Source of the DNA: Gammaproteobacteria bacterium
GTDB lineage: Bacteria; Pseudomonadota; Gammaproteobacteria; Steroidobacterales; JABDMI01
Direction of reading: 5' to 3'
DNA: 41,871 nt
Assembly: GCA_013001575.1 (NCBI GenBank)
Contig: JABDMI010000116.1
Location: forward strand, 1-41,871
The position numbers and the translations under genes were made by a program. The notes beneath the pieces are model-generated. The model searched no databases, was not told where the DNA came from, and saw nothing but the letters and a program-made list of their open reading frames with translations. Of this stretch, positions 1-41,871 are shown piece after piece (the stretch's first letter is position 1; the number at the start of each line of letters is the position of its first letter).

Positions 1-680
1 AAGAGCTTTCACCGGGCCACAAACAAAGTTTGCGTTTGCAGGCCAAACTTTATGAACGCCTGGAAGATTGGGGTATGTTGCGAGGCCTGGTACCGCGCTT
101 GCGTCAATACCAGGCCTATAAAAAAGCTGAAATTGACCAGATCGCTCTATTGGCGAATAAAGAGATCTTGATCGATGCCACTGCAGCCGAGCAACTGCAA
201 GCGGCCTGGGATTCTTTAGACAAGACCACCAAAACCCAACCCAAACTCATCGCAACCTATGCCAGAGGCTTGTTGCAACACGGTCAGGCCAAGCAAGCCG
301 AAGCCGTGGTGAATCAGGCCTTAAAAAAACACTGGGATGAAAGTTTGCTGGATTGTTATGCCGACCTCAGCGGCATGGATGCGAACAAGCAATTGAGCCA
401 GGTAGAAAACTGGCTAAAAAAACGTGGCGAAAGTGCCAAGTTATTACAAGTGGCGGCCAAGTTATGTGTGCGGGTCAAATTATGGGGTAAGGCTCGCAGT
501 TATATCGAATCCAGTCTTGCCATGCAGGCAAGCCCGGAGAGCTATCAATTGCATGGCGAGTTGTTGCAGCACCTGGGTGAGGTTAATGAGGCCAGTGAAT
601 CCTTCAAAAAAGGTCTGCAGCTGTTAACCGGCCAAACCGGAAATATGACCCGAATTCTGGCGCTACCACAAAACAAATAA
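1..680 (+). CDS. hemY: HemY protein, C-terminal part (cut by left edge)
   Basis: The reading frame is open to the left edge (in frame from base 3), so this is the 3' part of a longer gene. The apparent start codon near base 30 is an internal Leu codon. The visible ~225 residues are alpha-helical and TPR-like, with helix pairs rich in Leu/Ala and a Tyr-Glu-Arg-Leu-x-x-Trp motif near the start. This is typical of the C-terminal tetratricopeptide half of gammaproteobacterial HemY, an inner-membrane protein of the hemCDXY cluster with an accessory, not fully defined role in haem synthesis. The N-terminal membrane helices lie outside the window. No obvious terminator follows. The assignment rests on fold and residue pattern only; another TPR protein cannot be wholly excluded. 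Confidence 0.75.
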   Translation, partial: ELSPGHKQSLRLQAKLYERLEDWGMLRGLVPRLRQYQAYKKAEIDQIALLANKEILIDATAAEQLQAAWDSLDKTTKTQPKLIATYARGLLQHGQAKQAEAVVNQALKKHWDESLLDCYADLSGMDANKQLSQVENWLKKRGESAKLLQVAAKLCVRVKLWGKARSYIESSLAMQASPESYQLHGELLQHLGEVNEASESFKKGLQLLTGQTGNMTRILALPQNK

Positions 681-791
681 GCAAAAAATAAACCTAATAT
701 CCCGTATTTATACGCATTTCAGCATCAGATATTGGCTGTTCTTGAAATTAGACTTGTGCAGCCGCCTTAAATCCGTAGAATCAGGGGTCAT

Positions 792-1079
792 ATGAACGTC
801 GGGCATTTCAATTCTGATAAAGACAAATTTGTGGTTCTGTTTATTCCAGAACCCCAGCAAGGTGTGCCAGTGCAGGTCCTTAAAGAGAACATCAAATTTG
901 TGTTCAAAATGCAGGACAGCGAGGTTTCCAGATTGTTTAGAGGTAAGCCTACAGTGATCAAAACCGGCGCGGATGAAGATACTGCGATTATGTACAAGCG
1001 AGCCATAGAGCGTTGTGGTGGTTCGTGCTGGATGGAGCCGGAGCAACACGATGCACAATCCAATATCATGACAGCCTGA
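792..1079 (+). CDS. Small protein resembling ribosomal L7/L12 C-terminal-type domain
   Basis: A 95-residue protein preceded by a good Shine-Dalgarno AGGGG (783–787) a few bases from the ATG. The body has an alternating beta/alpha pattern: a strand 'KFVVLFI', a helix 'VLKENIKFVFKM', a Phe-x-Gly-Lys-Pro-x-Val-Ile-Lys turn, then a helix ending in 'GGSCWMEP'. This recalls the small domain in many gammaproteobacterial proteins of the type 'LFxGKPxxIKxGxDxxTAxxYxxALxxAGxxC', itself like the C-terminal fold of ribosomal protein L7/L12. Here it stands alone instead of being fused to a membrane domain. No enzymatic residues are apparent and the function is unknown. It is a single-gene unit closed by the hairpin terminator just downstream. 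I am confident it is a real gene and less so of the fold. Confidence 0.7.
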   Translation: MNVGHFNSDKDKFVVLFIPEPQQGVPVQVLKENIKFVFKMQDSEVSRLFRGKPTVIKTGADEDTAIMYKRAIERCGGSCWMEPEQHDAQSNIMTA

Positions 1080-1103
1080 GTCAGAAATAACTCGGCAATC
1101 TGC

Positions 1104-1127
1104 AACGACCTTTATGGTCGTTTTTAT
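1104..1127 (+). terminator. Intrinsic terminator after the 95-residue gene
   Basis: A perfect 7-bp stem AACGACC/GGTCGTT (1104–1110 and 1116–1122) with a 5-base loop TTTAT runs into a T-rich tail. It lies 25 bases after the stop codon of the small gene and just before the DMT transporter, so it should separate the two transcripts. Confidence 0.8.
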
Positions 1128-1144
1128 TTGTCTGGAATAAACGC

Positions 1145-2095
1145 ATGTCAAAACCCACCAGCTTTCGTGCCAACCTTTTAATGCTGATTGCTGCTGCGAT
1201 CTGGGGCTTTGCATTCGTGGCCCAGAAAAAAGGTATGGATTTCATCGGGCCGTTTACCTTCAATGCTGCGCGCTTTGGTCTTGGAACCATCGTCTTGATT
1301 CCAGTGCTGTGGTTTTTCTATTCGCGGCGCAAGTCGTCAAATGAGCTTAACGCGTCGCATGCGGCTATACAAAATATTCACACTTCTTTATTGCCGTCCA
1401 TAGTGCTGGGTTTTTTATTGTATTGCGGCATAGGCTTTCAGCAAACCGGCATGATCTACACCACCGCGGGTAAAGCAGGTTTCATTACCGGCTTATATGT
1501 GTTGTTTGTTCCATTGCTGGGATTGTTTGTCGCCAAAAAAGTGAATCTGCCCACCTGGCTTGGCGTAGGGCTTGCACTGTTTGGTATGTATTTGCTCAGC
1601 ATCAAACCGGACGCAGAAAATTTTTGGTCTCTGGAATATGGCGATGTTCTGATCCTGTGCAGTGCGGTGTTCTGGTCATTACATGTTTTGGTCGCTGATC
1701 GATTTGTGCAATACAACGACGCCCTGACTCTGTCTTTTTTGCAATTCGGGTTTTGTGCAATCTTCAGTTTGATCACGGCAATCGGATTCGAATCAATCGA
1801 TCTGTCACTAATTGCCAAAGCCTGGGTTCCAATAGCCTACACCGGCTTGTTGGCAACAGCCCTGGCATTCACTTTACAAATGCTGGCCCAAAAAGAAGCG
1901 CACCCGACCCACGTGGCAATAATTATCAGTATGGAAGGCGTGTTTGCAGTAATTGGCGGTTATTTGCTGCTGTCCGAAGTAATGACGGCAAGAATGTTAG
2001 TCGGCTGTGGATTGATCCTGGGCGCGATGTTGCTGGCACAAATCCCAATCGCGAAAAAGCTTGAAAAGAAATCAGATCAAGACATGCTCGCCTGA
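1145..2095 (+). CDS. DMT-superfamily (EamA) transporter
   Basis: A 316-residue integral membrane protein with about ten hydrophobic helices, arranged as the two five-helix EamA repeats of the drug/metabolite transporter superfamily. The first repeat opens with 'AAAIWGFAFVAQKKGMDFIGP' and the second begins near residue 165 ('VLILCSAVFWSLHVLVADR'). The short cytoplasmic tail is Lys-rich. These proteins are inner-membrane exporters or importers of amino acids, metabolites or toxic compounds. The substrate cannot be read from sequence. The gene is monocistronic, preceded by a terminator, and its last 19 bases overlap the 3' end of the convergent reductase gene. Confidence 0.9.
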   Translation: MSKPTSFRANLLMLIAAAIWGFAFVAQKKGMDFIGPFTFNAARFGLGTIVLIPVLWFFYSRRKSSNELNASHAAIQNIHTSLLPSIVLGFLLYCGIGFQQTGMIYTTAGKAGFITGLYVLFVPLLGLFVAKKVNLPTWLGVGLALFGMYLLSIKPDAENFWSLEYGDVLILCSAVFWSLHVLVADRFVQYNDALTLSFLQFGFCAIFSLITAIGFESIDLSLIAKAWVPIAYTGLLATALAFTLQMLAQKEAHPTHVAIIISMEGVFAVIGGYLLLSEVMTARMLVGCGLILGAMLLAQIPIAKKLEKKSDQDMLA

Positions 2096-3123
2096 ATAAC
2101 ATCCGCGCCGAACTCAAAGGAGTCGTAAAACAATTGCTCATGCGCTAACCCGGCATCGGTGAACGCCAGCTTTGCCGCCTCTACCATCGGTGGAGGGCCT
2201 GCCATGTAAACATCAAACGGCGACATATTCGGATAATCTTCCAACACCGCCTCATGCACCCAGCCGCTACGTCCTTTCCAGTTCTCTCCCGATTCTGCTT
2301 CAGAGAGCACCGGGCTATACATTAATTGCTCGTAGTCAGAAGCCATCTCCAGCAGGTGATCGTGCAAATACAGATCACGAGTTTGGCGCGCTCCCCAGAA
2401 CAAATGCACACCATGATCATCCTGGTTTTCCAGGAGGTCACGCAACATTCCAAGGAGTGGTGCGATACCGGTTCCTCCGCCCAGCATAATGATCGGGCGG
2501 CGTTGGTTCTTGCGTACAAAAAAGTTACCAATGGGTCCTTCAATCCTGAGTAAGGAGCGTTCCGGGAGAGCGTCAAAGACTTGTGAAGTAAAGGAACCGT
2601 CGGGAACCCGTCGTACGTGGATTTCCAGCAACCCGGCATCGTGCGGTGGATTGGCAATGGAAAAACTGCGTCGCCGACCATCGGGTAACAAGATGTCGAT
2701 ATATTGCCCTGCCAGAAACTGGAAGGGCTCAACTCTGGGCAGCCGTAAATGCAATGCCATGACGTCATGACAGAGCAATATTTTTTTCTCGATGCGACAG
2801 GGCAGGCGTTTGATCTGGATCTCGGCCGGGGTTTCCACTGCCTTGGCAATAATTTGCATATCACTGTCGGCATGTGCCAGACAGATCAAACATTGTCGCG
2901 CTACAAGGTCCTCTTCGCTGAGACTCCAGGGTGTGCCGTTGGGATAATGAAAATCGCCAAACGTAACGCGAGCTTTGCAACTGTGACAACTGCCGCCCCG
3001 GCAACTGTGTGGCAAGTTGTGACCCTGACGAATAGCCGCATCCAGAATGCTCTCGTGCTCTTGCACATTAAAACTGTCACCACCGGGTTGCAGGGTAATG
3101 GAGTGGGTTTTTTGAGACGTCAT
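2077..3123 (-). CDS. 2Fe-2S/FAD NAD(P)H reductase (CDP-6-deoxy-glucoseen reductase-like)
   Basis: A 348-residue soluble electron-transfer flavoprotein. The N-terminal plant-type ferredoxin domain (about 1–95) has Cys41-x4-Cys46-x2-Cys49 and a further Cys78 (Cys81 nearby) for a [2Fe-2S] cluster. A ferredoxin-reductase FAD domain follows, with the flavin motif 'RRSFSIANPP', then an NAD(P)H domain with 'MLGGGTGIAPLLGM' and 'YMAGPPPMV'. This domain order (Fd–FAD–NAD) is that of AscD/oxygenase-reductase proteins. In many Gammaproteobacteria a stand-alone copy is annotated as CDP-6-deoxy-delta-3,4-glucoseen reductase, although no deoxysugar genes are present here. The real partner may be an oxygenase or flavin substrate elsewhere. 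Domain identity is certain, the substrate is not. Confidence 0.85.
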   Translation of the reverse strand: MTSQKTHSITLQPGGDSFNVQEHESILDAAIRQGHNLPHSCRGGSCHSCKARVTFGDFHYPNGTPWSLSEEDLVARQCLICLAHADSDMQIIAKAVETPAEIQIKRLPCRIEKKILLCHDVMALHLRLPRVEPFQFLAGQYIDILLPDGRRRSFSIANPPHDAGLLEIHVRRVPDGSFTSQVFDALPERSLLRIEGPIGNFFVRKNQRRPIIMLGGGTGIAPLLGMLRDLLENQDDHGVHLFWGARQTRDLYLHDHLLEMASDYEQLMYSPVLSEAESGENWKGRSGWVHEAVLEDYPNMSPFDVYMAGPPPMVEAAKLAFTDAGLAHEQLFYDSFEFGADVIQASMS

Positions 3124-3159
3124 AGTGCTGATTCAGTTACTGTAATGCGGTAATGCAAT

Positions 3160-3182
3160 AAAAAAGCCGTCCGAAGACGGCT
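3160..3182 (-). terminator. Intrinsic terminator of parA-like gene
   Basis: On the minus strand AGCCGTC–TTCG–GACGGCT (7-bp stem, stable UUCG tetraloop) is followed at once by six T residues. It sits about 22 bases after the stop of the ParA gene and before the reductase gene on the same strand, so the reductase should have its own promoter in the short interval between. Confidence 0.9.
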
Positions 3183-3204
3183 GATGTACGCTTCGAGTTG
3201 TCGA

Positions 3205-3846
3205 TTATTTTGGTTGGCTTCGCTTGCTGTCTAACCATTCGATCAAAGGTTCCCATTGTTGTTGGTCTGGCCAGGCCAGATACTCGGGAAGTTCATTGAT
3301 GCCCAGGCCACGCGTGTAGGCACGGATATAATTTTGTGCTTCACGAAATGCGGCGATGTAAGGTGGTTTTTGTTTTTCCAGAAACTCGTCCAGTTTGTCC
3401 CACACCAGAGTATTCTCACGGAAACGGTTGGCAACCAGACCAACTTTAACTTTTTTCTCTTTGATCTTTTTGTAGTGACTCAACTCATCCAGGAATTTTG
3501 CCGTGGCATCCATATCGATCGGTGACGGTTGCACCGGGATCACGATGGTTTCGGCACGATTGACCAGATCGGTCAGTTCGGTTTTGTGGGTACGCGCCGG
3601 AGCGTCGATGATCACAATATCGGTGCCGCGATTCACGCCACGCATGCCATCTTCAAATCCGGCTAAACCGACAATTTCCGGGTAACGCTCGGAACGACGT
3701 TCCAGCCAGTCCAGGCTGGAAGCTTGTGAGTCAAAATCTACCAGGGCAACATCGTCAACCTTGTGGGCGTAATGTGCCGCGAGATTGGTCGCTACGGTGC
3801 TTTTACCGCTGCCGCCTTTGGGGTTGATGACCAATATGTGTCGCAT
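3205..3846 (-). CDS. Orphan ParA/MinD-family ATPase
   Basis: A 213-residue P-loop ATPase. The deviant Walker A motif KGGSGKST (residues 10–17) has the signature Lys10. It is followed by 'ALVDFDSQ' (switch I/A') and a Walker B strand 'DIVIIDAPA'. The length and lack of an N-terminal DNA-binding extension match small orphan ParA proteins, which use ATP-driven gradients on the nucleoid or cell pole to position cargo such as chemoreceptor arrays, carboxysomes or plasmids. No ParB or cargo-like gene is adjacent, so the cargo is unknown. The start is supported by AGAGGA four bases before the ATG. It is probably monocistronic with its own terminator. An inverted repeat at 3925–3940 (CCAATC–TTGT–GATTGG) lies in its upstream region. 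Confidence 0.88.
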   Translation of the reverse strand: MRHILVINPKGGSGKSTVATNLAAHYAHKVDDVALVDFDSQASSLDWLERRSERYPEIVGLAGFEDGMRGVNRGTDIVIIDAPARTHKTELTDLVNRAETIVIPVQPSPIDMDATAKFLDELSHYKKIKEKKVKVGLVANRFRENTLVWDKLDEFLEKQKPPYIAAFREAQNYIRAYTRGLGINELPEYLAWPDQQQWEPLIEWLDSKRSQPK

Positions 3847-3978
3847 AACGTCCTCTCTTTTGTTTTATTTCTTTTGGCTTGTATAAATTATCAGCTAAAT
3901 CCTAAAGCACCCGCCAGTCGCTGTCCAATCTTGTGATTGGCTCATCGCTGCATATGCTCAAAATTTACCCAATCTAAA

Positions 3979-6246
3979 CTACTTTGCAGCTTGTTTCTGA
4001 GAATCCGGCATCAATTGGTCTTTGAAATAGCTGTAGGTGAGCGCTGAAATATAGGCGGCTTGTTCATTATTGGTTGAACCCGCGTGCCCACCTTCGATAT
4101 TCTCGTAGTAATAGTTGGGATGTCCGTATTCTTCCATCAGGGCAACCATTTTGCGGGCATGTCCGGGATGCACACGGTCATCTTTGGTTGATGTATAGAA
4201 AAAGACTTTTGGGTATTCCCGGTTTTTTTCAAGATTGTGGTAGGGCGAATAATTCTTAATGTAATCCCATTGTTCCGGAATATCCGGGTCACCGTATTCG
4301 GCCATCCAGCTCGCACCGGCCAGGAGTTTGTTGTAGCGTTTCATATCCAGTAAAGGCACAGCGCAGACCACCGCATTGAACAGATCCGGGCGCATGGTGT
4401 AAATGGCGCCGACCAATAAGCCGCCGTTACTGCCACCGCGAATTCCGAGGTGCTGCGGTGAAGTTATTTTGCGATCTATCAGATCTTCTGCTATGGCAAT
4501 GAAATCCTCATAAGCACGCGGACGTTTTTCCTTAAGTGCTGCGTGATGCCATTTGGGGCCGAATTCACCACCACCCCGAATATTGGTTAATACATAGGTA
4601 CCACCCTGATCGAGCCAGTCGATACCGATGGTGGCCGAGTAGGAAGGTCTTAATGACACTTCAAAACCGCCGTAGCCATACATGACCGTGGGGTTCTTGC
4701 CATTCAATTCAAGGTCTTTACGCGCAACCATGAAATAGGGCACTTTGGTGCCGTCTTTTGAAGTGACTTCAAACTGTTGAACCTGATATTTGCCAGCGTC
4801 AAAGAAATCTGGCAGTGAGCGAACTTTTCGTTGTTTGCCATTATTGTCGACGTAATACAAGGTATTGGGATTTAAAAACCCGGTGTAAGTGTAAAAATAA
4901 TCGTTCGCCGTATCGTTTGTTGCAACCACCGACAAGTTGCCAAGATCGGGAGTGTCAACTTTGCTGTTTGTCCAGGAGCCATGCGCGTATTCATACTTGT
5001 ACAGCTCGCTGCGCACATTATTCAAAACTGAAAGCAGCAAGTGATCCCTGGTGGTACTGAATCCGGCAACACTGGTACGCTCGCTCGGTTCATACAGCAC
5101 GGTGAAATTGCGTTTCCCGGCCAGGAAATTCTCAAACCCGATACTGACCAGTGAGCCCTGCTTCAGGACTTGTCCGCCGACTTCCCAGTCACTTTTTAAT
5201 TCAACCAGCATTTGCTCTTTGAAGATTCCGTTAAAGTCGGCGTCTTTCGGCAAGTCGAGCTTGGTGGTCTTGTCATTGTGGTAATAGTGGGTTTCGCCGG
5301 TGTAGAAAGTGCTTGAGCGTCTTATGAAAGGGTAAGAGCCCTCGGGAACATTGATCACATAGCCCCAGATGCCCACATCTTCCTGTTGCCCGGTGAACAG
5401 GGTCTTGGCGTCAGTGAGAGGCGTTCCGCGTTTCCACAGTTTGCTTAATTTCGGGTAACCGGAGTCGGTCATCGACTCGGGTCCGAAATCTACACCGACC
5501 ATGACCGTATCCTTATCCAGCCACGCAATGGCGCCTTTGGATTCCTTGGTGACGAATCCGTTTTCCACAAAACTTTGAGTATTGAGATCGTATTCCCGTC
5601 TGACTACCGCATCACTTCCCCCGATGGAGAGATTCAGAATACACCTGGTGTATTCGGGGTACAGACAACTACTGCCCTTATAAACCCAGTTCTTGTTTTC
5701 ACTCTCGGCCAGTGCATCAATGTCGAGCACGGTTTTCCAATCCGGATCATCCGACTTTAAATATTCGGCCAAAGTTGTACGACGATATATACCGCGTATG
5801 TGTTCGTCGTCTTTCCAGAAGTTATACACATAGTCTCCCCGAATACTCGGATAGGCAATGCGTTCATCCGAATCATAAACTTCGAGATTCTTTTTATTCA
5901 GTTCCTTGAAGCCCGGAATGGCTTCTAAATAATCGAGCGATTCCTTATTACGTGCTTTGACCCAATTCAGAGCTTTTTCGCCATCTACGTCTTCAAGCCA
6001 TAAATAAGGATCGGAATCTTCCAGAGCTTGCAAATCTGCTTCAGACAATAAATTACTGGCAAGAGTTTTAACTTTAGCCATAGTGTCTTCTTTTATTTTC
6101 TCTTGCGCTTCGCTGCTTGAATCACTAGCCTCTGCAGCAATTTCATTTACAGCGCTTTGATCGGTGTCTGAACAGGCGCCCAGGAGCAAACACGTGCTTG
6201 CGAGAATTAGGGTAGAAGTTTTAATGGTTTGTTTGGTGAATAACAT
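3979..6246 (-). CDS. Prolyl oligopeptidase-family (S9A) serine peptidase, lipoprotein
   Basis: A 755-residue secreted peptidase. I chose the ATG at 6246, not the upstream one at 6300, because it places a classical lipoprotein signal directly at the N-terminus (KQTIK..., hydrophobic core, lipobox LLGAC with Cys at residue 25). The +2 residue is Ser, so outer-membrane sorting is likely. After a Ser/Glu-rich linker comes the S9 beta-propeller ('DPYLWLEDVDGEKALNWV') and the C-terminal alpha/beta-hydrolase domain. The catalytic set is visible: Ser in GGSNGG (around residue 605), Asp in 'TKDDRVHPGH' (around 690) and His in 'EGGHAG' (around 720). It should cleave short peptides after proline in the periplasm or at the cell surface. 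It is monocistronic and divergent from dapF. Confidence 0.93.
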   Translation of the reverse strand: MLFTKQTIKTSTLILASTCLLLGACSDTDQSAVNEIAAEASDSSSEAQEKIKEDTMAKVKTLASNLLSEADLQALEDSDPYLWLEDVDGEKALNWVKARNKESLDYLEAIPGFKELNKKNLEVYDSDERIAYPSIRGDYVYNFWKDDEHIRGIYRRTTLAEYLKSDDPDWKTVLDIDALAESENKNWVYKGSSCLYPEYTRCILNLSIGGSDAVVRREYDLNTQSFVENGFVTKESKGAIAWLDKDTVMVGVDFGPESMTDSGYPKLSKLWKRGTPLTDAKTLFTGQQEDVGIWGYVINVPEGSYPFIRRSSTFYTGETHYYHNDKTTKLDLPKDADFNGIFKEQMLVELKSDWEVGGQVLKQGSLVSIGFENFLAGKRNFTVLYEPSERTSVAGFSTTRDHLLLSVLNNVRSELYKYEYAHGSWTNSKVDTPDLGNLSVVATNDTANDYFYTYTGFLNPNTLYYVDNNGKQRKVRSLPDFFDAGKYQVQQFEVTSKDGTKVPYFMVARKDLELNGKNPTVMYGYGGFEVSLRPSYSATIGIDWLDQGGTYVLTNIRGGGEFGPKWHHAALKEKRPRAYEDFIAIAEDLIDRKITSPQHLGIRGGSNGGLLVGAIYTMRPDLFNAVVCAVPLLDMKRYNKLLAGASWMAEYGDPDIPEQWDYIKNYSPYHNLEKNREYPKVFFYTSTKDDRVHPGHARKMVALMEEYGHPNYYYENIEGGHAGSTNNEQAAYISALTYSYFKDQLMPDSQKQAAK

Positions 6247-6342
6247 AGTTAAAGCCTTAAAAGAAATGATTGGGCGGGAGAGATAGTAGAGCTGCAGCAT
6301 TTAGCCGATTAATGTAGCTTTTTTTTAGGAAAATGAAAAGGC

Positions 6343-6354
6343 TTAAGCGCTTAA
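6343..6354. promoter_or_regulatory. Perfect 12-bp palindrome between divergent genes
   Basis: TTAAGCGCTTAA is a perfect palindrome in the 149-bp region between the divergent S9 peptidase and dapF genes. Its position fits an operator for a dimeric regulator, but nothing identifies the protein, and AT-rich 12-mers of this kind can arise by chance. Confidence 0.3.
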
Positions 6355-6381
6355 ATAATCAATGTTGTGGGCGATAGCTGC

Positions 6382-6387
6382 TAAAAT
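6382..6387 (+). promoter_or_regulatory. Putative -10 box of dapF, directly before the start codon
   Basis: TAAAAT lies 8 bases before the dapF ATG, and no Shine-Dalgarno sequence is present between them. The same layout (TAnAAT, a CCG-containing hexamer, ATG) occurs before uvrD and queD. If it is a real -10 element the transcript would start at or within a few bases of the ATG. No good -35 hexamer is visible. Confidence 0.4.
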
Positions 6388-6395
6388 TCCCGCTA

Positions 6396-7229
6396 ATGAA
6401 CACCATAAAATTCACCAAAATGCACGGTTTGGGAAACGATGTGATCGTTCTGGATCGTCGTGATCAAGATGTCGAGCTGAGTCCTGAATTTATTGCCCAT
6501 TTATGTGATCGTCGCAAAGGCGTGGGTTGTGACCAGCTCATGCTGATCGAAACCAGCGATGATCCCGTATGTCATGCGCGCTACCGGATTTACAACCCCG
6601 ATGCCAAGGAAGTCGAGCAATGTGGCAATGGCGCTCGCTGCGTGGCCCGATACTTGTTTGATAAAGATGAATTGCCAGCCGAGTTCCGATTACAGGCCAT
6701 GCGCAGTGATGTGGACGCGATCTGTCATGCCGATGGTTCGGTTAGTGTTGCACTGGGGGTGCCCTCGTTTGAACCTGCGAGCCTGCCCTTAAAGTCCGCT
6801 CAACAATTGTCTGAATATCACATGCAAGCGGCTGGTCGGGAATTGAGTTTTGGCGCCGTTTCAATAGGGAATCCTCACGCAGTGTTGTCGGTGCCAAGTG
6901 TTGCGGACACCGATGTGGCGGGTTTAGGCACAGCTATTCAGGGAAGCAGTATGTTCCCGCAAAGCACCAATGTGGAATTTGTCGAGTTTCTGGCACGTGA
7001 CCACTTGCGCCTGCGTGTGTATGAACGCGGCGCTGGAGAAACCCTGGCCTGTGGCAGTGGTGCCTGTGCCACGGTTGCGGTGGGCCGTCATTGGGGCTGG
7101 TTGGACGACGAGGTCAGGGTCGATATGCCCGGTGGGCAGGCCATCGTAAATTGGGCAGGCGACGGGCAAAAGATCTGGTTGCGCGGTGATGCCGTTCGCG
7201 TGTTTAATGGCAGCATTCAGGTGTCTTGA
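6396..7229 (+). CDS. dapF: Diaminopimelate epimerase
   Basis: A 277-residue enzyme interconverting LL- and meso-diaminopimelate, the last step before the lysine/peptidoglycan branch point; it is cofactor-free and cytoplasmic. The family N-terminus 'KFTKMHGLGND' is present, along with both catalytic cysteines in their signatures: Cys76 in 'EQCGNGARC' and Cys219 in 'GETLACGSGACA'. The length is normal. It is the first gene of the dapF–DUF484–xerC–hslVU series, an order conserved across many Gammaproteobacteria. The start lacks a Shine-Dalgarno sequence. Confidence 0.98.
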   Translation: MNTIKFTKMHGLGNDVIVLDRRDQDVELSPEFIAHLCDRRKGVGCDQLMLIETSDDPVCHARYRIYNPDAKEVEQCGNGARCVARYLFDKDELPAEFRLQAMRSDVDAICHADGSVSVALGVPSFEPASLPLKSAQQLSEYHMQAAGRELSFGAVSIGNPHAVLSVPSVADTDVAGLGTAIQGSSMFPQSTNVEFVEFLARDHLRLRVYERGAGETLACGSGACATVAVGRHWGWLDDEVRVDMPGGQAIVNWAGDGQKIWLRGDAVRVFNGSIQVS

Positions 7230-7306
7230 TTCTCATCAATATGTCGCAATAGACAGTGAGTTCCGTTACACTGTTGGCATTAACAAAACGGAGCGCAGTC
7301 CATCCA

Positions 7307-8074
7307 ATGAGTTCTGAAATCAGCAGTAAAGAAAGCGTCAACAAGGACAACGTCAGTAAGCTTGATCTGCCCGCAACTTTAAGTATGGAACAGCGCATGG
7401 AAGAGGCTGCAATTGCCGCGTACTTGCGCGAACATCCGGATTTTTTCACCCGCAATAATGACCTGTTGAACGAGTTGCGTTTGCCACATCCCGACGGCAC
7501 ACACTCGGTGTCGCTGGTTGAACGCCAACTGGTTGCCTTGCGAGATAAAAACTATCGTCTCGAACACCGCCTGGCCGACTTTATCGAGATCGGCCGGGAA
7601 AATGACCAATTGATCGACAAGATCCACCGTCTGGCATTGCGTTTGGTTAAAGCCCGCCATTTACCCGGGATCTTCACCGTGGTCGAAACCGCCTTGCGCG
7701 ATGATTTTGGTGTGGACATGTATAGCCTGCAGATCTTCCAGGATATTACCGCCGATAAAGTCACCATGTTCCCGGGCAATTTCGTGCACAGCATCAAGCG
7801 CGAGAATGCCGAATTCTCCACCTTGTTCCAGAGCATGTTGGAATCGGGTCAGCCCAAGTGCGCGCGCTTGAGCAAGGCTCAAAACAAATTCCTGTTTACT
7901 GAAAAACAGCAACAAGAGATTGGTTCGGCGGCCCTGGTGCCTTTGGGCGACAAAGGTGAAGTAGGCTTATTGGCTCTTGGATCGCGTGATATCAATCATT
8001 TCAATCCCTCATCGAGTACCGATTTTCTTGCGCGCATGGGTGAATTGGTCAGTCACGTTATCGCAACCTCCTAA
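7307..8074 (+). CDS. DUF484 family protein
   Basis: About 255 residues. I chose the ATG at 7307; a GTG at 7256 would extend the protein by 17 residues, and GGAG at 7290–7293 is rather far from the ATG. The N-terminal part has the typical 'IAAYLREHPDFF' motif, followed by a charged helix ('RDKNYRLEHRLADFIEIGRENDQL', likely coiled coil) and a C-terminal GAF-like domain ('AALVPLGDKGEVGLLALGSRD'). DUF484 proteins lie between dapF and xerC in most Gammaproteobacteria. Their biochemical role is not established; a GAF fold would suit small-ligand sensing. It is part of the dapF/xerC operon. Confidence 0.92.
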   Translation: MSSEISSKESVNKDNVSKLDLPATLSMEQRMEEAAIAAYLREHPDFFTRNNDLLNELRLPHPDGTHSVSLVERQLVALRDKNYRLEHRLADFIEIGRENDQLIDKIHRLALRLVKARHLPGIFTVVETALRDDFGVDMYSLQIFQDITADKVTMFPGNFVHSIKRENAEFSTLFQSMLESGQPKCARLSKAQNKFLFTEKQQQEIGSAALVPLGDKGEVGLLALGSRDINHFNPSSSTDFLARMGELVSHVIATS

Positions 8075-8107
8075 GGGTTTTTCTTCTGGTCTCACTGAGA
8101 CTGTTCC

Positions 8108-9064
8108 ATGACTAGCACTGACGCAAACGAAGCTTCTCAGTCCTCCGCGACAGATGGGTTATTACCGCAGGTCACCCGCTTTCTTGACTACCTGCGTTTT
8201 GAAAAACAGGTTTCTCCCCACACCTTGAGCAATTATCGTCGTGACCTTAAAGCATTGGGTCTATTCTGTGCCGAGCAGTCCATCACGGAATGGCAGGCTC
8301 TGGACAGTAAGCAAGTGCGATTTTTTGCCGCAACTGCATTCAGACAAGGTCTCGGAGCCAGCAGTATCCAAAGACGTTTGTCGGCATGTCGCAGTTTTTT
8401 CAATTATTTATTGAAAGAAGGCGAGATCCAGAATAACCCGGCCACCGGTGTGCGCGCACCCAAGGCGCCCAAACGCTTGCCCAAAACCCTCGACGTTGAT
8501 CAAATGACCCGGCTTTTGAATATGACGGGCAAGGGCCCAACCTTTTTACGCGACAAAGCTATGCTCGAATTGTTATATTCCTCGGGTTTGCGTTTGGCCG
8601 AACTGGCCGCATTGGATATCAGTGATGTGGACATGGCGCAGGGCTTGTTGCGGGTGCTGGGTAAAGGCAACAAAACGCGCGTGGTACCGGTGGGCGCAAT
8701 GGCCCTGACAGCAATACAAGAATGGTTAACAGTTCGTACCGACTGGGTCAAAGACGCCGCAAACCGGGCACTGTTTGTGAGTAACCGTGGCAGTCGCATC
8801 AGTCATCGCAGTGTGCAACAACGGATTAAACACTGGGCCAAGAAACAGGGGCTGGACAGCAGTTTGCATCCCCATCAATTCCGCCACTCCTTCGCCTCGC
8901 ACATGCTGGAGTCGAGTAGTGATCTGCGGGCTGTGCAGGAATTGCTCGGACACGCCGACATCAGCACCACCCAGATCTACACGCACCTTGATTTTCAGCA
9001 TCTTGCCTCCATTTACGATAAAACCCATCCACGGGCCACCAAAAAGACCGACGAATCGTCCTGA
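8108..9064 (+). CDS. xerC: Tyrosine recombinase XerC
   Basis: A 318-residue site-specific recombinase that, with XerD, resolves chromosome dimers at dif. The N-terminal SAM-like core-binding domain ('FLDYLRFEKQVSPHTLSNYRRDL') is followed by the catalytic domain with the full tyrosine-recombinase set: Arg162 (SSGLRLAEL), Lys186 (GKGNKTR), His256-x-x-Arg259 (HPHQFRHSFA), His282 (LLGHADI) and nucleophile Tyr291 (TTQIYTHLD). A ~20-residue Ser/Asp-rich N-terminal tail precedes the domain. Genomic position after dapF and DUF484 marks it as XerC and not XerD. It is probably co-transcribed with DUF484. Confidence 0.96.
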   Translation: MTSTDANEASQSSATDGLLPQVTRFLDYLRFEKQVSPHTLSNYRRDLKALGLFCAEQSITEWQALDSKQVRFFAATAFRQGLGASSIQRRLSACRSFFNYLLKEGEIQNNPATGVRAPKAPKRLPKTLDVDQMTRLLNMTGKGPTFLRDKAMLELLYSSGLRLAELAALDISDVDMAQGLLRVLGKGNKTRVVPVGAMALTAIQEWLTVRTDWVKDAANRALFVSNRGSRISHRSVQQRIKHWAKKQGLDSSLHPHQFRHSFASHMLESSSDLRAVQELLGHADISTTQIYTHLDFQHLASIYDKTHPRATKKTDESS

Positions 9065-9093
9065 AGCACTGGCCCGACAAATAAGAGAACTGT

Positions 9094-9624
9094 ATGACAA
9101 CGATCGTTTCAGTCCGTAAGAACGGAAAAGTCGCCATTGGCGGCGATGGCCAGGTCACCCTGGGCAATACTGTCATGAAGGGCAATGCGAAAAAGGTTCG
9201 CCGTTTACACGGTGGCAAGGTATTGGCCGGGTTTGCCGGCGGTACCGCAGACGCCTTCACCATGTTTGAGCGCTTCGAGACCAAAATGAAAGAGCACAAC
9301 CGCTTGATGAAGGCCGCCGTGGAAATGGCCAAGGACTGGCGTTCTGACAAGTATTTGCGCCGTCTTGAGGCCTTGCTGGTGGTGGCCGATGCCGAATCCT
9401 CATTTATTATCTCTGGCAACGGGGATGTTATAGAGCCGGTGGATGATCTTATGGCGATTGGCTCAGGTGGCTCATTTGCACAAGCCGCTGCGCGTGCGCT
9501 TCTCGATAATACTGAGTTAGATGCCAGCGAGATAGTGGCAAAATCGCTGCAGATCGCAGCAGATATCTGCATTTATACCAATCCGGTAATGACCATCGAA
9601 GAATTGGAGAGCAATAAGGCCTAA
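9094..9624 (+). CDS. hslV: HslV (ClpQ) peptidase subunit of the HslUV protease
   Basis: A 176-residue proteasome-beta-like threonine peptidase forming double hexamer rings capped by HslU. The mature N-terminus after Met removal is Thr2 ('[23 protein letters not shown]'), the catalytic nucleophile, followed by the conserved '[13 protein letters not shown]' and '[11 protein letters not shown]'. The length is that of the family. It lies 29 bases after xerC. HslU follows, but only after an unusually long 193-base spacer. Confidence 0.98.
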
Positions 9625-9817
9625 AATTGCCGATTACGCAGGTATCAGCGCCTAATACGTGTTTAAATGTCGCGAAATTACATAAAGTAGCGATTCACCT
9701 AAAGTTTCGATTTACTACCATATAACAACAATTAGCACCATTTTGTCTACATTTAGCTTCAATATCAGCTGATTTTAGGTAAAAGTACCAAATTCACTAA
9801 CAAAAAAGGTTTTTATT
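9625..9817 (+). other. Long AT-rich hslV–hslU spacer with degenerate tandem repeat
   Basis: 193 bases with no ORF of note, visibly more AT-rich than its neighbours. Two adjacent 17-base copies (9679–9695 and 9696–9712) agree at 13 of 17 positions around the core AAAGTnnCGATT. The hslU Shine-Dalgarno AAAAAAGG lies at its right end, 8 bases from the ATG. No clear terminator hairpin or sigma-70/sigma-32 promoter stands out. In most relatives these two genes are nearly adjacent, so extra regulatory content is possible but unproven. Confidence 0.4.
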
Positions 9818-11140
9818 ATGTCCATGACCCCGCGCGAGATTGTGCAAGAACTGGATAATCATATTATTGGTCAAGACGCCGCCAAACGGGCGGTGGCCAT
9901 CGCATTACGCAATCGCTGGCGACGCGCCCAGGTTGAAGAGCCTTTGCGCAGCGAGATCACGCCCAAGAACATTTTGATGATCGGGCCTACCGGCGTAGGT
10001 AAAACCGAGATCGCCCGACGTCTGGCCAAACTCGCCAAAGCGCCGTTTGTAAAAGTCGAAGCCACCAAATTCACTGAAGTGGGTTATGTAGGACGCGAAG
10101 TGGATTCGATTATTCGTGACCTGGTCGACATGGCCGTGAACCAGACACGCGAAAGCGTCATTGAAAAATTACGTCCGCGCGCCGAAGACGCGGCCGAGGA
10201 TCGCATCCTGGATGCCTTGCTGCCACCGGCACGCTTTGGCGATGATGTCGAACAGGAAAAAGAAACCGATACGCGACAAAAATTTCGCAAAATGATGCGT
10301 GAAGGCAAGCTCGACGACAAGGAAATTGAAGTCGATACCAAAGCGGCATCCGTGGGCATTGAAATAATGGCACCTCCCGGAATGGAGGAAATGACGGGAC
10401 AATTACAATCAATGTTTCAAAACCTCGGTGGCGACAAGAAAAAACGTCGGCGCTTGAAAGTCAAAGATGCTTTAAAAATATTGATCGATGAAGAAGCCGC
10501 CAAACTTATTGATGAAGAAGAACTCAAACAGGAAGCTCTGAACGCGGTCGAGAACCACGGCATTGTGTTTGTGGATGAGTTCGACAAGATCGCCAAACTC
10601 AGCGATGCTTCAGGCGCGGGTGTCTCGCGTGAAGGTGTGCAACGCGACCTTTTGCCATTGGTGGAAGGCAGTACCGTGAATACCAAATATGGCATGATCA
10701 AAACCGATCATATTCTGTTTATCGCATCGGGAGCCTTTCATGTTGCCAAGCCATCTGACCTGATACCGGAACTGCAAGGTCGTTTTCCGATCCGGGTTGA
10801 GCTGGAAGCCTTGACCGTTGATGATTTTGTCAAGATCCTGACCGAGACCGATGCCTCCTTAACCACGCAATACAAGGCCTTACTCGCTACGGAAGAACTG
10901 GATGTGAATTTCTCGCAAGCCGGCATCCAACGCCTGGCTGAAGTGGCATTCAAAGCCAATGAGAAAATGGAGAATATCGGAGCACGTCGCTTACACACCG
11001 TGATGGAGCGATTACTGGAGCAATTGTCCTTCGATGCGTCGGACAAACACGAGAATGCAGTCGAGATTGATGCCGCCTACGTGGATAAGCAACTTGAAGC
11101 CCTGGTCGAGGATGAAGACCTAAGTCGCTATATTTTGTAA
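9818..11140 (+). CDS. hslU: HslU (ClpY) AAA+ unfoldase subunit
   Basis: A 440-residue AAA+ ATPase that unfolds substrates and feeds them into HslV. '[34 protein letters not shown]' is the family N-terminus. Walker A is GPTGVGKT (56–63), followed by the pore-loop motif GYVGREVDS and Walker B '[10 protein letters not shown]'. A charged I-domain lies near residues 110–230. The sensor-2 region '[14 protein letters not shown]' and the C-terminal 'DLSRYIL' tail that docks into HslV are intact. The length is normal. The start is supported by AAAAAAGG upstream of the ATG. Confidence 0.98.
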
Positions 11141-11173
11141 GGTGGTAGCGAAACGATTCGTAATAAATTGCGT

Positions 11174-11243
11174 AGGATGGGCAAAACGGAGTGTGCCCAT
11201 CACCTAAATAAAAAAACATGGGCGCGCAGGCTTTGCCCATCCT
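11174..11243. repeat. REP-like double palindrome after hslU
   Basis: Nested inverted repeats. The outer arms AGGATGGGCAAA (11174–11185) and TTTGCCCATCCT (11232–11243) pair perfectly over 12 bp. A left hairpin is formed by GATGGGCA (11176–11183) and TGCCCATC (11194–11201). A right hairpin is formed by ATGGGC (11218–11223) and GCCCAT (11235–11240). The GTAGGATGGGCA...TGCCCATC type of sequence is a familiar intergenic repeat in many Proteobacteria. I saw only this one copy in the window. It may also act as an mRNA-stabilising or terminating structure after hslU. Confidence 0.75.
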
Positions 11244-11260
11244 GCATGGTGTAATTAAAA

Positions 11261-11635
11261 ATGACCCAACCCATCCCAACCGAAATTAAAATGCGCCAGG
11301 AATCCCGCTTGCTGGAGGTCCGTTTTGATGACGGGCAAACATTTAGCTTAAGCTGGGAATACTTACGCGTGTTCTCGCCCTCGGCGGAAGTGCGCGGACA
11401 CAGCCCGACCCAGGCGGTATTGCAAGTGGATAAAGGCGACATTCGCATTGTGCGTATCGAACCGGTTGGCCAATACGCATTACGACTGGAATTTGATGAT
11501 GGGCATAATACGGGTTTGTATTCCTGGTCATATTTGTACGAACTTGGCGTAAAATACCCGCAGAACTGGCAAGAATATCTGGATAAATTGAAAGCCGCAG
11601 GTCATTCCCATCCCGACATGCCTTCGCCAGATTAA
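11261..11635 (+). CDS. DUF971 (gamma-butyrobetaine hydroxylase N-terminal-like) protein
   Basis: A 124-residue small protein of the DUF971 family, whose fold equals the N-terminal domain of gamma-butyrobetaine hydroxylase. It shows the characteristic 'LEVRFDDGQTFSLSWEYLRVFSPSAEV' start and the 'YALRLEFDDGHNTGLYSWSYLYELG' motif. Proteins of this family occur next to hslVU/ubiE in Gammaproteobacteria and have been proposed to act in iron–sulfur or redox contexts; the role is not settled. There is no Cys cluster in this copy. It lies 22 bases before ubiE and is likely in the same transcript. Confidence 0.93.
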   Translation: MTQPIPTEIKMRQESRLLEVRFDDGQTFSLSWEYLRVFSPSAEVRGHSPTQAVLQVDKGDIRIVRIEPVGQYALRLEFDDGHNTGLYSWSYLYELGVKYPQNWQEYLDKLKAAGHSHPDMPSPD

Positions 11636-11657
11636 CCGCAACAGATAAAGACCCACT

Positions 11658-12413
11658 ATGAGCAAATCTGAAAAAAATACCACCCATTTCGGGTATCAGG
11701 AAGTACCGGTCGACGAAAAACAAGACAAGGTCAAAGGTGTTTTTGATTCGGTCGCCAAAAATTACGACATCATGAACGACCTGATGTCTTTGGGTGTGCA
11801 TCGGCTGTGGAAAAAATTCACTTTAGAACAAACCGGATTACGTGAAGGCATGCAAGCCCTGGATGTTGCCGGTGGTACGGGTGACATCGCGATCGGTTTG
11901 GCCAAACAGGTAGGGCCAAGCGGTCATGTCATCCTGACCGATATTAACGAGAATATGCTGGAAGTCGGACGCGATCGTTTGATCGATGCCGGTATTGGCG
12001 GCAATGTGTCGTTTCAAACCGCGAATGCCGAAGACTTACCGTTTGATGACAACAGTTTTGATTGTGTGAGCATCGCCTTTGGCTTACGCAATGTAACGGA
12101 CAAAGACAAAGCCCTGCGCTCCATGCACCGTGTATTGAAACCGGGCGGGCGCTTGTTGGTGTTGGAGTTTTCCAAGCCAGTCGCTCCGGGACTGGGGCCA
12201 GTCTATGACACCTATTCGTTCAAGATCTTACCCTTACTGGGAAAACTGGTGGCCAGGGATTCTGAAAGTTACCAATATCTGGCCGAATCGATCCGTATGC
12301 ACCCGGATCAGGAAACACTCAAACAAATGCTCACGGATGCGGGTTTTGCCAGAGTCCGTTACCAAAACCTGACTGGCGGTATTGTGGCATTGCACAGAGG
12401 GTACAAGATCTAA
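11658..12413 (+). CDS. ubiE: Ubiquinone/menaquinone C-methyltransferase UbiE
   Basis: A 251-residue class I SAM-dependent methyltransferase that C-methylates the benzoquinol ring in ubiquinone (and demethylmenaquinone) synthesis. It contains the family signature '[23 protein letters not shown]', the SAM glycine loop '[16 protein letters not shown]', and the C-terminal '[21 protein letters not shown]' and '[14 protein letters not shown]' ending seen in nearly all UbiE proteins. It is the first of a tight ubiE–ubiJ–ubiB unit, with only 4 bases to the next start. Confidence 0.98.
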
Positions 12414-12417
12414 GACC

Positions 12418-12993
12418 ATGTTAGTCGAAGCCGCCGTTCCCCATATTGAAACCTTATTGAATCGCAAATTACGCGATTCGGTCACGGCGCGTGAATTTTG
12501 TAAAACCTTGAGCGGCAAAGTGCTTGAGATAAATATCACTGAAGTGCCAGAACGTATTTTGCTGGCCCCGCTGGGCGAGAGTATCGAAATTTTGACCGAT
12601 GCGGACATGAAAGCCCAGGTGGTTTTCAGTGGTTCGGTTTTTACGTTTATGCAAGCCACTCAGCAAAAACCACTGGAACTGGTGCGCGCGGGTAAATTAA
12701 CCATGAAAGGGGATGCCGTACTGGCGGGCCAATTTCAACGCTTGATCGAACTGGCGATGCCGGATTGGCAAGAAGAGCTAGCCAAACTTTTCGGGGATTA
12801 CGTCGGTCCGCAGCTCAGTAATGTCTTGCAAGGATTGGCGAGTATCGGGCAAGAACTGTTTAAAAGTTTTGAGCAGACGACAAAACCCGAAACTCAAGCC
12901 GAATCGCCACCCGCCCAGGAAGAATTCGAGCAATTTTCAGAGGATCTGGACACCTTACAAAAAGATCTTGATGAGCTGGATAAGTCTTGTTGA
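12418..12993 (+). CDS. ubiJ: Ubiquinone biosynthesis accessory factor UbiJ (SCP2 domain)
   Basis: A 191-residue protein with an N-terminal SCP2 lipid-binding domain (about 15–110: 'LNRKLRDS', 'LLAPLGESIEILTD', 'LVRAGKLTMKGDAVLAGQFQRL') and an acidic coiled-coil C-terminus. UbiJ forms a soluble multiprotein complex with UbiK and the hydroxylases, binding the prenyl tail. I chose the ATG at 12418, four bases after the ubiE stop, over an upstream in-frame ATG inside ubiE. The last 7 bases overlap the ubiB start, which implies translational coupling. Confidence 0.93.
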   Translation: MLVEAAVPHIETLLNRKLRDSVTAREFCKTLSGKVLEINITEVPERILLAPLGESIEILTDADMKAQVVFSGSVFTFMQATQQKPLELVRAGKLTMKGDAVLAGQFQRLIELAMPDWQEELAKLFGDYVGPQLSNVLQGLASIGQELFKSFEQTTKPETQAESPPAQEEFEQFSEDLDTLQKDLDELDKSC

Positions 12994-14621
12994 TCCGGCC
13001 CAAACAATTCTGGCGTCTGTTGCAGATCCAGCGCGTATTGGTAAAGCATGGCTTGATCGAAGTCATCAAAGCCACACATTTATTCCGCCCCGTACGTTTT
13101 CTGTTTTATATATTCCCTTCCAACTGGTTTGTTGATAAAAATAAACCATTAGGCGCCCGCATTCGCGAAGCCCTGGAAGAGCTTGGTCCAGTATTTGTGA
13201 AGTTTGGTCAGGCCGTATCCACCCGGGTCGATCTCTTGCCACCGGAAATTGCACTTGAATTGGCCAAACTACAGGATGCGGTGCCACCATTCCCGTCCGA
13301 GCAGGCTAAAGACATTCTTGAACAAGCATTCGCACAACCACTCAATGCAGTGTTTGCGACCTTTGAAGACCAGCCATTGGCGGCGGCTTCCATTGCCCAG
13401 GTGCATGCAGCAACCTTGCACGACGGAAAAGATGTTGTGGTCAAGGTCTTGCGGCCCGGCGTCGAGGCGCTGGTCGCACAAGATGTGGATGTATTAAAAG
13501 ACCTCGCAAAACTTGCAGATGCTTACTGGAGCGAGAGCAAGCGCTTGCGTCCGATCGAAGTGGTGAGTGAATACGAAAAAACCATTTTCGACGAGCTGGA
13601 TCTGATGCGTGAGGCGTCCAACGGGGCGCAACTCAGGCGCAACCATGAAAAGATTGACGCTTTGTATGTGCCGGAAGTGTATTTTGATTATTGTCGGAAA
13701 AATGTTCTGGTCATGCAACGCGTGTACGGTATTCCGATCGGGCAAGTCAGTGAATTCCATCAACGCAATGTGAATATGCGGCGTTTGTCTGAACGCGGGG
13801 TGGAGATTTTCTTTACCCAGGTATTCAAACACAATTTTTTCCATGCCGATATGCACCCCGGCAATATTTTTGTGAATGTCGATGACCCGGAAGACCCGAA
13901 ATACATCGCTATTGATTTCGGAATTGTCGGCACACTCACGCCGAATGACCAGAATTACCTGGCACAGAATTTTATCGCCTTTTTTAATCGTGATTACAAG
14001 CGCGTGGCCGAACTGCACGTGGAGTCGGGCTGGGTCCCGGAAGGTACCCGGGTTAATGAATTTGAAACCGCGATCCGTACCGTGTGTGAACCGATTTTCA
14101 ACAAGCCTCTGAAAGAGATCTCGTTTGGCAATTTCCTGCTCAGTCTGTTCAATACTGCCCGACGTTTTGACATGGAGGTCCAGCCGCAGCTGGTGTTGCT
14201 GCAAAAAACCATATTTAATATTGAAGGTCTGGGGCGACAGTTGTATCCTGATCTGGACCTGTGGCAAACCGCCAAACCCTTTTTGGAGAGCTGGATGAAA
14301 GAACGTTATGGCCCGATGGCCGCCATCGATAAAATTCGCGAAGACCTGCCGGAAATGGGCGAGGCCTTGCAGGTGGCGCCGCAGCTGGCCTTCCATACCT
14401 TACAAAAAATGGCCGATGGAAAACTGGTGGTGCAGGCCAAAGGCAAACAGCTGGAAAAGATCCAGCAACAACTGGTCGACAATCAGAAAAAAACCAAAGG
14501 CAATATTCTGGCTGGATCATTATTTATCGGAGCAACGGTCTTGCTCGGAACCGCTTTCCAGCCGCTGTGGCTGGGCTGGGGCATGATGATAATTTCACTA
14601 GCCATTTTTGCTCGCAGCTAG
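12987..14621 (+). CDS. ubiB: UbiB atypical kinase/ATPase for ubiquinone synthesis
   Basis: A 544-residue protein-kinase-like ATPase of the ABC1/ADCK family, tethered to the inner membrane. The KxGQ motif ('VFVKFGQAVSTRVDLLP'), the Ala-rich loop 'AAASIAQVH', the catalytic-loop equivalent 'HADMHPGNIFV' and the metal motif 'AIDFGIVG' are all present. The C-terminal hydrophobic pair ('ILAGSLFIGATVLLG', 'LGWGMMIISLAIFA') supplies the membrane anchors. There is no ATG near the N-terminus, so the TTG at 12987 (or the next TTG) is the start, within the ubiJ stop region. The family N-terminus 'RLLQIQRVLVKHGL' supports this. Confidence 0.97.
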   Translation: MLIRPKQFWRLLQIQRVLVKHGLIEVIKATHLFRPVRFLFYIFPSNWFVDKNKPLGARIREALEELGPVFVKFGQAVSTRVDLLPPEIALELAKLQDAVPPFPSEQAKDILEQAFAQPLNAVFATFEDQPLAAASIAQVHAATLHDGKDVVVKVLRPGVEALVAQDVDVLKDLAKLADAYWSESKRLRPIEVVSEYEKTIFDELDLMREASNGAQLRRNHEKIDALYVPEVYFDYCRKNVLVMQRVYGIPIGQVSEFHQRNVNMRRLSERGVEIFFTQVFKHNFFHADMHPGNIFVNVDDPEDPKYIAIDFGIVGTLTPNDQNYLAQNFIAFFNRDYKRVAELHVESGWVPEGTRVNEFETAIRTVCEPIFNKPLKEISFGNFLLSLFNTARRFDMEVQPQLVLLQKTIFNIEGLGRQLYPDLDLWQTAKPFLESWMKERYGPMAAIDKIREDLPEMGEALQVAPQLAFHTLQKMADGKLVVQAKGKQLEKIQQQLVDNQKKTKGNILAGSLFIGATVLLGTAFQPLWLGWGMMIISLAIFARS

Positions 14622-14648
14622 GTGCATGAATTGCATCACCGTTGTTAG

Positions 14649-15419
14649 ATGTTCAGATTACCGTTCTTAGTACTGATTTGCACAAGTCTGTTATTGTCAG
14701 CTTGTGCTACAGCCCAACAAGTGGCCAATCAACAAAGCAGTTTGCATCAATACCGGCCTTTACCGGATCTGGATAATCAGGAAACCGTGGTGTTATTACA
14801 CGGTTTGAATCGCACGGCACGTTCAATGCGACCGCTGGCAAGCAGTCTTCAGGCCAATGGCTATAGCGTCTGCAATATTGATTATCCATCACGTTATTTT
14901 GAACTCAATGTCTTGGCCATGGAATATGTGTTGCCCCGCATTCGGAACTGTGTGACTGATCCATCAGGGGTGCTGCATTTTGTAACCCATTCCATGGGCG
15001 GCATGCTGGTTAGAAGTCTGGATGCCCATTTATCAGAATTCACTACCGGACATCTGGTGATGCTGAGTCCGCCCAATAAAGGCAGTGAAGTGGTGGATGT
15101 ATTCGCCCATAATCGCTTGTTTATGCAAAGCGCCGGCCCGGCCGGCAGTCGCCTCGGCACTGATCCCGACAGTTTGCCCAGCACTTTACCTCAGCCATCA
15201 ATGCCATTTGGAGTGATTGCGGCAAAGCACAGTAACAGTGCGATGTCATGGGTATTACCGGGTGACGATGACGGTAAAGTTACCCTGGAAAACATGAAAC
15301 TCGAAAGCATGCAGGATTTTATTGTGATCGGAAACACGCATTCCTTCATGATGCGGGATGCCGACGCAATCCGGCAGGTTTTGCATTTCCTCAGACAAGG
15401 TAAATTCAAACACAATTGA
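14649..15419 (+). CDS. Alpha/beta-hydrolase lipoprotein (lipase-like)
   Basis: A 256-residue protein with a lipoprotein signal ('FRLPFLVLICTSLLLSAC', Cys19, Ala at +2, so outer-membrane sorting is likely). The alpha/beta-hydrolase core has an oxyanion-region 'VVLLHGLNRTARSM', a nucleophile elbow 'THSMGG', a candidate acid in 'GDDDGKVT' and a His in 'GNTHSFMM'. This pattern resembles bacterial triacylglycerol lipase/esterase-like proteins of roughly 200–260 residues. The substrate is probably an acyl ester at the cell envelope; this is an inference from the fold. It starts 27 bases after ubiB, and its stop codon is almost at the next in-frame region. Confidence 0.85.
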   Translation: MFRLPFLVLICTSLLLSACATAQQVANQQSSLHQYRPLPDLDNQETVVLLHGLNRTARSMRPLASSLQANGYSVCNIDYPSRYFELNVLAMEYVLPRIRNCVTDPSGVLHFVTHSMGGMLVRSLDAHLSEFTTGHLVMLSPPNKGSEVVDVFAHNRLFMQSAGPAGSRLGTDPDSLPSTLPQPSMPFGVIAAKHSNSAMSWVLPGDDDGKVTLENMKLESMQDFIVIGNTHSFMMRDADAIRQVLHFLRQGKFKHN

Positions 15420-15481
15420 TCTCCGTCAACGATCGGGGGTGTGCAAACGCTATACTTGACCGCCATGCAAACAGGAAGGCA

Positions 15482-16150
15482 ATGGTAAACCTAATCGATA
15501 AACAGCAACTCACCAGTACCAGGATCATGCAATGGATCACGGTGATTCTGCGGGTACTTCTGTTTATTGGCGCGATAATACTGTTTGTACAAAACAAATT
15601 CTTGCCGGCATTGACCACTTGTGGAATTATTCTGGCCACTTTTACGCCGCGGTTACTCGGTCATTCCCTGCGCGTGACCGTTCCGGTTGAATTCGAATTC
15701 CTGGCGGTGGTATTTATTTATGCCTCACTGTTTTTGGGCGAGGTTGGAGGCTACTATCAAGTGTACTGGTGGTGGGACCTGATGTTGCATCTGGCCTCCG
15801 GGTTTATTGCGGGTATCTTTGGCTTTGTTCTGGTGCATGTGTTAAATGAAAATGACAATATCGGCATGCACCTGAATCCCGGCTTTGTGGCTTTTTTTGC
15901 TTTTTTGTTTTCGCTGGGCCTCGGAGTGATCTGGGAATTATTCGAATACATCATGGATGTGGTGTTTGGTATGAACATGACCAAAACGGGCCTGGACGAT
16001 ACGATGGAAGATATTTTTATTGCCTTGATCGGAGCTCTGGTTATCTCGGTGATTGGCTATATTTTTTTAAAACGCAACAAACCCACCCGCTTCTTTGAGC
16101 GCTGGGTGTACAAATTTGTAAAACAAAACCCGCAACTATTCAAAAACTGA
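15482..16150 (+). CDS. Six-helix inner-membrane protein (DUF2238/YjdF-like)
   Basis: About 222 residues with six hydrophobic helices. I chose the ATG at 15482, supported by AGGAAGG at 15473–15479, over a TTG at 15416 that overlaps the previous gene. Conserved-looking polar motifs lie inside or beside helices: 'WWWDLMLHLASGF' and 'WELFEYIMD'. The D-x-x-x-H...G and W-E-x-x-E pattern recalls the DUF2238/YjdF family of unknown function. Acidic and His residues in the membrane plane suggest metal or ion handling, but this is speculative. It ends shortly before rssA, in the same direction. Confidence 0.75.
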   Translation: MVNLIDKQQLTSTRIMQWITVILRVLLFIGAIILFVQNKFLPALTTCGIILATFTPRLLGHSLRVTVPVEFEFLAVVFIYASLFLGEVGGYYQVYWWWDLMLHLASGFIAGIFGFVLVHVLNENDNIGMHLNPGFVAFFAFLFSLGLGVIWELFEYIMDVVFGMNMTKTGLDDTMEDIFIALIGALVISVIGYIFLKRNKPTRFFERWVYKFVKQNPQLFKN

Positions 16151-16166
16151 TCACTTGACGGACATT

Positions 16167-17111
16167 ATGCAAAAACCATCTCGAAAAATCGGCTTGATAC
16201 TTGGAAGTGGCTCGGCCCGCGGCATGTGCCACATTGGTGTAATAAGAGCTCTGGAAGAGATCGACATCGTGCCGGATATAGTGGTGGGTTGTTCGGTCGG
16301 AGCCCTGGTAGGCGCCTCTTACTTGCATGGCAAGCTCGAGCAAATGGAAAAATGGGCGCTCTCATTGAACAAGCGCACGATTGCCAGTTATTTCGACCTG
16401 AATTTTTCATTTCACGGGTTTGTGAAAAAAGAACGCATGCAGGAGTTCTACCAGGAACATGTTTGTGGTCCGCATAAATTGATCAGCCAGATGGATAAGC
16501 CGTTTGCAGCCGTGGCGTGTGACTTGAGCAGTGGCGAAGAGGTCTGGTTGAAGCACGGGCAGGTGCTGGACGCAATTTGGGCAAGTATGTCTTACCCAGG
16601 ATTATATCCGGCATACTGGCACGAAGAGCGCTGGCTGGTGGATGGCGGGTTGGTCAACCCGGTGCCGGTGTCTCTGGCCAAGTCTCTGGGTGCCGACGTG
16701 ACCATTGCGGTCAATCTCAATGCGGATATAGCAACCAGTCATGAGCTGAACGAGCATGTGGAAGATACAGATCATCCAGTAAACGTATCAAACAATGTTG
16801 ACGATACTTTTATCACAAAAGCAAAACGGAATTTCAGGCAGGTAACCAGCAATTGGTTGAGTTCAGACGATGATCCTGATAACGGATTCGAGAAGCCCAA
16901 GGTCTTTGATGTGATCGCCAGTTCAATCAACATTATGCAAGATCGCCTGACCCGAAGTCGCCTGGTTGGCGATCCGCCGGATATTGTCTTGGCTCCGCGC
17001 TTATCCGAAATCGGTTTGCTGGAACTGTATAAGGCCAAAGATGCAATCGCTGAGGGTGAGGCATGTGTCAAACGTCTCAGAGAAGAGATCGATTACCGGG
17101 TCAATGGCTAG
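16167..17111 (+). CDS. rssA: Patatin-like phospholipase, RssA type
   Basis: About 314 residues. The ATG at 16167 is preferred over a TTG four codons upstream. The glycine-rich oxyanion motif is GSGSARG, the catalytic serine sits in GCSVG, and the Asp of the dyad in 'LVDGGLVNPVP'. The match to E. coli RssA extends over the whole chain ('IGVIRALEEIDI', 'LSSGEEVWLKHG', 'SLAKSLGADVTIAVNL', 'DRLTRSRLVGDPPDI'). The protein is cytoplasmic and acts on phospholipid or acyl esters; the physiological role is unclear. An acidic insertion near residues 190–235 is poorly conserved. A strong hairpin terminator follows. Confidence 0.92.
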   Translation: MQKPSRKIGLILGSGSARGMCHIGVIRALEEIDIVPDIVVGCSVGALVGASYLHGKLEQMEKWALSLNKRTIASYFDLNFSFHGFVKKERMQEFYQEHVCGPHKLISQMDKPFAAVACDLSSGEEVWLKHGQVLDAIWASMSYPGLYPAYWHEERWLVDGGLVNPVPVSLAKSLGADVTIAVNLNADIATSHELNEHVEDTDHPVNVSNNVDDTFITKAKRNFRQVTSNWLSSDDDPDNGFEKPKVFDVIASSINIMQDRLTRSRLVGDPPDIVLAPRLSEIGLLELYKAKDAIAEGEACVKRLREEIDYRVNG

Positions 17112-17164
17112 GCACTGCCGCTTCAGTCTGCACAATTCAAGGTACAATAGCGCGTGCATTTAGC

Positions 17165-17191
17165 AGGTCAGCCACACGGTTGACCTTTTTT
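17165..17191 (+). terminator. Intrinsic terminator between rssA and DMT transporter
   Basis: A stem AGGTCAGCC / GGTTGACCT (17165–17173 and 17178–17186; 9 pairs including one G·T) with loop ACAC runs directly into TTTTTT. A TACAAT box (17143–17148) lies just upstream, so the hairpin could terminate rssA or lie within the leader of the following transporter gene. Confidence 0.9.
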
Positions 17192-17219
17192 ATTTTCAGG
17201 TTATTTAGAGTTTTCCACT

Positions 17220-18125
17220 ATGGCGATAAGCTTTGGATTCGGCGAGTTTTGTGCCACGGCGTGTTCTATTGCCTGGGCACTGAGTGTAGTGCTGTTTCGC
17301 CGCAGTGGTGAAAGCATGCCGGCTTTCGAGCTAAATTTTGTTAAAAACATTATTGCTGCATTATTGTTACTGGCCACAGTGGTGGTTATTGAACTGTTTC
17401 AAGACGGTGCAGGGTTACCGTCTTTTTCCCGATGGGATATGTTTTTAACCTTTGTGTCTGGCCTGATCGGGCTCGCCATTGCCGACACCTGGTATTTTAA
17501 AGGCTTGCAGTATCTGGGCGCGGCTCGCATGGGAATTGTGGCGACTATTTACAGTCCATCGGTGATTTCCTTATCCGCTTTATTTCTGGGCGAGTCTTTG
17601 CAAGGCTGGCAATATCTGGGTTTTGTTTTGGTCTTACTCGGATTGCTCATGGTTGCATGGCGCCAGAATAAACAAGACATAGATCCTGCGGATCTACGCA
17701 AAGGTCTGTTTTTTGGTGGCACGGCAGTCATATTAACCGCAGCGGGGGTCTTGATGGTTACCGGGGTGATGGACCGTCAACCGTTTTTCTGGACCGCCTT
17801 GTTACGCATGCTGGCAGGTTTGGCGGGCATGTGCATTTTCATGAGTGTGCGCAAAGAGTGGCCGTTGTTCAGACAAAACCTCAAAGGCAATCATCCCTGG
17901 AAAACGATTGTATTGGCCAGTTTCCTGGGCGGTTATTTATCCATGGCGCTGTGGTTGACGGGATACAAACTGATCAACCCGGCCGTTGCATCGATATTGA
18001 ATGAAACCTCGTCCGTGTTTATTGTGTTCTTTGCCTGGTTGGTCCTGAAAGAGCACATTTCCAGACAAAAGATCCTGGGTCTCTTGCTCACCTTGAGCGG
18101 GGTGATGGTTGTGTTGATGGGTTAA
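17220..18125 (+). CDS. DMT-superfamily (EamA) transporter
   Basis: A 301-residue inner-membrane protein with ten predicted helices in two EamA repeats. The first starts with 'FGEFCATACSIAWALSVVLFRRSGESMPAFELNFVKN' and the second near residue 155 ('KGLFFGGTAVILTAAGVLMVTGV'), with a terminal 'ILGLLLTLSGVMVVLMG' helix. The motifs 'IADTWYFKGLQYLGAARMGI' and 'NPAVASILNETSSVF' match typical EamA exporters. The substrate is unknown. It is different in sequence from the transporter at 1145. Its stop codon overlaps the rluA start by one base (TAATG), so the two genes are translationally coupled. Confidence 0.92.
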   Translation: MAISFGFGEFCATACSIAWALSVVLFRRSGESMPAFELNFVKNIIAALLLLATVVVIELFQDGAGLPSFSRWDMFLTFVSGLIGLAIADTWYFKGLQYLGAARMGIVATIYSPSVISLSALFLGESLQGWQYLGFVLVLLGLLMVAWRQNKQDIDPADLRKGLFFGGTAVILTAAGVLMVTGVMDRQPFFWTALLRMLAGLAGMCIFMSVRKEWPLFRQNLKGNHPWKTIVLASFLGGYLSMALWLTGYKLINPAVASILNETSSVFIVFFAWLVLKEHISRQKILGLLLTLSGVMVVLMG

Positions 18126-18802
18126 TGAAAATGCCTGAGACTCATAAATCCAAGAATTACATTGTTCCGCCTTGCGCAGAGCAGGTCGAAATACTGCTCG
18201 AAGGCGAGAGCTTCCTGTTGGTGAATAAACCGCGTCCCCTATTGTCGGTTCCTGGTAGACATCCATTGAACAAAGATTGTTTGATCACACGGCTACAGAA
18301 GCAGTACCCGACTGCACGCATTGTGCATCGACTGGATATGAACACCTCGGGCATCATGGTAATTGCTTTAAATACGGACAGTCATCGCCACCTGAGTATG
18401 CAGTTTGAACAACGCAACACCTACAAAGAATACGTTGCTGTGGTTTACGGCGTAGTAGAAGAAGATACGGGTTCGATCGAACTACCCTTGATCTGCGACT
18501 GGCCAAACCGTCCCAAACAAATGGTTGATCACCAGGTGGGCAAGCCGGCTTTAACGCATTTCGAGGTATTGCACAGGGGCGAGGATCAAACACGCCTGTT
18601 GTTCAAACCGCTAACCGGACGATCTCACCAGCTCCGTGTACATGCGGCAGAGATCGGTCATCCGATTTTGGGTTGTCGTTTGTATGCGCACCCAAAAGCC
18701 TTGGCGATGTCGCAGCGTTTGATGTTGCATGCCAGCAAACTGGAATTTGATCACCCGCTTAGCAATGAGCGGGTTAAGGGATTTTGTGAAGTGCCTTTCT
18801 AG
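18125..18802 (+). CDS. rluA: Dual-specificity RNA pseudouridine synthase RluA
   Basis: A 225-residue pseudouridine synthase with the catalytic Asp71 in 'IVHRLDMNTSGIMVIA', preceded by 'FLLVNKPRPLLSVPGR' and followed by 'GRSHQLRVHAAEIGHPILGC'. The short length with no S4 domain, and the overall pattern, match RluA, which modifies U746 of 23S rRNA and U32 of several tRNAs. It has a one-base overlap with the upstream transporter. It converges with the alkaline phosphatase gene 35 bases away. Confidence 0.93.
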   Translation: MKMPETHKSKNYIVPPCAEQVEILLEGESFLLVNKPRPLLSVPGRHPLNKDCLITRLQKQYPTARIVHRLDMNTSGIMVIALNTDSHRHLSMQFEQRNTYKEYVAVVYGVVEEDTGSIELPLICDWPNRPKQMVDHQVGKPALTHFEVLHRGEDQTRLLFKPLTGRSHQLRVHAAEIGHPILGCRLYAHPKALAMSQRLMLHASKLEFDHPLSNERVKGFCEVPF

Positions 18803-18837
18803 CATGATTATTGCTGGCCAAATTTATTGGGGCAATA

Positions 18838-20487
18838 TTATTCAGCAGGCTCGAGGCGCAAGGCGTGTTGCATCACATGAAAAATATAATTCTGCTCATA
18901 CACCCCGGTAAGTAAATGCGCTGCCGGGCCCTTGGCATACACGCCGACATCGGTGCCGGAATGGGTTTCAGAGCGAGTTGGTATACCCGATTCTTGTAAA
19001 TAGTTCTTGTCTTCGGTATCGACTTCGCTCAGATCCGGTCTGCCGTTTGTAATGCCCTGAATAGTATTTGGATAATGCGGATAGCTTTTGCTGCCCTCGG
19101 GTTGTGTGTCACTGGCACCAATATGTCCCGGGCCATTGAGATAACCCAGGGTGGTATAGGGTTTACCACTGGCATCGCGATCCAGGGTCATGCCGTCAAC
19201 CGTCAGGGCGCTGCTGACCTTGCCCAGGATCGGGTTACCGCGTTTCGGGTATCCGGCAAATTCCATCACATGGCCATGATCCGCAGTCACCACGATCAAA
19301 GTATCTTCATCATTGGTCAACTCATCGGCCATTTTCACGGCATCGGCAAAGGCGACGGCATCATGCAGGGCGCGGTAAGCATTTGCCGCATGATGGGCGT
19401 GATCAATGCGGCCGCCTTCAACCAGCAGAAAAAAACCGTCTTCCGAGCTGAGATGCTTGATCGCAAAGCCGGTCATGTCGGCAATCGACGGTTCTCCACT
19501 GGCGTCTTCCCCGCGATCGGCCTCGTATTGCATATGGCTGGGTTCAAACAAACCCAGGATCTGCGAGTAAGCATGTTTGGAGAGCGCAAGCGCATTAAAG
19601 TCTTGTAGATTCCAGACATATTTCCGGCTTGGCGTTTGTGCTTGCCATGTTTGTATCAGGTTTTTGCCGTCACGCCGGTAACCGTTTTTGTCGGCATATT
19701 CCGGGTCTGGTGTGCTGACCGGCAAAAAGGCTGCGCGTCCGCCACCCAAGACTACTTCGATTCCGTCTCCCTTATCAAAATCCACCAGTTGGGAGGCGAT
19801 ATCCTTGCATCCCTGCGGCGCCTGGGCTTCCCAGTCGCGGTGTGCCACATGCGCAAAGGCCGAGGCCGGTGTGGCGTGTGTGATACGGGTAGTTGCAATG
19901 ACGCCGGTCTTGTATCCGGCCTGTTCGGCAAGTTCGAGCAAGGATGGTGCAATCGCAGCTTGGCTACCTGCGCATTCACCACGCACCACCTTATCGTTCA
20001 TACCCACCACACTGATCTTGGTTTTAATACCGCTCAGCATGGCGGTTGCGGTGCCGGCCGAATCCGGAGTTTGGCTATCGGTGTTGTAGGTTTTGCTCAG
20101 GCCGGTATAGGGAAAATGTTCAAAACTCAAAAAATTCTCTTCCCCGCTTTCACCACGCAATTGCCCGTCAAGGATACGCGCGGCAGTGACTGTTGCCACA
20201 CTCAGACCATCGCCAATGAATAGGATCACATTTTTTGCAGGGCGTTGATTCAGCGGTTGCTGCAATTTTTCTTGTAACAGGCTTTGTCCCTGGGCATACC
20301 AGTCATCCGGATGCTCAATTGTGCTCACGGGCAGTTGCTCAACTTGCTTGACAGGTTCCTCGGAGCTTGCCTGCTGAACTTTATCGGAGCGACTACACGC
20401 CGCAAGCGTGATCAGAATTGCAATACAGCAGATACCAAGGGATCGCTTTAATGCAGGCTTGGTCTGTGAAGATTTAGTCTGATCCAA
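18838..20487 (-). CDS. Alkaline phosphatase, lipoprotein form
   Basis: A 549-residue phosphomonoesterase with an N-terminal lipoprotein signal (lipobox LAAC, Cys31). The start is a TTG at 20487 with GGAG seven bases upstream; no ATG fits. The family features are Asp93 in 'FIGDGLSV', the phosphorylated serine Ser143 in 'TPDSAGTATAMLSG', metal ligands in 'EGGRIDHAHH' and 'TADHGH', and a His in 'TETHSGTDV'-type context (here 'RSETHSGTDVG'). It releases phosphate in the periplasm or at the outer membrane. The first 14 bases overlap the end of the M49 peptidase gene, so translation is coupled. No pho-box was identified. Confidence 0.93.
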   Translation of the reverse strand: MDQTKSSQTKPALKRSLGICCIAILITLAACSRSDKVQQASSEEPVKQVEQLPVSTIEHPDDWYAQGQSLLQEKLQQPLNQRPAKNVILFIGDGLSVATVTAARILDGQLRGESGEENFLSFEHFPYTGLSKTYNTDSQTPDSAGTATAMLSGIKTKISVVGMNDKVVRGECAGSQAAIAPSLLELAEQAGYKTGVIATTRITHATPASAFAHVAHRDWEAQAPQGCKDIASQLVDFDKGDGIEVVLGGGRAAFLPVSTPDPEYADKNGYRRDGKNLIQTWQAQTPSRKYVWNLQDFNALALSKHAYSQILGLFEPSHMQYEADRGEDASGEPSIADMTGFAIKHLSSEDGFFLLVEGGRIDHAHHAANAYRALHDAVAFADAVKMADELTNDEDTLIVVTADHGHVMEFAGYPKRGNPILGKVSSALTVDGMTLDRDASGKPYTTLGYLNGPGHIGASDTQPEGSKSYPHYPNTIQGITNGRPDLSEVDTEDKNYLQESGIPTRSETHSGTDVGVYAKGPAAHLLTGVYEQNYIFHVMQHALRLEPAE

Positions 20488-22312
20488 GTTCTTTCTCCAG
20501 ATTTTCCAATTCGGTGAAACGTACCCGGCGATATTGGAACCGGCTTGCGGCTTTCATGTTATTGGCCAGCACCTGATGCAGCTCGGAATCCCAATAGCCC
20601 CAGCGTTCGATCATGGCCTTGGCTTCATTCTTTTTGCCACTGGCCTGGATGCCTAACACTTCTTCCAGCATGCTGGCGACCACAGCAGGAAATTTTTCGT
20701 AATCAATATGAATTTTTTCCATTTCAGGATCAAAGCTGATCACCTCGTTTTCTAATAAATAATTAAATTGCATCAATTGCATGGTGCCATAGGCCTGGTC
20801 CCTGCGTGGTTTGTTGGTTCTGAGTACGCGTAATATTCCGCCGGCCTGAATTTGTTTAAAGGTCTCGGCGCCGAGTTCTTCTTTTTCCAATAATTCTTTC
20901 GCCGTGAACAGGGAAACCAGGTCCGCTTTCATTTCTTCAAAATGATCGGCGACTTCTTCGAGTGCAGCGTCCAGATCACCACCGGACTCGGTTTCGTCGA
21001 CTCCCAGATAATGACCCACTTCATGCCACAAGGTGCGCTGGAATTGTCCATCCATGCTTAAATCAGCGGCAAATTCAGGCTCTACTGCCGCGGCAAAGCG
21101 TGCCTGGGCATTGGCGAACAGCACCGGATTGGTCATGATGTTATGGCGTAGCATGATAGTACGACCATACTTACGTGATTGTTCCGCTTCATTGGGCAAT
21201 ATGGTGGCGGTATTGGCACCACGTGACTGGCCAAAGTCAGCGATCACGTCGTACACTCCGAGTGACAAGTTTTCGTTAATACGCCGCGGAAATTGATAAG
21301 GCAAGGCGTCGTGTACTGCTTGTAAATTTCGCAAACCGCTGGCGAGTTTTTCACTGGCCTCTTTGTTTCGTAACAGCACATTCAAACTGAAATAACTTTT
21401 CACGCCAAACAAGGTGTCGTCGTAAGTTTCGTAACTGCCGATCTGACCATTGAGTTGATTAAAACGGCCAGTGACCCAGGATGCGTCACCGGCTTCATAA
21501 TCATCACGCAGCAGATCAAAACTGCGTTGGCGTAAATATCCGGCAAATTCGCGGTCTTCATTCTCCATCCAGTCGGCCGCATTATTCAGGTGTTTGTGGA
21601 TCTGCATGATCTCATTCATGTAATGCACGGAATAGGGCAAGCCGTAGTAACCCTCATTGGGATGTTCACTTTGGATCTTGAGCAGACGGTCTTTAAGCCC
21701 CGGGTGCAAACTGTCGAGGAGTAAATTGTTATTGAGTTTGGCGATGTCTTCGGTGAGATTGGTCGGGGTAACTTTGCGTACCACTGAACGCAAATGCATA
21801 ATGCTGCGACGCAGATCCGGATTGCCGGACAAATATTTTTCCAGCGCTTCTTTATCCACGCCCCAGGGGTAGACATTGCCACCGGCTTGTTCGGGTTCGA
21901 CCGGCAAAAAAGCCACACGCTCGTTTTCAAGGTTTGTGGCGATCGGCCCCTTGAACTGATAATACAAATTGAGCAGATTGGCGGTTTCCACCGGTTCGCC
22001 GAGTTCTTTGTGTAATTTATTCAATTCATCACGCGCACTCAAGGCCTGCGGGTGGCGGGATAATTCATACAAGTCATTAAATATAATCCCGGCCAGCATC
22101 AGTTCACGTACGGCTTCACGTTCCTGGGCTTTTAAGGCGCTGAGGTCGGGCGACAAGATGATCTCGGCACTGCGTTCCAGTACTGCACTACTTTGTTCCA
22201 CCGACCAATAGCCTGTCGGGAGTTTAATGGAGTCGGAGTCCCCCTTTCCCTGATATAAAAAATACACGCCAATTAGAACTACGGGGACCACAATAAGAAC
22301 AAGTTTTTTCAT
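20474..22312 (-). CDS. DPP III-like (M49) zinc metallopeptidase, membrane-anchored
   Basis: About 612 residues from the ATG at 22312; an upstream ATG at 22330 adds six residues. An N-terminal hydrophobic segment ('KKLVLIVVPVVLIGVYFLY') gives a signal anchor. The zinc motif is HEVGH (about residues 430–434), with the third ligand likely Glu in 'FEEMKADLVSLF' (about 459–460), the arrangement of M49 dipeptidyl peptidases III. Most DPP III enzymes carry the six-residue HEXXGH; this copy has the five-residue HEXXH. The N-terminal region is the typical helical 'lobe'. It probably removes dipeptides from peptides in the periplasm. It is the first gene of a two-gene unit with alkaline phosphatase. 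Confidence 0.85.
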   Translation of the reverse strand: MKKLVLIVVPVVLIGVYFLYQGKGDSDSIKLPTGYWSVEQSSAVLERSAEIILSPDLSALKAQEREAVRELMLAGIIFNDLYELSRHPQALSARDELNKLHKELGEPVETANLLNLYYQFKGPIATNLENERVAFLPVEPEQAGGNVYPWGVDKEALEKYLSGNPDLRRSIMHLRSVVRKVTPTNLTEDIAKLNNNLLLDSLHPGLKDRLLKIQSEHPNEGYYGLPYSVHYMNEIMQIHKHLNNAADWMENEDREFAGYLRQRSFDLLRDDYEAGDASWVTGRFNQLNGQIGSYETYDDTLFGVKSYFSLNVLLRNKEASEKLASGLRNLQAVHDALPYQFPRRINENLSLGVYDVIADFGQSRGANTATILPNEAEQSRKYGRTIMLRHNIMTNPVLFANAQARFAAAVEPEFAADLSMDGQFQRTLWHEVGHYLGVDETESGGDLDAALEEVADHFEEMKADLVSLFTAKELLEKEELGAETFKQIQAGGILRVLRTNKPRRDQAYGTMQLMQFNYLLENEVISFDPEMEKIHIDYEKFPAVVASMLEEVLGIQASGKKNEAKAMIERWGYWDSELHQVLANNMKAASRFQYRRVRFTELENLEKELGSD

Positions 22313-22415
22313 AAGGCCGAATTTACGCAATGGTGATTTTAAAAACAGTCATTGTACGCCGTGCAAGCAATTACTTTTAGAATACTTTTGTAAATAATTT
22401 TTGCTTGAATTGTGT

Positions 22416-23102
22416 TTACACAGTGGCTTCACAGCAACCATCAAAGGCGGTCCATTTACAACTGTATACCGCCAGTGCCGCGCCGATCATTGGCGCAATG
22501 GAATAAAGCCAGAGTTGTGACCAATCCAGAGCGACCAATGCCGGTCCTATACTGCGTGCCGGGTTCATGCTTGCATTAGTGAGTGGTCCGGCAAAGGCTG
22601 CGGCCAAGGCTACTGTTGCACCTATGGCCAGACCCGCCATCATGCCCGTTTCTTTTGCCCCAGTTGCTACTCGCAAGATCACGAACATCAAAAAGAAGGT
22701 AATGATGATTTCGAGTACACACCCTTGCCAAACTCCAATCGAAGACCGGGTTACACCAAAGTTAATATCGTTGGCTGCAAAATCGCTTAACAGGAAGCGT
22801 AATAAAACAACAGCAAATACTGATGCTGTGATCTGAACCACGCTGTAAATTACAAATTCTTTTGCCGGAAAACGCCGCGATAGAAAAAACCCGAAACTCA
22901 CCGCAGGATTAAAATGTGCACCCGAGATATCGCCTACGGCATAGATCATAACCATGACCACCAAACCAAAGACCAGGGCAATCCCCATATTGCCCAGACC
23001 GCCAAAAAGCTGGTCGGCAACAATTGCGCCAACACCACAAAAGACCAGGGCAAAGGTTCCGATAAATTCGGAAAATAGACGATCACTGAGTGGTGCTTGC
23101 AT
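22416..23102 (-). CDS. Aquaporin/MIP-family channel
   Basis: A 228-residue six-helix channel with both NPA boxes (Asn-Pro-Ala at 65–67 in 'GAHFNPAVS' and at 180–182 in 'ASMNPARS'). Alignment by eye to AqpZ gives selectivity-filter residues Phe45, Ala168, Ala177 and Arg183. The His of water-specific aquaporins is Ala, which should widen the pore. This predicts passage of small solutes as well as water, such as glycerol, metalloid acids or H2S. No arsenic or glycerol genes are adjacent. The C-terminus has two adjacent cysteines ('GCCEATV'). Confidence 0.92.
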   Translation of the reverse strand: MQAPLSDRLFSEFIGTFALVFCGVGAIVADQLFGGLGNMGIALVFGLVVMVMIYAVGDISGAHFNPAVSFGFFLSRRFPAKEFVIYSVVQITASVFAVVLLRFLLSDFAANDINFGVTRSSIGVWQGCVLEIIITFFLMFVILRVATGAKETGMMAGLAIGATVALAAAFAGPLTNASMNPARSIGPALVALDWSQLWLYSIAPMIGAALAVYSCKWTAFDGCCEATV

Positions 23103-23140
23103 GTTTTTTGGTGTCCAAAAGTGTTTTTTCAGGCAGGCTA

Positions 23141-23187
23141 TATTGTACGGTAAGCAGACAGAAAGTTTTATTGCATCCAGTACAATA
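23141..23187. promoter_or_regulatory. Inverted repeat TATTGTAC/GTACAATA upstream of uvrD
   Basis: TATTGTAC (23141–23148) and GTACAATA (23180–23187) form perfect 8-bp arms, 31 bases apart, extended by GGCTA/TAGCC apart from a two-base slip. They lie between the divergent aquaporin and uvrD genes. The right arm includes the TACAAT box that ends six bases before the uvrD ATG. It could be a regulator-binding pair or two facing -10 elements. It does not match the LexA consensus. Confidence 0.35.
23181..23186 (+). promoter_or_regulatory. Putative -10 box of uvrD, directly before the start codon
   Basis: TACAAT is followed by AGCCGA and then the ATG at 23193. There is no Shine-Dalgarno sequence. 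The spacing predicts a transcript starting at or next to the ATG. The same layout is seen at queD and dapF. Confidence 0.4.
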
Positions 23188-23192
23188 GCCGA

Positions 23193-25397
23193 ATGGATGT
23201 TTCAGCAATTCTCGACGACCTTAATGATGCACAACGCCAGGCGGTAACGGCCGCAGACCAGCCTATGTTGGTATTGGCAGGGGCGGGCAGTGGCAAAACC
23301 CGGGTCTTGGTGCATCGTATCGCCTGGTTGGTGCAGGTTGAGGGCGTGAATCTGCATAACATTCTGGCCGTGACCTTTACCAACAAAGCGGCGGCCGAAA
23401 TGCGCGGACGGGTTGAGGGCATGTTGCAAGTGCCTGCCGCACCGCTCTGGATAGGCACTTTTCACGGCTTGGCACATCGCTTATTACGTCGGCATTGGCG
23501 CGAAGCGGAATTGCTGCAGTCTTTCCAGATCATGGACGCTGATGATCAAAAGCGCATGATGAAACGGGTCTTGCGTGAAATGGATCTCGACGAAGGCGCC
23601 TGGCCACCGCGCGAGATGTGCTGGTGGGTGAACAAGAAAAAAGAAGAGGGTATACGACCGCAGCATTGTCAGGCGGGCGAGAATGAACTGGAGTCTATCC
23701 GGATCCGTATTTACACCGCCTATGAAGCCATGTGCGCACGCACCGGGTTGATCGACTTTGCCGAATTATTATTACGTGCGCATGAACTTTGGTTAAACAA
23801 TCCACATTTGCTGGCCCATTACCAGCGACGTTTTGCCCATGTGCTGGTCGATGAGTTTCAAGACACCAACACCATCCAATACGCCTGGTTGCGACTATTG
23901 ATCGGTGACAAGGGCATACCATTTGTGGTCGGCGATGACGATCAGTCGATTTATCGTTGGCGCGGTGCCAAGGTTGAACATTTGCAGCGCCTTGCACAGC
24001 ACTATCCGGCTTTGCAAACCATACGTCTGGAACAAAATTATCGTTCCACCGGTAACATCCTGAAAGCCGCCAATGCGGTTATTGACAACAACACCGATCG
24101 CCTCGGCAAAGAACTCTGGACCGATGGCCACGATGGCGACTTGATCCAGCTGTATTCTGCCTACAATGAACGTGAAGAAGCGGAGTTTGTGATTAACTGC
24201 ATTCGCCAATGGCAGAACGAAGGCAACTTACGCAAAGATTGCGCCATCCTGTATCGCTCGAATGCGCAATCGCGGGTGTTTGAAGAAATGCTCATACAGG
24301 CGGGCATTCCGTATCGTGTTTACGGGGGCTTGCGCTTTTTCGAACGCGCCGAGATCAAAGACGCCTTGGCGTATTTGCGTTTGTGTTCTAACCCGCACGA
24401 TGATGCGGCCTTTGAACGCGTGGTCAATACTCCGACCCGCGGAATTGGTGCGCGTTCGGTCGAACAGATCCGCGCTTACGCCCGGGCCAACGCCTGTTCA
24501 ATGTGGCGTGCTGCCGGTGCCTGTGTGTCGGATGAAATGGACTTTCCACGGCGTTCTGCCAATGCTTTGAACGCTTTCCTGATCATGCTCGATCACATGA
24601 GCAAAGCCATCGAAGATCTCGATCTGGGTGAACAGGTTGAACACGTGGTGCACACCAGCGGCATTATCGAACATTACAAAAAAGAAAAAGGCGAACGCGG
24701 TGAAGCGCGTCTGGAAAACCTGGATGAACTGATCTCGGCGGCCAGTGGTTTTGATCCTGACGACATGGCGCACGCTTTGCAAAATGACGAGGATGAATTT
24801 TCTGAAGAAATGTCGCCATTGGTGTCGTTTTTGGCGCACGCCGCCCTGGAAGCCGGCGAGGGCCAGGCCGATGCCTGGGAAGACTGTGTGCAACTGATGA
24901 CCTTGCATTCCGCCAAAGGGCTGGAATTTCCATTGGTGTTTTTATGTGGCATGGAAGATGGGCTTTTTCCGCACCAGCGCTCGATCAATGATGCCGCCGG
25001 GCTCGAGGAAGAGCGTCGCCTGTGTTACGTGGGCATGACCCGGGCTATGGAGCATTTGTATCTGCTACACGCCGAACGGCGCCGTTTGTACGGCCACGAC
25101 AGCTACGGTCAAGCCTCGCGCTTTTTGGCGGAAATCCCCAAAGAACTGGTGAATGATATTCGTCCTAAAGTGTCGGTGGCGCGCCCGGTCATGCCAGCAG
25201 CACGGGCAGGCTTACGCATCAGAGAACCGGCACCGTCAGGATTAAAACTGGGTCAATCGGTCATGCATAAGAAATTTGGCCCCGGCGTGGTCATGAATTA
25301 CGAAGGTCAGGGCAGTCATGCCAGGGTGCAGGTGAATTTTCAAGACGTGGGCGCGAAATGGCTGGTCTTGGCCTATGCCAATTTGCAAGTTGTGTAA
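23193..25397 (+). CDS. uvrD: DNA helicase II, UvrD
   Basis: A 734-residue SF1A helicase acting 3'-5' in nucleotide excision and mismatch repair. It starts with 'MDVSAILDDLNDAQRQAV', like E. coli UvrD. It carries Walker A (LAGAGSGKT), motif Ia (AVTFTNKAAAEM), 'GTFHGLAHRLLRRHW', motif II (VDEFQDTN), motif III (GDDDQSIYRWRGA), motif IV (LEQNYRSTGNIL), motif V (MTLHSAKGLEF) and motif VI (CYVGMTRAMEHLYLL). The C-terminal Tudor-like RNA-polymerase-binding tail ('GPGVVMNYEGQGSHARVQVNF') is present, so the protein is complete. It is monocistronic. Confidence 0.98.
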   Translation: MDVSAILDDLNDAQRQAVTAADQPMLVLAGAGSGKTRVLVHRIAWLVQVEGVNLHNILAVTFTNKAAAEMRGRVEGMLQVPAAPLWIGTFHGLAHRLLRRHWREAELLQSFQIMDADDQKRMMKRVLREMDLDEGAWPPREMCWWVNKKKEEGIRPQHCQAGENELESIRIRIYTAYEAMCARTGLIDFAELLLRAHELWLNNPHLLAHYQRRFAHVLVDEFQDTNTIQYAWLRLLIGDKGIPFVVGDDDQSIYRWRGAKVEHLQRLAQHYPALQTIRLEQNYRSTGNILKAANAVIDNNTDRLGKELWTDGHDGDLIQLYSAYNEREEAEFVINCIRQWQNEGNLRKDCAILYRSNAQSRVFEEMLIQAGIPYRVYGGLRFFERAEIKDALAYLRLCSNPHDDAAFERVVNTPTRGIGARSVEQIRAYARANACSMWRAAGACVSDEMDFPRRSANALNAFLIMLDHMSKAIEDLDLGEQVEHVVHTSGIIEHYKKEKGERGEARLENLDELISAASGFDPDDMAHALQNDEDEFSEEMSPLVSFLAHAALEAGEGQADAWEDCVQLMTLHSAKGLEFPLVFLCGMEDGLFPHQRSINDAAGLEEERRLCYVGMTRAMEHLYLLHAERRRLYGHDSYGQASRFLAEIPKELVNDIRPKVSVARPVMPAARAGLRIREPAPSGLKLGQSVMHKKFGPGVVMNYEGQGSHARVQVNFQDVGAKWLVLAYANLQVV

Positions 25398-25614
25398 GTA
25401 TTCCGATTTCCACGTATGCGCACCATTTTTTTGCCTATTTTGCAAGACATTTAATTAGCGGAAATTGCCGGTAAATCCTTGCAAGCCCGCATTATTAGGC
25501 GTAATGTGCTTATCTTGACGTGCAGCAAAAAAATAATATTCGGATTCGCAACAAGCAATAACGCATAAGTAATAAGCATAAGAATTTGTCAGATCTCGCG
25601 ACGCATATCTCCCT

Positions 25615-27006
25615 ATGAAAATACTAATACTAGGTGCCGGACAAGTGGGCTCAACTGCGGCCTATAATCTCGCGCAGGAAGAACAAAACGAGATCACAGT
25701 AGTCGACACCGATGCAGAAGTATTAAAAGAACTCAGTGACCGTCTTGATATTCGCACCGTTGAAGGCTTCGCCTCGCACCCGCGCGTGCTCGAACAAGCC
25801 GGTTGTAATGATGCCGACATCATGATCGCCTTAACCAATTCTGACGAAACCAATATGGTCGCCTGTCAGGTGGCATATACCTTGTTTCATACCAAAACCA
25901 AAATTGCCCGGGTGCGTGAATCCGCTTATACCCATCCGTCGGTGTCACGCATATTCAGTCAGGATGCCTTGCCGGTTGACGTCATCATCTCGCCCGAACA
26001 ACTGGTGACCGAACACATTGAACGTTTGATCCATTTTCCGGGTGCCTTGCAGGTCCTGGAGTTTGCCGATGGCAAAGTTCGCCTGGTCGGGGTAACCGCG
26101 CATGAAGGCGGATTGTTGGTGGGTCAGGAATTACGTGCTTTGGCGGAACACATGCCAAATACCGACGCACGTGTCGCGGCGATTTACCGTGACGGCCTGA
26201 GTGTGATGCCGGACGGGGATACCGTGATACAGGAAGGCGATAATGTGTTCTTTATTGCCGAGCGCAATGATATTCGCATGGTGATGAGCGAGATGCGCAA
26301 ACTGGAAACTCCGGTGCGACGGGTCCTGATCGCCGGCGGCGGCAACATTGGATATCAACTGGCTAAAGTTCTGGAGCGCACCAACAAGGTCAAGCTGATT
26401 GAACGCGATCGTGACCGCGCACGACGTATCTCGGAAAAGTTACGCAAAACCATTGTGCTCACTGGTGATGCCGCTGATCAAAATCTTTTACTGGAAGAGA
26501 ATATCGAAAACACCGATGTCTTCGTATCGGTCACCAATTCCGAAGAAGCGAACATTTTATCCGCCATGGTGGCCAAACGTCTGGGCGTAAAAAAAGCCAT
26601 CGCGCTGATCAATCGACCAAGTTACGGCGAGGTGGTGGAAAGCGGCGGGGTTATTGATGTAGCGGTTTCACCCCAGCAAATAACCAGTGGCGCCTTGCTC
26701 TCGCATGTGCGGCGTGGTGACGTGGTTAAAGTGCATACCTTACGGCGCGGCGCGGCGGAGGCTCTGGAAGCGATCGCGCATGGTGACAAAGAAACCTCAC
26801 AAGTGGTCGGACGCGCCCTTGAGGACATCGACTTGCCCAAGGGTTCAACCATTGCTGCTATTGTACGCGATGAAGAAGTGATCATTGCGCATCACGATGT
26901 TGTGGTCGAACGCGATGACCACGTTATCTTATTCCTGACCGATCGCACCAAGATCCCGGCGGTTGAAGATCTATTTCAGGTTTCGGTCAATTTCAGTAAT
27001 AGCTAA
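25615..27006 (+). CDS. trkA: Trk potassium uptake regulator TrkA
   Basis: A 463-residue peripheral membrane protein made of two RCK (TrkA-N + TrkA-C) repeats that bind NAD(H)/nucleotides and gate TrkH. The first Rossmann motif is 'MKILILGAGQVGSTAAYNL' and the second, near residue 235, 'RVLIAGGGNIGYQLAKVLE'. TrkA-C domains follow each ('VTAHEGGLLVGQELRAL', 'RALEDIDLPKGSTIAAI'). The length is normal. The 217-base region before it holds no gene; no clear Shine-Dalgarno sequence precedes the ATG. trkH follows 14 bases later, so the two form one operon. Confidence 0.97.
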   Translation: MKILILGAGQVGSTAAYNLAQEEQNEITVVDTDAEVLKELSDRLDIRTVEGFASHPRVLEQAGCNDADIMIALTNSDETNMVACQVAYTLFHTKTKIARVRESAYTHPSVSRIFSQDALPVDVIISPEQLVTEHIERLIHFPGALQVLEFADGKVRLVGVTAHEGGLLVGQELRALAEHMPNTDARVAAIYRDGLSVMPDGDTVIQEGDNVFFIAERNDIRMVMSEMRKLETPVRRVLIAGGGNIGYQLAKVLERTNKVKLIERDRDRARRISEKLRKTIVLTGDAADQNLLLEENIENTDVFVSVTNSEEANILSAMVAKRLGVKKAIALINRPSYGEVVESGGVIDVAVSPQQITSGALLSHVRRGDVVKVHTLRRGAAEALEAIAHGDKETSQVVGRALEDIDLPKGSTIAAIVRDEEVIIAHHDVVVERDDHVILFLTDRTKIPAVEDLFQVSVNFSNS

Positions 27007-27020
27007 GATCAAGTCATCAC

Positions 27021-28469
27021 ATGAATTTTAAATTGGTCATTCGGATTCTCGGTGTTTTGCTGATGATCTTCAGTGCCACCATGCTGCCACCAATCGTATT
27101 TTCGATCTTTTATGACGACGGCCAGGTCGCGGCATTTTTTAATGCGCTGTTGGTCTATCTGGTGCTTGGTGCGATTCTCTGGTATCCCTTGCGACATTTA
27201 CGGGCGGAATTGCGTTTACGCGACGGGTTTTTGGTGGTCTCCACGTTCTGGGTGGTGATTGGATTAGCCGGGGCCTTGCCGTTTTTATTCTCGGATCTCC
27301 AGCTAAGTTTGACCGACGCGTTTTTTGAAGCCGTTTCCGGTCTTACCACAACCGGTGCAACCATTCTGGTGGGCCTGGACGAAATGCCGCGTTCAGTCTT
27401 GTATTATCGCCACCAGCTGCAATGGCTAGGCGGCATGGGCATTATTGTTTTGGCACTCGCCATCCTGCCCATGTTAGGTGTGGGTGGTATGCAGTTGTAT
27501 CGCGCTGAAACGCCCGGACCGGTAAAAGATTCCAAACTCACGCCACGCATCACCGAAACGGCCAAAGCCTTGTGGTACATCTATCTGGGTTTGACTGTGT
27601 TATGTATGTTGGCTTACTTTTTTGCCGGCATGACCTGGTTCGATGCCTTGTGTCATAGTTTTAGTACGATCGCTATCGGGGGGTTTTCAACTCACGATGC
27701 CAGTATCGGGCATTTTAATAGTCCCCTGATCGACACCGTTGCGATTATTTTTATGTTGATCGCGGGAATGAATTTCGCCTTACATTTCACCGCCTATCGA
27801 CGTTGGCGTATCAAGCATTATTTTCGCGACGCTGAATTCAGAACCTATTTATTTATAATTTTTATAGGCGTGGTGATCGTTGCCTTGAGTCTTGAGATCT
27901 CCGATCATATTGATGACGCATCGCAGGCAACGCACGCGGCTATTTTTCAAGTGGTCTCGATCGCGACAACCACAGGTTTCACCACTGCCAACTATTCACT
28001 GTGGCCGGGCGCCTTGCCTTTACTCTTGATCTTGCTGAGCTTTATTGGAGGCTGTGCGGGTTCAACCGCCGGCGGCATGAAAGTTATCCGCTGGTTGCTG
28101 GTATTCAAGCAAGGCATGCGGGAAGTGGTCCGGCTGGTACACCCCAGCGCCGAGATCCCGGTCAAGCTGGCCAACCGCGCCGTTTCACCACGAGTGATCG
28201 ACGCCGTGTGGGGATTTTTCTCCGTGTATATTGTGGTGTTCGGGGTCATGATGCTACTCATGATGGCCACCGGCCTGGATCAGGTGACCGCCTTTTCGGC
28301 AGTGGCTGCGAGTTTAAACAATTTAGGACCGGGCTTAGGTGAGGTCGCTGGTAATTTTGTAAGCGTTAATGACACAGCAAAGTGGATCAGTATTTTTGCC
28401 ATGCTTCTGGGGCGCCTGGAAATTTTCACATTGCTGGTTTTATTCACCACGGCGTTTTGGGAATATTAA
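27021..28469 (+). CDS. trkH: Trk-type potassium channel subunit TrkH
   Basis: A 482-residue inner-membrane K+ translocating subunit with four membrane–pore–membrane repeats. Pore-loop signatures are visible: 'SGLTTTGATILVGLD', 'FSTIAIGGFSTHDAS', 'VSIATTTGFTTANYSLW' and 'AASLNNLGPGLG', each supplying a Gly to the selectivity filter. The terminal 'GRLEIFTLLVLFTTAFW' is typical of TrkH. It works with the TrkA RCK ring encoded just upstream. Uptake of K+ via this pair is the standard osmotic response in Gammaproteobacteria. Confidence 0.97.
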   Translation: MNFKLVIRILGVLLMIFSATMLPPIVFSIFYDDGQVAAFFNALLVYLVLGAILWYPLRHLRAELRLRDGFLVVSTFWVVIGLAGALPFLFSDLQLSLTDAFFEAVSGLTTTGATILVGLDEMPRSVLYYRHQLQWLGGMGIIVLALAILPMLGVGGMQLYRAETPGPVKDSKLTPRITETAKALWYIYLGLTVLCMLAYFFAGMTWFDALCHSFSTIAIGGFSTHDASIGHFNSPLIDTVAIIFMLIAGMNFALHFTAYRRWRIKHYFRDAEFRTYLFIIFIGVVIVALSLEISDHIDDASQATHAAIFQVVSIATTTGFTTANYSLWPGALPLLLILLSFIGGCAGSTAGGMKVIRWLLVFKQGMREVVRLVHPSAEIPVKLANRAVSPRVIDAVWGFFSVYIVVFGVMMLLMMATGLDQVTAFSAVAASLNNLGPGLGEVAGNFVSVNDTAKWISIFAMLLGRLEIFTLLVLFTTAFWEY

Positions 28470-28531
28470 GTCCTTGCGCTGGCATAAAGTTGCCAAACAG
28501 TTTCATTAATTCCGTATTTTTACATCACTGA

Positions 28532-28537
28532 TAGAAT
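28532..28537 (+). promoter_or_regulatory. Putative -10 box of queD, directly before the start codon
   Basis: TAGAAT is followed by GCCCGA and then ATG at 28544, with no Shine-Dalgarno sequence. It is nearly the same string as before uvrD. It suggests a leaderless or near-leaderless queD transcript. No strong -35 element is seen. Confidence 0.4.
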
Positions 28538-28543
28538 GCCCGA

Positions 28544-28900
28544 ATGGAAATATTTAAAGTCTTTCAAATTGAAGCCGCCCATCATTTGCCCAATGTGCCC
28601 GAAGGGCATAAATGCCGACGTTTGCACGGGCACTCCTTTATCGTCGAAATTCACGTCAGTGGTCCGGTTGGCGAGAACAGTGGCTGGGTTATGGACTTTG
28701 CCGAACTCAAGGCAAGCTTCGACCCCTTGTACCAGCAACTCGATCACAACTACCTGAATGAAATTGACGGCCTGGAAAATCCGACCAGCGAGAATCTGGC
28801 CAAGTGGATATGGCAACAGTTGCAAGTCAAGCTTCCGTCACTGAGTAAAGTTGTGGTTAAGGAAACTTGCAATTCCGGGTGTGTGTATACAGGTAATTAA
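28544..28900 (+). CDS. queD: 6-carboxy-5,6,7,8-tetrahydropterin synthase QueD
   Basis: A 118-residue enzyme of the queuosine (preQ0) pathway, turning 7,8-dihydroneopterin triphosphate into 6-carboxytetrahydropterin. It matches E. coli QueD throughout: zinc-binding His residues in '[16 protein letters not shown]' and 'RLHGHSF', the catalytic Cys in 'HKCRRLHGH', '[13 protein letters not shown]', 'LDHNYLN', '[12 protein letters not shown]' and '[11 protein letters not shown]'. The length is normal. It is followed after 3 bases by the M28 peptidase, so the two may be co-transcribed even though they are functionally unrelated. Confidence 0.97.
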
Positions 28901-28903
28901 GGT

Positions 28904-31207
28904 ATGCAACCAGCTAACACTTCACATCAGTCTCCAAATCTGGAGTATTTCCCGTTACTGACTTGTGTGTTGTTATTTGCTCTGGCCCTTTTCCTGGGCA
29001 TGCAGCAAATTACCCCGCCACCGGTTGTTCTGACCAATGCCCCCGCTGACCAGTTTTCCGCTGAACGTGCCAGTGAATATTTGAATCATATTGCGGTACG
29101 CCCGCATATGGTTGGTTCGCAAGAACACGCCAAGGTCCAGGCGTACATCAGTAAAGAATTGCAATTGCTGGGTTTGCAAACCCAGTTGCAAGCAACCTCG
29201 GTGATCTACGATTATCCGCGATACTCCAAACGAACCCCGCGTATCGCAAAAGTTAAAAATATCGTGGCACGCTTGCCGGGTAAAAATCCCGATTATCCCG
29301 CGGTAACCCTAATGAGTCATTACGATTCTGTACCAACGGCTGCGGGTGCTGGTGATGCCGGGTCGGGTGTTGCCGCCATTTTGGAAACTCTCCGGGTCTT
29401 GCGTAACGGACCACAGTTGCTGCGTGATGTGATTGTGGTCATCACCGACGCCGAAGAGGTCGGCTTGCTCGGAGCACAAGGGTTTTTTCGCGAACATCCC
29501 TGGGCGCAAGAGATCGGATTGGTTTTGAATTTTGAGGCCCGGGGATCAGCGGGTGGCTCGCAAATGTTTGAGACCAGCCCTGGAAATGCCTGGCTGATCA
29601 GGGAATTCAGAAAAGCCGCCAAATCACCATCCGCCAGTTCGATCAGTTACGAAGTCTACAAGCGCATGCCCAATGATACAGATGTCAGTATTATTAAAGA
29701 CCGGGGCTATCAGATCCTTAATTTTGCCTTTGTAGACAATGCATTTGATTATCACTCGCCAGCAGATACTATCGAGAATCTAAGTATTGGTTCCTTGCAA
29801 CACCATGGTGTATTGGCTACCTCTCTGGTGCAACATTTTGCCAACCTTGATAACTGGCAAACCTCTCAAAGTGACGCCACGTATTTTAATGTTCTGCCTG
29901 GTCTATTGGTGCAATATTCCAGTAATACTGCAATAGCGTTTGCTGTATTGGTATTACTGTTTGCCTTGTACACCTTGTGTACCGGTGTGCGCCTCAAGCA
30001 TGTCAACCCTAAGGGAATTCTGGCGGGAGTGTTGTCTATCCTGGTAGTGATCATTGTGATCAATGTGATTACCAAATTTGCCTTTGACAGTTTTCAGAGT
30101 AGTGAGCGCCCGAAAAACCTGACTTATAAATATCATTACCTGTTATTAAGTTATGGATTATTTCTGGTCGCCTTAACGGCCGCGTTTTGTAAATTCGCGA
30201 ATCGTTGGGTCTCACACAAGAATCTGGTGGCCGCAGCCTGGGTAATATTGAGTATCTGTAGTGCGATCGTTGTGTTCTCCATCCCCAATGCCAACTACAT
30301 TTTCAGTTGGGCCTTGTTGTTTATCCTGATCGGGCAACTCATGGTGTGGCGTACGAAATACACTTTTTGGCCAATGGCGATCGCCAGTCTGTTTTGCGTG
30401 TATTTATGGGCACACCTTCTTTACATGGTGTATTTGGGTGTTGGATTGCTGGACCCCGCATTTTTCTCGCCGCTGGTTTTACTCATCATTGTACAGCTCA
30501 TGTGCATTCTATTAAGAATCCCTAGAAAAGTGATCTATCCTTTTGGCGCTGCGGTGTTGGGTATAGCTTTGTATGGCGCATTCACAGCAGAATACACACC
30601 ACGCAAACCCCGTCCGACCGAAGTTTTTTATTATCATGATGCTGAAAATAACCAGAGTTATTGGGCCAGTCGAGGTGATCACCAGGATGCCTGGACACGC
30701 GAATTCTTCCCGGCAGACAATACCCGGAAAAAAACTGTTTTAATGCCGTTTGGCGCTTCAAACCTCAAATTGTCATCAGCCCCAAGCGTTGATATAAAGC
30801 ATGCCAAAGTGAGTCTAAAAAAACGTATACGGCTTGGTGAGCGAATGCGTTTTGAAATAGAGATACAAGGTCAAACGCATACTGAAATGGGGCGTCTGGT
30901 GTTGTCGGCCGATGCCATGTTCAGTGGCTTGACCATCGATGGAAAATCATTTGATCTGCGACCCTTTGCATCAACCGAAGATTCTCAAGCGACTATTGAG
31001 TTGCCGATCACCTACTTTGGTTTGGGTAATGAAAAATTTGACCTGGTGGTTGAACTCGTAAGTGATGGCGACCTGACATTACACATGAGCGAATACCAGG
31101 GCGGTTGGCCGCAAGGATTAAGTGTGCCGCAGCGTGCGGAAAATATCGCGCCGCTGGCCTGGAGTTATTCCGACAGCGCCATAATTACCCATAGCAGTAA
31201 ATTCTAG
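28904..31207 (+). CDS. M28-family metallopeptidase with multi-helix membrane domain
   Basis: A 767-residue protein. An N-terminal helix (about 15–33) anchors an M28 zinc aminopeptidase domain (about 50–300). The metal ligands are visible: His139 in 'MSHYDSVP', Asp151 in 'GAGDAGSGVAAILE', Glu184–Glu185 in 'TDAEEVGLLGAQGF', Glu211 in 'NFEARGSAGG' and His284 in 'FDYHSPADTIENL'. About seven to nine hydrophobic helices follow (about 330–570), then a soluble beta-rich C-terminal domain. This architecture resembles eukaryotic vacuolar/ER membrane peptidases (Pff1, Fxna/ERMP1) and their bacterial relatives. It probably releases amino acids or peptides in the periplasm; the role of the membrane domain is unknown. 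Confidence 0.9.
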   Translation: MQPANTSHQSPNLEYFPLLTCVLLFALALFLGMQQITPPPVVLTNAPADQFSAERASEYLNHIAVRPHMVGSQEHAKVQAYISKELQLLGLQTQLQATSVIYDYPRYSKRTPRIAKVKNIVARLPGKNPDYPAVTLMSHYDSVPTAAGAGDAGSGVAAILETLRVLRNGPQLLRDVIVVITDAEEVGLLGAQGFFREHPWAQEIGLVLNFEARGSAGGSQMFETSPGNAWLIREFRKAAKSPSASSISYEVYKRMPNDTDVSIIKDRGYQILNFAFVDNAFDYHSPADTIENLSIGSLQHHGVLATSLVQHFANLDNWQTSQSDATYFNVLPGLLVQYSSNTAIAFAVLVLLFALYTLCTGVRLKHVNPKGILAGVLSILVVIIVINVITKFAFDSFQSSERPKNLTYKYHYLLLSYGLFLVALTAAFCKFANRWVSHKNLVAAAWVILSICSAIVVFSIPNANYIFSWALLFILIGQLMVWRTKYTFWPMAIASLFCVYLWAHLLYMVYLGVGLLDPAFFSPLVLLIIVQLMCILLRIPRKVIYPFGAAVLGIALYGAFTAEYTPRKPRPTEVFYYHDAENNQSYWASRGDHQDAWTREFFPADNTRKKTVLMPFGASNLKLSSAPSVDIKHAKVSLKKRIRLGERMRFEIEIQGQTHTEMGRLVLSADAMFSGLTIDGKSFDLRPFASTEDSQATIELPITYFGLGNEKFDLVVELVSDGDLTLHMSEYQGGWPQGLSVPQRAENIAPLAWSYSDSAIITHSSKF

Positions 31208-31285
31208 TTACAATTCAAAATAAATTCACACTGATGTCTGGAAACTTGTCAGTGACCACAATGTGTAGATAACAAGGAGTCACCC

Positions 31286-32005
31286 ATGGCAAAAAAATTG
31301 CCAAGCCCACCGCGTAGTCCGATCGACCATTCCATGTTAACCCGTGAGTCGTGGAAGATTTTTCAGATCATGGCCGAGTTTGTTGAGGGTTTCGAACAGC
31401 TATCCTGCATAAAGCCTTCGGTGAGTATTTTCGGGTCGGCCCGCACCGAGCCCGAACACGAGTTTTACAAACTCACGGAAGAAATTGCCCATGTGCTGTC
31501 CAACGCAGGTTTCTCAATCGTCACCGGTGGTGGCCCCGGACTCATGGAAGCCGGGAGTAAGGGCGGTTTTGAAGGTAAATCCTTGAGTGTGGGCTTGAAT
31601 ATCCAGCTCCCGCATGAACAAAACGCCAATGAGTATCAAGACATAGCCATGAACTTCAGGCATTTTTTTTCACGCAAGGTGATGTTCGTCAAATACGCTT
31701 CGGCCTATGTGGTGATGCCGGGTGGATTTGGCACCCTGGATGAGGTTATGGAAATTCTGACGCTTATTCAAACCGGAAAGTCACGCAGGATTCCGGTGGT
31801 CCTGGTCGGATCCGGATTTTGGAGCGGTCTTGTGGAGTGGTTCAAGAACACACTGATCGCCAATGGCACGATCTCACCCGAAGACATGGACCTGTTCAGT
31901 CTGGTGGATACCCCGGAAGAAGTGAAACAGATAATATTCGACTTTTATCATGATCGCAGCTTTGAGCCTTCGCCGGAAGAACAGCAGGTAATGTTGAATT
32001 TATAA
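31286..32005 (+). CDS. LOG-family nucleotide 5'-monophosphate nucleosidase-like protein
   Basis: A 239-residue Rossmann-fold protein of the TIGR00730/LOG ('lysine decarboxylase-like') family. The two hallmark motifs are 'VTGGGPGLMEAGSKGG' and 'VVMPGGFGTLDEVMEIL' (PGGxGTxxE, which forms the phosphoribohydrolase site). Members remove ribose 5-phosphate from nucleotide monophosphates or cytokinin nucleotides; they are not lysine decarboxylases. The start has a very good AAGGAG Shine-Dalgarno. A hairpin-capable CACTGA...TCAGTG repeat lies just upstream (about 31232–31257). Confidence 0.92.
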   Translation: MAKKLPSPPRSPIDHSMLTRESWKIFQIMAEFVEGFEQLSCIKPSVSIFGSARTEPEHEFYKLTEEIAHVLSNAGFSIVTGGGPGLMEAGSKGGFEGKSLSVGLNIQLPHEQNANEYQDIAMNFRHFFSRKVMFVKYASAYVVMPGGFGTLDEVMEILTLIQTGKSRRIPVVLVGSGFWSGLVEWFKNTLIANGTISPEDMDLFSLVDTPEEVKQIIFDFYHDRSFEPSPEEQQVMLNL

Positions 32006-32062
32006 CGTCTAAAGCAGCAATAAACCATGAATCCACCAAAGAGATGAATATCAAATTCGTAC

Positions 32063-32563
32063 ATGCAAAAACTGGCTAAACAAATATCCACGCTTTGTGA
32101 CTGCTTAGGGCGTACCGTTTCCTGGTTGACCTTGTTTATGGTGTTGGTCACCTTTGCAATTGTGGTGTTACGCAAATTCTTTGACCTCGGCTGGATATGG
32201 TTACAGGAAAGTGTGACCTGGATGCATGCCCTGGTCTTTATGCTGGCGGCTGCCTATACCTTGAATGCCGACGAGCATGTGCGAGTGGATATTTTCTATA
32301 CCCGATGCAGCCCGCGTACCAAAGCGTATGTCGACCTGGTCGGTGCGATCGTTCTGTTATTGCCACTGTGCGCTTTCATTGCCTGGAGCAGTTGGGACTA
32401 TGTGTCGGAATCCTGGCGAATCCGGGAAACTTCCTGGCAATCGGGCGGCTTGCCGGCCTTGTATCTGCTTAAAGCGGTGATCCCGCTGACGGCGATCTTG
32501 CTTGGCTTGCTGGGATTCTTGAGATCTCTGGCTAATTTCATCGAGGTTAAACAGCGGTCATAA
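32063..32563 (+). CDS. TRAP transporter small permease (DctQ-like), orphan
   Basis: A 166-residue inner-membrane protein with four hydrophobic helices and the DctQ pattern 'LQESVTWMHALVFMLAAAYTLNADEHVRVDIFY', ending with 'LLKAVIPLTAILLGLLGFLRSL'. DctQ subunits pair with the large permease DctM and a periplasmic solute-binding protein DctP to import organic acids or compatible solutes by Na+ coupling. Normally dctM follows at once. Here the next 600 bases are AT-rich and non-coding, and then the adhesin gene begins. The partner may be elsewhere, or the operon may have been disrupted. Confidence 0.88.
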   Translation: MQKLAKQISTLCDCLGRTVSWLTLFMVLVTFAIVVLRKFFDLGWIWLQESVTWMHALVFMLAAAYTLNADEHVRVDIFYTRCSPRTKAYVDLVGAIVLLLPLCAFIAWSSWDYVSESWRIRETSWQSGGLPALYLLKAVIPLTAILLGLLGFLRSLANFIEVKQRS

Positions 32564-33175
32564 GACTCAAATGTATGCACAACTGCATTGGGTAAAGAAT
32601 GAAGGACTTCAACTCAGAACAGGCATTTCACAAAGGATTCTTAATCAAAATGGCATTTACCAACTGTTTCAATTAGTTAACAAGTTTCTCTAAATTCAGA
32701 TTACAGAATGTCACGCAAAATTATTGGCAGATTGTTCCAAAACAGTCCTAAACCATTAATTTTATTCTTAAAAAAAAATTATAAGGCTATTTTTTTGTAT
32801 GTTATTCAAGCAATCTCAGTATGGATGAAATCAAAAGCAACCCAGTTTGTTTCATTTTTGGCACGAAATGGCCAAAATCAGGAAAATATCTCTTCAAACA
32901 GTGTCTATTGCCTATAAAACCTGCATTTTGTTGCAGTTTTTAACTGTGCTACACTCAGGCGAATTTAATTAAAAACAACTAGGGTAATGCAGGTGCATAA
33001 TTGAACAACAAAGTCGACACACAAGTCGGCATAGGCGTTATCAAAGAGTAAATTTCAAACACTAATACATGCTTGGTCAGACTCACTGAGTGGCTGGTCA
33101 GCGGGTATTTATTTAATTAAATACAAGCGCAATTTCACTACATAAACGATAAACATTTCAAAACGGATTAAGATT
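32564..33175 (+). other. AT-rich intergenic region of 612 bases before the adhesin
   Basis: No recognisable gene. Two weak ORFs are present (40 codons from 32571; 69 codons from 32708), with no Shine-Dalgarno, no recognisable domain and AT-driven composition, so I do not call them. The right third contains a promoter-like pair (32928–32955), two TGGTCAG direct repeats (33074–33080, 33095–33101) flanking the palindrome ACTCACTGAGT (33081–33091), and a long leader up to the adhesin ATG. The sharp change in base composition relative to flanking genes suggests a deletion scar or insertion boundary. Confidence 0.5.
32928..32955 (+). promoter_or_regulatory. Putative sigma-70 promoter of the adhesin gene
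   Basis: TTGTTG (32928–32933), a 16-base spacer, and TACACT (32950–32955). Initiation from it would give an untranslated leader of roughly 210–215 bases before the ATG at 33176. I found no match to the c-di-GMP-I riboswitch core in that leader. Confidence 0.45.
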
Positions 33176-36100
33176 ATGAAACCAACAAGACTAACAGCAA
33201 ATCTGGTACTACTTTTAGGCGCTTTCAGCTTGAGTAATCCACTGCGGGCCCAGGAGCAATTGGATGCTTCTGACGGCGTCGGCGTCGATGTGATCGACGG
33301 GGTTAATTCAACTAGCGTAGATGAGTTTGGCAATCTGATCTTGACCATGGAAAGTGGTGAAACTGTTACGGTCTTGTCTGGCGAGTATTTTATTTATGAC
33401 GGAAGTTATTATCTGACTTCCGATGCGCTGGCCAATCTGGGTTTATCCATCGAAGATGCAGCCGCAGTTGTGGTTGCCGCAGCCGGCGGTGGTGGCGGTG
33501 GAAGCACTCTTCTGTTGGTCGGTGGTGGTGTATTGTTACTTGCAGCAGCAGCTGGCGGTGGTGGCGGTGGTTCATCAGCACCCGCTCCAGCTCCGGCGCC
33601 TCCCGTAAATAATGCCCCATCTTTCACTTCTGCCAATTCGAGTAATGCGGCTGAAAATACAACCACGGCCTACGATGCCAACGCCACCGATCCCGATGGC
33701 AATTCCATCACCTATGGCCTGACTGGGACAGATGCGAGTTTATTCACCATCAATTCCTCAACCGGGGTTGTGAGTTTCATCAATCCACCCGATTTTGAAA
33801 ATCCGGGCGACTCCGATGGGGACAACGTGTATGACGTGAATGTCACTGCATCGGATGGCAGCCTGAGCGTTTCCCAGGGCGTGTCTATCACGGTGACGGA
33901 TCAAAATGATGCCCCGGTTGTCAGTGCAGCTATAGAAGACGAAACAAGTGAAAATGCCGGTCTGAGCGTTGACTTATTACAAAACGCCAGTGACCAGGAT
34001 GGCGACACACTGAGCATTGCCAATGTGGTTGAGACCAGTGGCAACGACGCCAGCGGTGTAAGCATTTCTGGCAGCACCTTAACGGTGGATATGACCACCT
34101 ACGATTATCTCGCCGAGGGCGAAACAGTCGTATTGGTCTACACCTACGACGTTGAGGATGGCAATGGTGGAACGGTCAGCACCTCGGCTACCATTACCAT
34201 TACTGGTCAAAATGATGCGCCAATCTTAGCTGTGGTTGATATTGCTGCCACCGAAGACGGGGCGCCAGTCGATGGAGCGTCGACGGCTAGTGATGTGGAC
34301 ATCAGTGATACCCATGTATTCACTACCACTCAACCAACTGAAGGCAGCGTCAGTATTGATGCCGCGACCGGTGTGTACACTTTTGACCCGGGCGAAGATT
34401 TCCAATACCTCGCCGATGGCGAGACCACCACGGTCAGTTTTGACGTCACCGTAACAGACAATAATGGCTTGTCAGATACGCAAACCGTTACGGTAACCGT
34501 TACCGGTACCAATGATGTTCCGGTCATTGTTGAAGCCGAATCCGACTTGAGTGGCGATGTCACCCAGGTCCCGTTGGCCGACGCTGCATCAAGTTCGGCG
34601 TTCACCGCAGTTGGTGAAGTAATCGGCGTGAATGAATTGAATGGCATTTTGCCTACCGAGGGCAGCTCGATGGCATTGTTGAATGCCCAGGGCGCTACCG
34701 ATGCCGAGATCGAGGCCGAACTGGGTCTTGCACCGGGTACTCTGGATGTCCATGCCGGTCAAGATGTGGTTGATGGCTCAGGCATAACTACGGCCGTGAC
34801 CCTGACCGCCGGTCAAGTGGTCACGTTTGACTGGAATTTCCAGGACGCTGAAGGCGACGTGCCCGTAACCACTGATATCAATGATTTTGCTTTTGTCTCG
34901 GTCAACGGAGATGTTTCGTATCTGGAGCGTAGCTCGGATGTGGATACGAATGAATGGACCACTTATTCCTTTACAGCACCGGCCGACGGCACCTATGTGT
35001 TTGGCATCGGGGTGGTGAATGAAGGCGACGATGCCGTAGATTCGCAATTGCTGGTGGACAATTTCAGTGTTGATGGAGTTTTGGTTGATGGTGCGGAAGG
35101 TCTCGACTCCCTGACAACCAGCGGCACAATTACCTTTACCGATCTCGATTTCACGGATACGCATGGTACCGAGGTCGAGCCCGACGCGGGCAATACCCTG
35201 GGTGGCATCATGGTTTTGACCGGAGTCAGTGAAGACCCAACCACCGAACCGGGCACTTTTGACTGGACCTATGTGGTCGATAACGAAGCCACGGCCTATT
35301 TGGCAGAAGGCGAAACCACCACTGAAAGTTTTACCGTGTTCGTGGGCGATGATTTTTCTGATATTGACGTACCCGGCACATTTGACTCGCAGGTAATTAC
35401 AATCACAATCACTGGCACCAATGACGCGCCAGTCATTTCAGTTGTTGATCTGGCCGCCACTGAAGACGGTGCCACAGTTGATGGCACGGCTACTTTTACC
35501 GATGTCGATCTGATCGATACTCATGAATTCACTACCACGCAACCTTTGGAAGGCAGCGTAACTATTGATGCGGCGACTGGTGTCTACACCTTTGATCCAG
35601 GTGCCGATTTCCAATATCTGGCGGATGCTGAGACCGCCACGGTCACTTTTGATGTCACCGTCACAGATAATAATGGCTTGTCAGATACGCAAACCGTAAG
35701 CGTAACCGTTACCGGTACCAACGACACCCCGATCATTGAAGTGGTCGATGTTGAGGGTGCGGTCATTGAAGACGCCACCACGCCAAATCTGACCGACGCA
35801 GGCTCTGTCACATTCACTGAAATTGATGACACCGATGTAATTACTTCATCGGTTGCTCTTACAGCAGAGGCCACCGACAGCGCAGAACCGATTCCGGCCG
35901 ATTTGAGTGCCGCCTTGGCGAGCGCGGTCACAATTACCCAGACGGGTACCAACGATGGTGATATTGCCTGGGATTTCAGTCTCGATAATGCTCTGACCCA
36001 ATACATTGCTGATGGCGAGACCGTCACCGCGACCTACACCATCACCGTAATGGACGACAGTGGAACGGCCAATGACACTGCAACGCAAGACGTTACGGTT

Positions 36101-39100
36101 GTGATCACCGGCACCAATGACCAACCGACCCTGACCATTCTTGATACGGATGGCGCGATGGACGAAGGTGATGACAATGCCGTATTGTCCGATTCAGGCG
36201 CATTAAGTTTTGACGATATCGATGCGACCGACATCGTTACAGTCAGTCAAACCTACAACGATGATATCGCCTACAGCGGCGCGCTCGACCCGGCCGATCC
36301 TATCGATCCCGTGAACCTGGCTCTGGAAGCCGACCTCATTGCCGGTTTCAGCGTGGATCAGGACAGCTGGGACTACACCTCCAGTGAAGACCTGGACTTC
36401 TTGGGTCTGGGTGAAACCATCACTCTTTCTTTCGATGTTGTTGCCACCGATGATTCGGGTACGGCCAATAACACTTCGGATCCGGTCACGGTCACCATCA
36501 CTTTCACCGGCACCAATGATGCAGCCGTCGTTACGGGTGTGGTCGAAGGTGAAGTAGGTGAAGGCGATCTGGTGGATACTGTGTTTGGTGATCTCAATCA
36601 CACCGATGTGGACAACACTGATCCGGACGGCCTGTTCCAGGCAGATTCCGGGGCGACCACATACGGAACATACACAGTCGACGCCGATGGCAACTGGAGC
36701 TTTACTCTGGATAATGCCAACCCTGCCACCGAAGCATTAACCGCAGGCGAAGTAGTCACTGACAGTTTCAGCGCGTTCGCTGATGATGGCACAGAACAAG
36801 TGATTACTGTCACCATTAATGGCAGTAATGACGGCGCCATTCTGAGTGCTGATGTGGAAAATCTGGTTGAAACCGATCTTGCCGCTGATATCAGTACCAG
36901 TGGAGCCTTGACCATCAGTGATGTGGATGCTGGCGAAGCAGTATTCGTAGCGCAGGCTGGTAGCGTTGGAGACTACGGCACATTTACAATTGACGCAACC
37001 GGCGCCTGGACTTACACCGCCAGTTCCGCGCATGATGAATTTGTTGACGGCGTTACTTACACAGATACCTTTAGTGTGCAAAGTGCCGACGGCACCACCA
37101 CCAGTGTCACCATCAATATTCTCGGCACCGATGATGCGGCCATCTTAAGTGCCGATGTGGTTGCTCTGACTGAAACCGATTCAGCTCTTGATATCAGCAC
37201 CACAGGTACTTTGACCATTAGCGACTCCGACAGCCCGGAAGAGTTTGTGGTGCAAACCGGCACATTGGGTGATTACGGCACCTTTACTATCGATGCCGAT
37301 GGCAGCTGGACTTACGCGGCCAGTACGGCGCACAATGAATTTGAAGATGGTGTTGTGTACACAGACACCTTCAGTGTGGAAAGTGCCGATGGCACCACCA
37401 CCAGCGTCACTATTAATATTACCGGGACCAATGATGCAGCAGTGGTCAGCTCCGATTCGGTTGACCTGATTGAAACCGACGCGGCCTTAACCGCTGATGG
37501 CGTTTTAACCAGTTCCGATGTGGATAATACCGACAACGCTTTCACGGCCAGTACCACGACAGGCACACTGGGTGAATTTGACATTGATGCACTGGGTGCA
37601 TGGACCTTTACGGCCAACAGTGCTTTCGATGAATTGAATGACGGGGATGTCATTAGTGAAACTTTTGATGTCGCTAGTGCAGACGGAACACCGAGTACGG
37701 TCACCATCACCATCACCGGTAGCAACGATTCAGCCAGCATTGTGGCTTCCCTGATGGAAGATACAGCGACAACAGAAGCCGGTATTGATGCCGTGGGCGC
37801 TCCAGTAGCCGGCGATACGGATGCTGGTGGCACTTTGATAATTACAGACGCCGATGATGGTGAAGCTGTATTCCAGGCGCCGGCTTCCTTGGCGGGCACC
37901 TACGGTGACTTTACTTTTGATGCAGCAACCGGAGTGTGGGCCTACACCTTGAACAATGCCGATCCTGATACTCAGGCATTGGCAGCGGGCGACCCAGCAA
38001 CCGATACATTAACCGTCACATCGCAAGACGGCACGGCCAGTTACGACATCGTGGTCAATATCACTGGGACCAATGACGCCGCCGAGATCACGGGCACCAG
38101 CAGTGGTTTAGTGCTGGAAGATTTTGCCATTAATGTCGTGAGTGGTGATCTGCAAAACACCGACATCGATGGCACCGACCAGGTGTTCCAGGCTGGTGCA
38201 GGCGCGGGTGACAACGCTTATGGCACGTACACTGTTGATGCAGAGGGCACGTGGACATACTCACTGAGCAATGCCAATGCCGACGTTAACGCATTGAATG
38301 TCGGTGATACCCTCATCGACAGCTTCACGGTATTGAGTGAAGACGGCACAGAACAAGACGTGACCATCACGATCTATGGCTCCAATGACGGACCGGTTGC
38401 AGTTGCTGACATGGTGACCACCAACGAAGACACCCTGGTCAACATCGATGTGTTGGATAACGATACCGATGTGGATAACCTGCCCGCCGATCTGTCGGTC
38501 ACTTCGGTTAGTGCCTCCAACGGTACCGTGACCATTAACCCTGATAACACCCTGGATTACACCCCGGATGCCGATTACAACGGTTCCGATGTCATTTTCT
38601 ACACCATCAGTGATGGCAATGGCGGTGTGGATACCGGGACGGTTGCGGTCACGGTAACCCCGGTCAATGACGCACCGGTTTTTGCAACCGATGCGGTTGC
38701 CGCTTCGACAGCCGAGGATCAGGTCCTGACGGGTACGGTTAACGCCACCGATGTGGATGCTGATGTGCTGACTTATACCATTGAGATTGGCGATGGAGCC
38801 GCAAATGGCACCGCTGCGGTAGATGCCAGTGGTAATTACACCTACACTCCGAATGACGATTTCAACGGTACCGACAGTTTTGTCATCACCGTAACGGACA
38901 ATGGCACTGGTGCCTTGACCGACACCATCACAGTCAATGTCACGATCAATCCGATCAATGACGCGCCAGTGGCGAGTGTAACGGCAGCCGCAGCCTTGAC
39001 TGAGGGTGTCGATGCCTCCGGCACAGCTGTCGCGACAGTGTCGCAGACAGACCCGGATGCGGGTGATACTCACAGCTACGCGATCATCGGCGGCAATGAA

Positions 39101-41871
39101 GCGGGTCTGTTTACAATTGATGCCGGCACTGGCGAGATAACCACAACACGAGACCTGGACGATGCCGAGGTTGGCAGTTATCAGCTGACCTTGCTGGTCG
39201 AAGATGCGGCTGGCGCGCAGGACGCAATTATTCTGGATGTCACGGTCACGAATGTGAATGATGCGCCAATTGTGGCAGTCGATTCGGCAACAACCGCGGA
39301 AGATACCGCGGTCACCATCAGTGCGGCCTTGTTATTGGCCAACGATACCGATGCCGATGGCGATGCCTTGAGTATTAATGCACCATTAGTTACAACGACC
39401 TGGGATGACGACGGTAATGCTGCTACTGCAGAAGTGCCTGCGGGTACGGTTGCCTTGGTCGATGGCAATCTGGTATTTACCCCAGACACGAATTTTGTGG
39501 GCGACGTCATCATTACTTATAACGTCAATGATGGCACCGTCGATGTCCCAAGCAGTGTTGTGGTGACAGTTGGGGGCACCAACGACGCTCCGGTTGCAAC
39601 CGTGACCCCGACTAACACAAGCTTGACTGAAAACGACGCGCTGGATGATACGGGTACCGAAGTTGCGACCTTGTCGCACACCGATGCGGATGTCGGCGAC
39701 ACCCACAGCTACGCGATCATCGCGGGCAATGAAGCCGGCCTGTTTGCAATTGATGCCGGCACTGGCGTGATAACCACGACGCGTGACCTGGATGATGCCG
39801 AGGTCGGCAGTTACCAACTGACCTTACTGGTTGAAGACGGGGCTGGTGCACAGGATGCGGTGACTCTGGATGTCACGGTTGAAAACGTGAACGATGCGCC
39901 GGTTGTCACGGTCGATGCCGCGAGTACTGCGGAAGATACGCCGGTCACGATTAGCGGGGCCTTGTTGGTTTCCAATGATACGGATGCCGATGGCGATACC
40001 TTGAGTATTGACACAGACATAACGGTTGCGCCGACGGCGTCATCCGGTACTGTGGCATTGGTTGATGGTGACCTGGTCTTTACACCGGCAGAAAATTTTG
40101 TTGGTAACGTGACGATCACTTACAACGTGACCGATGGCAATGGAGCGTCGGTGGCGAGTAGTGTTGTTGTATCGGTCAGTCCGGTCAATGATGCACCGGT
40201 TACAGACGACGCCGAAACGCTCACAGTTGATGAAGACACTGCGGGTATGGTGTCTCCATTAACGGGTGATACGGATGTTGATGGCGACACACTGACAATT
40301 ACCGGCGCGGTTGCCTCCAATGGCACAGTGACGGAGTCCGGCGGTGTACTTACCTACACCCCGGATGCGGACTTCAACGGTTCCGATGAGATTGTTTACA
40401 CCATCAGTGATGGTAATGGCGGTGTGGATACCGGCACGATTGCAGTCACGGTAAACCCGGTCAACGATGCGCCGGTGATTGCAGGCGAAGACACCGGCAC
40501 TGTCACTGAAGACGTTGATGTGACCGCTGGGACGCCTGACACCATTGAAACTAGCGGTAATTTGACTGTTACGGATGTGGATGCGGGCGAAGCTGCATTC
40601 AGTACAACGGTGGTCACTCAGGGAGTTCTGGGTGAATTGACCATTGATGCGCTGGGTAACTGGACTTATGTTGCCGACAACACCCAAGCGGCCATTCAGT
40701 CACTGGGTGAGGGTGAAAGCACCACCGATACGATTACGGTCGAAAGTGCCGACGGTACCGATCACGACATCGTAATCACCATTATTGGTACTAATGATGG
40801 ACCGGTAGCGGCTAATTTAGAAAATACCGATCTGCAATCTGAAGATGAAGCCGCTTATACAGTTGATCTGAATGTTGCCAATATTTTAGGTATCACCTTG
40901 GCCGATTTAGGAACCGATGTTGATAACACACTGACCTCGGAATCCTTCAGTTTGAACGGCGTGACCATTGCCGGGACTCTGTACTCGGCCGCGGACGCGG
41001 GCATTGGTTATAACCCGACCACGGGTGAGATCACCATTAATACCGGAACGGATGCGTATCAATACTTGGCTGAAAATGAGACAGCTGAAGTTGTTGTTAG
41101 CTACACCGTGACCGATGGTTTGGCCAGCGATACCGGCACGGTCACGTTTACTGTGACCGGCGTAAATGATGCTGCGATCATCACCGGTAATGACGCGGGT
41201 GACGTGGCAGAAGACGCATTGGTGGATAGCGCTACGGGCGACTTGAACAACACCGACGTGGACGGCGCGGATAATGTGTTCCAGGCGGCGGGTCCTACGG
41301 CCACGACCTTGGGCACTTATGAAGTTGATGCAGACGGCACGTGGACCTACACCCTGGACAACGGCAACACCACAGTGGATGCCTTAGCCGAAGGCGAGAC
41401 CACCACCGACAGCTTCAGCGTGTTGAGCGAAGACGGTACGTCGCAGTTGGTGACGGTGACCATTACCGGTGCGAACGACGCACCGGTGGCAGTGGATGTT
41501 GACCTAACGGCTGCGCCACAGTTTGAAGACGAAGCCGTGGTGACGATCGATCTAGCGACTGGCTTAGACAACTACGGCAATGATCTCGGTCTCACGATCG
41601 CCGCTGTGGCGACCGATGTGGACAGCACGCTGACGATCGCCTCTTTCAGTTTAAATGACGTGACAATCGACGGGACCTTGTACTCGGCGGCGGACGCGGG
41701 CATCAGTTATGATCCGGGAACGGGCTTGATCACTGTGGATACCTCAGTGGACGCCTATCAAGGTTTATCGGCCACCGATGTGGCCTCGGTTGTGGCCAGC
41801 TTCACGGTTACCGATGATTTTGGGGCCACCGATACAGCCACAGTGACCTTTGCGGTCAATGGCGTGAACGA
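33176..41871 (+). CDS. Giant cadherin/VCBS-repeat surface adhesin (cut by right edge)
   Basis: One uninterrupted frame of 2,898 codons, still open at the right edge. The start ATG is at 33176, leading into a Sec-like signal ('MKPTRLTANLVLLLGAFSLS', cleavage plausible after 'PLRA'). About 70 residues of novel N-terminal domain follow, then an Ala/Val stretch, six Gly, a hydrophobic core 'STLLLVGGGVLLLAAAA', six more Gly and a Pro/Ala linker (to about residue 145). A cadherin-like domain comes next, then about two dozen VCBS/cadherin repeats of roughly 95–130 residues, most ending in G-T-N-D-A-P. Asp/Asn-rich loops are typical Ca2+ sites. I read no Cys and one Lys. It probably acts in attachment or biofilm. 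The C-terminus and any secretion signal lie outside; no type I secretion genes are in view. Confidence 0.93.
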   Translation, partial: MKPTRLTANLVLLLGAFSLSNPLRAQEQLDASDGVGVDVIDGVNSTSVDEFGNLILTMESGETVTVLSGEYFIYDGSYYLTSDALANLGLSIEDAAAVVVAAAGGGGGGSTLLLVGGGVLLLAAAAGGGGGGSSAPAPAPAPPVNNAPSFTSANSSNAAENTTTAYDANATDPDGNSITYGLTGTDASLFTINSSTGVVSFINPPDFENPGDSDGDNVYDVNVTASDGSLSVSQGVSITVTDQNDAPVVSAAIEDETSENAGLSVDLLQNASDQDGDTLSIANVVETSGNDASGVSISGSTLTVDMTTYDYLAEGETVVLVYTYDVEDGNGGTVSTSATITITGQNDAPILAVVDIAATEDGAPVDGASTASDVDISDTHVFTTTQPTEGSVSIDAATGVYTFDPGEDFQYLADGETTTVSFDVTVTDNNGLSDTQTVTVTVTGTNDVPVIVEAESDLSGDVTQVPLADAASSSAFTAVGEVIGVNELNGILPTEGSSMALLNAQGATDAEIEAELGLAPGTLDVHAGQDVVDGSGITTAVTLTAGQVVTFDWNFQDAEGDVPVTTDINDFAFVSVNGDVSYLERSSDVDTNEWTTYSFTAPADGTYVFGIGVVNEGDDAVDSQLLVDNFSVDGVLVDGAEGLDSLTTSGTITFTDLDFTDTHGTEVEPDAGNTLGGIMVLTGVSEDPTTEPGTFDWTYVVDNEATAYLAEGETTTESFTVFVGDDFSDIDVPGTFDSQVITITITGTNDAPVISVVDLAATEDGATVDGTATFTDVDLIDTHEFTTTQPLEGSVTIDAATGVYTFDPGADFQYLADAETATVTFDVTVTDNNGLSDTQTVSVTVTGTNDTPIIEVVDVEGAVIEDATTPNLTDAGSVTFTEIDDTDVITSSVALTAEATDSAEPIPADLSAALASAVTITQTGTNDGDIAWDFSLDNALTQYIADGETVTATYTITVMDDSGTANDTATQDVTVVITGTNDQPTLTILDTDGAMDEGDDNAVLSDSGALSFDDIDATDIVTVSQTYNDDIAYSGALDPADPIDPVNLALEADLIAGFSVDQDSWDYTSSEDLDFLGLGETITLSFDVVATDDSGTANNTSDPVTVTITFTGTNDAAVVTGVVEGEVGEGDLVDTVFGDLNHTDVDNTDPDGLFQADSGATTYGTYTVDADGNWSFTLDNANPATEALTAGEVVTDSFSAFADDGTEQVITVTINGSNDGAILSADVENLVETDLAADISTSGALTISDVDAGEAVFVAQAGSVGDYGTFTIDATGAWTYTASSAHDEFVDGVTYTDTFSVQSADGTTTSVTINILGTDDAAILSADVVALTETDSALDISTTGTLTISDSDSPEEFVVQTGTLGDYGTFTIDADGSWTYAASTAHNEFEDGVVYTDTFSVESADGTTTSVTINITGTNDAAVVSSDSVDLIETDAALTADGVLTSSDVDNTDNAFTASTTTGTLGEFDIDALGAWTFTANSAFDELNDGDVISETFDVASADGTPSTVTITITGSNDSASIVASLMEDTATTEAGIDAVGAPVAGDTDAGGTLIITDADDGEAVFQAPASLAGTYGDFTFDAATGVWAYTLNNADPDTQALAAGDPATDTLTVTSQDGTASYDIVVNITGTNDAAEITGTSSGLVLEDFAINVVSGDLQNTDIDGTDQVFQAGAGAGDNAYGTYTVDAEGTWTYSLSNANADVNALNVGDTLIDSFTVLSEDGTEQDVTITIYGSNDGPVAVADMVTTNEDTLVNIDVLDNDTDVDNLPADLSVTSVSASNGTVTINPDNTLDYTPDADYNGSDVIFYTISDGNGGVDTGTVAVTVTPVNDAPVFATDAVAASTAEDQVLTGTVNATDVDADVLTYTIEIGDGAANGTAAVDASGNYTYTPNDDFNGTDSFVITVTDNGTGALTDTITVNVTINPINDAPVASVTAAAALTEGVDASGTAVATVSQTDPDAGDTHSYAIIGGNEAGLFTIDAGTGEITTTRDLDDAEVGSYQLTLLVEDAAGAQDAIILDVTVTNVNDAPIVAVDSATTAEDTAVTISAALLLANDTDADGDALSINAPLVTTTWDDDGNAATAEVPAGTVALVDGNLVFTPDTNFVGDVIITYNVNDGTVDVPSSVVVTVGGTNDAPVATVTPTNTSLTENDALDDTGTEVATLSHTDADVGDTHSYAIIAGNEAGLFAIDAGTGVITTTRDLDDAEVGSYQLTLLVEDGAGAQDAVTLDVTVENVNDAPVVTVDAASTAEDTPVTISGALLVSNDTDADGDTLSIDTDITVAPTASSGTVALVDGDLVFTPAENFVGNVTITYNVTDGNGASVASSVVVSVSPVNDAPVTDDAETLTVDEDTAGMVSPLTGDTDVDGDTLTITGAVASNGTVTESGGVLTYTPDADFNGSDEIVYTISDGNGGVDTGTIAVTVNPVNDAPVIAGEDTGTVTEDVDVTAGTPDTIETSGNLTVTDVDAGEAAFSTTVVTQGVLGELTIDALGNWTYVADNTQAAIQSLGEGESTTDTITVESADGTDHDIVITIIGTNDGPVAANLENTDLQSEDEAAYTVDLNVANILGITLADLGTDVDNTLTSESFSLNGVTIAGTLYSAADAGIGYNPTTGEITINTGTDAYQYLAENETAEVVVSYTVTDGLASDTGTVTFTVTGVNDAAIITGNDAGDVAEDALVDSATGDLNNTDVDGADNVFQAAGPTATTLGTYEVDADGTWTYTLDNGNTTVDALAEGETTTDSFSVLSEDGTSQLVTVTITGANDAPVAVDVDLTAAPQFEDEAVVTIDLATGLDNYGNDLGLTIAAVATDVDSTLTIASFSLNDVTIDGTLYSAADAGISYDPGTGLITVDTSVDAYQGLSATDVASVVASFTVTDDFGATDTATVTFAVNGVN
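34520..35100 (+). other. Non-repeat beta-sandwich-like domain embedded in repeat 3 of the adhesin
   Basis: Residues about 449–641 of the adhesin break the repeat pattern. The segment includes 'LNGILPTEGSSMALLNAQG', then 'TTAVTLTAGQVVTFDWNF', 'FAFVSVNGDVSYLERSS' and 'WTTYSFTAPADGTYVFGIGV', ending 'LLVDNFSVDG'. The order of strands recalls jelly-roll/choice-of-anchor or lectin-like domains found in surface proteins. It is the best candidate for a ligand-binding tip-type module. Fold assignment is by eye only. Confidence 0.6.
38950..40180 (+). repeat. Duplicated two-domain cadherin unit in the adhesin
   Basis: Two consecutive ~620-base units (38950–39573 and 39573–40180) each pair a classical cadherin-like domain ('HSYAII-GNEAGLF-IDAGTG', 'TTTRDLDDAEVGSYQLTLL') with a second domain containing 'AEDT-VTIS-ALL--NDTDAD' and 'GTVALVDG-LVFTP--NFVG'. 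The units are nearly identical over long stretches, which indicates recent duplication and a site prone to recombination or assembly collapse. Confidence 0.85.
40800..41871 (+). repeat. Second duplicated unit near the right edge of the adhesin
   Basis: The block from about 40,800 to 41,166 ('SFSLNGVTIAGTLYSAADAG', 'INTGTDAYQYLAENET') is repeated from about 41,485 to the window edge ('SFSLNDVTIDGTLYSAADAG', 'VDTSVDAYQGLSATD'), with one VCBS unit between. This alternating pattern is still running at the edge, so the gene probably continues with more copies. Confidence 0.75.

Follow-up and report, generated by a model that had tools for sequence, protein, structure and literature searches.

The locus analysed here raises the question of how the product of a giant gene that runs off the end of a contig would leave the cell, and how it would remain attached to it. 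The window, that is, the whole stretch of DNA under study (41,871 nucleotides), is an entire contig (G000:C116:1-41871), and the gene thus runs off a true assembly end. Its frame (33176-41869, +) comprises 2,898 codons with 0 stops and has its 3' end past the contig edge; given the base composition found here, the chance of such a frame arising at random is ~10^-55. An initial annotation had described an open-ended frame of at least 2,898 residues, and this is borne out: the contig physically ends there, and a search for an in-frame stop within 33176-41871 found none. Overlaps between the end of C116 and other contigs of the same genome (G000) were looked for and not found. The right end of the window is organized as follows.

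32063-32563, +: dctQ, the small TRAP permease subunit, intact, 166 aa, forming the left flank of a candidate island (Pfam DctQ, E 5e-21)
32564-33175, +: A+T-richer spacer of 612 bases between dctQ and the adhesin gene (sequence)
33176-41871, +: giant cadherin/VCBS adhesin gene (stop-free frame, Pfam and NCBIfam matches)
33620-33916, +: first cadherin domain, residues 149-247, colinear with Altericroceibacterium proteins (Pfam, alignment)
33917-41869, +: VCBS/Cadherin_4/Cadherin_5/Big_9/Cadherin array (Pfam, NCBIfam)

The spacer contains promoter-like sites at chance level only, together with a weak stem-loop followed by T (32921-32936). The remaining genes of the window outside the adhesin are ordinary housekeeping genes; a 244-residue frame at 15416-16150, flanked by genes for an alpha/beta hydrolase and a patatin, has no Pfam family.

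Searches of the available 2,898 residues against Pfam and NCBIfam returned cadherin, VCBS and Big_9 families: 16 Cadherin_4, 10 Big_9, 6 Cadherin_5 and 3 Cadherin stretches, partly overlapping, in the former library, and 14 VCBS_repeat and 11 tandem-95 stretches in the latter. The array amounts to roughly 24-26 units of ~100 residues each, with several subtypes arranged in blocks; about 24 VCBS/cadherin repeats of blockwise mixed subtypes had been counted previously, and the ~25 units given by the family libraries agree with this. Because the repeat copies are diverged at the DNA level (71-86% for the best pairs), the array within the contig is unlikely to have arisen through collapsed repeats. 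Past the signal-like segment described below, the protein contains 17.5% Asp+Glu, no Cys and only three Lys or Arg in 2,872 residues (585, 1992 and 2203; window 33254-41869), that is, 0.1% Lys+Arg, compared with 0.6-3.5% in the proteins sharing its N-terminus and 3.7% and 2.6% in two other giant proteins of the same genome, on contigs C27 and C93. It also carries 61 DxD motifs. Calcium-stiffened cadherin rods share this acidity and these motifs. Domain content and relatives support the view that this is a giant cadherin/VCBS cell-surface adhesin, as had been proposed, with adhesion as its predicted function; its full nature depends in part on a C-terminus that lies outside the assembly. RTX calcium-binding nonapeptides are common but not obligatory in type I substrates; none (HemolysinCabind, Pfam) was found in the available 2,898 residues, and such repeats may sit in the missing part.

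Repeat proteins of other kinds occur in these genomes. The giant gene on C93 (1490-10075, 2,861 aa) has a lipoprotein-like start and Big_9 and Calx-beta-like repeats, and is preceded by a gene for a FecR-like protein. Two small VCBS lipoproteins are present in the related genome G002 (L098 on C21 and L099 on C252); L098 is closely preceded by a polysaccharide-lyase-like gene, and the C-terminal part of L099 looks similar.

The gene preceding the adhesin pointed to its probable missing neighbourhood. The order trkA-trkH-PTPS-LOG-dctQ is common to three genomes of the genus, and dctQ of the window aligns over its full length with those of G001 and G002. In the sister genome G001, dctM follows dctQ directly, with a stop/start overlap (TAATG) and no adhesin, whereas in the window and in G002 the adhesin comes after dctQ. 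The TRAP locus had been described as truncated-looking, and indeed no dctM follows dctQ in the window; the operon is not degenerate, however, but split over two contigs, as the sole dctM of G000 lies on contig C110, with 388 of 458 residues (85%) identical to dctM of G001. On C110, an ABC transporter gene whose 5' end is missing (418 residues left), genes for an HlyD adaptor and a TolC-like protein, 107 bases and dctM are arranged in one direction, and this orientation matches placement downstream of the adhesin. The simplest reading is that adhesin and exporter would form one island inserted between dctQ and dctM. The overlapping dctQ-dctM pair without adhesin in G001 argues for gain of the island rather than its loss, and the two genes, contiguous in one species and separated in the sister species, would offer a view of the insertion before and after. 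The only repeat shared by both island edges is one of 9 bases, at chance level. More generally, an operon that looks cut short where a contig ends can indicate where the rest of a giant gene's surroundings is to be found.

The ABC fragment, which lacks approximately its first 160-180 residues as judged by alignment to its two closest relatives, matches the PrtD subfamily (TIGR01842) best (E 2.5e-111), scoring 372.9 bits, where the cut-off is 510, while covering 390 of 544 positions, versus 233 bits for the LapB/LssB type. The adaptor passes the cut-off for type I HlyD proteins, and the TolC-like protein (E 5e-29) falls below that of its family. No LapB/LssB-type ABC protein (TIGR03375) was matched above cut-off in the genome. 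Type I genes, which the initial annotation had suggested looking for past the contig edge, are present on C110, albeit of PrtD/HlyD/TolC rather than LapB type. No sequence joins C116 to C110, and the adjacency of adhesin and exporter would bridge an assembly gap.

A different continuation had been considered first, and was abandoned once dctM and the type I genes appeared on C110. Contig C27 opens, near rsmG, with a 5'-open frame of 1,378 residues, and the locus (L009, 3-8569) encodes a repeat protein with an OmpA-like end followed by a 1,483-residue outer-membrane protein. Were the adhesin to continue into this frame, it would be exported by Sec together with the large outer-membrane protein after it, in line with its Sec-like start and with the Cadherin_4/Big_9 repeats shared by both, C27 opening inside a repeat frame. 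We consider this very improbable: dctM points to C110 with its type I genes, rather than to C27, as what lies on the other side of dctQ, and the C27 frame (Calx-beta, Big_9, SdrD_B, DUF11 and the OmpA-like end) belongs to a family of its own, found in 47 of 196 genomes of the order and sometimes as a single fused frame of up to ~4,800 residues. In 21 of 25 scanned genomes with this family there was no VCBS match, the few matches being weak and located on other contigs or in other frames, and the contrast in Lys+Arg content given above (3.7% versus 0.1%) points the same way.

A link between adhesin and exporter also emerged from a distant group of bacteria. A scan of the GTDB collection had the ABC protein of C110 as its sole query, the adhesin N-terminus playing no part in it, and the two best loci were those of Altericroceibacterium indicum and A. 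spongiae (Alphaproteobacteria; L143 and L144), at 55% and 53% for the ABC protein, followed by the next at 34%. At both, a divergent gene ~240-290 bases from the exporter encodes a protein of ~540 residues with three cadherin domains, which shares 34-35% identity with the first ~250 residues of the adhesin; signal-like start, small domain, hydrophobic segment, linker and cadherin domain are colinear. As this N-terminal module is rare and was not part of the query, the pairing tests the link instead of restating it, and these loci, which come from a single genus and are therefore counted as a single event, appear to link adhesin and exporter independently. They also bear on the possibility that the two are not neighbours at all, a rearrangement having broken the TRAP operon and the C110 exporter having other substrates. 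Past dctM, G000 and G001 carry different genes, which makes a rearrangement there possible, and exporters of the PrsDE type can serve many scattered substrates (PMC9298526). Yet this reading would require the positions of two contig ends and the gene orientation to coincide by accident with the independent Altericroceibacterium pairing, and we regard it as unlikely.

The adhesin is ordinary in kind, being a probable giant type I adhesin; its unusual part is the N-terminal module, which the initial annotation did not mention beyond a signal peptide, and which is composed of the following elements.

33176-33250, +: signal-peptide-like segment, residues 1-25, MKPTRLTANLVLLLGAFSLSNPLRA (sequence, hydropathy, AxA-like site)
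33254-33463, +: beta-rich domain of the N-terminal module, residues 27-96 (homologues L143, L144, L166 and L167; AlphaFold)
33503-33556, +: Gly-rich, membrane-like hydrophobic segment, residues 110-127 (Kyte-Doolittle, same position in homologues)
33557-33619, +: Gly/Ser/Pro linker, residues 128-148 (sequence)

The module thus consists of a signal-like segment, a beta domain of ~60 residues and a membrane-like Gly-rich helix. Inspection by eye and hydropathy bear out a signal-like start, with a basic beginning, a hydrophobic run and an AxA-like site, likewise present in four homologues. The second hydrophobic segment has a Kyte-Doolittle value of 1.87 over 19 residues, compared with 2.07-2.49 in three homologues and a weaker 1.33 in the fourth (L167). 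When aligned with each of the four homologues, the beta domain scored above all 2,000 shuffles, and AlphaFold modelled its core at a pLDDT of ~85-91. A fold search against the PDB gave no match at E up to 0.001, sequence and profile searches against the PDB gave nothing significant, and neither Pfam nor NCBIfam holds a family matching the module.

Its distribution is narrow. Among 398 genomes of the phylum, a profile search at E <1e-5 found the module in three, namely G000 itself and two further genomes. In one of the latter (L166) it heads an RTX protein with 15 HemolysinCabind stretches, and in the other (L167) a protein of ~2,000 residues. RTX proteins are typical type I substrates; no type I genes were found near either protein in the stretches read. 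A continuation of the RTX gene of L166 at the opposite contig end was considered and rejected, as a different giant gene lies there. Searches with single N-terminal sequences (296 genomes of the order and 369 of the class) returned just Gly-rich lipoproteins and noise, and neither a first GTDB scan nor plasmid searches with module sequences gave a match. The orthologue in G002 (L075, G002:C56, 1-1400) starts with MTMNENTT at the first cadherin domain, preceded by a plausible ribosome site, and is devoid of both signal segment and module.

We consider it likely that a giant adhesin, retained by its N-terminus, is exported by its own PrtD-HlyD-TolC type I system, the genes of which would follow directly on the far side of the gap. 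Export would begin at the C-terminus, with a presumed signal located in the assembly gap; the acidic repeat rod would fold outside the cell in calcium; and the N-terminal module, leaving last, would stay behind in the envelope as a tether for the rod. Since type I export proceeds C-terminus first, the module, being last, is well placed to retain the adhesin. Type I substrates do not usually begin in a Sec-type manner, and a working Sec signal is problematic because Sec would have claimed a giant protein well before synthesis reaches its C-terminal signal. This Sec-like start, the G002 orthologue without module, the unjoined contigs, the differing genes past dctM and the lack of type I genes in the stretches read around L166 and L167 weigh against the reading, as does the restriction of the Altericroceibacterium pairing to one genus.

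Among the options for anchoring, we favour a hairpin, albeit with confidence that stops short of even: the first helix would start Sec translocation, the beta domain would reach the periplasm, and the second helix would halt transfer, keeping the remaining chain cytoplasmic until type I export. The main alternative is that the module plugs a TolC-like pore and is cut by a LapG-type protease, as in LapA, the signal-like segment then being no working Sec signal. The module does match the LapA retention module in position and role, and two AAAG sites in the adhesin fit the published [T/A/P]AAG consensus (PMC13090378). These sites, however, lie in low-complexity stretches and are missing from three of four homologues, and LapA- and BapA-type N-terminal families gave no match in NCBIfam (E up to 5) or Pfam (E up to 1); we hold a pore plug to be somewhat unlikely. 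Returning to the hairpin, its two helices would pin the N-terminus, and we tentatively suggest, as an idea with a minority chance of being correct, that the module represents an undescribed class of envelope anchor for type I adhesins and RTX proteins in alpha- and gammaproteobacteria. That a conserved start module travels with a PrtD-type exporter in another bacterial class suggests that the start is functional.

The closest exporter found is the uncharacterized one of Altericroceibacterium (adaptor 49-50% and TolC 37-39% versus C110, with the ABC protein at 53-55%); its neighbouring proteins share module, linker and first cadherin domain with the adhesin, and differ in their length of ~540 residues, their three cadherin domains and a gene divergent from the exporter genes.

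Among characterized systems, PrsDE is PrtD-like. The Rap proteins of Rhizobium leguminosarum are cadherin-like (Ra/CHDL), calcium-binding proteins that are exported by PrsDE and act in the biofilm matrix (PMC9298526). They appear to be the nearest characterized cadherin-like type I substrates found, and are, unlike the adhesin, small, released and part of a large set of dispersed substrates. LapA-type adhesins combine a retention module with a LapEBC exporter and LapD/LapG control. They resemble the adhesin in their giant repeats, type I exporter and non-repetitive N-terminal domain placed for retention, whereas the system described here has a module outside the family libraries, a Sec-like start and an ABC protein of PrtD rather than LssB/LapB type. 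SiiE of Salmonella, a type I giant adhesin, likewise forms a giant rod, built of Ig/cadherin-like repeats, and has type I genes of its own (PMC5466336); going by published descriptions, it differs in its repeat families and N-terminus. BapP of Pseudoalteromonas tunicata is a giant adhesin of the Big_9/Calx-beta kind, for which a Sec signal is predicted and which has adjoining type I-like genes; in contrast to the adhesin, it has an N-terminal five-bladed beta-propeller, an ABC part described as LolD-like and tandem transporter genes (PMC12153261). That a Sec signal should occur alongside type I genes has been noted in print as an open contradiction for BapP (PMC12153261), and the natural ~540-residue version in Altericroceibacterium makes this question testable.
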